DNA from: Ferruginibacter sp.
GTDB taxonomy: Bacteria; Bacteroidota; Bacteroidia; Chitinophagales; Chitinophagaceae
Assembly: GCA_017988335.1 (NCBI GenBank)
Contig: JAGNRZ010000003.1
Location: forward strand, 1 to 50,763
Direction: 5' to 3'
DNA: 50,763 nt
Notes under the pieces: generated by a model
The model's input: the letters and a program-made list of their open reading frames with translations, nothing else
Databases searched by the model: none
Told to the model about the DNA's origin: nothing
Translations under genes and position numbers: made by a program
In this document: positions 1 to 50,763 of the stretch, in pieces
Layout of the letters: every line of letters begins with the position of its first letter
Numbering within the stretch: position 1 is the first letter of the stretch

Positions 1-1051
1 CCAATAATAAAAAAGCATGAAAAATAGTTGATAGTTTTGTTCTTCCTCCAGCATTTACATTAGCACTACTACGTACAATAACACTAGTAATAGGCAGGCC
101 TCCAATTAAACCAGCTACTGTATTACCTATTCCTTGTGCAAATAATTCTCTATTGGTATTGGTTACTCTTCTTTCTGGGTCAAGATTATCAACGGCTTCT
201 ATACTTAGTAATGTTTCTAATGATGCTATTAATGCAATTATAAAACCATACATAATAACCGTTCCATTTGTAAAGCCGCTAAAGTTGGGTAATGTAAAAA
301 AGCTAAAAAATTCTTTTGGGCTTTTTGCTATGGGCAGATTTACCAAATGTGATTGTTCTATTATATTCAATTTAGAGCCCATGCCTATCCAAATTTGATT
401 TATTATTACTGCAACTATAACAGCTACTAATGCACCAGGGATAAAAGGCAATTTTTTCTTTAGAGGTGATTTATCCCAAAACAACATTATTAAAATAGAA
501 ATAATTGTAATAATTGTAACACCAACTTCTATATGTTGTAAAGGTGCAAATAGCTCATGCATATCCTCACTACCATACTCTATTAGCTCTGTGATATTTC
601 CCTTGTCATCTCTATCTCTACCAAAAGCATGTGGTAGTTGTTTTGCAATAATTAATATACCAATACTAGTAAGCATTCCTTTAATAACACTACTGGGTAT
701 ATAATTGGCTATACCTCCTAATTTTAATGCTCCTAACCCTATTTGAATAATGCCAGCCAAAACTACAGCACACAAAAACATGCTATAATTTTCAACTCCG
801 CCTAACGCTGCAATTGCACCACCCACTAATGTAGCTAATCCAGCCGCAGGACCACTTACACTTAATGGTGAATTGCTTAACACACCCACCACAAGCCCTC
901 CAATAATACCTGCAATTAAGCCACTTAAGGGAATTTCTTGTACGCCACTGGCAATGGCAATGCCTAAACACAACGGCAATGCCACTAAAAAAACTACTAA
1001 ACCTGCAGGTATATCTTTACCTGCATTCGCAAATAAACTTTTATTTGTCAT
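1..1051 (-). CDS. SulP family inorganic anion transporter (partial, C-terminus cut by window edge)
   Basis: About 350 residues are visible, read from the ATG at 1051 to the left edge; the C-terminal part (remaining membrane helices and probable STAS domain) lies outside. It starts MTNKSLFANAGKDIPAGLVV and then shows many hydrophobic segments. SulP-typical stretches include LVALPLCLGIAIASGV near the N-terminus, SVSGPAAGLATLVGG around residue 75, and GGLPITSVIVRSSANVNAG before the cut. SulP proteins exchange or symport sulfate, bicarbonate or other anions across the inner membrane. Bicarbonate is a reasonable guess because bacterial SulP proteins of this type often accompany carbonic anhydrase, but no such gene is visible. 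It is probably co-transcribed with the small gene just upstream at 1115-1414. Family is certain; substrate is unknown. Confidence 0.93.
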   Translation of the reverse strand, partial: MTNKSLFANAGKDIPAGLVVFLVALPLCLGIAIASGVQEIPLSGLIAGIIGGLVVGVLSNSPLSVSGPAAGLATLVGGAIAALGGVENYSMFLCAVVLAGIIQIGLGALKLGGIANYIPSSVIKGMLTSIGILIIAKQLPHAFGRDRDDKGNITELIEYGSEDMHELFAPLQHIEVGVTIITIISILIMLFWDKSPLKKKLPFIPGALVAVIVAVIINQIWIGMGSKLNIIEQSHLVNLPIAKSPKEFFSFFTLPNFSGFTNGTVIMYGFIIALIASLETLLSIEAVDNLDPERRVTNTNRELFAQGIGNTVAGLIGGLPITSVIVRSSANVNAGGRTKLSTIFHAFLLL

Positions 1052-1114
1052 AAATTATATAAAACAGTAAATAAATAATGAAATTGCCGAAAGGGCATAA
1101 ATAGAAAACAGCAA

Positions 1115-1414
1115 CTATGCTGCGTTGGGAGGGATTATGTCTTTAATTAATATTGGGTTGGACAAAAAATAAAAGCTTTTAATGTAAAATTTTTGAGTTC
1201 TAGATAACCCAGATAATGAAAAATTAATAATAGGTAGGCTAAATTTGTCTTTTTTTAAATTTTTTTCTTTTTCTACTTCCTTTTGGGTGCTATCATCGTC
1301 AGTTTCTAATATTGAAATAGCAACATCATTGAATTCTGTAAAATCTTTATACAATTTTACAGCAACACTGCTTACAAAAATGGTGATTAATAATAAAGCA
1401 ATTAGCTTTTTCAT
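1115..1414 (-). CDS. small hypothetical protein with N-terminal membrane anchor
   Basis: This is a 99-residue protein with one hydrophobic stretch at residues 3-20 (KKLIALLLITIFVSSVAVKL), followed by a charged, lysine- and glutamate-rich middle (about 38-56) and a hydrophobic C-terminal part. It looks like a membrane-anchored or secreted protein; no family is recognised. A perfect -7 box (TATCTTTG, 1428-1421) ends 6 nt before its ATG, which supports it being a real expressed gene and suggests an almost leaderless mRNA. The SulP gene follows 63 nt downstream on the same strand, so the two probably share a transcript. Confidence 0.6.
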   Translation of the reverse strand: MKKLIALLLITIFVSSVAVKLYKDFTEFNDVAISILETDDDSTQKEVEKEKNLKKDKFSLPIINFSLSGLSRTQKFYIKSFYFLSNPILIKDIIPPNAA

Positions 1415-1420
1415 GTTTTA

Positions 1421-1428
1421 CAAAGATA
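1421..1428 (-). promoter_or_regulatory. Bacteroidota -7 promoter box
   Basis: TATCTTTG on the minus strand is a perfect match to TAnnTTTG, 6 nt before the ATG of the small membrane protein gene at 1414. Transcription would start at or within a few bases of the start codon. Confidence 0.5.
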
Positions 1429-1473
1429 CAATAACAATACTTAAACTAGTTTGTTTAAAAAACAGCACATTTT

Positions 1474-2253
1474 TTATTTTTTCTTAAACTTTGCTATTGC
1501 CATCTTAGTAAAGTCGCTTAACACTAATGAACCGCTAATTTTAGCTCTTTCAATTAATAATTCATCCCAGCTATCTGTGCCTTTCCAAAATATTTTTTTC
1601 ATTTCTGCCATAGCTTGTGGCGAAGAGTGAGAAAGGGTATTGGCTAATCGTTGTATAGATTCATCCATGGCTTCAATAGTATCATGTGTTTCGGCAAATA
1701 AACCTTTACGCTTAGCCCAATCAGCATTACGCCACATAGTAGCATCAATAGCTAATTGGCTAAAGGCACTAGTGCCTATTTTACGTTCTACTACAGGGCC
1801 TACTACAAAAGGTCCAATACCCACTGCCAACTCACTAAGCTTTATCTCGGCATTATTTGTTGCAATGGCATAATCAACTGCCGCTGCTAAACCAACACCT
1901 CCTCCTACACATTTCCCTTGTATTCTACCAATAATTAATTTGGGGCATTTACGCATGGCATTAATAACATGGGCAAAGCCACTAAAAAATTTTAAGCCTT
2001 CCGTTTCATTTTTTATAGCAATTAATTCATCAAAACTTGCACCACTGCAAAATGTTCCTGCCTTGCCGGCAGGCAAGTTTTTGCTAGCACTTTTTAATAC
2101 AATTACTTTTGTTTCGTTATGTGTACCTGCATAATGAATTTCTTTTGCAAGGTCTTCTAAAACCTTACCTGGTAAGCTATTGCTTTGTGGATGAAAAAAT
2201 TCGATATAAGTTATCCCTTGATGTGTTTCTGATTTTACATAAGCCTGTTCCAT
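1474..2253 (-). CDS. enoyl-CoA hydratase/isomerase family protein with a 7-residue repeat-derived insertion
   Basis: This is a crotonase-fold protein of 259 residues from the ATG at 2253; an upstream in-frame TTG at 2262 is less likely. It would hydrate or isomerise acyl-CoA thioesters in the cytoplasm. The two oxyanion-hole regions are visible: TFCSGASFDEL (about residue 67) and GKCVGGGVGLAAAVDYAIA (about 112). The following LSELAVGIGPFVVGP stretch is also typical. Just before the first oxyanion-hole motif sits LPAGKAG, encoded by a GC-rich near-palindrome foreign to this AT-rich genome; without it the text would read SASKN-TFCSGA as in relatives. The gene ends 60 nt from the SulP operon promoter and lies about 540 nt from paaZ on the same strand, with the plus-strand YegP-like gene in between. 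A role in phenylacetate or branched-chain acyl-CoA breakdown is possible but not shown. Confidence 0.9.
   Translation of the reverse strand: MEQAYVKSETHQGITYIEFFHPQSNSLPGKVLEDLAKEIHYAGTHNETKVIVLKSASKNLPAGKAGTFCSGASFDELIAIKNETEGLKFFSGFAHVINAMRKCPKLIIGRIQGKCVGGGVGLAAAVDYAIATNNAEIKLSELAVGIGPFVVGPVVERKIGTSAFSQLAIDATMWRNADWAKRKGLFAETHDTIEAMDESIQRLANTLSHSSPQAMAEMKKIFWKGTDSWDELLIERAKISGSLVLSDFTKMAIAKFKKK
2056..2076 (-). repeat. 21-bp GC-rich palindromic insert inside the enoyl-CoA hydratase gene
   Basis: Twenty-one bases encode LPAGKAG in frame. The core TGCCGGCA is a perfect palindrome, and CTTGCC/GGCAAG arms surround it. Composition is strongly GC-rich compared with the flanks. It interrupts a conserved stretch just before the substrate-stabilising FCSGA loop. 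Peptides of the LPAGKAG/LPAGRQAG type recur in unrelated proteins of environmental bacteria, from memory of such sequences, and are regarded here as a mobile or repeated palindrome. Confidence 0.75.
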
Positions 2254-2270
2254 AGCCAACAATTTATTTG

Positions 2271-2278
2271 CAAATTTA
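2271..2278 (-). promoter_or_regulatory. Bacteroidota -7 promoter box of the enoyl-CoA hydratase gene
   Basis: TAAATTTG matches TAnnTTTG perfectly, 17 nt before the ATG at 2253. This favours that ATG over the TTG at 2262. Confidence 0.5.
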
Positions 2279-2410
2279 TGGCTTTAGCATAATTTGAATA
2301 ATGTTTATAAAATTATCTTTACTATTAGTGAAAAATAATGTCAAGAACGTACAACGTAATAGGTTTTTTTAATATCTTAAAGGTATTATTCATCATCTAA
2401 AAAACACATT

Positions 2411-2737
2411 ATGGGAAAGTTTGTAATTTCTACAAGAAGTAATGGCGAATATCAGTTTAATTTAAAAGCTGATAACGGTCAAACTATTTTAAGTAGCGAA
2501 GGGTATTCAACAAAAGCTGGTTGTACTAATGGTATTGAATCGGTAAAGAAAAACTCACAAGACAGCACCAATTTTGAACGCCTTGTTGCTAAAAATGGTA
2601 AGCACTATTTTAACTTAAAAGCCGGTAATGGTCAAGTAATTGGTAGTAGCCAAATGTACGAAAGCGAAGATGGCATGGTAAACGGCTTAGCAAGTGTGTT
2701 GAAAAATGCACATAATGCTGAGGTGGTGGAAGAGTAG
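2411..2737 (+). CDS. YegP/DUF1508 family protein with two repeats
   Basis: This is a 108-residue soluble protein made of two copies of the DUF1508 unit. The first is residues 1-50 (FVISTRSNGEYQFNLKADNG, then a TILSSEGYST segment). The second is about 55-105 (RLVAKNGKHYFNLKAGNG, then VIGSSQMYES). Both units carry the typical pattern 'G-x-Y/H-x-F-N-L-K-A-x-N-G-Q'. E. coli YegP has the same tandem build. The function is unproven. It is a single-gene unit closed by a strong terminator immediately downstream. Confidence 0.9.
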   Translation: MGKFVISTRSNGEYQFNLKADNGQTILSSEGYSTKAGCTNGIESVKKNSQDSTNFERLVAKNGKHYFNLKAGNGQVIGSSQMYESEDGMVNGLASVLKNAHNAEVVEE

Positions 2738-2757
2738 TTTTAAAAAATAGATATTGA

Positions 2758-2790
2758 AAAGGGTTGCCTAAAAAGCAACCCTTTATTTTT
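2758..2790. terminator. bidirectional Rho-independent terminator
   Basis: Perfect 10-bp arms AAAGGGTTGC and GCAACCCTTT enclose a 7-nt loop and are followed by ATTTTT. It lies between the convergent YegP-like gene (ends 2737) and paaZ (ends 2790), and the A-rich left flank lets it work in both directions. Confidence 0.88.
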
Positions 2791-4877
2791 TACATTTTCC
2801 TTGCTACCATTGTTAATATAGTAGCCACCCCAGTTATTTCATCCGTTTCATCTAAAAACTCTACTAGCCATTTTACAATACCTTTTTCAATATCATCACC
2901 ACGTTTAAAATCTTCGGGGTTTTCTACAATACGTTTATCGTTAGGTAATTTTTCTTTACAGGTAAAGCGTATATACACTTGTGCACCGGGGTACACCGGT
3001 TTGGTAAAACGTAATTCATCTATTCCATAATTTAATAGCACTGGATTTTTTTCAAAACTATCTACAAACAACCCTGCAGCAATGCTCATAATAAAATAAC
3101 CATGTGCTACTTGGTGGGTAAACATGGTACCATCAAAATTGGTTTCTTTTAAATGAGCATAAAATTTATCACCACTAAGTTCAGCAAACTTGTCAATATC
3201 TTCACTAGTAATAGTACGTTTAGCAGTAATAATTTGTTCGCCAATTTCAAGCTCTTCAAAATATTTTTTAAAAGGATGTTTACCACCGTCTTTTCCTTTG
3301 GCATTAGGTTGATAAACTTGTGTTACTTCGGTTATAGTAGTTGGGCTTCCTTGTATGGCTGTACGTTGTAAGTAATGTTTTACGCCACGTATGCCACCCA
3401 TTTCTTCTCCACCACCAGCCCTACCAGGGCCACCATGCACTAATAATGGCAATGGGCTACCATGGCCTGTACTTTCTTTAGCACATTCGTTATTTAAAAT
3501 TAAAATTCTACCATGATGTGTGGCTGCACCTATTACATATTGTCTTGCTGCCGCATGATTAGCCGTTACAATAGTACTTACCAAACTGCCTTTACCTAGT
3601 TTACTTAAGGCAATTGCATCGTCAATATTAGTATAAGGCATTATAGTACTTACAGGGCCAAAGGCTTCAATATTATGTGAGGCGTTTATTTGCCCTTGGG
3701 CTAAAGCCCAAGGTAATTCATTCAATAAAAGTATAGGGCTCATAAATGCTCCCTTTTCTGCATCTGCATCTACTACTTGTACGCTATCTAAACTGCCATA
3801 AATAATTTGTGAGCTAGCTAGTAGTTTTTGCACTTGTTCTTTTACTTCGTTGCGTTGTGCTTGCCCTGCAAGGCTTCCCATACGAACTGTTGCGTTTAAT
3901 GGATTACCAATTACAGTTTGGCTTAAGGCTTTGCCCAGTGCAATATGTACATCTTCTAATTTATTTTGTGGTACAAATATTCTACGAATGCCGGTACAAC
4001 GTTGCCCAGCTTTAAGCGTCATTTCTTTTCTTATCTCTTTAATAAAAATATCCCACTCTGGAGTATCAGGTGTTACATCTTCGCCTAATACAATACAGTT
4101 TAAACTATCTGCTTCAATGGTAAACGGCACATTGTTTTCAATAATGCTTTTTGTTTGTTTAAGCATTAAACCTGTGCTAGCACTACCCGTAAACGTTACT
4201 ACATCTTGGCTATCTACATAATTTAATAAATCTCCAGCACTGCCGCATAGTAATTGCAAGGCGCCTTCTGGTAAAATTTTGCTGGCAATAATTTCTTGTA
4301 CAACAATTTCTGTCATGTAGCTGGTAACGGTAGCTGGTTTTACAATAGCTGGCATACCTGCTAATAAATTCACCGCAATTTTTTCAAGCATACCCCACAC
4401 TGGAAAATTAAATGCGTTAATGTGTATGGCCACACCTTCTTTTGGGCTAAGTATATGTGTACCCATAAACGTATTGCCCTTACTAAGGTTGTGGCTTTCA
4501 CCATCTATACAAATTACATCATCTGGAAATTTGCGACGCAAACTTGCATTAGCAAATAAGTTACCAATTCCGCCTTCGATATCTACCCAACTATCGGCTT
4601 TTGTAGCACCGGTTTTATAACTGGTTTCGTGAAATTTAGGTAAATGTTTTTGCAAATGAAGTGCCAGTGCTTTAAGCATATTGCCTCTTTGGTGAAATGT
4701 CATTTTACGTAATGCAGGGTTGCCAACATTTCTACCGTAATCAATTATGCTTTTAAAATCTAACCCTTTGGTACTTGCAGCAGCAATTGCTTCGCCAGTT
4801 ACTGCATTGTAAAGTGTTTGTCCATCGCCATCGCCTGTTATCCAATTGCCAGTGATGTAGTTGCCAAGTTTGTTCAT
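2790..4877 (-). CDS. paaZ: bifunctional oxepin-CoA hydrolase / 3-oxo-5,6-dehydrosuberyl-CoA semialdehyde dehydrogenase
   Basis: PaaZ opens the oxepin-CoA ring and oxidises the resulting aldehyde in the aerobic phenylacetyl-CoA pathway. The protein is 695 residues from the ATG at 4877, near the usual 680. It has an N-terminal aldehyde dehydrogenase domain (about residues 1-520) with the nucleophile cysteine in KAGQRCTGIRR, and a C-terminal MaoC-like hydratase domain (about 545-695, from FEELEIGEQI, with FTHQVAHGYFIMS). The signature LVHGGPGRAGGGEE is present before the linker. A -7 box at 4903-4896 lies over the upstream alternative start at 4898, so 4877 is preferred. The rest of the paa pathway is not in the window; only an enoyl-CoA hydratase lies nearby. 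Confidence 0.95.
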   Translation of the reverse strand: MNKLGNYITGNWITGDGDGQTLYNAVTGEAIAAASTKGLDFKSIIDYGRNVGNPALRKMTFHQRGNMLKALALHLQKHLPKFHETSYKTGATKADSWVDIEGGIGNLFANASLRRKFPDDVICIDGESHNLSKGNTFMGTHILSPKEGVAIHINAFNFPVWGMLEKIAVNLLAGMPAIVKPATVTSYMTEIVVQEIIASKILPEGALQLLCGSAGDLLNYVDSQDVVTFTGSASTGLMLKQTKSIIENNVPFTIEADSLNCIVLGEDVTPDTPEWDIFIKEIRKEMTLKAGQRCTGIRRIFVPQNKLEDVHIALGKALSQTVIGNPLNATVRMGSLAGQAQRNEVKEQVQKLLASSQIIYGSLDSVQVVDADAEKGAFMSPILLLNELPWALAQGQINASHNIEAFGPVSTIMPYTNIDDAIALSKLGKGSLVSTIVTANHAAARQYVIGAATHHGRILILNNECAKESTGHGSPLPLLVHGGPGRAGGGEEMGGIRGVKHYLQRTAIQGSPTTITEVTQVYQPNAKGKDGGKHPFKKYFEELEIGEQIITAKRTITSEDIDKFAELSGDKFYAHLKETNFDGTMFTHQVAHGYFIMSIAAGLFVDSFEKNPVLLNYGIDELRFTKPVYPGAQVYIRFTCKEKLPNDKRIVENPEDFKRGDDIEKGIVKWLVEFLDETDEITGVATILTMVARKM

Positions 4878-4895
4878 GTGCAAAAATCGTTTTGG

Positions 4896-4903
4896 CAAAG
4901 CTA
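4896..4903 (-). promoter_or_regulatory. Bacteroidota -7 promoter box of paaZ
   Basis: TAGCTTTG matches TAnnTTTG perfectly, 18 nt before the ATG at 4877. It implies a leader of roughly 12 nt and rules out the in-frame start at 4898. Confidence 0.55.
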
Positions 4904-4953
4904 CAAATGAATGTGGAATAGATTTTGTATTTTCGGATATTAAATATACTACT

Positions 4954-5142
4954 ATGAGTACTTTAGAAAAAAAGGCATTAGCTTTTGAAAAATTAGCAAA
5001 ATTGCAAGAAGAAAGTGCAATTACTGAAATATTGGAGCATTTAGAAAAATTAACGTTGAGTCAATCTAAGCTAGATACAGAAGCTTTTTTTAAAAAAGCA
5101 CAAGCAAAGTATGGTGATGTGTTACAAAAACTAGCGCAATGA
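4954..5142 (+). CDS. probable antitoxin of a Doc-type toxin-antitoxin pair
   Basis: This is a 62-residue, charged and mostly helical protein (heptad-like leucines in FEKLAKLQEESAITEILEHL). It starts at the ATG at 4954; a longer in-frame reading back to 4861 would overlap the paaZ start and its promoter and is unlikely. Its stop overlaps the start of the doc gene (ATGA at 5139-5142), the classic arrangement for translational coupling of antitoxin and toxin. No Phd, AbrB or ribbon-helix-helix domain is recognised. The antitoxin role is inferred from position only. Confidence 0.7.
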   Translation: MSTLEKKALAFEKLAKLQEESAITEILEHLEKLTLSQSKLDTEAFFKKAQAKYGDVLQKLAQ

Positions 5143-5516
5143 TAACATTGGAGATTGTTTTGGATTTGCATGAAAAATCAATTGAAGCTTTTGGTGGTTC
5201 TCATGGGATTCGTGACAGTGGGCTTATGGAAAGTGCAATTGCTAGACCCTATCAAACATTTGGTGGAGAAAACCTATACAGTTCTATTTTTGAACAAGCA
5301 GCGGCTATTGCAGAAAGTTTAATTATTAATCATCCATTTGTAGATGGTAATAAAAGAACTGGATTTTTAGCAATGCTTGCTATTTTAGAAGAATCAGGAT
5401 TTGAGATTATAAAACCCAATGAGGAAATTTATTCCTTAGTTATTAAAATCTCCACAGGCGAATTGCATTTTGAAGACATTGTTATTTGGTTAAAAGAAAA
5501 CTGCAAACCTCTTTAA
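5139..5516 (+). CDS. doc: death-on-curing (Doc) family toxin, Fic fold
   Basis: This is a 125-residue Fic-fold protein of the Doc family. The catalytic loop HPFVDGNKRTGF is at residues 65-76, with the histidine, the phosphate-binding GN and the arginine intact. The upstream ARPYQTFGG and LYSSIFEQAAA segments are also typical of Doc. Doc toxins phosphorylate elongation factor Tu and stop translation; other Fic proteins transfer AMP. Complete motifs suggest an active toxin. It overlaps the antitoxin by 4 bp upstream and the convergent GNAT gene by 4 bp downstream. Confidence 0.9.
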   Translation: MITLEIVLDLHEKSIEAFGGSHGIRDSGLMESAIARPYQTFGGENLYSSIFEQAAAIAESLIINHPFVDGNKRTGFLAMLAILEESGFEIIKPNEEIYSLVIKISTGELHFEDIVIWLKENCKPL

Positions 5517-6106
5517 TAAATCTTCTTTCTTAAATTTTCTTTCACCCCACCAAACCATTCCTCTTTTAAAATACTTAATATCATAGATGTTCTTCTACCA
5601 TTGGGTATGGTAGCATGGCTGCGTAATACGCCTTCTTCTACACAACCAATAGCTTTCATAGCGTTAATTGATGCTTTGTTATTTATATCTGCTCTAAACT
5701 CTACTCTTTCTAAATTCCATACTTCAAAGGCATGGGTAAGCATTAATAATTTGCAATGTCGGTTTAAGCCAGTACGTCTAAATTTTTCGCCATACCAAGT
5801 ATAGCCAATAGTGGCAGCACTGTTATTAAAATCAATATCATAAAAACGAGTGCAGCCTGCAATGCTGTTTGTTTGTTTATCTATTACTGTAAAAGGGTAA
5901 CATTTATTTTCGTCTTTTTCTTTTACGGCAAAAGCAATATAATTTTTCATGGCATCTGCATTGCCTCCTGGACTTACCAAACTATATTGCCATGTGTTGG
6001 GCTCGGTTAAAGCATAATTGATAAAGGCTGCCTCATGTTCAATAGAAAGTGGCACTAGTTTTACCCTCTCATCTTCCAAAATAATTTCTAGTTTATTTAT
6101 TTGCAT
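5513..6106 (-). CDS. GNAT family N-acetyltransferase (RimJ/RimL type)
   Basis: This is a 197-residue acetyltransferase that would move acetyl from acetyl-CoA to an amine. It shows the RimJ/RimL layout: LVPLSIEHEAAFINYAL near the N-terminus, IGYTWYGEKFRRTGLNRHCKLL (acetyl-CoA binding loop, about 107-128), then VEFRADINNKASINAMKAIG and GVLRSHA. The substrate cannot be read from the sequence. The ATG at 6106 lies only 5 nt after the T-tract of the adk terminator, with no -7 box between, so expression probably depends on read-through from adk. Confidence 0.88.
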   Translation of the reverse strand: MQINKLEIILEDERVKLVPLSIEHEAAFINYALTEPNTWQYSLVSPGGNADAMKNYIAFAVKEKDENKCYPFTVIDKQTNSIAGCTRFYDIDFNNSAATIGYTWYGEKFRRTGLNRHCKLLMLTHAFEVWNLERVEFRADINNKASINAMKAIGCVEEGVLRSHATIPNGRRTSMILSILKEEWFGGVKENLRKKIY

Positions 6107-6110
6107 ATCA

Positions 6111-6135
6111 AAAAAAATCCTGCATTTAGCAGGAT
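6111..6135 (-). terminator. Rho-independent terminator of adk
   Basis: On the minus strand, ATCCTGC and GCAGGAT form a perfect 7-bp stem with loop TAAAT, followed by a run of T. It lies 6 nt after the adk stop codon and 5 nt before the GNAT start codon. Confidence 0.85.
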
Positions 6136-6141
6136 GTTATT

Positions 6142-6720
6142 TTAGTTGTTTCTTTCGTTTATTTCTTTACATAAAGCATTAAAAATATCGTCTACCGTTC
6201 CTTCTCCCTTTACCATTACTACTTTATCGAATTTTTTATAATAATCTGCTACAACAGCAGTTTTATTATGGTATTCTGTAATTCTTGCCCTTATAACTCC
6301 TTCGTTAGTATCATCACTTCTGCCACTTGTTTCTCCTCTTTTTAATAAGCGTTTTACTAGTTCTTCTTCACTAACCTCTAAAGCCAACATTACATTTATT
6401 TCGGCTTCTTTTAATGCCAATAAATTGTCTAATGCTTCTGCTTGTGCACTGGTACGAGGGAAGCCATCAAACAAAAAGCCTTTTGCATCAGGATTATTAT
6501 CTAATGCAGAGCTTATCATGCCAATTACCACCTCATCAGGCACTAGCTGCCCCTTGTCCATAATGTTTTTAGCTTCTAAACCCAATGGTGTTCTTGCAGC
6601 TATTTCACTACGCAACAAATCGCCTGTGCTTAAGTGCTTAAGCCCATAATTAGCAATTAATTTTTCACTTTGTGTACCTTTACCACTGCCGGGAGGTCCA
6701 AATAATATTAAATTAAACAT
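6142..6720 (-). CDS. adk: adenylate kinase
   Basis: Catalyses ATP + AMP = 2 ADP in the cytoplasm. The 192-residue protein carries the P-loop GPPGSGKGTQ (residues 8-17), the AMP-binding STGDLLR, the FDGFPRT motif (about 84-90) and the lid arginines in RGETSGRSDD. It is the short-lid type: there is no four-cysteine zinc lid. A -7 box lies 27 nt upstream and a clear terminator follows the stop. Confidence 0.97.
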   Translation of the reverse strand: MFNLILFGPPGSGKGTQSEKLIANYGLKHLSTGDLLRSEIAARTPLGLEAKNIMDKGQLVPDEVVIGMISSALDNNPDAKGFLFDGFPRTSAQAEALDNLLALKEAEINVMLALEVSEEELVKRLLKRGETSGRSDDTNEGVIRARITEYHNKTAVVADYYKKFDKVVMVKGEGTVDDIFNALCKEINERNN

Positions 6721-6746
6721 AGTACTTTCAATCCTTGTGAAGATAG

Positions 6747-6754
6747 CAAAAATA
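6747..6754 (-). promoter_or_regulatory. Bacteroidota -7 promoter box of adk
   Basis: TATTTTTG matches TAnnTTTG, 26 nt before the adk ATG at 6720; a TTTG lies upstream at 6772-6769, closer than the usual -33 spacing. Confidence 0.45.
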
Positions 6755-6862
6755 CAATTGGAAGTTTACAAATTGTTTAACATTTATAGAAATAATTAAA
6801 AAAACTTTATTGGCAATAGTAACGTATGTAAACCAAACACTTTAAAACTTGTTTTAACTAAG

Positions 6863-7375
6863 ATGAAAAATTTAATATTACTAATAATTATTGGTTGTTT
6901 ATTTATAGCCTGCAACCAAAAAAATGCGATAAAAAACACCATTGTAAATGAAGATAAAACTAAAATTATGCTAGACACCAACTCACTACCCAAAACCGAT
7001 GCAGAATGGAAAGCTATTTTGCCGGCTGATGTGTACGAAATTTCAAGAAACAAAGGAACAGAAAGAGCTTTTACAGGAAAGTACAATAGCCATAAAGAGG
7101 TGGGTACATATTTGTGTGTGGCTTGTAAAAACCCTTTATTTAAAAGTAATGGCAAGTTTGAAAGTAGTTGTGGTTGGCCCAGCTTTTTTGAACCCATTAA
7201 TAAAGGAAGCATAATTTATGCCCCCGATAATAGCCATGGCATGAAACGTACAGAAGTAATGTGTGGTAAATGTAAAGGACATTTGGGACATGTATTTGAA
7301 GATGGCCCTCCACCAACTGGACTACGTTATTGCATAAACTCGGTGATATTAGATTTTGAGGGTGAAAAGAAATGA
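6863..7375 (+). CDS. msrB: peptide-methionine (R)-S-oxide reductase, lipoprotein form
   Basis: Reduces methionine-R-sulfoxide in oxidised proteins. The 170-residue protein begins with a lipoprotein signal ending LFIAC (lipidation Cys17), so it is exported and membrane-anchored rather than cytoplasmic. The MsrB domain follows. Zinc ligands are CVAC (85/88) and CGKC (134/137). The SSCGWPSF motif is at about 101-108, [19 protein letters not shown] ends in catalytic Cys157, and Cys103 is the likely resolving residue. The long acidic linker (20-40) separates anchor from domain. It is a single-gene unit. Confidence 0.95.
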
Positions 7376-7377
7376 TG

Positions 7378-7480
7378 AGAGAAACACGGATTGAGCTGAT
7401 TTTAACGGATTGATACGGGTTTTATTAGGCATTATTGGTGTAAATCAGTATAAACCTGTGTTATCTGTGTCTCCAAAAAA
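7378..7480. repeat. degenerate intergenic inverted repeat, 'ACACGGATT/ATCTGTGT' family
   Basis: The msrB-aminotransferase gap holds GAAACACGGATTGAGCTGATT near its left end and the approximate reverse complement (AAATCAGTATAAACCTGTG, then TTATCTGTGTCTCC) on the right. Arms are imperfect. A relative (CCACAGATTACACAAATTA) lies at 43756-43774 upstream of mnmH. The right end abuts the promoter of the aminotransferase gene. Confidence 0.55.
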
Positions 7481-7486
7481 AATACC

Positions 7487-7494
7487 TACTTTTG
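7487..7494 (+). promoter_or_regulatory. Bacteroidota -7 promoter box of the aminotransferase gene
   Basis: TACTTTTG matches TAnnTTTG, 19 nt before the ATG at 7514. No clear -33 TTTG is visible, because that position is occupied by the intergenic repeat. Confidence 0.5.
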
Positions 7495-7513
7495 CGGCTT
7501 ATAACCACTGTTT

Positions 7514-8779
7514 ATGAGTTCAAACAAATTAAGCCAATTAGCCGAAACTTTAATTGGCAGCGAAATTGTTAGGTTGGGTGCAGAGATAAAAGAAAAAATT
7601 AAGCAAGGACATAAAATTTACAACTATACCATAGGCGATTTTGACTCTACCGTTTTTCCCATACCGCAAGAGTTAGAGCAAAGCATTATTGAATCTTTTC
7701 AAAATAAAAATACTACATATCCTCCGGCTGAAGGTAGTTTGGCATTAAGAGAAGCGGTTTCAAAATTTATTGCACACAATGAAGGCATTGAATATAATGC
7801 TAATGAAATTTTAATTGCTGCTGGTGGTCGTCCTTTAATTTATTCTGCTTTTAGGGCTATTATAGATAAGGAAGATAAAGTTATTTATGCTGTACCTAGC
7901 TGGAACAATAATCACTACGTACACTTTACCGAAGGTGAGCATGTAGTTATTGAAAGCAAGCTAGAAAATAATTTTATGCCTACGGCAGATGAAATTGCAC
8001 CTCATTTAAGTGGTGCTTCATTACTTGCATTATGTTCTCCATTAAACCCTACGGGTACTACATTTTCAAAAGAAGAGTTAACGGCTATTTGTAATTTAAT
8101 TATTGAAGAAAATGAAAGCCGTGGCGATTATGAAAAGAAGTTGTACTTAATGTACGATCAAATTTATTGGACACTTACTTTTGGTGATACCCAACACTAC
8201 AACCCTGTAAGTATTAACCCTAAAATGAAGGAGTACACCATTTTTATTGATGGTATTAGTAAAGCATTTGCAGCAACAGGAGTAAGAGTAGGTTGGGCTT
8301 TAGGCCCTGCAACTGTTATTAATAAAATGAAAGCTATTAACAGCCATGTAGGTGCATGGGCTCCTATGGCAGAGCAAGTTGCAGTTGGTAATTATCTTTC
8401 TCAAACACAAAATATTGCTACCTACTTTACTCATTTTAAAAATGAAATTGAAGAAAGACTTAGAAGAATATATGTAGGTTTTCAACAGTTAAAAGTTGAA
8501 GGTTTTGAAGTAGATGCTATTGCACCACAAGCCGCCATTTATCTTACTATACAAATAAATTTAGCAGGTAAAAAAACTGCTGAGCAGCATCTATTAGAAA
8601 GCCAAAACGATGTTACGGCGTATCTTTTAAATGAAGCTAAGCTAGCGGTAGTACCATTTTATGCTTTTGGTGCCAATAGAAATAGTAGTTGGTATAGGCT
8701 AAGTGTGGGTACTTGCAAAAAAGAAGAAATTGATGAAATGTTGGGTATGCTAAAAGCGGCTTTACTTAAACTTAGCTAG
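7514..8779 (+). CDS. pyridoxal-phosphate-dependent class I/II aminotransferase
   Basis: This is a 421-residue fold-type I aminotransferase of the aspartate aminotransferase superfamily. The PLP lysine is Lys250 in DGISKAFAATGVRVGW; the PLP-ring ligands are Asn178 (SPLNPTG), Asp215 (YDQIY) and Arg258; the C-terminal substrate-carboxylate arginine is in WYRLSVGT. It transfers an amino group between an amino acid and a 2-oxo acid; the substrate is not evident. Its stop overlaps the end of the convergent gene at 8776 by 4 bp. Confidence 0.92.
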   Translation: MSSNKLSQLAETLIGSEIVRLGAEIKEKIKQGHKIYNYTIGDFDSTVFPIPQELEQSIIESFQNKNTTYPPAEGSLALREAVSKFIAHNEGIEYNANEILIAAGGRPLIYSAFRAIIDKEDKVIYAVPSWNNNHYVHFTEGEHVVIESKLENNFMPTADEIAPHLSGASLLALCSPLNPTGTTFSKEELTAICNLIIEENESRGDYEKKLYLMYDQIYWTLTFGDTQHYNPVSINPKMKEYTIFIDGISKAFAATGVRVGWALGPATVINKMKAINSHVGAWAPMAEQVAVGNYLSQTQNIATYFTHFKNEIEERLRRIYVGFQQLKVEGFEVDAIAPQAAIYLTIQINLAGKKTAEQHLLESQNDVTAYLLNEAKLAVVPFYAFGANRNSSWYRLSVGTCKKEEIDEMLGMLKAALLKLS

Positions 8780-9024
8780 TTTTTACAATTTAAAAATACA
8801 AATGGCTTTTCTTTTCTTGAACGAAGAAATATTTGTAATACTAAGTAGTTATTAATTACCTTATACTTATTAATATTTATAATTTCATGGGCTGTAATTA
8901 AATTATCAAAGCTTTCTGCATTATTTAAAATGTCATGCAGTTGCTCCACCTCAAACTCAATAGCCTTAGGCGACATAACTGTTTGGTTTAGCAATACCAA
9001 TAAATCTCTTTTAGACTTATTCAT
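8776..9024 (-). CDS. small hypothetical protein
   Basis: This is an 82-residue protein starting MNKSKRDLLVLLNQTVMSPKA, acidic in the middle and rich in asparagine and isoleucine. No signal peptide and no recognised domain. It follows the tiny lipoprotein gene by 22 nt on the same strand, so the two probably form an operon. It could be a small regulatory or partner protein; nothing more can be said. Confidence 0.55.
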   Translation of the reverse strand: MNKSKRDLLVLLNQTVMSPKAIEFEVEQLHDILNNAESFDNLITAHEIININKYKVINNYLVLQIFLRSRKEKPFVFLNCKN

Positions 9025-9046
9025 TTATTATAACTACGTTAGTTTA

Positions 9047-9172
9047 TTAATAACCAACCATACCTTGCTTATTGGGGCAACCACATTGGCTTTTTTTAGA
9101 TGATGAACATCCAATTAAAACCAAATTGCTCACCAATAATAGCAACAATCCTATTTTTATTACTTTACTCAT
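9047..9172 (-). CDS. 41-residue putative lipoprotein
   Basis: A short ORF from the ATG at 9172 encodes a lysine start (MSKVIK), a hydrophobic core and a lipobox LIGC at residues 19-22, then SSSKKSQCGCPNKQGMVGY. After cleavage a mature lipopeptide of about 20 residues with a CGCPN motif would remain. The signal-peptide architecture is hard to get by chance. It lies upstream of and is probably co-transcribed with the 82-residue gene. Confidence 0.65.
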   Translation of the reverse strand: MSKVIKIGLLLLLVSNLVLIGCSSSKKSQCGCPNKQGMVGY

Positions 9173-9229
9173 AATTTAGATTTACCAAATTAAACTATTT
9201 TCACAAATAATTATTGCATTGTTTTAAAA

Positions 9230-10243
9230 TTGGTAGAAAAACTTAACATAAATATTGAAAAAAAGACCGTTTTAGTGGCTCCGTTAGATTGGGGGCTGGG
9301 TCATGCTACTCGTTGTATTTCAATTATTAACATTTTAATTACCCAAAATTGTAATGTAATTATTGCTGCAGATACAGCTATAACCATTTTGCTAAAAAAA
9401 ACCTTCCCAAACCTTACTTTTCTACATTTACTAGGCTATAATATTAAATATAGCAAAACCAAAAAAGGATTACCCTTAAAAATAATAAGCCAACTGCCAC
9501 AAATATTTAAAGCTATAAAAAATGAAAACAATTGGCTACAAAAAGTAGTTACTGAACATAATATTGATGTTGTAGTTAGTGATAATAGACCTGGTTTGTA
9601 CAACTCAAAAGTAAAATGTATTTATATTACCCATCAACTTACAATAAAAGCCAATAATAAGTTTATTGAAAGATGGATACAAAAACTACACTACAAATAC
9701 ATTAATAAATTTACTGAATGTTGGGTGCCAGATGTAGAGGGTGAAAACAATTTGGCTGGTAAATTATCTCACCCTAAAAGAAAACCACAAATACCTGTAA
9801 AATATATTGGAGCATTATCAAGATTTGTAAAAAAAGATTTACCTGTAATTTATGATGTGGCAATTGTGCTAAGTGGCCCAGAGCCACAACGTACCATTTT
9901 TGAAAACATTATTTTAAGTCAGTTAAAAAATACTAGTAAAAAAATTGTTTTAGTAAGAGGCTTGTTAAATAGTGATGTCCTAATAAATAATTTGCCATCA
10001 AATATCAATTATTATAATTTTTTAAATGCCGATGATTTAAATGATATAATGCTACAATCTAATTTAATTATTTGTAGAAGTGGTTATAGCAGCATTATGG
10101 ATTTAGAAGTATTACAAAAAAAAGCTGTGCTAGTGCCTACTCCAGGGCAAACAGAACAAGAGTATTTGGCAAAAAGGTTGGCTACAAAAAACAACTACAG
10201 CACCGTTACTCAAAGTGAATTTGATTTACAAAAATTATTATAA
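9230..10243 (+). CDS. glycosyltransferase-like protein (MurG/GT28-like, GT-B fold)
   Basis: This is a 337-residue predicted glycosyltransferase. The N-terminal part has VLVAPLDWGLGHATRCISI (residues 15-33), the glycine-rich acceptor/nucleotide loop seen in MurG and related GT-B enzymes. The C-terminal part has VLSGPEPQRTIFE, then ICRSGYSSIMDLEVL and LVPTPGQTEQEYLAKRL, the sugar-nucleotide-binding pattern of GT28. No ATG is available upstream of the conserved N-terminus, so the TTG at 9230 is taken as start. It converges with the GT2 gene, overlapping by 6 bp. Sugar and acceptor are unknown. Confidence 0.85.
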   Translation: MVEKLNINIEKKTVLVAPLDWGLGHATRCISIINILITQNCNVIIAADTAITILLKKTFPNLTFLHLLGYNIKYSKTKKGLPLKIISQLPQIFKAIKNENNWLQKVVTEHNIDVVVSDNRPGLYNSKVKCIYITHQLTIKANNKFIERWIQKLHYKYINKFTECWVPDVEGENNLAGKLSHPKRKPQIPVKYIGALSRFVKKDLPVIYDVAIVLSGPEPQRTIFENIILSQLKNTSKKIVLVRGLLNSDVLINNLPSNINYYNFLNADDLNDIMLQSNLIICRSGYSSIMDLEVLQKKAVLVPTPGQTEQEYLAKRLATKNNYSTVTQSEFDLQKLL

Positions 10244-11443
10244 GCCAATGCTATCGCCTCTGTTATCCTTATTGTGGCTGCTTACAATACTTTTGGTTTC
10301 AGCTAAATAAAATCGTTTTACAATTTCCTTAGGTAGTTGCTCAACCCACTCAATAATTTTACCGATAGATAAATGATTTTGACAAAAAATTATAGCTGTA
10401 TCATTTTTTAGTAACGATTGAATATTATTAATATCGCTTATTGTATTCCTTGTATCATTACTAAAAACATTTACTCTTCCTAAAACTGTTTCGTTGTGTT
10501 GAGTTAAAATATCAACAACAGCATTATAATTTTTTTCATCAGAAACAACAAGGTTTGCTTTATTTTTTAAAGATGATTCTTTGTTAATTTTAAAAATGCT
10601 TGAAACAGCCGCCACCGCAGCTCTTAAATGAATGCCTGTATTAATTAAGAAAGTAAAAAATGCTGCATTAGTACCTTTGTAATGCTTATGTACAAATTGG
10701 TTCATAGCTTTATAAAACAATCGTACATAGTTTAAGCTTCCTTTTTTTGTACTTTCTCCTTTAAAATGAATAATAGTAGTTTGAGCAAAATAATAGTTTT
10801 TATATCCTGCTTTTTGTATGCGATAGCTTAAGTCAACATCTTCACCATACATAAAAAAATCTTCGTCAAAGCTGCCCACTTTATTTAAAATTGTTTGGGG
10901 TATTAGCATAAATGCACCAGCTAATACATCTACCTCGTGGATTTGGTTTGATGATAAATGCCCCAAATGATATTTTGCAAATGTAGAAGAGGTAGGGAAA
11001 AGTGTTGCTAAGCCTAAAATTTTAAACAATGATATGCTTGGCGAAGGAAAAGCCCTTTTACTTTCTTTTAAAAACCGACCACTACCGTCAATCATTTTTA
11101 CACCAACAGCACCAACAGCTTCAGTGCTTTTGGCAAAAGCAATTACTTTTTCTAAACAGTCTTCTGCAATTATAGTATCTGGATTTAAAAATAGTATATA
11201 TTCACCTGTTGCTTTTGCTACGGCAATATTATTAGCTTTTGCAAAGCCCACATTTTCGTTTAGCCAAATAAATTGTACTTGTGTAAAGTTGTTTTCAAAA
11301 TATGTTTTACTACCATCGGTACTATTATTATCTACAACAAAAATTTCGCTAGTAATATTTTTGGTAGCCAACAATACAGATTGTAAGCACTGTTCTAAAA
11401 AATGTTTTACGTTATAGTTTACTATGATAACAGATAATTGCAA
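10238..11443 (-). CDS. glycosyltransferase family 2 protein (rhamnosyltransferase-like)
   Basis: This is a 401-residue GT-A enzyme. It starts LSVIIVNYNVKHFLEQCL, has FVVDNNSTDGS (about 35-45), NVGFAKANNIAVAKA, and the metal-binding LFLNPDT (about 83-89). GAFMLIPQ and FDEDFFMYGEDVDLSYRIQKAGY follow, as in WbbL-like rhamnosyl transferases. The C-terminal 130 residues are an unrecognised extension. The start codon appears to be TTG at 11443 because no in-frame ATG precedes the conserved N-terminus. The protein probably acts on cell-surface polysaccharide at the inner membrane. Confidence 0.88.
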   Translation of the reverse strand: MQLSVIIVNYNVKHFLEQCLQSVLLATKNITSEIFVVDNNSTDGSKTYFENNFTQVQFIWLNENVGFAKANNIAVAKATGEYILFLNPDTIIAEDCLEKVIAFAKSTEAVGAVGVKMIDGSGRFLKESKRAFPSPSISLFKILGLATLFPTSSTFAKYHLGHLSSNQIHEVDVLAGAFMLIPQTILNKVGSFDEDFFMYGEDVDLSYRIQKAGYKNYYFAQTTIIHFKGESTKKGSLNYVRLFYKAMNQFVHKHYKGTNAAFFTFLINTGIHLRAAVAAVSSIFKINKESSLKNKANLVVSDEKNYNAVVDILTQHNETVLGRVNVFSNDTRNTISDINNIQSLLKNDTAIIFCQNHLSIGKIIEWVEQLPKEIVKRFYLAETKSIVSSHNKDNRGDSIGL

Positions 11444-11500
11444 AAGCTGGTGGTTAATTAAATACGAATTACGGTTTTTTTAGTGAGTAAACAAAATGGT

Positions 11501-11610
11501 AGAACGCTGATTTTATATGATGCATAAGATAAAATATGATTTTTATCTAAACAACATTACTTATTTCAAAAATCATATTTTATCATAATCATCTGCGTCA
11601 TCTGTGTTCT
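11501..11610. repeat. long imperfect inverted repeat (REP-like), 'ATCATATTTTAT...CTGTGTTCT' family
   Basis: Arms at about 11501-11544 and 11567-11610 pair imperfectly over some 43 bp (AGAACGCTGATT... on the left; the right arm ends TCTGTGTTCT). The inner parts, AAAATATGATTTTT and AAAAATCATATTTT, pair almost perfectly, with a loop of about 22 nt. A single-arm relative is at 41431-41474 upstream of the selD region. It lies between two minus-strand genes and could act as a terminator-like hairpin. Confidence 0.75.
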
Positions 11611-11611
11611 A

Positions 11612-13021
11612 TCATAAACTTTGCTCATGCTTTATTACATTATTAGGATCATACATTTTTTTTATTGCCTTTAACCTTTCTAAACTATTGCCATAATATT
11701 GTTGCAAACTGTTTTTAAAATTTACATCAGGGTAGTTTCTGTATTGAGCTGTAATATTGTTTTGATAAAATTGTTGTTGTATTTCTTCAAACCTTGCCAT
11801 TAGTTTATTGCCTTGTGTAGGCGTTTCCCAATAGGCTTGTAACTCACTAAAGTAAAAATAATCTCTATGGGCAAAGCAACTTGTCTTTTCAAATTCAGTA
11901 TTTTGTACCGCACCACCAACAGTATTAACTTGATAAATCATACCCGGTGCATTAATTACTTTTTGCAATACATCTTCAATAAACGGTTCTATTTCATCAA
12001 AACTTTTATACAACCCAGCCGATGCATTTTTAAAATTCATTGGGTTTTGCCTTCCGTAATATGTTTTTAATGCAGTGACCAATGGTTGAGCAGCGGTTTT
12101 GCTTGTAGTTTGGCTTACGGCCGAAAGCTTAGTAATAAAATTTTGAACAGCAGGTGTTACTTTGCTGGTGTTTGTTAATAAAATATAAACTGTTTTTCCA
12201 TTTAGTAGGCAAGCGCTAAAACAGGCATTGGGTAATAATTTACTTTCCTCAAACCAAAGCTTAAATATTTCAGCTGCTTTTTTTGCAGTAGCATTTTTTG
12301 TTTTAAAACGAATGCTTTGCATGGCTTTGGGTGCAGTATGTACTTTAAATTTTAATTCGGTTACAACACCAAAGTTTCCACTAGCACCACCTTTACAAGC
12401 CCAAAGTAGTTCTGGATTTTCTTTACTATTTACAATATTACCTTTTCCATCTACCATGGTTACTTCCAATAAACTATCGCAGGTTAACCCAAATAAACGG
12501 CTCATTAAACCATAGCCGCCGCCTGTAACTAAGCCACCAATTGCCACACCAGCACAACTTCCGCCAGGTAGTATTTTTTGCTTTGGTAAAATGTTGTTGT
12601 ATAAATTAGATAAAGTGCAACCAGGACCTACTTTAATTTTAAAATCCTCAAGCCACTCTACTTTATTTAGTTGAGATAGATTTATTACCATACCTCCATT
12701 ATTACTGCTAAATCCTTCCATACAATGTCCGCCACTTTTTATGGCAATGGGTAGTTTATTAGCTATAGCATATTTTACTGCTTGTGCTACACCTTCGGTA
12801 GAAGTACATACCGCAATAAGTTGAGGATATTTATCAATGCGTTTGTTAAATCCTTTACGCAATACATCATATTGAGCATCGGCTTTTTTATAGTAAGTAA
12901 CATCATTATTGCTTAAAGGAAAATCAGCTACTAAAAACCCTTTTGTTAAGCCCATTAAAGGCTTTGCTAAAATTGCGGCATTAAGCACTAACGCTGTTTT
13001 TAAAAATTGTTTACGTTGCAT
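11612..13021 (-). CDS. FAD-linked oxidase, berberine-bridge/GOOX-like, probably with bicovalent FAD
   Basis: This is a 469-residue PCMH-type flavoprotein oxidase. Residues 1-30 (RKQFLKT, then a hydrophobic run) look like an export signal, possibly Tat-like but with KQ rather than the full twin arginine. The FAD domain has IKSGGHCMEG, where the histidine (residue 99) is the usual 8-alpha attachment, and SCAGVAIGG, where Cys156 is the usual 6-S-cysteinyl attachment. TGGGYGLMSR follows. The last 45 residues (YRNYPD..., YGNSLERLKAIKKMYDPNNV) are a BBE domain. Members oxidise sugars or alcohols with O2; the substrate here is unknown. The ATG at 13021 is preferred over a TTG two codons upstream. 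Confidence 0.9.
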   Translation of the reverse strand: MQRKQFLKTALVLNAAILAKPLMGLTKGFLVADFPLSNNDVTYYKKADAQYDVLRKGFNKRIDKYPQLIAVCTSTEGVAQAVKYAIANKLPIAIKSGGHCMEGFSSNNGGMVINLSQLNKVEWLEDFKIKVGPGCTLSNLYNNILPKQKILPGGSCAGVAIGGLVTGGGYGLMSRLFGLTCDSLLEVTMVDGKGNIVNSKENPELLWACKGGASGNFGVVTELKFKVHTAPKAMQSIRFKTKNATAKKAAEIFKLWFEESKLLPNACFSACLLNGKTVYILLTNTSKVTPAVQNFITKLSAVSQTTSKTAAQPLVTALKTYYGRQNPMNFKNASAGLYKSFDEIEPFIEDVLQKVINAPGMIYQVNTVGGAVQNTEFEKTSCFAHRDYFYFSELQAYWETPTQGNKLMARFEEIQQQFYQNNITAQYRNYPDVNFKNSLQQYYGNSLERLKAIKKMYDPNNVIKHEQSL

Positions 13022-13024
13022 AAT

Positions 13025-13032
13025 CAAATCTA
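13025..13032 (-). promoter_or_regulatory. Bacteroidota -7 promoter box of the FAD oxidase gene
   Basis: TAGATTTG matches TAnnTTTG and ends 3 nt before the ATG at 13021, suggesting a nearly leaderless transcript. Confidence 0.4.
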
Positions 13033-13060
13033 CACAAAACCTATATTATCTTTACACAAA

Positions 13061-13089
13061 ATGTACGATGTACGATGTTAGATGTACGT
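13061..13089 (+). repeat. 'GATGTTAGATGTACG' repeat, copy R1
   Basis: The copy begins ATGTACGATGTACGATG and continues with the core GATGTTAGATGTACG. It lies 26 nt upstream of the four-helix-bundle gene, and a copy differing at one base of 28 lies just after that gene (13468). Further copies are at 13511-13538 (inverted), 23732-23750 and inside mnmH (43421-43496). Confidence 0.85.
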
Positions 13090-13114
13090 CTTTTTACAAA
13101 ATATTTTATTTTTT

Positions 13115-13462
13115 ATGACATCAGACGAAATGAAAACTAGAACCAAGTTGTTTGCAATAAATATTGCTAAACTAACTCAGGAATTACCTAATACAGAAAT
13201 TAATAGACCTTATAAAGCACAAATAATAAGAAGTAGTAGTTCAGTTGGAGCAAATTATAAAGCCTCTAGAAGAACCAAATCGAATGCTGATTTTATTAAT
13301 AACTTAAAAATAGTTGAAGAAGAATTAGATGAATCATTATTTTTTTTAGAATTATTAGCTGAATTTAATCAAGACAAAAAAACTTTAATTGCACAGTTAT
13401 ATGTTGAAGGGGAAACTTTACTTAAAATAATTGTTGCATCAATCGTTTCATCAAGAAAATAA
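13115..13462 (+). CDS. four-helix bundle protein (23S rRNA intervening-sequence protein / S23 family)
   Basis: This is a 115-residue all-helical protein from the ATG at 13115; a reading back to 13082 would run into the repeat and is less likely. The family signature is visible: LTQELPNTE, then YKAQIIRSSSSVGANYKASRRTKS (about 39-62; string shortened in family terms to 'Q-x-x-R-S-x-S-S-x-x-A-N-x-x-E/A'), ADFINNLKIVEEELDES and LFFLELLAEF. Relatives are encoded in 23S rRNA intervening sequences, and a related protein (Avd) assists diversity-generating retroelements. Their biochemical role is unclear. Here the gene stands alone, framed by near-identical short repeats, with no reverse transcriptase or rRNA nearby. 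Confidence 0.88.
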   Translation: MTSDEMKTRTKLFAINIAKLTQELPNTEINRPYKAQIIRSSSSVGANYKASRRTKSNADFINNLKIVEEELDESLFFLELLAEFNQDKKTLIAQLYVEGETLLKIIVASIVSSRK

Positions 13463-13467
13463 AAAAA

Positions 13468-13538
13468 TGTACGATATACGATGTTAGATGTACGATTTTA
13501 ATACAAGCAGTCGTACATCGTACATCTAACATCGTACA
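13468..13538. repeat. 'GATGTTAGATGTACG' repeats R2 (direct) and R3 (inverted)
   Basis: R2 (13468-13495) is identical to R1 except for one base. R3 (about 13511-13538) is the reverse complement of the same unit (CGTACATCTAACATCGTAC), giving a hairpin of about 26-bp arms around a 15-nt spacer. The pair begins 6 nt after the stop of the four-helix-bundle gene and ends 37 nt before thiL. Confidence 0.88.
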
Positions 13539-13574
13539 ACAAAAAAGTAGTAGATAAAACAACATACATTAAAA

Positions 13575-14597
13575 ATGAATAGAACAGAAATAGCTTCCCT
13601 TGGCGAATTTGGTTTAATAGACCATCTTACCAAAAACAACGAAACGAAACAATCGTCAACCATACTTTCTGTAGGCGACGATGCTGCTATAATTGACCAT
13701 GGTGGTATGCAAACTGTCGTAAGTACCGACTTATTAGTAGAAGGCATACATTTTGATTTAAGCTATACACCATTGAAACACTTAGGCTACAAAAGTGTAA
13801 TAGTAAACCTTAGCGATATTTATGCTATGAATGCAACGCCTACACAAATTGTGTTAAGCATTGCCATAAGCAATAAATTTAGTGTAGAGGCTTTAGATGA
13901 ATTTTATGATGGTGTTTACACCGCATGTGAAAAATATAATGTTGATTTGGTGGGTGGTGATACCACATCTACCCAAAAAGGTTTTGTAATTAGTATAACC
14001 GCCATTGGCGAAGTAGCACAAAACAAATTTGTAAAAAGAGATGGGGCAAAACTAAACGATTTAATTTGTGTAAGCGGCGATTTAGGTGCAGCGTTTTTAG
14101 GTCTTACAATTTTAGAAAGAGAAAAGAAAATTTTTGAAGAAACAGGTGCACAACCCGATCTTGAAAATCAAACTTACATTGTTGGTAGAATGCTAAAGCC
14201 AGAAGCCCGTAAAGATGTAATTGAATATTTTGAGAAGCATAACATTATGCCTACAAGCATGATGGATATTAGCGATGGTTTAAGTAGTGAGCTATTACAC
14301 ATTTGCAAGCAAAGTAATGCTGGTTGTGTAATACACGAAGATAAAATACCGTTTAATGAAGACATGAAAGCCTTTGCTTACAAGTTACAGCTAGACCCTA
14401 CAGCTTGTGCATTAAGCGGCGGCGAAGATTATGAGTTACTGTTTACCGTAAGCCAAACCGATTACGAAAAAATAAACGAAAACAATGGCTTAAGTATAAT
14501 TGGTTATATAACCGAAGCAGATAAAGGCAAACATATTATTACAAGAGGTGGTAATAAACATGAGTTAGTAGCACAAGGGTGGAATCATTTGAAATAG
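13575..14597 (+). CDS. thiL: thiamine-monophosphate kinase
   Basis: Phosphorylates thiamine phosphate to thiamine diphosphate with ATP. The 340-residue protein has the ThiL/PurM-like layout: IASLGEFGLIDHL, SVGDDAAII (metal-binding aspartates, about 35-43), VSTDLLVEGIHFDLSY, VIVNLSDIYAMNATP and VGGDTTST. The second half contains MDISDGLSSEL and LSGGEDYELLF. All expected acidic residues are present. No other thiamine genes are nearby. The next gene begins 46 nt downstream (or 2 nt if a longer start is used), so they may be co-transcribed. Confidence 0.96.
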   Translation: MNRTEIASLGEFGLIDHLTKNNETKQSSTILSVGDDAAIIDHGGMQTVVSTDLLVEGIHFDLSYTPLKHLGYKSVIVNLSDIYAMNATPTQIVLSIAISNKFSVEALDEFYDGVYTACEKYNVDLVGGDTTSTQKGFVISITAIGEVAQNKFVKRDGAKLNDLICVSGDLGAAFLGLTILEREKKIFEETGAQPDLENQTYIVGRMLKPEARKDVIEYFEKHNIMPTSMMDISDGLSSELLHICKQSNAGCVIHEDKIPFNEDMKAFAYKLQLDPTACALSGGEDYELLFTVSQTDYEKINENNGLSIIGYITEADKGKHIITRGGNKHELVAQGWNHLK

Positions 14598-14643
14598 TAT
14601 GCAGCAATTAATCAATATTTATAATCTCTATATAAAAAACACT

Positions 14644-16017
14644 ATGCAAATAAAACATTCAATAGTAATTGCTATTTTAATCTTTGTAAGCAATTCTACC
14701 AAAGCACAACTATCTTTTTCGGGTATAAAAGCAGGTAACTTATCTGGCGTACTAGGAGGCACCGTTAATCCAGCTAATCTTGCAGATAATCATTACAAAT
14801 GGGATGTTAACCTTTTTAGTGTAAATCAGCATTTATCCAATAGTAACCAATCATTTAAGTTTAGCACTTTGTTTGATGGTAATAGTACTTTTTTTGACGA
14901 TGTATTTAACAGCAACAGTAGTATTCCTGTAAATTTAAATGTTAGTGCTGAAGCTGTAGGGCCAAGTGTTATGTATAATACAGGAAAAAAATGGAGCTTT
15001 GGTTTAATTACAAGAGGTAGGGTAGCCGGAAATTTACAAGAGTTTGATCCCAACTTTTTACAATCAATTAATAATGTAACCGATGGCACACTTCCACAAA
15101 GTATTGCGTCGAACAATAATCAAAAATTAAGTGTTACCGCTTGGTCAGAGATTGGTGTATCTGCCGCTACAATAATAAATGATAAATCGCCTCATGTTAT
15201 TAAAGCAGGGGCAACTATTAAATATTTAATGGGTTATGCCAATGCTTTTGCCAACATCAACCAATTTAAAGGCACATTAAACGAAGATATTAGTGGTGAT
15301 GTTTTTTTAAGCAATACTACTGGTACTATTGCAGTAGGCAACAGCGGCAGCATTGAGCAATTTAATAATGGTGATTTTAAAAAGTCTGGCAGCGGAGTTG
15401 GGTTTGATATAGGTGCCGTATATGAATTTAGACCTGACGGTTATGAAAAAAAATACAAATACAAAATTGGTTTAGCTATCAATGATATAGGCAGCATAAA
15501 ATATAAAACAACCAACAGCCAATTTGCAAATTATACAATAGATATTACTGGTGGTGAAACTTGGTATCCGTCTGAGTTAGATGGATTAGACTTAAACGAA
15601 ATAAAAACCTACCTAGACTCTAAACCTAATTTATTTACCAGAAATTTTAATGGCGACCAATCGTATAAGGTAGGCTTACCTACTACAATAAATTTATCTG
15701 CAGGTATGCATTTGCACAAAAACTTTTATTTAGATGCTACAGCCACTGTTAATGCTGCAAAAAAAACAAACCTTTATAGCGCCACATACTCCAACACTTA
15801 TACTGTTACTCCTTATTTTGAAACTAACAAAATAGGTGTTTATTTACCCATAAATTATAATGCAATTTCTAAATTTAATGTTGGGTTTGCAGTTAAAGCA
15901 GGTCCTATTTTTATTGGGGGTAGCAGCCTTATTAACAGCTTCTTTAATTCAAAATCGCTTGATTTATTTGCAGGAATACGTTTTGGGGGCATGAATAAAA
16001 AAAGGAATAACGATTAA
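14644..16017 (+). CDS. DUF5723-like outer-membrane protein
   Basis: This is a 457-residue protein with a cleavable signal (MQIKHSIVIAILIFVSNSTKAQ) from the ATG at 14644; an in-frame ATG at 14599 would put 15 extra residues before the signal. The mature start (GIKAGNLSGVLGGTVNPANLADNHYK in family terms 'NPA-x-x-AD') and the alternating aromatic/glycine strands fit the Bacteroidota DUF5723 beta-barrel family. Location is the outer membrane; function unknown. It sits between thiL and the S41 peptidase in one direction, so the three may be one operon. Confidence 0.75.
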   Translation: MQIKHSIVIAILIFVSNSTKAQLSFSGIKAGNLSGVLGGTVNPANLADNHYKWDVNLFSVNQHLSNSNQSFKFSTLFDGNSTFFDDVFNSNSSIPVNLNVSAEAVGPSVMYNTGKKWSFGLITRGRVAGNLQEFDPNFLQSINNVTDGTLPQSIASNNNQKLSVTAWSEIGVSAATIINDKSPHVIKAGATIKYLMGYANAFANINQFKGTLNEDISGDVFLSNTTGTIAVGNSGSIEQFNNGDFKKSGSGVGFDIGAVYEFRPDGYEKKYKYKIGLAINDIGSIKYKTTNSQFANYTIDITGGETWYPSELDGLDLNEIKTYLDSKPNLFTRNFNGDQSYKVGLPTTINLSAGMHLHKNFYLDATATVNAAKKTNLYSATYSNTYTVTPYFETNKIGVYLPINYNAISKFNVGFAVKAGPIFIGGSSLINSFFNSKSLDLFAGIRFGGMNKKRNND

Positions 16018-16037
16018 TATTTGTGTAATTTTATTTA

Positions 16038-17555
16038 GTGACTAAGCAATACATCTTTATTCAACTTCAGTGGCGTCGCATTACGTTCATCTGTTGTACT
16101 ACTATTTTACTTTTCTCATGTTCTGTTACAAAAAACTACAACCCCAATAAAAAATATAGTAAGCAACAACTACAACAAGATTATTCTTTACTAAAAAATA
16201 TTCTTGAAAAAAAACACCCTGCATTATATTGGTACACCGCAGCCGATAGTATGAATTACTATTTTGATAGGTACAACGCTATGCTTACAGATAGTATGAC
16301 AGAACATCAATTTGGTTGGAAAGTTTTAGCCCCATTATTAAGCAATATACATTGTGGCCACACCAGCTTTATGATGAGTAAGGGTTATAATAAATGGATT
16401 GCCGATAAACGCTTGCCAAGCTTTCCGTTATTCTTTAAAGTATGGAATGATACATTGGCTGTTACCAACAACCTTAATCGTAAAGACAGTATTTTTAAAA
16501 GAGGCACTATTGTAAAAGCTATCAACGGAAAAACTAGTGCTACTCTTATTAACGACATATTTAACTACCTAAGTGAAGATGGTTATGCCAACAATGTAAA
16601 TTATATAAGGCTTAGTAGCAACTTTCCTCTTTATCATCGTAACATTTATGGCTTACGCAAATTTTATGATGTGGAGTATATTGATAGTACAGGCAATACC
16701 AAAACTACAAAACTACCTTTGTTTGAAATTGTAAAAGATACTAGCAAAAAAAATACAATTACCCCTTTGGTAAAACGACCAAAGCCTACAAAAGAGCAAC
16801 GTTTATTAACTGCCCGTTCATTAGCAGTTGACACTCTTAACAACACAGCTATCATTACGTTAAATACATTTGGTAATGTAAGGTTGCGAAAGTTTTTTAG
16901 GCAAACATTTAGGTACATTAAAAAAACAGGTATTAATAATGTAGTGCTAGATATACGAAGTAATGGTGGTGGCAAAATGGACTTATCTACTTTACTTACT
17001 AAATATGTAAGCCGTAAAAAATTTAAAGTAGCAGATAGTGCTTATGCTGTAGCAAAATCGTTAAAGCCTTATTCAAAATATTTTAAAGGAAGATTTTTAA
17101 ACAACTTAGGATTACTTTTCTTCACCAAAAAGAAAAGCGATGGTAACTACCACTTTGGTATATGGGAAAGAAAGTGGTATAAACCTAAAACAAAAAACCA
17201 CTTTGATGGCAATTTGTATGTACTAACCAATGGGCAAACATTTTCTGCCTCTTCCTTATTTTGTAATGCTGTAAAAGGACAGCCCGGCATTACATTAGTA
17301 GGCGAAGAAACAGGCGGCGGCTGGCATGGCAATAGTGGTATTTTAATACCCGATATTATTTTGCCCAATACAAAGCTTAGAGTACGCCTACCATTGTTTA
17401 AATTAGTACAGTACAATCATGTGCCTAAAAATGGCACTGGCGTAACCCCTGATGTTTATGTACCTACTAGCTACGATGCCTTACTTAAAAGTAAAGATAG
17501 AAAAATGGAGGTGGTGATGGAGATGATAAAAGATAATAATAGAGGAAATAAGTAA
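16038..17555 (+). CDS. S41 family peptidase lipoprotein (C-terminal-processing-protease-like)
   Basis: This is a 505-residue protein with a lipoprotein signal ending LLFSC, from a GTG start at 16038. The S41 core is in the second half: NNVVLDIRSNGGGKMD (about 305-320), then LTNGQTFSASSLFCNAVK with the nucleophilic serine, and VGEETGGGWHGNSG. The N-terminal third (LLKNILEKKHPALYWY, GHTSFM) matches the cap domain of Bacteroidota S41 proteins. It probably cleaves peptides in the periplasm or at the surface. It follows the DUF5723-like gene by 20 nt. Confidence 0.92.
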   Translation: MTKQYIFIQLQWRRITFICCTTILLFSCSVTKNYNPNKKYSKQQLQQDYSLLKNILEKKHPALYWYTAADSMNYYFDRYNAMLTDSMTEHQFGWKVLAPLLSNIHCGHTSFMMSKGYNKWIADKRLPSFPLFFKVWNDTLAVTNNLNRKDSIFKRGTIVKAINGKTSATLINDIFNYLSEDGYANNVNYIRLSSNFPLYHRNIYGLRKFYDVEYIDSTGNTKTTKLPLFEIVKDTSKKNTITPLVKRPKPTKEQRLLTARSLAVDTLNNTAIITLNTFGNVRLRKFFRQTFRYIKKTGINNVVLDIRSNGGGKMDLSTLLTKYVSRKKFKVADSAYAVAKSLKPYSKYFKGRFLNNLGLLFFTKKKSDGNYHFGIWERKWYKPKTKNHFDGNLYVLTNGQTFSASSLFCNAVKGQPGITLVGEETGGGWHGNSGILIPDIILPNTKLRVRLPLFKLVQYNHVPKNGTGVTPDVYVPTSYDALLKSKDRKMEVVMEMIKDNNRGNK

Positions 17556-17678
17556 GCTAGTTTTATTTTGGACACTTTTGTGATTTAATAATAATGCAAA
17601 TTATGGCTCACAAATTAAAATAAATATATTATTTCTTCTACATCTTGTAGTTAATTTGATTATCTTAAAAAACTAAAT

Positions 17679-17741
17679 ATGCAAACTAACACCTCTACAT
17701 CAATCGCTAAAAAAAATCAATTTGTTTTAAGTGTGTTATGA
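17679..17741 (+). CDS. possible 20-residue ORF coupled to the next small ORF
   Basis: ATG at 17679 gives a 20-residue peptide (MQTNTSTSIAKKNQFVLSVL). Its stop overlaps the ATG of the next ORF (ATGA at 17738-17741), which would allow coupling. It may be a leader peptide or the remnant of a broken gene. There is no family match and chance is possible. Confidence 0.25.
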   Translation: MQTNTSTSIAKKNQFVLSVL

Positions 17742-17869
17742 ATGTTCATATTGTAGCATCTAATGAAGATGAAGCGTATGAAAAATTTTATGATTCAAAT
17801 AGAGCAGAGCTAAATGACGTAGAAATTTTTCTAGATGACATATTAAGTTTAGAGAAAATGGATAATTAA
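17738..17869 (+). CDS. possible 43-residue acidic protein
   Basis: The ORF MNVHIVASNEDEAYEKFYDS... is strongly acidic and ends just before the convergent HNH nuclease gene. Acidic small proteins next to nucleases are sometimes inhibitors, but nothing in the sequence proves a link. This ORF and the one before it are the only content of the 370-nt gap 17556-17925. Confidence 0.35.
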   Translation: MNVHIVASNEDEAYEKFYDSNRAELNDVEIFLDDILSLEKMDN

Positions 17870-17925
17870 AATAGCCTTCTGTTTTTTATTAAACAATATT
17901 CTTACTTTTTAGACTTTACATTGTA

Positions 17926-18651
17926 CTATCTTAAAAAGATTGAGTCAATATGATACTCTAGATATTTTATATGATTTTTATCAGTTTTTATTAATTTGAC
18001 ATCTGTATTAATTCCTAAAAAGAATTTATCATCTGCATTTAAAAATTTTGAAAACTCAATGTTCCCTTTTTTATTAAAACTAATATAACCTTTGTCAAAA
18101 AGCTTATCATAGTTAGGCGGCAATAACAAACCATTATAAAGGTCTATTCTTTCAATATTACTGGAATCTTTCCAAGGTTTTATATGTGAAGCGATAAGTA
18201 AATCAAATCTGTTGTATTTATTTATTGAGGAAGATTCCCAATAGTTTATCAAACTCTTTCGATAATTGCCTTGCCCAACTCGGGAAAGTATTATTGCATT
18301 TTTTTCCGTAACGGATAATGATTTATCTGTCTCTACATCTTCAATATTTTTATTAATAAGTTTGTTGTTTTCAACTTCAAAATCCGATTCAATAAACTCT
18401 AAGTATTTTTTTAAAGCCGACTTAAAGTCACTAATATCTTTTTCTCTTGTATATTTTTCTCGGCTTTTACGCTTTATTTTTTCGCTTTCAACTATATTAT
18501 CAATTTTTAAAGCGTTAAGTGTATTATCAATAACATAGGATTGTGAAAGGAACTTCAACCAAGACAAATAGTTACTCTTGGTTCTTGTATTTTTATAGCC
18601 TCTTGAAGTCATAAACTGATAGAATTCAGATGCAGAATCATTAAATGTCAT
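17926..18651 (-). CDS. HNH endonuclease (HNH_2-like), solitary
   Basis: This is a 241-residue protein whose C-terminal half is an HNH_2-type nuclease. GQGNYRKSLINYW (about 126-138) is followed by LLIASHIKPWKDSSNIERID and LYNGLLLPPNYDKLFDKGYISF (about 153-197). The catalytic histidine in ASHIKPW and the downstream asparagine and aspartate are present, although the usual Cys-x-x-T/S-G segment before it is replaced by SSSINKYNRF. Residues 5-35 (SEFYQFMTSRGYKNTRTKS...) resemble the helical core-binding domain of recombinases, a possible DNA-reading part. No methylase lies nearby, so a modification-dependent restriction role is possible. Confidence 0.82.
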   Translation of the reverse strand: MTFNDSASEFYQFMTSRGYKNTRTKSNYLSWLKFLSQSYVIDNTLNALKIDNIVESEKIKRKSREKYTREKDISDFKSALKKYLEFIESDFEVENNKLINKNIEDVETDKSLSVTEKNAIILSRVGQGNYRKSLINYWESSSINKYNRFDLLIASHIKPWKDSSNIERIDLYNGLLLPPNYDKLFDKGYISFNKKGNIEFSKFLNADDKFFLGINTDVKLIKTDKNHIKYLEYHIDSIFLR

Positions 18652-18696
18652 AAAATCTTTCTTTATAGTTTTAGATTACTTTAACTTTTGATTATT

Positions 18697-19503
18697 CTAT
18701 GCCAAACTAAACCCATCCCCATCTTTCCAAAACGGAAATTTTTCTCTTACATCATTTAAAAAATCTTTTGATAAAGCAATTGTATTAATGTCTTCTTCAT
18801 CTGCCATGTGGTAAAGTACTTGGCCTAATGGGTCAATTACTAAACTATTACCGCTGTGGTAAATATCATTGCCATCTGTACCTACTCTATTTACACCTAC
18901 CACATAACATTGGTTTTCTATTGCTCTTGCACAAAGCAGAGTTTTCCAAGCATGGCTTCTTTTTTGGGGCCAGTTAGCTACATAAATTAAAACATCGTAC
19001 TCAACCTCACCCCCATCCCCTCTCCTATGGGAGAGGGGTGATTGCCTTGCCCAAACCGGAAATCGCAAATCGTAACAAACTTGTAAATTAATTTTAAAGC
19101 CCTTAACCTGTGCTATTAAACGCTTATTACCTGCTGTGTAAAATTTATCTTCTTGCCCAAAAGCAAATAAATGGCGTTTATCGTAATACCCATATTGCCC
19201 GTTGGGCAGCATCCAAATTAATCTATTAAAGTAATTACCTTCTTCTTCAATTATTACACTACCTGTAAGTACAATTTTATTTTGAGCACTTACTCTTTTC
19301 ATCCAATTTACGGTTTCACCATCCATAGTTTCGGCCAGTTTGCTAGGTTGCATACTAAAGCCTGTGCTAAACATTTCGGGTAGTATTACAATTTCGGTAG
19401 GGCTTTGTATGTTATTGATTTTGTGCTCAAAAGCATCTAAATTGGCGACCTTATCTTCCCAAATTAAATTGACCTGTATGGTGGTGATGGATAGTGTACT
19501 CAT
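18697..19503 (-). CDS. omega-amidase / nitrilase superfamily hydrolase with a 14-residue repeat-derived insertion
   Basis: This is a carbon-nitrogen hydrolase of 268 residues. The catalytic triad is complete: Glu43 (LPEMFSTGF), Lys109 (YYDKRHLF) and Cys143 (QVCYDLRFPVW). ANWPQKRSHAWKTLLCARAIEN and NRVGTDGNDIYHSGNS also match bacterial omega-amidases, which hydrolyse 2-oxoglutaramate or 2-oxosuccinamate. Between WARQ and YDVLIYVANWP sits SPLSHRRGDGGEVE (155-168), encoded by a copy of the CCTCACCCC/GGGGTGA intergenic hairpin repeat. Relatives have only a few residues there. The insertion lies 12 residues after the nucleophile and probably forms a surface loop. Confidence 0.92.
   Translation of the reverse strand: MSTLSITTIQVNLIWEDKVANLDAFEHKINNIQSPTEIVILPEMFSTGFSMQPSKLAETMDGETVNWMKRVSAQNKIVLTGSVIIEEEGNYFNRLIWMLPNGQYGYYDKRHLFAFGQEDKFYTAGNKRLIAQVKGFKINLQVCYDLRFPVWARQSPLSHRRGDGGEVEYDVLIYVANWPQKRSHAWKTLLCARAIENQCYVVGVNRVGTDGNDIYHSGNSLVIDPLGQVLYHMADEEDINTIALSKDFLNDVREKFPFWKDGDGFSLA
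19000..19041. repeat. 'CCTCACCCC...CTCTCC-GGAGAGGGG' hairpin repeat inside the omega-amidase gene
   Basis: Forty-two bases with CCCCTCTCC and GGAGAGGGG arms around TAT, preceded by CCTCACCCCC. They are read in frame as 14 residues. An intergenic relative is at 31503-31540 upstream of the padR gene, and a partial one (ACCTCACCCCAAC) at about 26414-26426. Confidence 0.85.
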
Positions 19504-19601
19504 ATCTTACATTAAAGCTACACAATAAAGTAAATATTTCTGCGTTTTCTAATGTACTAGCAAAATTTTTAATATAAATATCTTTAAAAAACTGAAAAGC
19601 C

Positions 19602-19724
19602 ATGTTTAACTTATTACACAAAATTTTCGGTAAGCTATTACATAGCCCCGATATTTATCCAATAAAGTATTACAAAAAACACCAAAGGTTTCATAAGCGT
19701 TGGCAAATGACAGCGGTTAAGTAA
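19602..19724 (+). CDS. possible 40-residue basic protein
   Basis: The ORF MFNLLHKIFGKLLHS... is rich in lysine, histidine and aromatic residues, with an amphipathic first half. No family is recognised. It is one of two small ORFs in the 458-nt gap between the omega-amidase and SNF2 genes; otherwise that gap shows nothing. Confidence 0.35.
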   Translation: MFNLLHKIFGKLLHSPDIYPIKYYKKHQRFHKRWQMTAVK

Positions 19725-19833
19725 CTATGTATGTTTTTCGGAAATTACCGAACCTAAAAATCAGCAAAATCACTCTTGACAATGCTTTGAAAGGGTGAGT
19801 ATTTTTAACGTTCAAAAAAATATCCGATTTGTT

Positions 19834-19965
19834 ATGACAAAACCTAACACTCAAGAAAGTATTATTTCAATTGTACTAAAAGAAATGTTTAGTGCTTTTA
19901 AAGTATTATTTCAATCCAACAGTAACAAGGAGTTTAGAAGATTGAAAGATTTTATCTCTTCTTAA
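19834..19965 (+). CDS. possible 43-residue protein
   Basis: The ORF MTKPNTQESIISIVLKEMFS... is predicted helical and ends with a 4-bp tail-to-tail overlap with the SNF2 gene, a close packing typical of real genes here. No function can be suggested. Confidence 0.35.
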   Translation: MTKPNTQESIISIVLKEMFSAFKVLFQSNSNKEFRRLKDFISS

Positions 19966-22900
19966 CTAAACAAATACTCTACATCTGCTTTAGTCAATGC
20001 TTTTACAAAGCCACTATCATCGGCAATTAATTCTTTTGCTAGTATGCGTTTGCGTTCTTGTAACTGCAAAATTTTATCTTCAATAGTATCAATACAAATC
20101 ATACGGTAAGCAAAAATGTTTTTGGTTTGCCCAATACGGTGTGTACGGTCAATGGCTTGCTGCTCCACAGCTGGGTTCCACCAAGGATCAACTATATACA
20201 CATAATCTGCCGCTGTTAAATTTAAACCCACACCTCCTGCTTTTAATGAAATTAAAAACACTCTACACTCATCATTGTTTTGAAAATTTTGAATAGCCTT
20301 TTCTCTATCGGGTGCACTTGTACTACCATCAAAATATTCAAACTTTATATTATTCTCGGTAAGCTTTTCTTTTATTAAACCCAACATGCCTAAAAATTGA
20401 GAAAATATCAACGCTTTATGATCACCAATATTTTCTGTAATTTCTCTTGTTAGTTCTTCTAACTTAATACTTTCGTTAGGATATTTTTCTTCTTCATTTA
20501 ATATGGCTGGGCTATCACAAATTTGCCTAAGCTTCATTAAGCCCTGTAAAATAGTTAACTGACTTTTTTGAATACCTTGCTCATCAATAGTACCCATAAT
20601 TTTATCTCTATAGGTATTTCTGTAGGCTTCGTAAATTTTACGTTGCTCTTTTTCCATTTCGCAAAACAAAATGGTTTCGGTTTTTTCGGGCAAATCTTTT
20701 GCCACTTGCTCTTTAGTTCGGCGTAATATAAATGGATATAGCAATTTTCTTAAATGCTCTTTTTGTTCCATTTCGCCAAACTTATCAATAGGTGTAGCAA
20801 ATTCGTTTCTAAAAAACTCCATACTACCCAACAAGCCTGGGTTTAAAAAATTCATTTGAGCAAAAATATCAAACGTATTGTTTTGTAGCGGTGTACCACT
20901 CATGCACAATCTATTTTTTGCCGTTAATAAGCAAGCCGCTTTTGTAACTTTTGATGATGGGTTTTTTATGGCCTGGCTTTCATCAAGCACTACATAATCA
21001 AAATTAATTTTTAGCAATACTTGTATATCGCTACGCAAAGTGCCATACGTAGTAATTATTACATTAAATTTTTGTAACTCATCGGCATTGCGGCTACGCA
21101 TACTACCATGGTGTATATGCCAAGTAAGCGATGGTGTAAATTTTTCTATTTCGTTTTTCCAGTTATATATAAGTGTGGTAGGGCATACAACTATTGCTTT
21201 TAATCCATTGTTGATAGACTTGTAATGCTGTAGCATACTTAATGCTTGTATGGTTTTACCCAAACCCATATCATCTGCCAAAATACCACCCCAACCTACA
21301 TCGTTTAAATAATTTAACCACTGATAACCCGATGCTTGATACGGCCTAAGTATAGGCTGTAAATTAGCAGGAGGCTGGGTTTCAGGAATATTTTTAAACT
21401 CTTTTAGGCGTTCGTATTTTTCATCTAACTCAAAACTTAATTCTGTTTCATTTCTATTTTCATACAAATCATCTATCACACTCATGTGATATTTTGATAA
21501 ACGCAACTGATTGCTTCTACCATCACCCACTTTAAATAGTAATGAATAACGTTGCAACCATTCATCTGGCAAAATACCCAACGTACCATCGCCAAGTTGC
21601 ACAAAAGATTGTTTGTTTACCAATGCCTTCTTAATATCATCTATGCCTACTCGTTGCCCATCAAAATCAATTTCTACTTTTGCATCAAACCAATCTAATC
21701 CGCTGCTAACATGTATGTGAGTGCTAGGTTTAGATGTATTAAATTTAAAATTCTTTAACGCCTCAAAACCAAACACTGGCACTTTCTTTTCCTTCATTGT
21801 ATCTACAAAAAGAAAAAACCAATTGTTGCGTAATACATCGGCGCCTTTTAAAATATAACTTGTTCTATCATTATCTAAAATAAAAGAAGAGTGAAGGGCT
21901 TGTAGTTTTCCAAAAAAATCTTGTTCAACTTCTTTATTGCGATGTATGATTAAAATTTTATCGCCATCGGGTATTGTAATGGTATCCTTATTATTAGCAA
22001 CAGTTTCAAACCCTTTGTAATTAAATACAGGTTGAAATAAAAGATAATCGCCTTTTTCTAATAATAAAATTTTAATATCTGGCGTAACATCTTTTACTTC
22101 TTTTACTAAGCTTTTATCAAATTCTACCGCATACTCTTTTGTAAGTGGTAAAATAGTTTTTTGTATAGCGGTAGCCCAGTTTTCCTTGCTTAGTTTAATA
22201 TTGCCTTCTGCATTAAATTTTTGTGCTTGTTCAATATCTTCTGTTTTTTGCCAAGTGTACAATGTATTTTCATGCAAAAAAACTAAGCTACTTGCACATT
22301 CATTTTTTTCAAAAGGTATAGTGCTGCTAGCTGCTTTTACCATACACACAATTTCCAATTGGTTTTTATTGGCCATTACTTTAAATAATGGAGAAATGGG
22401 GTCGTCGCTAAATGTTACTTCCTTTAAATTTTCTGTTTTAAATATTTTTTTGGGTGGCAGTATAAATGCAAAATGATTAGCCGTTTGCTCTTCAAACAAT
22501 TTTTTTAATTTAGGTTGAAGATATTCTGCCATTAAATATTTTGTTTCTTCTGGCAGCTCATCATTTTCATTGTGTACAATATTTTCCCAAATACCACTAA
22601 AGGGTGAGTTTCTATCTAAATACTTATTTACTTCACTAGTTTGAAATTTACGTATTTGTTGTAACAGTTGTTTATCCTCTTCATCAAATACTTCTGCATT
22701 AACAAATTTTGATAGGTCAAGCTTTTCTACTTTGCCTAAATATTTCTTTTTGTCTTCATCGCACTCTCCAGCAATTGCATCAACACTAAAATAAGGGTAT
22801 GTTTTTTCATTAAAATTAAAAACGATACCTAGTTTTTTTTCTGCTACGGCTACGGCTGTATCTTCCTCTTGCTGTGGGGTTTTCACCATAAAAAATGGTT

Positions 22901-23717
22901 CTGCCTTAGGTTGCGGAGCAACTGCATTTACTCTTTTAATTGTAGTATCTAATACTTTTAAAAAAGGTTTGCCTTCTTTATAAATAAATTCAAACTTACC
23001 TGTTAAATCATCGGTTAGTGAGTAGCCATAAATTTGAAGCAGTTTATTTTTTTCTTTATCCCAATTTCGAATGCTATCAAAATAGTTAGCACCATAGGCA
23101 TTTACTAGTTGCAAAAACAACATTATTTTATGTTCACATAAAGGGTGTTCGTATTCTGCACATTTACATGAAGTGTCAAAATTTCTTTCTTCATTTTTTT
23201 GAATAACTAAAGGATATGTTTCACCTAAATATTCTAACTCGGCCTCTACTCGTTCATCTTTTGCTTTAATAATATTTGCTTTGGCGTTGCGTAAAATATT
23301 TTCTGCTGCATTGTAAATAGCTGGTGATGATAATAGTTTTATCATTTTTAAATCAATATGCTTCATTTTAGCAACAGTATGCAATTGATTGTATTGAATA
23401 TTGCTATTACCCAACATATTTTTATCTACCATTTCTTGCAAACGCAATAGGGCAGCGGCTTCGTGGCGACAGATATCGCTTAAGTTGTAGGGGCAAGTAC
23501 AGCGTAAATTAATTAGTTTAGCATCGGTAAACTTTTGAATATACACTTTATAAAAAGTAGCATAGCTATCATCCTTTACTCTAAACACCACACTATTCAT
23601 TAGCTGGTCGTTTTCTATCATTTCAACAAAACCACTAGAATGAATTTTTTTTCCACGGCGTATTACTTCATCGGAGCCGTTGTTGTAAACATGTTTAATT
23701 AAATGCGATAAAGCCAA
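19962..23717 (-). CDS. SWIM zinc-finger SNF2-family DNA helicase/translocase
   Basis: This is a 1251-residue SNF2 ATPase. Near the N-terminus, CTCPYNLSDICRH (Cys73, Cys75, Cys83, His85) is a SWIM zinc finger; a second similar cluster is CKCAEYEHPLCEH (184-196). The C-terminal third holds the helicase: Walker A ADDMGLGKT, Walker B variant VVLDESQAIKN (DESQ instead of DEAH), MSGTPLQNNTFD, ILRRTKEQVAKDLPEKTE, and motifs V-VI (SLKAGGVGLNLTAADYV, DRTHRIGQT). Such proteins translocate on duplex DNA; the cellular role in bacteria is little known. No ATG precedes the conserved N-terminus, so a TTG start at 23717 is used. A 'GATGTTAGATGTACG' repeat sits 15 nt upstream. Confidence 0.93.
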   Translation of the reverse strand: MALSHLIKHVYNNGSDEVIRRGKKIHSSGFVEMIENDQLMNSVVFRVKDDSYATFYKVYIQKFTDAKLINLRCTCPYNLSDICRHEAAALLRLQEMVDKNMLGNSNIQYNQLHTVAKMKHIDLKMIKLLSSPAIYNAAENILRNAKANIIKAKDERVEAELEYLGETYPLVIQKNEERNFDTSCKCAEYEHPLCEHKIMLFLQLVNAYGANYFDSIRNWDKEKNKLLQIYGYSLTDDLTGKFEFIYKEGKPFLKVLDTTIKRVNAVAPQPKAEPFFMVKTPQQEEDTAVAVAEKKLGIVFNFNEKTYPYFSVDAIAGECDEDKKKYLGKVEKLDLSKFVNAEVFDEEDKQLLQQIRKFQTSEVNKYLDRNSPFSGIWENIVHNENDELPEETKYLMAEYLQPKLKKLFEEQTANHFAFILPPKKIFKTENLKEVTFSDDPISPLFKVMANKNQLEIVCMVKAASSTIPFEKNECASSLVFLHENTLYTWQKTEDIEQAQKFNAEGNIKLSKENWATAIQKTILPLTKEYAVEFDKSLVKEVKDVTPDIKILLLEKGDYLLFQPVFNYKGFETVANNKDTITIPDGDKILIIHRNKEVEQDFFGKLQALHSSFILDNDRTSYILKGADVLRNNWFFLFVDTMKEKKVPVFGFEALKNFKFNTSKPSTHIHVSSGLDWFDAKVEIDFDGQRVGIDDIKKALVNKQSFVQLGDGTLGILPDEWLQRYSLLFKVGDGRSNQLRLSKYHMSVIDDLYENRNETELSFELDEKYERLKEFKNIPETQPPANLQPILRPYQASGYQWLNYLNDVGWGGILADDMGLGKTIQALSMLQHYKSINNGLKAIVVCPTTLIYNWKNEIEKFTPSLTWHIHHGSMRSRNADELQKFNVIITTYGTLRSDIQVLLKINFDYVVLDESQAIKNPSSKVTKAACLLTAKNRLCMSGTPLQNNTFDIFAQMNFLNPGLLGSMEFFRNEFATPIDKFGEMEQKEHLRKLLYPFILRRTKEQVAKDLPEKTETILFCEMEKEQRKIYEAYRNTYRDKIMGTIDEQGIQKSQLTILQGLMKLRQICDSPAILNEEEKYPNESIKLEELTREITENIGDHKALIFSQFLGMLGLIKEKLTENNIKFEYFDGSTSAPDREKAIQNFQNNDECRVFLISLKAGGVGLNLTAADYVYIVDPWWNPAVEQQAIDRTHRIGQTKNIFAYRMICIDTIEDKILQLQERKRILAKELIADDSGFVKALTKADVEYLFS

Positions 23718-23731
23718 AATTATGTTAGATT

Positions 23732-23750
23732 TTAGATGTTAGATGTACGA
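23732..23750 (+). repeat. 'GATGTTAGATGTACG' repeat, copy R4
   Basis: TTAGATGTTAGATGTACGA shares the core of the repeats that flank the four-helix-bundle gene. It lies in the gap just upstream of the SNF2 gene, as a single arm without an inverted partner. Confidence 0.7.
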
Positions 23751-23861
23751 TTGCCTTTACCTTTAGCTAACACTGGTTCAGAAAAGGGCAATTTGCAAAA
23801 GTAAAGGAAAACTTTTGGTATTTGAGGTGATTAAGAGAAGATTGTGAAAAACTTAATGTTT

Positions 23862-24590
23862 TTATCTACCCACCAACTTCCCATCCTCATACAGCGGCAA
23901 CACATTTGCACCATCTGGTGTTAGGCAAAATTTAATATCTTCTATTAATCCAAAACGTTCTACCAAGCGGTGATAGTGCGTAAGCTGTGGTGCAAAATTT
24001 ATTAAATTATTTTTATGCTGATTGTATAATAATTCTGCCGTTAGGCTACTATCGCAATGAATGGTGAAGTTTTCTTTTATGTTATTAATAACAGCACCAG
24101 CAAATAAAGTGTCTTCTAAATTAAATCTATCTTTCCAGCCTGCACAACCCAATACCACATTTTTATTTTGCTCAACCAAAAAATTACATACTGCACTTAA
24201 ATTAGGGAAAGAGCCGGTTATAATGGTTGTGGCGTTATTATCCAATGCCATTTGCAACAACTTAGTACCGTTAGTTGTGGTTAACACTAAGGTTTTGTCT
24301 TGTATAAAATCTCTACTGTACTCTAATGGCGAATTACCGTGTTGCAAACCTTCCGCTAATTTTCCATCTCTTTCGCCTGCGGCAATGCCATCAATTCTTT
24401 TACTTATTTCAATGGCTTTAGCCACTTCATCTACAGGTATAATACATTTTGCACCATTGTGCAATGCAGCAGCAATGGTACTTGTAGCTCTAAATACATC
24501 AATAATTACAACAACAGCATTGGTTAAATCGTATAAATGTAAAAGTGCTGGCGAAAAGCAAGTATGTAAAGTAGGTTTGTTGTTTTGCAT
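23862..24590 (-). CDS. comB: 2-phosphosulfolactate phosphatase
   Basis: ComB family, 242 residues from the ATG at 24590. The family fold is recognised by VVVIIDVFRATSTIAAAL (about 24-41), AAGERDGKLAEGLQHGNSPLE, LVLTTTNGTKLL and GCAGWKDRFNLEDTLFAGAV. Known members remove phosphate from 2-phosphosulfolactate in coenzyme M synthesis of archaea. Many bacteria without that pathway carry homologues, so the substrate here is uncertain. A -7 box ends 4 nt before the ATG and overlies the longer alternative start at 24608. Confidence 0.92.
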   Translation of the reverse strand: MQNNKPTLHTCFSPALLHLYDLTNAVVVIIDVFRATSTIAAALHNGAKCIIPVDEVAKAIEISKRIDGIAAGERDGKLAEGLQHGNSPLEYSRDFIQDKTLVLTTTNGTKLLQMALDNNATTIITGSFPNLSAVCNFLVEQNKNVVLGCAGWKDRFNLEDTLFAGAVINNIKENFTIHCDSSLTAELLYNQHKNNLINFAPQLTHYHRLVERFGLIEDIKFCLTPDGANVLPLYEDGKLVGR

Positions 24591-24594
24591 AGGG

Positions 24595-24602
24595 CAAAAA
24601 TA
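24595..24602 (-). promoter_or_regulatory. Bacteroidota -7 promoter box of comB
   Basis: TATTTTTG matches TAnnTTTG and ends 4 nt before the ATG at 24590; the transcript would be leaderless or nearly so. Confidence 0.5.
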
Positions 24603-24712
24603 AAACAATAATAATTAAGAAAAATTAAGCATGTTTTTTAACCATTAAGGCATTGAGGGGATTAAGATATTTTCTTAGTTTATCTTAATTTCTTAATAGT
24701 TTTTTTATATAA

Positions 24713-26395
24713 TTAAAATATTACCTCCGTAAATTTTAGTGTCGCATTGTAATTAATTAAATTAGGAAAATTTGTTCCGTTGTACTCAAACAGTAAAATA
24801 TTTTTTGCTGGTTGTAAACATTGGGTTTGTACAAATATTTCCCAATCAAAATCAATAGCAATAGCAGTATACCTGTATTTATGATGGTTTAATTGCAGTT
24901 GATTAATTATTTCAAACTTTTGTTCTTTATTTATTTCTTCATAAAAAATTGAGGCTGGTTTTACTTTATGTTGTAGGCAATAATCAACAGCAGCAAGTTG
25001 TTGCAACGCTGTATTGTTTGCAAAATGAGTAGTAATATATTCGTTTAGTACAGTGTAAATATTATTAAGCGTATAATGCTGTGCATTATATTTTGTTTGA
25101 AACAGTTGCCCTAGGCCCAATAAAAAATTGAATATGCTATGGTTTGTTGTTATGAACTTTAAGGTATGCTCTGCCCGTTTTTTATTCCAGTAAATTTCCA
25201 AGGCATTTTCTAACAATGTAATTTTATGTAACTCTTCAGCACTTAAAAAATTACTTTTAATAATTTGATAAGGTGGCATAAAATCAAACTGGTAGCCGTA
25301 TTGTTCATATTTATCTCTTACAGGTGTGCCTTTCAAAAATTTTAAAAAGCCAAGTTGCAGCTCTGGCGGAAATAACTTAAAGGTGCTTTCAAAACTAAAC
25401 TTTAAATCATCCCAATATTCTAATGGTAAGCCTACAATTAAATCTAAGTGCATTTCAATTTTATGATTTAACTGCTTAATAACACCACTAGTTTTTTCAA
25501 AATTTTGTTTACGGCTTACTTCTAAATTGCTTTTTTGATTTACTGTTTGTATGCCTATTTCAAAACGAAATAAACCTTTGGGTACTTTTTCGTCAATGAA
25601 TTTAATAATATCGGGGTGTACGATATCGGCAGTTATTTCAAATTGAAAAACATTTTCGGGGCGATGATTATCTAAAATGAATTGAAAAATATCTAACGTA
25701 AAATCTTTTTTAACATTAAAAGTTCTATCTAAAAATTTAATGACTTTACCATGTTGCATTAAATACAACAAATTGTCTTTTATGGTGTCTATTGGTAAAT
25801 ACCGTACTTTATTATCAAGACTTGCCAAACAAAATTCACATTTATAAGGGCATCCACGGCTGGTTTCTATATAACAAACTTTATTGTTTAATTCTTTTAC
25901 ATCATCGTATTGATAAGGGTTTCTGTTGGCTAATACTGTTACTTTAAATTGTACCTGTTGTTGATGATAAATAATTTCACCATTATGTTTTCGTATTAAA
26001 TTGGGCGTAGCTTCTACATTAGGAAAATGTTTTACAAAGTGAGCAAACGGTATTTCTCCTTCTCCAGTAATAATGTAGTCCACACTATCTTGTGCAATTA
26101 CATCATGCCAATCGTAACTTACCTCTGGCCCACCCAATAAAATTTTACAAGTAGGGTTTAGTGCCTTAATTTTTTCGGCAACTTTTAATGTGGGTGTAAT
26201 GTTCCAAATATAACAGCTAAAGCATACTGCATCAAACTGGCTACAATATTCGGCAATAGTATTAGTATCTTCTTTAATGGTAAACTCTTTCCAAAATAAA
26301 TTGCCTTCGTCTTTATTTAAATCGTATAAAATACGAATGGCTAAATTAAGATGAATATACTTTGCATTAAGTGTGGTGAGTAGCAGTTTGCTCAT
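24713..26395 (-). CDS. B12-binding domain radical SAM protein
   Basis: This is a 560-residue enzyme. Residues 1-130 are a cobalamin-binding-like domain (TTLNAKYIHLNLAIRIL, then CKILLGGPEVSY and ITGEGEIPF). The radical SAM domain has the 4Fe-4S ligands Cys182, Cys186 and Cys189 in RGCPYKCEFC, then KFLDRTFNV and FRFEIGIQTVN. The C-terminal region (from about 340, LQLGFLKFLKGTPV) matches a DUF4080-type extension. Radical SAM proteins with B12 domains commonly do methylations or rearrangements; no substrate can be assigned. Confidence 0.92.
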   Translation of the reverse strand: MSKLLLTTLNAKYIHLNLAIRILYDLNKDEGNLFWKEFTIKEDTNTIAEYCSQFDAVCFSCYIWNITPTLKVAEKIKALNPTCKILLGGPEVSYDWHDVIAQDSVDYIITGEGEIPFAHFVKHFPNVEATPNLIRKHNGEIIYHQQQVQFKVTVLANRNPYQYDDVKELNNKVCYIETSRGCPYKCEFCLASLDNKVRYLPIDTIKDNLLYLMQHGKVIKFLDRTFNVKKDFTLDIFQFILDNHRPENVFQFEITADIVHPDIIKFIDEKVPKGLFRFEIGIQTVNQKSNLEVSRKQNFEKTSGVIKQLNHKIEMHLDLIVGLPLEYWDDLKFSFESTFKLFPPELQLGFLKFLKGTPVRDKYEQYGYQFDFMPPYQIIKSNFLSAEELHKITLLENALEIYWNKKRAEHTLKFITTNHSIFNFLLGLGQLFQTKYNAQHYTLNNIYTVLNEYITTHFANNTALQQLAAVDYCLQHKVKPASIFYEEINKEQKFEIINQLQLNHHKYRYTAIAIDFDWEIFVQTQCLQPAKNILLFEYNGTNFPNLINYNATLKFTEVIF

Positions 26396-26439
26396 TGGGT
26401 AAAGATAAGAAAAACCTCACCCCAACGATAGCTACAACC

Positions 26440-26472
26440 AGACTACGGTAGTTTTGAAAACTACCGTAGTCT
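26440..26472. repeat. perfect 16-bp-arm palindromic hairpin with 1-nt centre
   Basis: AGACTACGGTAGTTTT and its exact reverse complement are separated by a single G. It touches the stop codon of the SRPBCC gene (26472) and lies 44 nt before the radical SAM start. There is no U-tract on the transcribed (minus) strand, so it is not a standard terminator. Confidence 0.9.
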
Positions 26473-26942
26473 TATAAAACCGCTTTCCATTTATCCGTTT
26501 CGGCATATTCTTTTATTACGGCGTTTCGTTGTATAATAAATTTTTGCAAATAATTTTTTAAGTAGATTTTGTTAAACCATTTACCAATAATTCCGTAAGG
26601 GCTTTCAAAATTCAACACATCAATCATTATAGTGCCATTATCTACTTGTTTAAAATGATGCTCATGTTTTAGGCTTTTAAAATCGCCTTTTTGCATTTCA
26701 TCTACAAAAAAATGTGGCGATTGCATGTCGGAAATAATGCTAGTGTATTGCCTTGTTTTAAAAAGATGTTTTGCCCTCCAAGTAACGGTTTCGTTTTTGT
26801 TTATTAACCCTGTTGTTACACCTGCAATAGCTTCTTCATTGGTATGTGCTGTTGAAACTTTATGCAGATTAATACTTCTGCTTAAATCAAACACTCTTTC
26901 AATTGGTGCTGTGATGAATGTGGTGAGGTGTATGGTGGACAT
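26472..26942 (-). CDS. SRPBCC family protein
   Basis: This is a 156-residue START/SRPBCC-fold protein: IHLTTFITAPIERVFDLSRSINLH at the start, then TWRAKHLFKTRQYTSII, PHFFVDEMQKGDFKSLKHEHHF and MIDVLNFESPYGIIG. These match the bacterial ligand-binding SRPBCC group often called cell-division-inhibitor-like. It likely binds a hydrophobic ligand. Its ATG is 1 nt after the stop of the preceding gene, so the two are co-transcribed. Confidence 0.85.
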   Translation of the reverse strand: MSTIHLTTFITAPIERVFDLSRSINLHKVSTAHTNEEAIAGVTTGLINKNETVTWRAKHLFKTRQYTSIISDMQSPHFFVDEMQKGDFKSLKHEHHFKQVDNGTIMIDVLNFESPYGIIGKWFNKIYLKNYLQKFIIQRNAVIKEYAETDKWKAVL

Positions 26943-26943
26943 T

Positions 26944-27441
26944 TTAATTAATGGATAATTGGTTAGTGGATAATGGATAATTTTTTATTCTTACCATAAC
27001 TAATTCTAAAGTGGGTGTATTTTGTTCATACTCCGTTTTAGCACTAATTGAGTTAATTTCTAGTAATACAAACAAATAAGTTTTTTTGTGAAATTTTATC
27101 TCTAAGATGCTTGACTTTTTCAACCTCCAACTTTGAGGCAAAGTACTCATATTCCACCCATTCCCATTTTTTGTAATTAAATTAATTTTACGAGACTTGA
27201 ATTTTATCTCAACAACTTCTTTATGTTTAGTTGTTTTCTCTTCGTCTTCACAATAATATTTAACATCAAATGCTTTAATACAGCTGTTGTGCTTAATGAG
27301 CTTTACAGTATCATTTGTAAAAAATCCATTTACATCATTACTTGCAAACCAAGACGTATTTTTAAATAGAGTTTTACTAAATTTTTGACTGTAAGCAGCA
27401 GTTGCAAAAAATAAAACTAGCATTAATATAAAACTCTTCAT
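26944..27441 (-). CDS. secreted hypothetical protein with a repeat-derived C-terminus
   Basis: This is a 165-residue protein from the ATG at 27441 with signal peptide MKSFILMLVLFFATAAYSQ. The mature part is rich in lysine and beta-prone, with two cysteines (SCIKAFDVKYYC) that could form a disulfide. No family is recognised. The last 12 residues (NYPLSTNQLSIN) are encoded by tandem 'GGATAATGG/GGATAATTGG' units, so the original stop was probably replaced when the repeat arrived. It precedes the SRPBCC gene by 1 nt. Confidence 0.7.
   Translation of the reverse strand: MKSFILMLVLFFATAAYSQKFSKTLFKNTSWFASNDVNGFFTNDTVKLIKHNSCIKAFDVKYYCEDEEKTTKHKEVVEIKFKSRKINLITKNGNGWNMSTLPQSWRLKKSSILEIKFHKKTYLFVLLEINSISAKTEYEQNTPTLELVMVRIKNYPLSTNQLSIN
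26945..26984. repeat. tandem 'GGATAAT(T)GG' repeat at a gene junction
   Basis: Units AATGGATAATTGGTTAGTGG and ATAATGGATAATT lie across the 3' end of the secreted-protein gene. They provide its last codons and stop. Confidence 0.65.
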
Positions 27442-27469
27442 TGTCAATTATTAATTAGAAAACTATCCA

Positions 27470-28555
27470 CTACTCAAAAGGCACTTTAACAACCTTCGCT
27501 TTTAACAATCTATCTCTTACTGCAATAAAAATTTCACTATCAATAGCGGCATGTGCTGTTGTTACATAACCCATACCAATTGCTTTATTTAAACTTGGGG
27601 CTTGTGTACCGCTTGTTACTATACCAATTGTGTTGCCAGCTGCATCTTTAATTTCATAATCATGTCTTGCAATACCTTTATCCATCATTTCAAAGCCAAC
27701 TAATTTTTTAGTAACGCCGTCTGCTTTTTGTTTTTCAAAATAAGCTTTGTTGGTAAAGTCTTTTGCAAATTTTGTTATCCATCCTAAGCCAGCTTCTAAT
27801 GGGCTTGTAGTGTCGTTAATATCATTTCCGTATAAGCAAAAGCCTTTTTCTAAACGAAGGGTATCTCTTGCCCCTAAGCCAATTGGTTTTATACCACTTG
27901 CTTTACCTGCTTCAAAAATGGCATCCCAAATTTTATCAGCTGCACCATCTTTATCCTCAAAATAAATTTCTACACCGCCACTACCTGTGTAGCCTGTTGC
28001 ACTTACTAATACATTTTCTACTCCAGCAAATACCCCTTTTGTAAATGTGTAGTATTTTAAATTCATGATATCCATTTCGGTAAGTGGCTGCAAAATTTTT
28101 GTAGCATTTGGTCCTTGTATAGCTAGCAAACAAGTTTTATCACTTATGTTATGCATCTCTACACCCTTATCGTTAAAGCCGCTAATCCAATTCCAATCTT
28201 TTTCAATATTGCTAGCATTTACTACAAGCATATATACTTTGTTTTCTTCAATACAATACACTAATAAATCATCTACAATTCCGCCATCTTTATTTGGTAA
28301 GCAACTGTATTGTGCCTTACCGTTAGTTAATTTACTAGCATCATTTGTAGTTACTCGTTGTATTAAATCTAATGCGTTTTCGCCTTTTAAAATAAACTCT
28401 CCCATGTGGCTTACATCAAATACACCTGCATTGTTACGTACTGCAGCATGCTCATCGTTAATACCAGTATAACTTATAGGCATATTGTAGCCTGCAAATT
28501 CAGCCATTTTTGCACCAAGGGCAATGTGCTTTTGTGTAAAGGGAGTATTTTTCAT
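27470..28555 (-). CDS. gcvT: glycine cleavage system T protein (aminomethyltransferase)
   Basis: Takes the aminomethyl group from lipoyl-GcvH and gives methylene-tetrahydrofolate and ammonia. The protein is 361 residues from the ATG at 28555, the usual length; an in-frame reading back to 28627 lies upstream of the promoter. It shows [32 protein letters not shown] (folate site), LATGYTG-type [11 protein letters not shown] and [18 protein letters not shown]. No gcvH or gcvP is in the window, as is common in Bacteroidota where these genes are scattered. Confidence 0.97.
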
Positions 28556-28588
28556 TTTATAAATTTTTATGACAAGTTTTTGAGAATG

Positions 28589-28596
28589 CAAATTTA
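28589..28596 (-). promoter_or_regulatory. Bacteroidota -7 promoter box of gcvT
   Basis: TAAATTTG matches TAnnTTTG, 33 nt before the gcvT ATG. It places the hairpin-rich stretch at 28625-28687 upstream of the transcript, so that stretch is not a gcvT riboswitch. Confidence 0.5.
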
Positions 28597-28624
28597 AGGG
28601 ATTAATGTATATAGGCGTCTTATG

Positions 28625-28687
28625 CACTTTTATCGTCAGGCCGCTTATAGCGTTCCGACGAAAAGTGCCGCTATTTTTAGCGGCACT
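28625..28687. repeat. compound palindromic element (possible terminator of the PspC gene)
   Basis: There are two nested structures. AGTGCCGCT (28664-28672) pairs perfectly with AGCGGCACT (28679-28687). GCACTTTTATCGTC (28624-28637) pairs with GACGAAAAGTGC around an inner CCGCTTATAGCG part. On the minus strand the first hairpin is followed by TTTT, so it may end the PspC-protein transcript. GC content is higher than in the flanks, as in REP-like elements. Confidence 0.7.
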
Positions 28688-28744
28688 GTGTTGGTTTCAA
28701 CTTCAACTCAACTATTGAAACTATTTAATATACAATTAGATATT

Positions 28745-31033
28745 TTAATTAAACGTAGATGGCATTAAGAAAAAAGTATTTACTGGAATAAAAAGTGCAA
28801 CATCATTTATCTCTGTTTTTAAAACCGAGCCATTTAGCTTTTCAATTTGCTTATCTACTTCTTCATTTAATTTACTATTGCGTTCCTTAATTCTTAATAA
28901 CGAATCTTTTAATCTTGCTTTTTCAATTTCTTTTTGTCTAGCTATTGAATCTTGTGAGTTTAAATTGATAGTGGTATTAGTAGTTGTGTTATTATTATAT
29001 CTATAATTATCACTTCCACCTTCTTCTACTCTAATTCCATCTGGGCCAATATTAACATCTGTATTACCATCTTTAACTATTATGCCGCCTGGACCAATAC
29101 TTACTTTTGTTTTGCCGTTACTTCTATTTCCATTAGTAGGCTCACCATCTAAGTTGTATAAACCATCTTCTCTCATAATATAGGTTTTGCCTTTTCCCCA
29201 GTTGTGTTGATAGCTATCGTAATCATCATCCCAATCTCTTTGGCTAGCATCATCTATCCATGGCCCATCAAATTCTACATTATTCCAACCGCCAAAGTTT
29301 TTATTTATTTTTATTTTTTTACCTACGGGTACATATACTGTTAGTATTATGTGTTGATTTCTAAATTTATCTGTTTTATTTATCACAAACCCTTTATCAG
29401 CTATAAGCAAACTATCTTTTTGTGTTAAATTAATATTTATTTTTTCTGCTAAAGCCCTTGCCTGGCTTGTAGTGTTGCCATTTGAAACTCTATTCATTAC
29501 TACGCTAAAGCTATCGTTACTTGATTTTTTTATTCGTACCTGAATATTAGGAACTAACGCACTATCTTCATTTATTAAATTATATGGTTCAATTTTTAAC
29601 CATCTTTTACCATAATATTTATCAGTAACCGATGTGCCGCTAAGTTCTAAACTTTTTACAGTTGGGTTGCTTAAGTATACGCTTTCTTCTACTTTATTTT
29701 GATATTTAAAATCTCTAAATAACACACTCCAAAAAGCAAAGAAACAAACCCAACCTAACGTCCATCCTGCAATAAAGCCCCAACGTATAATTTTACTATT
29801 GGCTTTTGTTTTTGCTATTCGTCTAATTATCCAAGTAATAGCACCAATTAATGGTAACAGAATAAAAAATATTAATGTACCCCATGCTAATACATTTTGC
29901 CAGCCATCTCTTACTACAAATTCTTTAAGGGGCAATAAACCTACTGATGCTATTGAAGCCGCAAATAAGCCTACTAAAACTGCAATACCAATACTTCCTA
30001 TTATAAAATATGCAAAGGCTTTAAAAATAATGGCAATTACATCTCCTAGTCCACTTCTATTTCGTTTTGCAATACCACTTACCTCACTACTTACTTTTTG
30101 TGCAGATGATGTTGCAAATGCAGTAGCTTCTTTACCAAATTTTTCGGCACGGCTTTGTACTCCTTTCATTTCTTCCATTACCGAGTTTTTAATAGAATCT
30201 ATATCTACTTTTTCGCCTTTCATTTCAAGCTTTTCGGCTGTGGTAGTAGCTTCGGGTATTACTAACCAAAGTATAATGTATATTATTAATGAACCTGGGC
30301 TAAACGATACTCTCATAAAATGCCCAAAGTCAAACAATCCATCCCAATGCCCATTATTAAACACAAAAGAAATAAAAGGTAATAAAAATAACACTCTAGG
30401 TATCCAAGCGTTTATACCAAAATAATTACCAATACCGCTACATACACCAGCAATAATTTTGTCATCGCTATCTCTGTATAATTTTTTACGTACACCACCA
30501 ATTACTTTTGTTGTACTACTTGGTAAAAATGCCCAAAGAATAAAATATGCAATAAAACCAACACCAGTAATTATTAAAAGAATACGTGGTATCCAAGCAT
30601 CTATACCAAAATAATTACCAATACCAGCACATACACCACCTAGTATTTTATTTTCTTCATCTCTATACAAACGGCGGCTACCAGTGGGTTGTGTGTGGGT
30701 AGAGGAAGATGAATTTGTTTGATCTTGTTGAGTGTTGGTGTTTGATGATGTATTTGTTGATGCATCTTCTATATCAGCAAACTCTTCTGGTCTGCCCATA
30801 CTTTTAATTATAGCATTTACATCATCATCTGTAATACAGGTAGCTCCGTTTTTAATTCTTTCTTGAAAAAGTTCACCAATACGGCTTTCAATATCATTTA
30901 TTATTTCATCTTTGCCTTCTTCGTTGGCAAAATGCCTGTTTAAGCTTTCGGTATAATTTTTAAGTAACTCAAAAGCGGTAACTTCTATTGGTACTACTCT
31001 ACCTTGGAAGTTTATATTTATTACTTGTTTCAT
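28745..31033 (-). CDS. PspC-domain membrane protein with two PspC domains
   Basis: This is a 762-residue membrane protein. Residues 1-85 are a cytoplasmic helical domain (FELLKNYTESLNRHF, then DDDVNAIIKSMGRPEEF). Two PspC domains follow: RRLYRDEENKILGGVCAGIG (about 119-175) and KKLYRDSDDKIIAGVCSGIG (about 182-262), each with its membrane helix. Three or four more membrane segments lie at about 330-450. The periplasmic C-terminal half has beta-like repeats (SIGPGGIIVKDG, NIGPDGIRVEEG). PspC proteins sense or answer envelope stress. The padR gene directly upstream very likely controls it. Confidence 0.9.
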   Translation of the reverse strand: MKQVININFQGRVVPIEVTAFELLKNYTESLNRHFANEEGKDEIINDIESRIGELFQERIKNGATCITDDDVNAIIKSMGRPEEFADIEDASTNTSSNTNTQQDQTNSSSSTHTQPTGSRRLYRDEENKILGGVCAGIGNYFGIDAWIPRILLIITGVGFIAYFILWAFLPSSTTKVIGGVRKKLYRDSDDKIIAGVCSGIGNYFGINAWIPRVLFLLPFISFVFNNGHWDGLFDFGHFMRVSFSPGSLIIYIILWLVIPEATTTAEKLEMKGEKVDIDSIKNSVMEEMKGVQSRAEKFGKEATAFATSSAQKVSSEVSGIAKRNRSGLGDVIAIIFKAFAYFIIGSIGIAVLVGLFAASIASVGLLPLKEFVVRDGWQNVLAWGTLIFFILLPLIGAITWIIRRIAKTKANSKIIRWGFIAGWTLGWVCFFAFWSVLFRDFKYQNKVEESVYLSNPTVKSLELSGTSVTDKYYGKRWLKIEPYNLINEDSALVPNIQVRIKKSSNDSFSVVMNRVSNGNTTSQARALAEKININLTQKDSLLIADKGFVINKTDKFRNQHIILTVYVPVGKKIKINKNFGGWNNVEFDGPWIDDASQRDWDDDYDSYQHNWGKGKTYIMREDGLYNLDGEPTNGNRSNGKTKVSIGPGGIIVKDGNTDVNIGPDGIRVEEGGSDNYRYNNNTTTNTTINLNSQDSIARQKEIEKARLKDSLLRIKERNSKLNEEVDKQIEKLNGSVLKTEINDVALFIPVNTFFLMPSTFN

Positions 31034-31097
31034 GACTCTTTAGTTTTTTGTTTCGTTAGTTAAGGTTGAGCTTAATAAAAACATGGCTATACTTTTA

Positions 31098-31487
31098 TTA
31101 AGAGTTGTTGAAGTTGTTGTCTTTGTTATTGTCAGGATTGTTATTAAAAGAATGTTGTTGCTCTTCGTCGGTTAGTGCTTTTACTGCGTTAGCAAGTTCA
31201 AACCAAGTAGACTCAAGTTCTTTATAAAACTCGGCTCCCTTATCTGTTAAAGAAAAATATTTTCGTGGCGGACCACTGTTGCTTTCTACCCATCTATAGG
31301 TTAGCAATTCTGCGTTTTTAAGCCTGGTCAAAAGCGGATAAAGTGTTCCCTCAAAAATATTGAGGTTGGCGGCTTTCATTTTATCAATAATGTCCGAAGG
31401 ATAAGCTTCCCCTTGTTTTATTACAGATAAAATGCAAAACTCCAAAACTCCTTTCCGCATTTGACTGGCTGTGTTCTCAATGTTCAT
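31098..31487 (-). CDS. PadR family transcriptional regulator
   Basis: This is a 129-residue winged-helix repressor: MRKGVLEFCILSVIKQGEAYPSDII (helices 1-2), IFEGTLYPLLTRLKNAELLTYRWV (recognition helix and wing, about 44-67) and GPPRKYFSLTDKGAEF. The C-terminus is a poly-asparagine/aspartate tail. It heads an operon with the PspC gene (64 nt gap), a pairing common in Bacteroidota and probably self-regulated. A -7 box at 31628-31621 gives a leader of about 130 nt, within which a hairpin repeat lies. Overlapping the box, TAGTA(9 nt)TACTA at 31626-31644 is a possible operator. Confidence 0.93.
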   Translation of the reverse strand: MNIENTASQMRKGVLEFCILSVIKQGEAYPSDIIDKMKAANLNIFEGTLYPLLTRLKNAELLTYRWVESNSGPPRKYFSLTDKGAEFYKELESTWFELANAVKALTDEEQQHSFNNNPDNNKDNNFNNS

Positions 31488-31502
31488 GGCTTTACTATTT
31501 TA

Positions 31503-31540
31503 ACCTCACCCCAACCCTCTCCTAAAGGAGAGGGAGTAGT
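31503..31540. repeat. 'CCTCACCCC...CTCTCC-GGAGAGGG' hairpin repeat
   Basis: CCTCACCCCAA, then CCCTCTCC and GGAGAGGG arms around TAAA. It is the same family as the insertion in the omega-amidase gene. It lies in the padR leader on the transcribed region. The rest of the 365-nt gap 31488-31852 holds the padR promoter and AT-rich DNA. Confidence 0.85.
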
Positions 31541-31620
31541 GACGCTCTTTTCGAAATAATTGTTTTAATCATGGCTATACTTTTTGCAATTGCTGAATCC
31601 GGTGTTCCTCAATCACAACA

Positions 31621-31628
31621 CAAAGATA
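31621..31628 (-). promoter_or_regulatory. Bacteroidota -7 promoter box of padR-pspC operon
   Basis: TATCTTTG matches TAnnTTTG. It is the only perfect match in the intergenic region and overlaps a short dyad (TAGTA...TACTA) that could bind PadR. Confidence 0.45.
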
Positions 31629-31852
31629 GTATTATTTTAGTACTATGCAACACATGATACCATATTTTTTATAGTAGTAGGTAGTAAATTATCACTATTC
31701 TTTTTTAACTATTTGTTTTTCAAAGATTTACGATTGTTTTTGTTAAAAAATATTTTTATATATTTGTATAAATGGTTATTTATATGGGTTAAATGGTAAG
31801 TAAATTATTAGTTATAAACCCCTAGATATAAATTTTACGTATAATATTATAT

Positions 31853-32335
31853 ATGAAATTGGCTTTAAATACTTACTCATTTGAAACTACATGGAAGCTT
31901 AATGCACCTGTTAATGAGGTGTGGGATGTTTTATATGATACACAAGCATGGCCAACTTGGTGGAAAGGTGTAAAAAAAGTTACCGTTTTGGATAATGCAA
32001 ATGGTAATGCTATTGGAAAAAAAGTAAAATACACTTGGAAAAGTATATTGCCCTATACCCTTTGCTTTGATATTAAAAGTACGTTTGTAGATGAGTATTT
32101 TATAATGGAGGGGGTTGCCACTGGTGAATTGGAAGGCAGAGGTGTTTGGCGGTTTACACAGGTTAATAATATTACTACTGTAAAATACAATTGGGATGTA
32201 TGTACTACTAAAAAATGGATGAATTTTTTATCACCAATTTTAAAACCTTTTTTTAGGTGGAATCATAATATAGTTATGATGTGGGGTGCTAAAGGATTAG
32301 CTAAAAAATTAAATACTACTATAAAAACTGTTTAA
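31853..32335 (+). CDS. SRPBCC family protein (polyketide cyclase/dehydrase-like)
   Basis: This is a 160-residue START-like protein: TTWKLNAPVNEVWDVLYDTQAWPTWWKGVKK in family layout at residues 13-43, then GKKVKYTWKSILPYTLCFDI and GELEGRGVWRF, ending in a basic helix. This is the standard layout of the polyketide-cyclase group, which binds small hydrophobic ligands. It is followed 37 nt downstream by a serine hydrolase. No evident regulation. Confidence 0.88.
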   Translation: MKLALNTYSFETTWKLNAPVNEVWDVLYDTQAWPTWWKGVKKVTVLDNANGNAIGKKVKYTWKSILPYTLCFDIKSTFVDEYFIMEGVATGELEGRGVWRFTQVNNITTVKYNWDVCTTKKWMNFLSPILKPFFRWNHNIVMMWGAKGLAKKLNTTIKTV

Positions 32336-32372
32336 TTAAATTAGTAGCTTGTAGTTAATAAAAAACAACTGC

Positions 32373-33242
32373 ATGAAAATCGTTTACTGCATTTTCTTTT
32401 TCTTACTATTTATTGCACAAATAGGTTATTCACAAAAGGTTGATTTTACCCTTACAAAAAAAGTAAAAGAACTACTACAAAATTTTAAAGGAGATGTGGG
32501 GGTTTATATAAAAAATTTACGTACACAAAAAACAGTTGCTATTAATGCCGATACTATTTTTCCTACAGCAAGCATTATAAAAGTACCTATACTATTAGGT
32601 TTAATGGATAAAATAAATAGAGGTGAATTTACATATCATCAAGATTTGGTGTATAGAGATTCGTTAGCTTATAGCCAGTATGATGTGGTTACTAATTTAA
32701 AAGACAGTGCAAAAATTGAAATGGCTAAAGTAATAATGCTAATGCTTACCACTAGCGATAATACGGCTAGCCTTTGGCTACAAAAATTGAGCGGCACTGG
32801 TTTACGCATTAATCAATTGCTAGATAGTTTAGGGCTACAACATACCAAAGTAAATAGCCGTACACCTGGTAGAGAGCAATATAGAACACAATATGGTTGG
32901 GGGCAAACTACTCCATACGAAATGGCTACACTACTAGAAAAAATTTATACTGGCAACGTAATTAGCGATAGTATGAGTAAAAGAATGCTTCGTTTGCTAG
33001 GCCGTAACTTTTGGGATGAACAAGCTATAGCCGCCATACCGCCTAATATATTTGTAGCTAGTAAAAATGGATGTGTAGATGCTAGTAGAAGTGAAGTATT
33101 GTTGGTAGAAGGTAAACAGCCTTATATATTTTCCATCTTTACAAAAAACAATAAAGATGTTCGTTGGGTAGATGATAATGAGGCTTGGGTTTTAGCCAAA
33201 AAAATATCGGCTTTGCTTTGGCAATATTATGGAAAGCAATAA
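32373..33242 (+). CDS. secreted serine hydrolase, class A beta-lactamase-like
   Basis: This is a 289-residue protein with signal peptide MKIVYCIFFFLLFIAQIGYSQ. The serine-lysine motif is SIIK (in PTASIIKVPIL, about 66-69), the second motif is SDN (TTSDNTASLW, about 127-129) and the third is KNG (VASKNG) instead of the usual KTG. TTPYEMATLLEKIY is also typical. Such proteins hydrolyse beta-lactams or act as peptidoglycan or ester hydrolases. The deviating third motif makes real beta-lactamase activity doubtful, so no gene name is given. Confidence 0.85.
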   Translation: MKIVYCIFFFLLFIAQIGYSQKVDFTLTKKVKELLQNFKGDVGVYIKNLRTQKTVAINADTIFPTASIIKVPILLGLMDKINRGEFTYHQDLVYRDSLAYSQYDVVTNLKDSAKIEMAKVIMLMLTTSDNTASLWLQKLSGTGLRINQLLDSLGLQHTKVNSRTPGREQYRTQYGWGQTTPYEMATLLEKIYTGNVISDSMSKRMLRLLGRNFWDEQAIAAIPPNIFVASKNGCVDASRSEVLLVEGKQPYIFSIFTKNNKDVRWVDDNEAWVLAKKISALLWQYYGKQ

Positions 33243-33307
33243 TGTTAAAGTAGTCTTAATAAAAAATAATTCCAATACCTTGGTATTACAATTGCTTGAA
33301 AATAAGC

Positions 33308-33314
33308 AAGGAGG
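33308..33314 (+). promoter_or_regulatory. strong Shine-Dalgarno site (AAGGAGG), unusual for this genome
   Basis: AAGGAGG lies 9 nt before the ATG at 33324, a perfect anti-16S match. Other genes here have only AT-rich leaders. The stem TTGCTT/AAGCAA (33292-33297 with 33304-33309) ends exactly over the start of this site and could mask it. Confidence 0.6.
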
Positions 33315-33323
33315 ATACATATT

Positions 33324-34472
33324 ATGAAACACATTTTACCTTTTTTATTTTTAGCCCTTGCTTTTACAAGCTGCAAAACCAGTAAAGATTATTTACAAAG
33401 AAGTAACGAAGACAAAACTTTATTTGATATTGTAAAGAGACTAAACAAAAGCCCCAACGATGCCGATGCATTAAAAGCATTACCTATTGTATTTGATAAT
33501 GTTACTAAAGTTCACACAAACAAAATAGCTAAGTATACTAATTACAAAGAAATTACTCGTTGGGATAAAATAGTTGATGAGTACAATGCACTACAAAAAA
33601 TTTATGAAGCCGTTTCTACCTCATCTGTTGCTAGTAATTTGGTAACAACAGTTAACTATCAAAATGATATTTATAATACTAAACAAACTGCGGCAGAAGA
33701 CTACTACAACAATGCTTTGCAATTAATGCAATCGCAAGATAGAGATGATATTAAAAGAGCTTATACCTATTTTAATAAAGCCACCAAATTTGTTTCCAAT
33801 TATAGCGATGCTAAAATAAAAATGCAACAAGCTTTTCATGCTGCTACAATTAGTGTATTAATAAACCCTGTGCAAGACAATTCGTTTTTCTTTAACACAG
33901 GCTGGGGCAATAGTGGCTATAATTATAGCAATGAATATTTTCAACAAAACTTAGTAAGAGAATTAGGTGGACAATATGCTAACAGATACCCAGCAAAATT
34001 TTATACCGAGTGGGAAGCTAGGAGAGATAATGTAAAGCCTGATTGGGTGGTGAATTTGGTTTTAAGAAACTTAGATATACCTAGACCACAAACCACAACA
34101 ACACAACGTAATGTAAGTAAGCAAATAGAGGCTGGGAGAGATACCGCTGGAAGAGTTATTTATCAAACTGTATATGCTACCATTTATACAAACCGTCAAT
34201 CGTTTATTGCTAGAGGTGAAATGGATGTTAATATAACAGATGCCAATACACGTAGATATATTACTAGCGGAAGTTATAATGACGACTATAGCTGGCTACA
34301 AGAAACAGCAACGTACAGCGGCGATAGTAGAGCATTAAGTAGCAACGATTGGAATTTAATTAATAATAGAAATTTTAATCAACAACCCACAAAAGAAGAA
34401 GTGTTAAGAGAATTATATAGGCAGCTTTATCCGCAGTTGAGGAACAAAATTGCTTATGCGGTGGATTGGTAA
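33324..34472 (+). CDS. hypothetical lipoprotein
   Basis: This is a 382-residue protein with lipoprotein signal MKHILPFLFLALAFTSC. Helical repeats (about 25-165) with TPR-like spacing (ADALKALPIVFDN, then AEDYYNNALQLMQSQDRDD and AYTYFNKATKFV) are followed by a beta-rich C-terminal domain with tyrosines and arginines (RNVSKQIEAGRDTAGRV). It is probably anchored to the outer or inner membrane. No named family is recognised. It is the only gene here with a strong Shine-Dalgarno site. Confidence 0.75.
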   Translation: MKHILPFLFLALAFTSCKTSKDYLQRSNEDKTLFDIVKRLNKSPNDADALKALPIVFDNVTKVHTNKIAKYTNYKEITRWDKIVDEYNALQKIYEAVSTSSVASNLVTTVNYQNDIYNTKQTAAEDYYNNALQLMQSQDRDDIKRAYTYFNKATKFVSNYSDAKIKMQQAFHAATISVLINPVQDNSFFFNTGWGNSGYNYSNEYFQQNLVRELGGQYANRYPAKFYTEWEARRDNVKPDWVVNLVLRNLDIPRPQTTTTQRNVSKQIEAGRDTAGRVIYQTVYATIYTNRQSFIARGEMDVNITDANTRRYITSGSYNDDYSWLQETATYSGDSRALSSNDWNLINNRNFNQQPTKEEVLRELYRQLYPQLRNKIAYAVDW

Positions 34473-34478
34473 TTATTT

Positions 34479-34546
34479 AACCGCAAAGACGCTAAAACAC
34501 AAAGAAAACATAAATTTAAACTTAGCGTCTTTGCCTTAGCGGTTTT
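34479..34546. repeat. 'AACCGCAAAGACGCTAA' inverted repeat, probable bidirectional terminator
   Basis: The arms AACCGCAAAGACGCTAA (34479-34495) and TTAGCGTCTTTG-CCTTAG-CGGTT (34522-34544) pair with a 6-nt bulge around an A-rich loop of about 26 nt. It fills the gap between the stop codons of the lipoprotein gene (34472) and feoB (34548). A run of T follows on the plus strand. Similar 'CGCAAAGACGC' elements are common between Bacteroidota genes. Confidence 0.85.
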
Positions 34547-34547
34547 T

Positions 34548-36662
34548 CTATTTAAAAATAGTATACACCACCCAACTCAACACATACGCCAACCCGGTCA
34601 TATAAATCAATTGAAAAATAGGCCATTTCCAAGTTTTAGTTTCTCTTTTTACAATGGCTAATGTACTCATGCATTGCATAGCAAGCATATAAAAAATCAT
34701 TAACGATAAGCCAGTAGCAAGGCTATATACTTTTGTGCCATCGCTTTTTACAGCGGCATTCATTTTTTGTTTTAATCTATAATCGTTTGTTTCGGTTTCT
34801 GCACTGTATAGTGTGGCCATAGTGCCTACAAATACTTCTCTTGCTGCAAATGATGTAACTAATGCAATTCCAATTTTCCAATCGTACCCTAATGGTTGTA
34901 TAGCTGGCTCAATAGTTTTACCCAAAATACCTGCATAAGAGTTTTCAAGTAATGCGGTGTTACGTTCCTTTTGGTAGCTTTCGGCTAATGATGGATATGT
35001 TTCTATTAAGGCATCATATTTTTTTGTAACAGCAGCCATTCTTTCCTTAGGACCATAGGTGCTTAATGCCCATAAAATAAGGCTTATAATCATAATTACT
35101 TTGCCTGCATCAAACACAAATATTTTTGCCTTTTCTATCATGGTGTTTACCGCATTTTTCCAACGAGGCCCTCGGTACATAGGTAGTTCTAAAATAAAAA
35201 AACTACGTTCGGTACTTTTTATAAACCATTTTAAAATATACGATACAAGCAATGCTATTAAAGTGCTAAACAAATACAAAAACATCATTACCAAGCCTTG
35301 TAAACTTATAAAACCTAAATACAATTTTGATGGAATAACTAATGCAATCAAAATAGTATACACCGGCAACCTAGCACTACAACTCATTAATGGTGTAACC
35401 AAAATGGTAAGCAATCTTTCTTTTTTATTTTCAATATTTCTAGCACTCATAATAGCAGGTACGGCACAAGCATAACCGCTAATCATTGGCATTACACTTT
35501 TTCCATTTAGCCCTACCTTACGCATAAGCTTATCACTTAAAAAACTTATTCTAGCCATATAGCCAGTATCTTCTAAAATAGTTATCAGCCCAAATAGTAT
35601 CATTATTTGTGGAACAAAAACTAATATGCCACTAAGTCCTGCTAAAATTCCGTTTATAAACAAATCGGTAAACCACCCTTTAGGCAATACGGTAGTAAGC
35701 CACCCCGTCATATTACCAAAGCCGTTTTCTATCCAATCCATGGGGTATTGTGCAATAAAAAATACACTTTGAAATAAAATAAAAAGCACCGCCAATAATA
35801 TTAAGTAACCCCAAGTACGGTGTAGTAAAATATTGTCTAGCTTTTCGGTAAACAATGCTTTTTGTAACGGATCGCTTTCTACTACGGTTTGATGCATAAT
35901 TTGTTTTATACGACCATAGCGTTGCATTATTTCCTCTGCCTGTGTTTTGGTAGGATTAAATTTTGTATCTACTTCAATTTGCTCAATAGTATTTTGCATT
36001 GTTTGGTTTAATGCAAAATTTTCATGATTAATTAAGTAATGAATAGCCTCGTATTTGCCCAATTGCGGTAGTTGCTTTTGAATAGCTGCAATGGAGGGTT
36101 GTGCTAAATTGTTACTATCTATAAAATCTTTATAGGCTGTATTTGGTAGGTTTTGTATTGTAACTTCTATTGCTTTTTTTAGCTGAGGTATACCTTTGTT
36201 TTTTCGTGGGTTAATGGGTACCACCGAAACGCCTAATTCTCTTTCTAACCCTGCAATATCTATTTGAGTTCCTTTTTGTTTGGCTAAATCCATCATGGAT
36301 AAGGCCACCACAACCGGTATTTTTAAATCAATTATTTGAGAGCAAAATAATAAGTTACGTTTTAGGTTACTAGCATCTGCCACTAACAACACCATATCTG
36401 GCTTTATTTCTTCATCTTGCTGTAACAACACTTTGTAGGCCACCCACTCATCAGCTCTTTTGGGATACAAGCTGTAGGTACCGGGCAAGTCAATAATATT
36501 GGCTGTTAGTGTTTCGTTTATTTTACTAGTGCCTGTTTTTTTATCTACCGTAACTCCAGGAAAATTGCCTATTTTTTGTTTAAGACCTGTAAGTTCGTTA
36601 AACAACGAACTTTTGCCACTATTAGGGTTGCCAACTAACGCTATATTTATCTGTTTTGCCAA
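34548..36662 (-). CDS. feoB: ferrous iron transport protein B (FeoB)
   Basis: The inner-membrane GTPase-coupled Fe(II) transporter, 704 residues. The G domain has G1 GNPNSGKSS (11-19), the G2-region GNFPGVTV, G3 DLPGTYSL (58-65), and at G4 SMMD (122-125) where NxxD is usual. The membrane part (from about 290) contains the FeoB-typical GVKVLFVP-region GILVFVPQIMILFGLI, MISGYACAVPAIMSAR and FAAREVFVGTMATLYS. The start is TTG at 36662, because no ATG precedes the G1 motif. No feoA or feoC is adjacent. A -7 box ends 4 nt before the start. Confidence 0.95.
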   Translation of the reverse strand: MAKQINIALVGNPNSGKSSLFNELTGLKQKIGNFPGVTVDKKTGTSKINETLTANIIDLPGTYSLYPKRADEWVAYKVLLQQDEEIKPDMVLLVADASNLKRNLLFCSQIIDLKIPVVVALSMMDLAKQKGTQIDIAGLERELGVSVVPINPRKNKGIPQLKKAIEVTIQNLPNTAYKDFIDSNNLAQPSIAAIQKQLPQLGKYEAIHYLINHENFALNQTMQNTIEQIEVDTKFNPTKTQAEEIMQRYGRIKQIMHQTVVESDPLQKALFTEKLDNILLHRTWGYLILLAVLFILFQSVFFIAQYPMDWIENGFGNMTGWLTTVLPKGWFTDLFINGILAGLSGILVFVPQIMILFGLITILEDTGYMARISFLSDKLMRKVGLNGKSVMPMISGYACAVPAIMSARNIENKKERLLTILVTPLMSCSARLPVYTILIALVIPSKLYLGFISLQGLVMMFLYLFSTLIALLVSYILKWFIKSTERSFFILELPMYRGPRWKNAVNTMIEKAKIFVFDAGKVIMIISLILWALSTYGPKERMAAVTKKYDALIETYPSLAESYQKERNTALLENSYAGILGKTIEPAIQPLGYDWKIGIALVTSFAAREVFVGTMATLYSAETETNDYRLKQKMNAAVKSDGTKVYSLATGLSLMIFYMLAMQCMSTLAIVKRETKTWKWPIFQLIYMTGLAYVLSWVVYTIFK

Positions 36663-36666
36663 AAGG

Positions 36667-36674
36667 CAAAAATA
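36667..36674 (-). promoter_or_regulatory. Bacteroidota -7 promoter box of feoB
   Basis: TATTTTTG matches TAnnTTTG and ends 4 nt before the TTG start at 36662. Confidence 0.45.
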
Positions 36675-36777
36675 AAATTTATTATGGGTAATTAGGTTAC
36701 GATATAAGAAACATGGTTTTTATTATACGGAAAATCAAATTTTACAAAACCTTGGCAGTAAAACTGTAGTAGTTGGT

Positions 36778-36785
36778 TAACTTTG
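36778..36785 (+). promoter_or_regulatory. Bacteroidota -7 promoter box of the M28 peptidase operon
   Basis: TAACTTTG matches TAnnTTTG, 19 nt before the ATG at 36805. It is divergent from the feoB promoter. Confidence 0.5.
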
Positions 36786-36804
36786 CACTTTAATAAATAA
36801 AAAT

Positions 36805-38445
36805 ATGCAAGTAAGATTAATTGTATTGTTGCTAAGCATTAGCTCATTGACTTTTGCTCAAAAATCAAAAAAAGCCACAAAGTTTATTTTAAGTAATATT
36901 CAAACTCATGTGAGTTTTTTGGCAGATGATAAATTAGAGGGTAGAAGAACGGGTAGTGCTGGAGAAAAGCTGGCATATGAATATATAAGCAATACTTTTA
37001 AAAGCTATGGCTTGCAACCTAAGGGAGATAACGGTTCTTATATTCAGCCTTTTGAAGTAAATGATGGTAAAGGCATTAATAAAAATACTGCACTAATTAT
37101 TGATGGGCATGATTTAGTAGTTGAAAAAGATTTTTTTCCATTATCTTTTTCTGCCAATAAAAATATTGAAGCAATGGCTGCTATGGCATTGCCCGAAAAA
37201 GGAACTATACATTTTTGGAATGTAAAGGGGGTGTTGGAAGAAAATAAAAATAATCCTCATTTTGATTTTAACGATGCTGTAAAAAGCAGAATAAAAACAG
37301 CTGCCGAAAGAGGGGCAACGGGTTTACTTGTTTTTAATACTTCTAGTATTGATGATGGCTTAAAGTTTGAAGCAAAAGACAAAACACCTTTGGCAGATAT
37401 ACCTGTGGTGTACATAAAAAAATCAATTGCGGAAAAATATTTAAAAGATGAAACTACATCACATGATGTAAAACTTAAGGTAGATATAAGCGAAAGAAAA
37501 CGAACAGGACATAATGTAGTTGGCTATGTTGATAATGGTGCCAATAATACTATTGTTATTGGTGCCCATTACGATCACTTAGGTTATGGCGAAGACCATA
37601 ACAGTTTATTTACTGGCACAAAACCAGAAGTACATAACGGTGCCGATGATAATGCTAGTGGTACTGCTGCTATGTTGGAGTTAGGCAAATTAATTTCTGC
37701 ATCAAAACTAAAAAAGTACAATTATATATTTGTTGCGTTTAGTGGTGAAGAGTTAGGTTTATATGGTAGTAAATATTTTACCGAACATTCGCCATTACCT
37801 ACTAGCGGTATTAATTACATGATTAATTTAGATATGGTGGGCAGGCTTAGCGATAGCACACACGGCTTAAGCATTGGAGGCTATGGCACATCACCAACTT
37901 GGGGTAAACTATTATCGGCAAAGGATAGTTATTTTACCATAAAGTTTGATAGTAGTGGCACAGGTCCTAGCGATCATACTAGTTTTTATAGAAAAGATAT
38001 TCCAGTACTTTTCTTTTTTACAGGAGTGCATAGCGACTATCATAAACCTAGCGATGATGCTAATAAAATTAATTACGAAGGCACAACAAAAATTGTAAAA
38101 TACATTTATAATTTGGTAGAAGCTACTAATAGTATTGAACGTTTACCTTTTTCAAAAACAAGAGAAGCCGCCACCACTGCTAAAAGTAGCTTTAAAGTTA
38201 CCTTAGGCATAATGCCCGATTACACATTTAGTGGAAGCGGTGTACGAGTAGATGGTGTTAGCGAAGGAAAGGCTGCCCAAAAAATAGGCATTGTTGCAGG
38301 TGATGTTGTTGAACAATTAGGTGATATTAAGTTTACTGATGTACAAGGTTACATGAGTGCATTGGGTAAGTTTAAAAAAGGCGATGCCACAAAAGTAAAA
38401 GTAAAAAGAGGGGATAAAGAATTGTGGTTTGATATTGTGTTTTAA
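36805..38445 (+). CDS. M28 family metallopeptidase with PA and PDZ domains
   Basis: This is a 546-residue exported aminopeptidase. Signal peptide MQVRLIVLLLSISSLTFAQ; an N-terminal helical part (about 25-90); a PA domain insertion (about 100-240, GATGLLVFNTSSI, IPVVYIKKS). The M28 catalytic core has IVIGAHYDHLGYGE (zinc His and its partner Asp), NGADDNASGTAAMLELG, AFSGEELGLYGSKYF, NLDMVGR and a final TGVHSDYHKPSDD. The last 90 residues (LGIMPDYTFSGSGVRVDGV...) form a PDZ domain. It heads a closely spaced five-gene run ending at 40105. Confidence 0.94.
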   Translation: MQVRLIVLLLSISSLTFAQKSKKATKFILSNIQTHVSFLADDKLEGRRTGSAGEKLAYEYISNTFKSYGLQPKGDNGSYIQPFEVNDGKGINKNTALIIDGHDLVVEKDFFPLSFSANKNIEAMAAMALPEKGTIHFWNVKGVLEENKNNPHFDFNDAVKSRIKTAAERGATGLLVFNTSSIDDGLKFEAKDKTPLADIPVVYIKKSIAEKYLKDETTSHDVKLKVDISERKRTGHNVVGYVDNGANNTIVIGAHYDHLGYGEDHNSLFTGTKPEVHNGADDNASGTAAMLELGKLISASKLKKYNYIFVAFSGEELGLYGSKYFTEHSPLPTSGINYMINLDMVGRLSDSTHGLSIGGYGTSPTWGKLLSAKDSYFTIKFDSSGTGPSDHTSFYRKDIPVLFFFTGVHSDYHKPSDDANKINYEGTTKIVKYIYNLVEATNSIERLPFSKTREAATTAKSSFKVTLGIMPDYTFSGSGVRVDGVSEGKAAQKIGIVAGDVVEQLGDIKFTDVQGYMSALGKFKKGDATKVKVKRGDKELWFDIVF

Positions 38446-38456
38446 ATAAGTAACTC

Positions 38457-38780
38457 ATGAAACCGTCAAACAAATTAAAAATTAAAACTTTAGATAAGGG
38501 TTGGAGTGATAATGATAATATTATGCTTCATGCATGTTTTGGTTTGCTAGCTGATTGTATAGAAAATGAAAAATTACTTTCAAAAAAAATGTTTGATTGG
38601 GACCACAACGAAAAAACCAAAAAAGAAAAGACAGAATTAAAAGCTTTATACAAGTGGTGGAAAAATAGAATAAAAGCAGAGCAAAAGGGGAAGCTTAAAG
38701 CAGATGATGAAAATCAATACAAGGAAGATAATGAAATGTTGATTAGACTTGTTTTAATACGTAATATATTGTGGACATAA
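38457..38780 (+). CDS. hypothetical protein
   Basis: This is a 107-residue soluble, highly charged, helical protein. It has tryptophans at WSDND, FDWDHNE and KWWKNRIKAEQKGK, and lysine-rich C-terminal helices. No known domain. The ATG at 38457 follows the peptidase stop by 11 nt, so it is co-transcribed. Similar short 'WWK(N)R' proteins occur in phages, but nothing here is phage-like. Confidence 0.7.
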   Translation: MKPSNKLKIKTLDKGWSDNDNIMLHACFGLLADCIENEKLLSKKMFDWDHNEKTKKEKTELKALYKWWKNRIKAEQKGKLKADDENQYKEDNEMLIRLVLIRNILWT

Positions 38781-38816
38781 TAAATAATGTTACAAACGCT
38801 TCCTTAGCGGTTAACC

Positions 38817-39251
38817 ATGAAACTAAAAATTGATAACGAAACATTAGCTCAAGAATTTTTTGAAGATGCTATACTCTTGGGGATTGTTGCACCTGTTAAA
38901 GATTATCAATTTAGTTGGCAATTAAATCAATTGCTAGGTTTTAACTTTCGAGTAAACAACGATATTGAAATACAGCTTACCAAAAAACAACGTAAATATT
39001 TTTTTGCTATTTACGAGTATCAAGTACCCTCTTCTTCGTTAACACATTATTTATACAACAACCAATTTGATGGCGAATATTTATTGCCAGAGTTTAAGCA
39101 CTTAGATTTTTTATGGTTAATAAAAGGTGATTTTTTTGCAACTGAAGAATTAAAAAATTTAATTCAATCCATAAAAACATTACCCGGCGTACAGTTAATT
39201 AACGAAATGACGAATGAGAAGATAAAGAATAAACAACATTTAATTTTTTAA
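38817..39251 (+). CDS. IPExxxVDY-family-like protein
   Basis: This is a 144-residue protein resembling the small Bacteroidota family named after the motif IPExxxVDY. Here the equivalent is [15 protein letters not shown] (about 97-111). The pattern [18 protein letters not shown], then YLYNN...GEYLLPE also fits. Function unknown. It lies 2 nt before the pterin dehydratase gene. Confidence 0.55.
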
Positions 39252-39253
39252 GT

Positions 39254-39484
39254 ATGTGGAAAGAAAAAAACAACACCCTCTATAAAAAATTTGAATTTAA
39301 AAATTTTTCTGCCGCTTTTGCATTTATGACAAGAGTGGCTATAGAAGCAGAAAAAATGGATCATCATCCCTTATGGACAAACGTGTACAATAAAGTAGAA
39401 ATATGGTTAAGCACACATGATGCTGGTAATGTTGTAACGGATAAGGATAGAAAATTGGCTGAAAAAATTGATTCCCTTTTATAA
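39254..39484 (+). CDS. pterin-4a-carbinolamine dehydratase-like protein (DCoH/PCD family)
   Basis: This is a 76-residue protein of the DCoH/PhhB family. The catalytic histidine region is [27 protein letters not shown] (about 33-58 in family alignment), with His-His-Pro and the second His-Asp. It dehydrates 4a-hydroxytetrahydrobiopterin. It is shorter at the N-terminus than the 95-105-residue enzymes, but a compact form is common in Bacteroidota. No phenylalanine hydroxylase is nearby. Confidence 0.88.
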
Positions 39485-39493
39485 ATTAGTTTT

Positions 39494-40105
39494 ATGAAAA
39501 AACATTTTTTCTTTTTTTGTTTAATAATATTTTGTTCATCTATAAATGCCCAACAAAATGCTTTAGTGCAAAATAAAAAAACGATTCAACTAAAATTAAA
39601 AAACTGGATAGCATCATTCAATAATTTTAATTTTAGCGATTTTATTAAAATTGATACTTTAGGGTTTTACAATAGTGATTCAACCGATGTTGAGTTTGAT
39701 ATGGAACTTTTTAAAGATTTACGCCCCATGTTTAGCCAAAGTAAAAACAAAAGGTTTATTATAGATGCTTTTTCCAACCAAATGGGGCCTGAAAAAAAAG
39801 GAAATAAATATTACACCAATGCTGATGATGGCGGATATGTAGATATTTGGGATTTGAAAGAAAAAAAGCGTTATCCCATTTTTTACAATAGTTTTTCAAA
39901 TTGGGTACAAGATTCTTTTTGGCTAACTGACTCAACTTTCGTTTTAGGGTGTATTGATAATTTTGAACTTGGCAAAAGGCAACCATTTATTTTTATTGGT
40001 AATTTTTACTCAAAAACAATGATTTGTTTTAGAAATAGCAATAAAAATTATTTACAAAAAAAGAAAGGCTATATAATTAATACGCCAGTACCTATTGTTT
40101 ATTAA
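39494..40105 (+). CDS. secreted hypothetical protein
   Basis: This is a 203-residue protein with signal peptide MKKHFFFFCLIIFCSSINAQ. The mature part is aromatic and asparagine-rich, with DDGGYVDIWDLKEKKRYP and DSFWLTDSTFVLGCIDN, a pattern suggesting beta-propeller or beta-sandwich blades. No family is recognised. It is the last gene of the five-gene run and converges with selD with a 3-nt gap. Confidence 0.65.
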   Translation: MKKHFFFFCLIIFCSSINAQQNALVQNKKTIQLKLKNWIASFNNFNFSDFIKIDTLGFYNSDSTDVEFDMELFKDLRPMFSQSKNKRFIIDAFSNQMGPEKKGNKYYTNADDGGYVDIWDLKEKKRYPIFYNSFSNWVQDSFWLTDSTFVLGCIDNFELGKRQPFIFIGNFYSKTMICFRNSNKNYLQKKKGYIINTPVPIVY

Positions 40106-40108
40106 TCT

Positions 40109-41158
40109 TTATTTTATTAAAATAACTTTATCCTCTTTCTCAATAAACCTACCCACAGGCTCTACAAAGCCTTGCAATCCATTTTCAATAAATAATTTTT
40201 GTATTTCTTCAACACCTTCTTGTTTAACAGCAATTAATAAGCCTCCATTGGTTTGAGGATCGGGTAGTAGGTTAAAGGCTTCCATTACATTTACGCCTTT
40301 ATCAAAACCTACTTTGGTACTATAGCTATTCCAGTTGCGGTAGGTAGCATCTGGTACTATGCGTTGTTTTAAAAATTCGGTAGCACCATCTATTACGTTT
40401 AGTTTGTTGTAATATAGCTCTGCACTTAGGTTGCTACCTTCTGCCATTTCAATTAAATGCCCTAGTAAGCCAAAGCCTGTGACATCTGTCATGGCGGTAA
40501 CATGGGTTATTTTACCTAACTGCTCACCAATAGTATTTAGGGTGGCTAATTGTGTGGTTAATGTTTGCAATAACTCTTTACTTAACAAACCTCTTTTTTG
40601 TGCCGTAGCTAAAATACCTACGCCTATGGGTTTGGTTAAAAACAATACATCGCCTTGCTGTGCAGTATTGTTTTGTTTTAGGTTTTTAATATCAACTATA
40701 CCGGTTACGGCTAGCCCAAAAATAGGTTCGGTACTATCTATACTATGCCCACCGGCTAGTGGTATTCCAGCTTGTAAACAAATTTCTCTGGCACCTTCTA
40801 ACACTTTTTGTGCTAACGCTGTAGATAGTTTTTCAACTGGCCAACCTAATATAGCAATGGCCATAAGCGGTTTTCCGCCCATGGCATACACATCGCTAAT
40901 GGCATTGGCACTGGCAATTTTTCCAAAATCGGTAGCATCATCTACAATAGGCATAAAAAAATCGGTAGTGCTAATTAATGCGGTGCTGTTGCCTAAATCG
41001 TACACAGCGGCATCATCTTTACTGCTATTACCTACTAATAATTTTTTATTGTTGGGGAAACTAATATTGCTTTGTAAAATTTGCTCTAACACTTGCGGTG
41101 CTATTTTGCAACCACAGCCTGCACCACGAGAGTATTGGGTAAGTTTTATTTCATCCAT
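40109..41158 (-). CDS. selD: selenide, water dikinase (selenophosphate synthetase)
   Basis: Makes selenophosphate from selenide and ATP, the selenium donor for tRNA 2-selenouridine and selenocysteine. 349 residues from the ATG at 41158. The catalytic region is GAGCGCKIAP (residues 12-21) with Cys15, Cys17 and Lys18. All are ordinary codons, so this is the cysteine, not the selenocysteine, form. Further motifs are STTDFFMPIVDD, LAGGHSIDSTEPIFG and TDVTGFGLLGHLIEMA. mnmH lies about 1.5 kb upstream on the same strand. A -7 box ends 3 nt before the ATG. Confidence 0.97.
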   Translation of the reverse strand: MDEIKLTQYSRGAGCGCKIAPQVLEQILQSNISFPNNKKLLVGNSSKDDAAVYDLGNSTALISTTDFFMPIVDDATDFGKIASANAISDVYAMGGKPLMAIAILGWPVEKLSTALAQKVLEGAREICLQAGIPLAGGHSIDSTEPIFGLAVTGIVDIKNLKQNNTAQQGDVLFLTKPIGVGILATAQKRGLLSKELLQTLTTQLATLNTIGEQLGKITHVTAMTDVTGFGLLGHLIEMAEGSNLSAELYYNKLNVIDGATEFLKQRIVPDATYRNWNSYSTKVGFDKGVNVMEAFNLLPDPQTNGGLLIAVKQEGVEEIQKLFIENGLQGFVEPVGRFIEKEDKVILIK

Positions 41159-41161
41159 ATT

Positions 41162-41169
41162 CAAAAGTA
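41162..41169 (-). promoter_or_regulatory. Bacteroidota -7 promoter box of selD
   Basis: TACTTTTG matches TAnnTTTG and ends 3 nt before the selD ATG, implying a leaderless mRNA. Confidence 0.5.
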
Positions 41170-41298
41170 CTAAAAGCAAATTTGGATTGCGAATGATTTC
41201 TTACACTTTAAGACTTTTGTAAACTATAGGTTTCTCTCTTATTGAAATTACGAAAGAAGGTAGGTTAATAAATAAAGCAAAATCTTTCCTATTAACAC

Positions 41299-41474
41299 CG
41301 GTTTCGACAGGCTCAACCTGACAACTTTTATTAGCACACATTAAAAGCTTAAAAGGCATTACATATTATATTACTAAGAAGCTCTGTGAAGTAGAGATTT
41401 CTCCTTCGTCGAAATGACAAAAAAAATGAAGAAAAATCATATTATACCATAACCATCATAACAATCTGCGTTCT
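41299..41474. repeat. cluster of three different intergenic repeat fragments
   Basis: The gap between selD and the next gene holds CGGTTTCGACAGGCTCAACC (41299-41318), GTAGAGATTTCTCCTTCGTCGAAATGACA-like sequence (41391-41419) and a single arm of the 'AAAAATCATATT...CTGCGTTCT' family (41431-41474), whose other copy is the long inverted repeat at 11501-11610. The first two have the look of very common Bacteroidota dispersed repeats. No gene is seen here. Confidence 0.65.
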
Positions 41475-41477
41475 GTA

Positions 41478-42632
41478 TTACTGCTTTCTTCGAAAAACTA
41501 TGGCACTACTTTTTTGCATATCGCCGCTAAAGCGTATTTCGTAGCGTTCTTTACCATCGTATACAATTAACAAGCCTGTATTGGGTGGTAGGCTACCTAA
41601 GGTTTCGGCATACATTATTAATTGAATGCTATCTCCCACATTGGCAGTGCTTATTTTTTTACGAACGGCATTGGTACTTAGTCCTACTTTTGGCATAATA
41701 ACTTGTCCATTCATAATTACACTTACAGTATCACCATCTACCTCACCATTATCATACAAAGTAATATCAAGGCTATCGCTTGCAAAATAAACCGATTGTA
41801 TAATTTCAATTTTTCTGTTGGCTAAATTAGCCGCTGGTGTATTACTGTTTATTGTTTCGAATGGTTGTATAACAACTTGCTGTTTGTTGTTTGCTGCTAT
41901 TTGTGGTTGTGCTGTTTGTTTTATGGCGGCTATTTCTTTTTCAGCTTTTGTGTTTTGTGTTTTTGTAATGGCTGCAGCGTCTTGTGGCGTTGTAATTTCC
42001 ACTTGTGGTAATTGTTTTGTGGTTATACTTGCTATACTAGCCTCTTTGGGTAATTCATTTTTTATTGCTTCTACTTTGTTGTTTTGGATTGCGGCTAATG
42101 CATTTATTTTTTCTTGCTCTTCTTTTACAAAAGATAAATCATTTGCTAATCCTAACTCTTGCAAGTGAGGTATTAAGGCAGATTGTTTGTAAAAATCGTT
42201 TTTACGTTGCACATCAATATAGCCAGTAAGTGAGCTATACTCTTTTGTACGCTTTGTTTTAAATAAACCACTCAATCGCATTATGCTATCTTCTATACTT
42301 AGTGAAAGTGCATTTATTTGTTTTGTTCCTTTGGGTGGCGCTACGGGGTAATTGTGTGTTACCAATTCATCATCTTCAATTATATATTTATCATCTACCT
42401 TTTTTATTTTAATTTTTTTTAAGCCTTGATACACTTTGTCTTCGATTATAAAAAAAGTATAGCTATAGCCTGTTAATTTTTTACCTTCTTGGCTAATGGC
42501 TAATTCGTAACGCAAATCATTACCTGTGGTATCGTTGTGTAAAGTACCTCTCCAAAGCCCAGTAATATCTTGTGCTTTTAAAAAAGAAGGAATGAGTAAA
42601 AGAATAAAAACTATACGTTTGATGTTACACAT
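41478..42632 (-). CDS. secreted hypothetical protein
   Basis: This is a 384-residue protein with signal peptide ending LIPSFLKAQ. An N-terminal beta domain (DITGLWRGTLHND..., about 22-140) resembles a lipocalin-like or extracellular sensing fold. A low-complexity alanine/lysine/glutamate linker (about 165-260) follows. The C-terminal domain (NRKIEIIQSVYFASDSLDIT..., about 273-384) is beta-rich with DNGEVDGDTVSVIMNG. No named family is recognised. It overlaps the end of mnmH by 22 bp, so translation is probably coupled, though the link to selenium is unclear. Confidence 0.75.
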   Translation of the reverse strand: MCNIKRIVFILLLIPSFLKAQDITGLWRGTLHNDTTGNDLRYELAISQEGKKLTGYSYTFFIIEDKVYQGLKKIKIKKVDDKYIIEDDELVTHNYPVAPPKGTKQINALSLSIEDSIMRLSGLFKTKRTKEYSSLTGYIDVQRKNDFYKQSALIPHLQELGLANDLSFVKEEQEKINALAAIQNNKVEAIKNELPKEASIASITTKQLPQVEITTPQDAAAITKTQNTKAEKEIAAIKQTAQPQIAANNKQQVVIQPFETINSNTPAANLANRKIEIIQSVYFASDSLDITLYDNGEVDGDTVSVIMNGQVIMPKVGLSTNAVRKKISTANVGDSIQLIMYAETLGSLPPNTGLLIVYDGKERYEIRFSGDMQKSSAIVFRRKQ

Positions 42633-43750
42633 AATAAAACCTGTTTTGCGTTTTCTACTGCATCAACGCTATTACAAGGCATTTTATTTAAAAAAGATGA
42701 TAAATTTTCTCTATTATTTAAGCCTTTTAAATACCATTTATCGTAATAAGTAAGCAAAATGGTAAAACAAGCCGCTATATCTTTATTTTCTATGTGGTTT
42801 ATAGCATTTTTAGCTTCAAGGCCTCCAAGCCTTTTTTGAATACGATTAATATTTTCAATTATAATTGTTTTATCTAGGTTTCCGTATTCTTCTACAATAT
42901 GTTTTAATCTTTCTTCAAATGAGATGTCTAAAAAAATAACTTGGCTTTTACGCATAATGGTCCAAACGGAGTTGGGTATTTTAACATTGCCTATGCGTTG
43001 GCTTTCGTCTTCAATGTAGAAGTTGGTAGTTGGTGGTTGGTGGTTGGTGGTTGTTTCGTCTAATTCTTTTTCGATTAACGACCAACGATTAACGACCAAC
43101 TTTTCTGCTAATAAATTCTCAAACATTTCTTGGCTAGGTTGGTTGCCCACATACCCAAATGCTGATCCTTTATGATTAGCTAGTTCTTCTAAATTTATAG
43201 TAGGCAGGTTTTGCTTTTGCAATTCAATTAGTAATGGCGTTTTGCCGCTACCTGTAAAACCGCCAATAATAGTAAATTGATAAGGCATATCAAATTGCTG
43301 TAATACCCAGTTACGATAAGCCTTGTAACCGCCAACTAAAGTGTAAACTGTAAAGCCATACATATCTAATAGCCAGGCTACTGCTGCACTACGCATTCCG
43401 CCACGCCAGCAATGTACAAGTACGATGTTAGATGTTAGATGTACGCCTGAACTTATGTTTGAAGAAATATCGTACATCGTACAACGTACATCTAACAATT
43501 TTTCTACTTCCTCCACCATTCCTTTCATTTTTACACCAAAATAATCTAAGCCAATTTTAATAGCTTGTTGGCGGCTTTGTTGTTTATAGGCAGTACCTAC
43601 TACTTTTCTTTCTTCATCTGTAAATAATGGTAAACTTATGGCATTAGGTATATGTGCATGATTGTATTCGCTAGGGCTACGTACATCAAGCACAGGATGA
43701 TGGGCTGATAGTTGTAAAAATTGTTGTATGGTTATTTTTTGTATTGCCAT
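42611..43750 (-). CDS. mnmH: tRNA 2-selenouridine synthase with two repeat-derived insertions
   Basis: MnmH (SelU/YbbB) exchanges sulfur for selenium at the wobble uridine of tRNAs using selenophosphate. 379 residues from the ATG at 43750 (a GTG three codons earlier lies in repeat sequence). The rhodanese domain has DVRSPSEYNHAHIPNA and the active Cys114 in VHCWRGGMRS. The P-loop is GGFTGSGKT (163-171), and GSAFGYVGNQPSQEMFENLLA and YIEDESQRIGN follow. Two insertions are foreign to the family: residues 87-109 (...VRCTMYDISS...) just before Cys114, and about 217-243 (LVVNRWSLI, TTTNHQPPTTN) before IEDESQ. Removing both gives about 330 residues, a normal length. selD is nearby. Confidence 0.95.
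   Translation of the reverse strand: MAIQKITIQQFLQLSAHHPVLDVRSPSEYNHAHIPNAISLPLFTDEERKVVGTAYKQQSRQQAIKIGLDYFGVKMKGMVEEVEKLLDVRCTMYDISSNISSGVHLTSNIVLVHCWRGGMRSAAVAWLLDMYGFTVYTLVGGYKAYRNWVLQQFDMPYQFTIIGGFTGSGKTPLLIELQKQNLPTINLEELANHKGSAFGYVGNQPSQEMFENLLAEKLVVNRWSLIEKELDETTTNHQPPTTNFYIEDESQRIGNVKIPNSVWTIMRKSQVIFLDISFEERLKHIVEEYGNLDKTIIIENINRIQKRLGGLEAKNAINHIENKDIAACFTILLTYYDKWYLKGLNNRENLSSFLNKMPCNSVDAVENAKQVLLCVTSNV
43020..43100. repeat. two tandem-repeat tracts inside mnmH
   Basis: TTGGTGGTTGGTGGTTGGTGG (43024-43054 region) is read as TTTNHQPPTTN, and the tract ATTAACGACCAACGATTAACGACCAAC (43074-43100, split by family units of GATTAACGACCAAC) as LVVNRWSLI. They flank a few ordinary codons. The whole stretch has no counterpart in other MnmH proteins. 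Confidence 0.8.
43421..43496. repeat. 'GATGTTAGATGTACG' inverted-repeat element inside mnmH, copy R5
   Basis: Arm TACGATGTTAGATGTTAGAT-GTACG (43421-43445) and inverted arm CGTACATCGTACAACG-TACATCTAAC (43471-43496) surround a 25-nt spacer. It has the same arm/spacer/arm layout as the element after the four-helix-bundle gene. It is read in frame as about 23 residues just upstream of the MnmH catalytic cysteine. Confidence 0.9.
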
Positions 43751-43902
43751 TTTAGCCACAGATTACACAAATTAACACAAATGAAAAAAGGAGTAATTGT
43801 TTGCTAAGATAAATCATAAAAAGGTCTGTAAGGATGAATAACGAGATTAAGTACAAGAGTGCGACGCCAATTATGTAAAATAAAGAACTAATGTTGGCAA
43901 CA

Positions 43903-43934
43903 AAATACAAAAGCCGTTGAATACTCAACGGCCT
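43903..43934 (-). terminator. Rho-independent terminator of rho
   Basis: On the minus strand GGCCGTTGA and TCAACGGC form a stem around GTAT, followed by TTTTGTATTTTG. It lies about 30 nt after the rho stop codon. Upstream at 43751-43800 a 'CCACAGATTACACAAATTA' repeat remnant precedes mnmH. Confidence 0.82.
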
Positions 43935-43964
43935 TAATTATTCATTCCTAATTATTAATTATGT

Positions 43965-45578
43965 TTACCCATTCATACTTGTTAAAAACTCGGCATTATC
44001 TTTTGTGCCTTTCATGTTTTTAAGTAATAGGTTAATGGCTTCTTCGCTATTCATATCTGCCATGTGCTTACGCAATACCCACATACGTTGAAAGGTATCT
44101 TTGTCAAGCAACAAATCATCTCTACGAGTGCTACTGCTTACAATATCTATTGCAGGATAAATACGGCGGTTGCTTAGTTTTCTATCTAACTGCAATTCCA
44201 TATTACCTGTACCTTTAAATTCTTCAAAAATTACCTCATCCATTTTACTACCTGTATCTACTAAGGCCGTTGCTAAAATTGTTAATGAGCCTCCGTTTTC
44301 TATTTTACGGGCAGCACCAAAAAACTGTTTTGGCTTTTGCATGGCATTAGCTTCCACACCTCCACTTAATACCTTACCACTGCTTGGTGCTACGGTATTG
44401 TGGGCTCTTGCTAAACGGGTAATACTATCTAATAATATTACTACATCATGCCCACACTCTACTAAACGTTTTGCTTTTTGTAGGGCAATTGTACTTACTT
44501 TAACATGCTTATCTGCTGGCTCGTCAAATGTACTGGCAATAACTTCTGCCTTTACACTACGTTCCATATCGGTTACCTCCTCTGGTCTTTCATCTACCAA
44601 TACAATCATTAAATAACACTCTGGGTGGTTTTCTGCAATTGCATTAGCCACCTCTTTCAACAACATGGTTTTACCTGTTTTAGGCTGTGCCACAATTAAT
44701 CCACGTTGACCCTTACCAATTGGGGTAAACAGGTCCATTATTCTTGTGCTATAATTATCGGCCCTTGTACAAAGGTTTAATTTTTCAAAAGGAAATAATG
44801 GTGTTAAATAATCAAACGGTACTCTATCTCTTACTTCCTCCGGTTTTTTACCGTTAATGGTATCTACTTTTAATAAAGCAAAATATTTTTCGCCTTCTTT
44901 TGGGGGACGAACACTTCCATAAACGGTATCTCCTGTTTTTAATCCAAACAATTTTATTTGTGAAGGAGATACATAAATATCATCTGGGCTGCTTAAATAA
45001 TTATAATCGCTACTGCGTAAAAAGCCATAGCCATCTAACATCATTTCCAAAACACCTTCGCCTAAAATAATACCATCAAACTCTACATTAAAATTAGATG
45101 GATGATTACGCTGCTGGTATGTTTTTGGAGCCGTTTGTTGTATTTCTTCTGGTAATTGAACTTCGGCGGCTTGTTGCCCATCTTCTTCTGCTAATAATTT
45201 TGCAAAAGCAGGCGGCAAGGTTGTTTGTTCGTCGGTTATAGGTTGTAGCTCTTCCTCTTCTTCTATTTTAGCCTTTTTAATTGGCTTTTTTTCTACCTCT
45301 ACTTTTTTGGCTTTGGTAAACTCTTTTTTAGTGGCAGATTCAGAAACTACTTCTGCTTCTTCGCTACTGTTTGCAGTAGTTGTTTTTACAATTCGTTTAC
45401 GTTTGGGTTTTTCTTCCTCTTCTGTTTTTTTACCGGCAGTCATAATGGCTTGTTGGTCTAAAATTTTATAAATTAAATCTTGCTTGGCTAACTTTTTTGC
45501 GTTGGAAATTTTTAATTGTTCTGCAATGTCAAGCAATTCAGGAACGAGTAAGTCGTTCAGTTGTAAAATATCGTACAT
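43965..45578 (-). CDS. rho: transcription termination factor Rho
   Basis: Hexameric RNA translocase that ends transcripts. 537 residues. The N-terminal Rho_N domain (1-45) is followed by a lysine/glutamate-rich, glutamine-rich insertion (about 50-165), usual in Bacteroidota. The RNA-binding cold-shock domain has [18 protein letters not shown]. The ATPase core has [10 protein letters not shown] (P-loop), [30 protein letters not shown] (Q-loop region) and [14 protein letters not shown] strong terminator follows. Its leader region contains a CCGATT/AATCGG dyad (45638-45650), and rho genes are often autoregulated. Confidence 0.97.
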
Positions 45579-45841
45579 AAAAAATTTGAAAATATTACTT
45601 CAAAAAAAATCCTGTCTGGTTTGTCTGAAAAATTGTTCCGATTAAATCGGAGGTGAAATTTATTTGATTGGAATTATGCTATGCGATAGAGAGCTAAAGG
45701 ATAACTTATCTGCACTTTCCTAATGTAAAAGTAGGTAGTTTTTTGTAAAAAACAATGATTTTTATTGTTTTTAATGCTTTAAAAAAACATTTTATCGCTG
45801 TTTTTAATATGAGCTGAGCCTGTTTTTGAGCTGTCAAATAC

Positions 45842-45849
45842 TATCTTTG
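45842..45849 (+). promoter_or_regulatory. Bacteroidota -7 promoter box of asnS
   Basis: TATCTTTG matches TAnnTTTG, 19 nt before the ATG at 45869. The upstream TTTG at about 45825 is too close (13 nt spacer) to be a good -33. The 290-nt rho-asnS gap otherwise shows only the CCGATT dyad. Confidence 0.55.
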
Positions 45850-45868
45850 CAGCCAATAAATACGTTTT

Positions 45869-47329
45869 ATGTTTAACAAAAGAGAGAAAATAGCAGCTAT
45901 TTTAGCTAGTGATAAAGTTAACTACTCCACCACGGTAATGGGCTGGGTTCGTACGTTTAGAAACAATCAGTTTATTGCCCTTAACGATGGTAGTACTAAT
46001 AATAACATACAAGTATTAGCAGAGCTAGGCAAGTTTGATGATGAATTATTAAAAAGGTTAACCACTGGTGCTTGTATTAAGGCAACGGGTGAAATAATTG
46101 CATCATTAGGCAAAGGACAAAAGGTAGAATTAAAGGCTGACACTATAGAGATACTTGGTGATAGCGATGCCGAAAAATTTCCGCTACAACCTAAAAAACA
46201 TAGCCTTGAGTTTTTAAGGGAAAAGGCTCATTTACGTTTTAGAACAAATACTTTTGGCAGTGTGTTTAGAGTACGCCATGCCTTAGCATTTGCTGTACAT
46301 AAATTTTTTAACGATAAAGGTTTTGTGTATTTGCATACGCCTATTATTACAGCTAGCGATGCTGAAGGTGCTGGCGAAACATTTAGAGTAACTACATTAC
46401 CGGTTGACGGTACTGCTCCTAAAAATGAAGATGGTACTATAAACTTTAAGGAAGATTTTTTTGGGCATAGTACAAACCTTACCGTTAGTGGGCAGCTTGA
46501 AGGCGAATTGGCAGCTATGGCCTTTAGCGATATATATACTTTTGGACCCACTTTTAGGGCTGAAAATAGCAATACCACAAGGCATTTGGCAGAGTTTTGG
46601 ATGATAGAACCCGAAATGGCTTTTTATGACTTAGAAGATAATGCTAACCTTGCCGAAGAATTTATTAAGTATGTAATTAAATATGCAATAGATAATAATA
46701 AAGAAGATTTAGAATTTTTAGCACAGCGCCTAGCCGAAGAAGAAAAAGCATTGCCGCAAGATAAGCGTAGTGAAATGGGCTTGTTAGAAAAACTATCTTT
46801 TGTAGTTGATAATAATTTTGAAAGATTAACATATACAGAAGCTATTGCTATTTTAAGAGAAAGCAATCATAATAAAAAGAAGAAGTTTCAATATTTAATT
46901 GAAGGTGATGGCTGGGGAATAGATTTACAAAGTGAGCATGAACGTTATTTGGTAGAAAAGCATTTTAAAAAACCTGTTATACTTACTAACTATCCTGCAG
47001 CTATAAAAGCTTTTTATATGAGGCAAGATGATAACTGTGCCGAAGGCAGACAAACGGTTGCCGCTATGGATATTTTAGCACCTGGTATTGGCGAAATTGT
47101 TGGTGGTAGCCAAAGAGAAGAACGCCTTGACAAATTAGAAAAACGTATGGCCGAAATGAATATCCCTGCCGAAGAACTTTGGTGGTACTTGGATACTCGA
47201 CGCTTTGGGGCTTGCCCTCATGCTGGCTTTGGGCTTGGTTTTGAACGCCTTGTACAATTTGTAACGGGTATGGGTAATATTAGAGATGTAATACCTTTTC
47301 CTAGGTATCCGAAGAGTGCGGAGTTTTAA
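45869..47329 (+). CDS. asnS: asparaginyl-tRNA synthetase
   Basis: Charges tRNA-Asn. 486 residues, normal length. The anticodon-binding OB domain covers about 1-110 ([20 protein letters not shown]). The class II catalytic domain has [29 protein letters not shown] (motif 1), [28 protein letters not shown] (motif 2, in pieces), and motif 3 [27 protein letters not shown]. Single-gene unit closed by a strong terminator. Confidence 0.98.
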
Positions 47330-47340
47330 AATTAAAATAA

Positions 47341-47372
47341 AAAAAATCGCTGTTAGTAACAGCGATTTTTTA
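47341..47372. terminator. bidirectional Rho-independent terminator
   Basis: AAAAAATCGCTGTTA pairs perfectly with TAACAGCGATTTTTT around G. It serves asnS and, on the other strand, the convergent beta-barrel gene ending at 47376. Confidence 0.9.
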
Positions 47373-47375
47373 TTT

Positions 47376-48116
47376 CTAATACTTCACCACCGGGCAACCA
47401 ATGCCCTTATCCTTATTTCCAAACTTGTAAATAATACCTATTGATGTGCTATGGTAATGATCTTTTTTTGCAGGGTTTGCTGCTTGGCTAAAGCCATCTA
47501 AATAATCGGTAAATACAAAACGGTAGCCAGTTTCTAGGTTTAGCGAAAATCTATTGCTTAAATATTTTTCTACACCAATACCAATGGGTACTGTAAATGT
47601 TTTACGTGGTGTGCCATGTGCAATATCTTGGGCTAATCCGTTAGCCACATCACTTCCTTCGCCAAATAAAGAGGCATCCATTCTACTATAATTGGGTTTT
47701 ATGTTTACAAACGAAACACCTACACCACCAAATACATAGGGCATAAAACCTCGTTCATCATAATTTCTACCTAAAATATTCCATTGTAGCAAAGCAGTAA
47801 ACTCTTTTACAGGTGCTGTAAAACCAAAGTTTCGTAGCTGCCGCCAATCGGGACTGTTATACTTACTTTCATCTCCCTTTAATTTTGTAAATGCCATATT
47901 AAACCTGGCACTTAAAAAATAATTGATGGGTTTTTTAATAGCAATACCTAATCCAAAAGATGGTGTTTTAAATGAGCCCAATCGCTGTGGTGTTAAATCG
48001 CCTTGATAAATATAAGCACCTGCATTTACACCAATACTCATGTCGTTATAAAATTGTGCTTGTGCATTGTTTGCAAATAATACAAACAATAATAGTGTGG
48101 TTGCTTGTGCCTTCAT
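47376..48116 (-). CDS. outer-membrane beta-barrel protein (DUF6089-like)
   Basis: This is a 246-residue protein with signal peptide MKAQATTLLLFVLFANNAQAQ from the ATG at 48116. GVNAGAYIYQGDLTPQR and FGLGIAIKKPINYFLSARFN match the DUF6089/OmpA-like 8-strand barrel layout. MPYVFGGVGVSFVNIKPNYS and PIGIGVEKYLSNRFSLNLETGYRFVFTDYLDGF end the fold. It lies in the outer membrane; function unknown. Confidence 0.85.
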   Translation of the reverse strand: MKAQATTLLLFVLFANNAQAQFYNDMSIGVNAGAYIYQGDLTPQRLGSFKTPSFGLGIAIKKPINYFLSARFNMAFTKLKGDESKYNSPDWRQLRNFGFTAPVKEFTALLQWNILGRNYDERGFMPYVFGGVGVSFVNIKPNYSRMDASLFGEGSDVANGLAQDIAHGTPRKTFTVPIGIGVEKYLSNRFSLNLETGYRFVFTDYLDGFSQAANPAKKDHYHSTSIGIIYKFGNKDKGIGCPVVKY

Positions 48117-48297
48117 TGTATTGTTTTTAGTGGTTAAAAAATGAAAGCAGTAGATATGATAATGCACCCTTAAATAAAGGCGTATTTATTGTACAACGAA
48201 TGTTTTTTAAAAGAATTGTTTATCAATAGTTAAAGAATATATAAAAGCTATTGCTGCATTTAGTTAAAATATAAAATACTTAGCTTATTTTTATTTT

Positions 48298-48948
48298 ATG
48301 ATTGATGCCTTTATTAAAGGCTTAGCTTTAAGCCTGTTATTAGTTTTTTCTGTGGGGCCTGTAATATTTACCATTATTAAGCAAAGTATTAATCATGGTA
48401 AAACGGGTGGCTTTAGCTTTGTGGCTGGGGTATGGCTAAGCGATTTAATTTGGGTAGTGCTTAGTAATGGTTTTAGTGAGGCTGTAAAATCGTTGTTGGA
48501 TTTTAAAGTGCCTATTGGTATTGCTGGTAGTTTGTTTTTAATAGGCATGGGCATTTATTTTGCGTTTATTAAAAAAATAGAAGTAAAAAAAGAGGCTATA
48601 GAAATTGAAGGCGATGAAATTATGGTGGCAGGAAAAAAAAGAACTAATTATTTTGCTATATTTTCTTCGGGGTTTTTAATTAACACCCTTAACCCTGCTG
48701 TTATTGCATTTTGGATGGCTATGGCTGTATCACTAGCAGCAGCCTATACCTTTAATCAACGATTAGTAATTTTTATAACTTGCTTAGGTATTAATATGCT
48801 GGCCGATGTGGGCAAGGTTTTGGGAGCTGGTAATATTGGTAAAAAATTAAGCGATAAAAATATTTTACTTATCAACAGAATTAGCGGTTACTTATATTTA
48901 GTGTTTGGCTTAGCAGTTTTGGGAGGTATTATTTATTCCTTACTTTAA
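48298..48948 (+). CDS. LysE family translocator
   Basis: This is a 216-residue inner-membrane protein with six hydrophobic segments. It starts FIKGLALSLLLVFSVGPVIFTIIKQSINHGKTGGFSF, the LysE/RhtB signature (PGP-like V-G-P, then a conserved HG-x-x-x-G). GFLINTLNPAVIAFWMAM in the middle is also typical. Such proteins export amino acids or small metabolites. It is a single gene, followed 57 nt later by mtgA. Confidence 0.88.
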   Translation: MIDAFIKGLALSLLLVFSVGPVIFTIIKQSINHGKTGGFSFVAGVWLSDLIWVVLSNGFSEAVKSLLDFKVPIGIAGSLFLIGMGIYFAFIKKIEVKKEAIEIEGDEIMVAGKKRTNYFAIFSSGFLINTLNPAVIAFWMAMAVSLAAAYTFNQRLVIFITCLGINMLADVGKVLGAGNIGKKLSDKNILLINRISGYLYLVFGLAVLGGIIYSLL

Positions 48949-49005
48949 CAGTTTATCCCACAAGTACACAAAGTCACAAAAACAACAAAGTAAAATAGGT
49001 GTTTT

Positions 49006-49893
49006 ATGTTTAAAAAAAAATACTGGCCTCTGCTAAAAAAAATATTTTTTTGGATTTTTATTGCTCACTTTGGTTGGTTTATTTTCTTTGTTTTTCAAAC
49101 CTCTATTTACGTGCCATTTGTGGGTTCGTTTAAGCAAAAGATACTAATCTATTTATTAATTGCTGCTAGTGTTGGTTTAGTTTATTATTTCTTTTTACGA
49201 AAAATTGTTTTAGCAAAAAAAATAGCTACTTACTTTAAAGAGTTTTTTTTCATTGCCTATATTTCTTCTTTTTTTTATTTAATTTTTTGTTGGGTTTTTA
49301 ATCCGCCAACAACTACTACACAAGTGGGTAGCTTGTTGGGTGGGTATGGACTAAGTAGAGATTATATTAGCTATGATGATATGGGTAAAAATATTAAGCT
49401 AGCTGTAATTGCTAGTGAAGATCAACTTTTTCCCGACCATGATGGCTTTGATGTTAAAGCCATAAAACTAGCCATGAAGTACAACAAAAAGCATCCTAAT
49501 AAAGTAAGAGGGGCAAGTACCATTAGCCAACAAACAGCAAAAAATATTTTTTTATTTCAAGGCGGTGGATTTATTCGTAAAGCACCTGAAATGTTTTTTA
49601 CATTTAGCATTGAGCAATTGTGGAGTAAGCGTAAAATTTTAGAACGCTATTTAAATATTGCAGAAATGGGACCTGGCATTTTTGGTGTGCAGGCGGCGGC
49701 AAAAAAATATTTTAATAAAGATGCAAAAGATTTAACAAGGGGTGAGGCTGCACAAATTGCAGCTTGCTTGCCTAATCCAAAAAAATATACCGTAAAGCCA
49801 TTACACAGTTATGTTGCTAATAGATACGATGATATTATGCGGCAGATGAATAATTTAGAAGGTGATGCCGATGTACAAGAAATAATTAAATAA
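49006..49893 (+). CDS. mtgA: monofunctional biosynthetic peptidoglycan transglycosylase
   Basis: GT51 enzyme, 295 residues. The catalytic glutamates are in IASEDQLFPDHDGFD (about 144-158) and RYLNIAEMGPGIFGVQAA (about 216-233). KVRGASTISQQTAKNIFL is also typical. It polymerises lipid II glycan strands in the periplasm. The N-terminal region is unusual: three hydrophobic segments (about 10-32, 45-65, 82-101) instead of the single anchor of E. coli MtgA. No transpeptidase domain is present. A 'CACAAGTACACAAAGTCACAAA' repeat fragment (48960-48980) precedes the gene. Confidence 0.93.
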   Translation: MFKKKYWPLLKKIFFWIFIAHFGWFIFFVFQTSIYVPFVGSFKQKILIYLLIAASVGLVYYFFLRKIVLAKKIATYFKEFFFIAYISSFFYLIFCWVFNPPTTTTQVGSLLGGYGLSRDYISYDDMGKNIKLAVIASEDQLFPDHDGFDVKAIKLAMKYNKKHPNKVRGASTISQQTAKNIFLFQGGGFIRKAPEMFFTFSIEQLWSKRKILERYLNIAEMGPGIFGVQAAAKKYFNKDAKDLTRGEAAQIAACLPNPKKYTVKPLHSYVANRYDDIMRQMNNLEGDADVQEIIK

Positions 49894-49926
49894 GTTTTAC
49901 TATTAATTTTACCCAACAATACTATT

Positions 49927-50763
49927 ATGGCTGCAACTCATCCTTATATTGCTACACTTATTAACTGTATTAATTTAGAGGAGAAAGAGCAAGTAGCCCG
50001 TTTTGGTTTAGATGAACAACATACACTTAAAAGCCTAAAGGCAGAAGGATTGGCTATACACCCCATAAGTGTAACACACAAAAGTTTTGGCTATGCCGAT
50101 TATCCTGAAATTAGTTTTAGAATTAACTACCCTACAGAAACTAATTTGTTTAAAGATGGTGTTGCTATTGAATGTTTTTGTAGTGGCCAAGAGCCCATAA
50201 AAGGTATATTGTTACAATTAGATGGTAACAAGGGTGAGTTTAGATTATTTGCTCCCGATTTTCCAGATTGGATTGAAGATAAGGGTGTAGGTATTAAGTT
50301 AGCTCCTGATCAACGCACTAATACCATAATGAAAACAGTTTTAAATGAGTTAGAAGCAAATAAAAACATCTTCTCTCTTTTTAAAACTATACATGGCGAA
50401 GCTATACTTGAAAATGAATTAGCAAATACTTCTACCCTAATTTTTAAAAACACCAATTTAAACGATAGCCAACAAAAAGCTGTAGCAGCTATTGTACAAA
50501 GTGAAAACATTTGTATAATACATGGTCCACCCGGCACAGGAAAAACAACTACTTTAATTGAAGCCATTTTACAGTTAGTAAAAAATGGAGAAAAAATTAT
50601 TGTAGCTGCACCAAGCAATACTGCTGTTGATAATATTGCTAAAGGATTAATTAGCCAACAACTTAATGTGCTTAGAGTAGGCAATACCACTAAAATAGAT
50701 AGTGAAATTTACTCTTATACCCCTGAAGGTAAATTAGCAGATAGTAAACAATTAAAAGAAATA
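49927..50763 (+). CDS. UPF1/IGHMBP2-type superfamily 1 helicase (partial, cut by window edge)
   Basis: This is a reading frame from the ATG at 49927 to the right edge, about 279 residues with the C-terminus missing. The first part (MAATHPYIATLINCINLEEK) is an unrecognised N-terminal domain with the beta-rich 1B-like region around residues 40-130. The helicase starts with NLNDSQQKAVAAIVQSENICII (Q motif) and GPPGTGKTTTLIEAIL (Walker A), then VAAPSNTAVDNIAKGL (motif Ia) as in IGHMBP2/UPF1. These enzymes unwind RNA or DNA 5'->3'. Bacterial roles are little studied. Confidence 0.92.
   Translation, partial: MAATHPYIATLINCINLEEKEQVARFGLDEQHTLKSLKAEGLAIHPISVTHKSFGYADYPEISFRINYPTETNLFKDGVAIECFCSGQEPIKGILLQLDGNKGEFRLFAPDFPDWIEDKGVGIKLAPDQRTNTIMKTVLNELEANKNIFSLFKTIHGEAILENELANTSTLIFKNTNLNDSQQKAVAAIVQSENICIIHGPPGTGKTTTLIEAILQLVKNGEKIIVAAPSNTAVDNIAKGLISQQLNVLRVGNTTKIDSEIYSYTPEGKLADSKQLKEI

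Follow-up and report, generated by a model that had tools for sequence, protein, structure and literature searches.

Genes of the IVP family (23S rRNA intervening-sequence protein, PF05635), for which we know of no agreed function, are frequently framed by two inverted repeat arrays, and comparison of genome sequences indicates that gene and arrays belong together as one unit. At this level of comparison the two arms are arrays, inverted relative to each other, of a short tandem unit, in most cases of 7 bp, that is private to the enclosed gene; the unit co-varies with the protein even where two loci have no neighbouring gene in common, and arrays of similar units lie elsewhere in the genomes, singly or as short-loop hairpins, some of them in frame inside genes. 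The occurrence of such arrays elsewhere suggests recognition of the repeat by the protein, which may also aid the spread of that repeat. We put at about one in two the probability that gene and arms act as a single unit in which the IVP protein would recognise its own repeat and help hairpin copies to persist or spread.

The window gene and its private inverted arms

The window, that is, the whole analysed stretch of 50,763 nucleotides from a Ferruginibacter draft genome (G000), holds an IVP gene of 115 residues on its forward strand at 13115-13462. A four-helix-bundle gene had been placed there by a sequence-only reading of this DNA, and profile searches bear this out: the protein matches PF05635 at 1.9e-11 (44.6 bits, above the curated cut-off of 33.8) and TIGR02436, “four helix bundle protein”, at 4.8e-18 (65.4 bits, above the cut-off of 24), and the start at 13115 agrees with those of the related genes L191 and L192 (MTSDEMK and MDSEEMK). 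PF05635 is the sole Pfam match of the protein at E <= 0.001, and no HUH/Y1 transposase domain was found in it. The family profiles match the structures 2rld and 2gsc, each entry containing five chains, and a reference title within the available text of PMC10053308 refers to four-helix bundles assembled in fives. The unit sits outside any 23S rRNA helix, between an FAD-binding (berberine-like) gene and an AIRS-family gene read as thiL.

The left arm, R1 (13061-13088, forward strand), consists of four 7-bp units (ATGTACG ATGTACG ATGTTAG ATGTACG) by repeat comparison and by Tandem Repeats Finder, which also resolves R3 into four 7-bp units and assigns R2 a period of 14. R2 (13467-13494, forward strand) is direct relative to R1 and differs from it at one base of 28, as the earlier reading had it apart from a start set at 13468 instead of 13467. 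R3 (13511-13538, reverse strand) is inverted relative to R1 with the order of its units shifted by one, so that 20 nt are exactly complementary, with 82-83% over the full arms. The short-loop hairpin of R2 with R3 (13467-13538), also proposed before, is well supported as an RNA fold (-30.2 kcal/mol, z -7.6). The complementary ends R1 and R3 place the IVP gene in a loop, a layout frequent among the relatives; by eye, the arms of the window gene contain GTAC and neither GTAG nor CGTC tags.

The draft genome (3.08 Mb, 261 contigs) contains ten PF05635 matches, two of which (L033 and L036), lying at contig ends, look like the two parts of a single gene. All eight IVP genes with both flanks present are framed by inverted arms of short repeats, and the unit differs from gene to gene (GTTGGTC/CAACCAC, AGTAAATAG, GATATTTA, GCTAATGT and TAATGGA among others), and their scores of 20-33 exceed the 99th percentile of cross-gene pairs (18; the 95th percentile is 14). 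An initial test under a different scoring scheme placed the own inverted score at the top of its row for seven of nine elements, and the split gene L033/L036 did not rise above its shuffles.

PF05635 was matched in all 29 genomes searched, G000 and 28 relatives, in 28 of them over the curated cut-off, and 88 of the 103 hits had both 250-bp flanks, a tail of at most 40 aa and a profile end of at least 95. The upstream flank matched the inverted downstream flank of the same gene above the 95th percentile in 65/88 and above the 99th in 48/88, leaving 23/88 at or below the threshold. The own inverted scores sum to 1791, against 910 (sd 24) in permutations with a maximum of 1035 among 2000; their mean is 20.4, compared with 10.2 for cross-gene pairs and 12.9 for the genes' own flanks in direct orientation. 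The direct pair R1/R2, previously taken as the frame, outscores the inverted pair at the window gene (30 against 20), which is among several such exceptions; direct repeats fail as the main frame of the family, where the inverted pair is usual.

Among 75 other genes taken from these loci, not one scored above 18. With flanks cut at the next gene, a score of at least 16 was reached by eight of the 12 IVP genes with clean intergenic flanks and by 5/196 other genes, so random genes are not flanked by the repeats at an equal rate, a possibility that the sequence-only reading had raised against itself. The five controls include one gene beside an IVP gene (L116), one GxxExxY gene and one gene between tRNA-like copies.

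The GxxExxY gene (L392:2433-2819, on contig 13 of G000) is PDDEXK_3 nuclease-like and is framed by CACCGCAGAG / ACGCAGAG hairpins; its inverted score of 22 is the joint highest of the 196 control genes, and it possibly represents a second partnership of a small gene with hairpins. In a relative (L409:1632-1892, G016), a small GIY-YIG-like ORF lies, by eye, between near-identical stretches resembling tRNA genes.

Breadth of the arrangement and the tie between unit and protein

The arrangement extends far beyond the relatives of Ferruginibacter. A scan of public genomes yielded 80 IVP loci from 562 matches, 78 of them usable, and among the matches listed 53/78 lie above threshold, under 14 group labels taken from record titles, some of which may be wrong for MAGs, and 25/78 do not. 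By group, again among the matches listed, the loci above threshold comprise Bacteroidota 17/30, Pseudomonadota 16/19, Acidobacteriota 6/8, Planctomycetota 4/6, Bacillota 2/3, Cyanobacteriota 1/2, unlabelled records 2/2, and 1/1 each for Verrucomicrobiota, ANME-1, Lambdaproteobacteria, Chloroflexota and Campylobacterota, with 0/1 each for Ignavibacteriota, Gemmatimonadota and Nitrospirota. In a sample of the gammaproteobacterial class, PF05635 was matched in 50/232 genomes (45 over the cut-off), and of the 25 usable loci out of 30, 22 scored above threshold and three did not; since L220 is identical with L042 and L268 with L350, the sets overlap by at least two genes. Four copies on plasmids of Calothrix and Nostoc (4/28 plasmid records) have inverted scores of 28-32 and units such as GGGAACA.

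Anatomy and units were compared in the 115 of 166 elements with an arm score of at least 16. The best period is 7 in 75/115 (33/63 in G000 and relatives, 42/52 in public loci among the matches listed) and otherwise mostly 14, 8 or 9, while shuffled arms spread over 3-15; the median arm measures 33 nt in the first set and 31.5 nt in the second, among the matches listed. Read in the sense of the gene, G outnumbers C in the 5' arm of 107/115 elements (56/63 in G000 and relatives, 51/52 in public loci among the matches listed), a fixed strand asymmetry that fits recognition of a single strand. Several relatives of the window protein have, by eye, a unit of the form GATKTNN (GATGTAC, GATGTTA, GATTTCG, GATGTCG), a form that is not universal, as L202, L205 and others differ.

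The unit was shared by 10/10 pairs of proteins at least 70% identical, by 21/38 pairs at 60-70% and by 22/3137 pairs below 30%. Antisense matches of units stayed at background except for two pairs at 60-70%, both involving L067, in the set of G000 and relatives. The IVP protein of L067 is 63-68% identical to those of L066 and L128, and its arms match theirs solely in antisense (score 19), possibly a strand flip of the dialect.

Inheritance explains part of this covariation, as 15/23 similar pairs checked in the public scan, among the matches listed, are syntenic. Among non-syntenic pairs, defined by the lack of a similar neighbour gene within about 2.4 kb, the unit is shared in 13/23 at 60% identity or more, compared with 39/4186 at 20-40%, the loci being short enough that some distant synteny may be missed. 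Units also diverge at one position: upstream of thiL, G030 and G033 (IVP 74-77% identical) retain GATGTAC and G012 (53%) has GATTTTA/GATTGCC in both arms, and at an alphaproteobacterial site L258 has AGGCAAT/AGGCAGT in both arms and the syntenic L230 (63% identical) has AGCGAAT.

The thiL tree places G053 as sister to G000 (100/100). Its site has identical neighbour genes and neither gene nor array, which may reflect a gain or a loss; presence upstream of thiL takes four changes on the 30-genome tree, shuffled labels give as few, and strong branches force two. No movement, target duplication or clean pair of empty and filled sites was seen among the loci compared. Two Calothrix plasmid copies with inverted arms were considered as a case of movement and set aside, as the neighbours common to both mean that they demonstrate none. 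One IVP copy with stops was found.

A catalytic extra domain was also considered for IVP ORFs of about 300 aa (L055, L090, L092, L093) and rejected: the C-terminal part is by eye RidA-like and not a nuclease, so that these ORFs look like fusions with the next gene. In L055, L090, L092, L093, L306, L308 and L310, from several genomes of the genus, IVP is followed in frame by a putative RidA-like protein with the array as the linker.

Arrays dispersed in the window, inside genes and across genomes

Distant copies of the repeat, previously noticed near 23732 and at 43421-43496, are real: a 22-nt core at up to three mismatches has six matches in the window (R1-R3, 23728, 43424 and 43471) and none in 100 dinucleotide shuffles of it. 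The array at 23719-23753 (forward strand; 7-bp type ATGTTAG ATTTTAG ATGTTAG ATGTACG) is a single one and best matches not the window gene's own arms but the arm of L065 in G001, whose IVP is 44% identical to that of the window. The solo inverted pair at 43421-43496 (fold z -3.3) is written in the dialect of the window gene and lies in frame inside mnmH (42611-43759, reverse strand, by profile typing). A second solo pair in mnmH, at 43022-43100 (43022-43053 and 43072-43100, inverted by eye), has the GTTGGTG/GTTGGTC dialect of L031, another IVP gene of G000, and a TAATGGA array at 26949-26981 (forward strand) has that of L035, a third. Together, the solo arrays of the window appear to belong to three dialects, of which mnmH contains two.

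Arrays of the window dialect are in frame in five genes of G000: mnmH, an apparent amidohydrolase gene and three genes read as ileS, tilS and holB. The corresponding loops of relatives contain no array, a similar unit or another unit (AACTGCA in the amidohydrolase of G030), and the arrays, those of ileS, tilS and mnmH among them, look like tolerated replacements in loops and not like clean insertions. Rickettsia palindromic elements are palindromic repeats tolerated in frame inside genes, and the IVP-type arrays resemble them in this setting. The mnmH loop contains hairpins of similar unit in G000 and G012 (L167, L008) and other sequence in G053, G016, G033 and G007; it is possibly a hot spot.

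The repeat that frames the window gene is dispersed through the genome as well, in line with the sequence-only reading. A 19-nt core has 36 hits in the whole G000 draft at up to three mismatches, seven of them overlapping in one TAAGATG array, compared with one hit for the reversed pattern, and the GTACGAT unit has 39 hits, 32 without the arms, at 14 distinct other places. Across genomes, dispersed copies track the cognate gene clearly for one dialect, weakly for a second and partly for a third. AGCGAAT, at up to three mismatches, has 64, 71, 81, 19, 96, 124 and 19 hits in the seven genomes whose IVP arms are of this dialect and 0-23 in 19 others, two Brevundimonas having 0 (rank test p 9e-5), these counts including overlapping hits and IVP arms in genomes of shared ancestry; in distinct places, G071 has 23 and G076 five, each including two probable IVP arms. 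G094, whose IVP is of another dialect, has 21 AGCGAAT-like places, all at three mismatches and many reading AGGGAAT.

GTACGAT places outside own arms number 5, 4, 2, 2, 1 and 0 in six other genomes with an IVP at least 40% identical, compared with a median of 0 in 52 genomes lacking one (p 0.006, with the 40% cut-off chosen after the fact). Only G030 and G033 of these six have the unit in their arms, and the richest of the 52, G029, G049 and G053 (8, 7 and 6 places), have no detected IVP of GTACGAT type. GTTCAATGA has 117, 107, 12, 3, 3, 2 and 1 hits in seven other genomes with an IVP at least 60% identical to L084 and a median of 1 in genomes without such an IVP (p 0.004), counted like AGCGAAT with overlaps and arms in genomes of shared ancestry; it is most abundant in G041 (168) and G062 (150), whose only detected IVP is of another dialect. 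Reversed patterns of the three units give 0-3 hits per genome, except for AGCGAAT in G083 (30) and G092 (34), and for GTACGAT 28 hits in all compared with 141.

Arrays found without any IVP reference point the same way. There were 34 in 296 kb of G000 and 31 in 400 kb of G016, and those with a best match in an arm of their own genome amount to 9/22 and 12/22, where even sharing would give 8/63 (binomial p 9e-4 and 3e-6). Own-dialect places per 100 kb come to 2.62 in G000, compared with 1.11 (p 0.004), and to 1.16 in G016, compared with 0.61 (p 0.007), although in the G016 sample the arms of G000, at 1.31 places per 100 kb, exceed the 1.16 of G016's own. The arrays found without IVP reference were single ones, since a strict de novo search gave too few hairpins: 5 in G000 and 6 in G016, of which 2 in each genome had a strong match, to own arms in 2 cases and 1 case respectively. 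Against the proposed tie of the repeats to IVP genes, arrays are also common in some genomes without a matching IVP. A long GTAGTCA array in G000 (L391:2730-2839) has only weak matches to IVP arms (17) and is perhaps an orphan dialect.

A possible counterpart of REPIN-RAYT systems

In REPIN-RAYT systems a small gene is framed by the repeat, short-loop hairpins of it are dispersed in the genome, and the type of repeat follows the RAYT. The IVP genes resemble them in each of these respects, and a REP-associated layout had been suspected for the window gene from the start; private inverted arms, a unit that follows the protein and dispersed hairpins support that suspicion, whereas no transposase domain was found and no movement was seen. 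Unlike RAYTs, with their HUH/Y1 transposase, the window protein matches PF05635 alone; unlike REPs, which are single elements (described with GTAG or CGTC tags), IVP arms are tandem arrays of about 7-bp units; and a genome may hold several IVP dialects.

In the reading that we favour, an oligomer of IVP would recognise its own repeat folded into a hairpin, either of RNA or of single-stranded DNA, and hairpin copies would spread or persist through a host enzyme that does any copying. Units enclosing the gene in their loop would be autonomous, and single arrays and hairpins of short loop would be non-autonomous or remnant forms. Such a system would parallel REPIN-RAYT, its protein being unrelated and non-catalytic.

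This model would also explain the 23S rRNA intervening sequence, whose complementary ends form a stem with the IVP/S23p gene in its loop according to the available text of PMC4990558. The window unit shares with it the protein family and the stem with a gene in the loop, and differs in lying between protein genes, in having arms built of tandem 7-bp arrays and in the dispersal of similar arrays. PF05635 is also described in the available text of PMC10053308 as resembling Avd of diversity-generating retroelements; of the few genes typed in the window, the two neighbours of the IVP gene are of the FAD-binding (berberine-like) and AIRS (thiL-like) families. Among the literature matches listed, no tie of PF05635 genes to tandem repeat arms was found besides the stem around the IVP gene inside 23S rRNA.

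The same arms may instead serve a device at the RNA level, turning the IVP transcript into a long hairpin through which IVP binding controls its own expression or stability and which RNase III may cut; dispersed arrays would then be binding sites in other transcripts, and no mobility would be involved. We regard this account as unlikely, though it is the alternative that we take most seriously. It agrees with a strand asymmetry fixed relative to the gene (107/115 5' arms with G > C), strong predicted RNA hairpins (z -7.6 for R2-R3), conserved syntenic positions (15/23 pairs among the matches listed) and the cutting of intervening-sequence stems in 23S rRNA by RNase III, as given in the available text of PMC4990558, but by itself leaves unexplained the abundance of dispersed copies of a single unit (in G071 there are 23 places, of which two are probably IVP arms), the copies inside coding genes and a dialect common to loci that have no neighbour in common.

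Slightly less probable again is a linked cassette resembling the intervening sequence, in which the gene travels with its arms, IVP does not act on arrays elsewhere, and solo arrays are deletion remnants or were spread by slippage or recombination. Gene and arms are indeed common to loci with different neighbours, many arrays occur in genomes without a matching gene, and the IVP copy with stops and the RidA-like fusions suggest decay; yet the abundance of AGCGAAT tracks its cognate gene, solo arrays match the arms of their own genome more often than under even sharing, and for GTACGAT in G000 solo places outnumber the gene-bearing one by 14 to 1.

Insertion of IVP genes into the loops of pre-existing hairpin arrays, themselves ordinary short-tandem repeats, is improbable. 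Solo hairpins exist, arrays occur without a cognate gene and intervening-sequence elements sit in rRNA helices (available text of PMC4990558), but with random targets the unit would not be expected to track the protein at loci with different neighbours, and a dialect-specific choice of target would again mean recognition. Chance, composition or assembly artefact is hardly credible: although several of the genomes are drafts rich in AT and low complexity is seen in some arms, the cross-gene, direct-orientation and other-gene controls speak against it, as do loci from many groups, including named isolates, and four plasmid copies scoring 28-32.

Recognition of each repeat by its own IVP protein, the reading preferred here, would bear on heptamer repeats described in other bacteria. 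Cyanobacterial STRRs are heptamer repeats, and IVP arms built of 7-bp units were found with TAACTGA (L206), AGGTGAC (Dolichospermum, L299) and GGGAACA (Nostoc plasmids). In their available texts, PMC4692102 describes GGGAATC in Xanthomonas and GGGGA(C/T)T in Nostoc, and PMC4679880 describes TAACTGA in Beggiatoaceae; for GGGAATC, positions 1-4 and 6 are conserved, mostly four units occur, and two genomes contain 70 and 75 inverted pairs (PMC4692102). The likeness of the units suggests a link to these repeats; IVP-related terms are absent from the main texts of both papers, and in the gammaproteobacterial sample GGGAATC arms were not found, with the near unit AGGGAAT present (L351).

A wider proposition can be put forward tentatively, as possible though rather doubtful: PF05635 proteins would be the missing partners of pan-bacterial short-tandem-repeat hairpins (archaeal, too, in one ANME-1 locus), each reading its own dialect of about 7 bp as single-stranded DNA or RNA and driving or maintaining its spread. 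The 23S rRNA intervening sequence, the cyanobacterial STRRs and the heptamers of Xanthomonas, Nostoc and Beggiatoa might then all be products of a second, independently evolved REPIN-RAYT-like system without a transposase, in which protein-repeat pairs would form a natural specificity code.

The IVP family is common, in 29/29 genomes of G000 and its relatives and in 50/232 genomes of the gammaproteobacterial sample. Were every gene to carry the repeat read by its own protein, a testable binding partner could be named for any framed member, and a candidate origin would be at hand for the heptamer repeats set out in the available texts of PMC4692102 and PMC4679880. The family would offer a possible second solution to what RAYTs do, and its many natural pairs of protein and repeat would make a specificity code directly testable.
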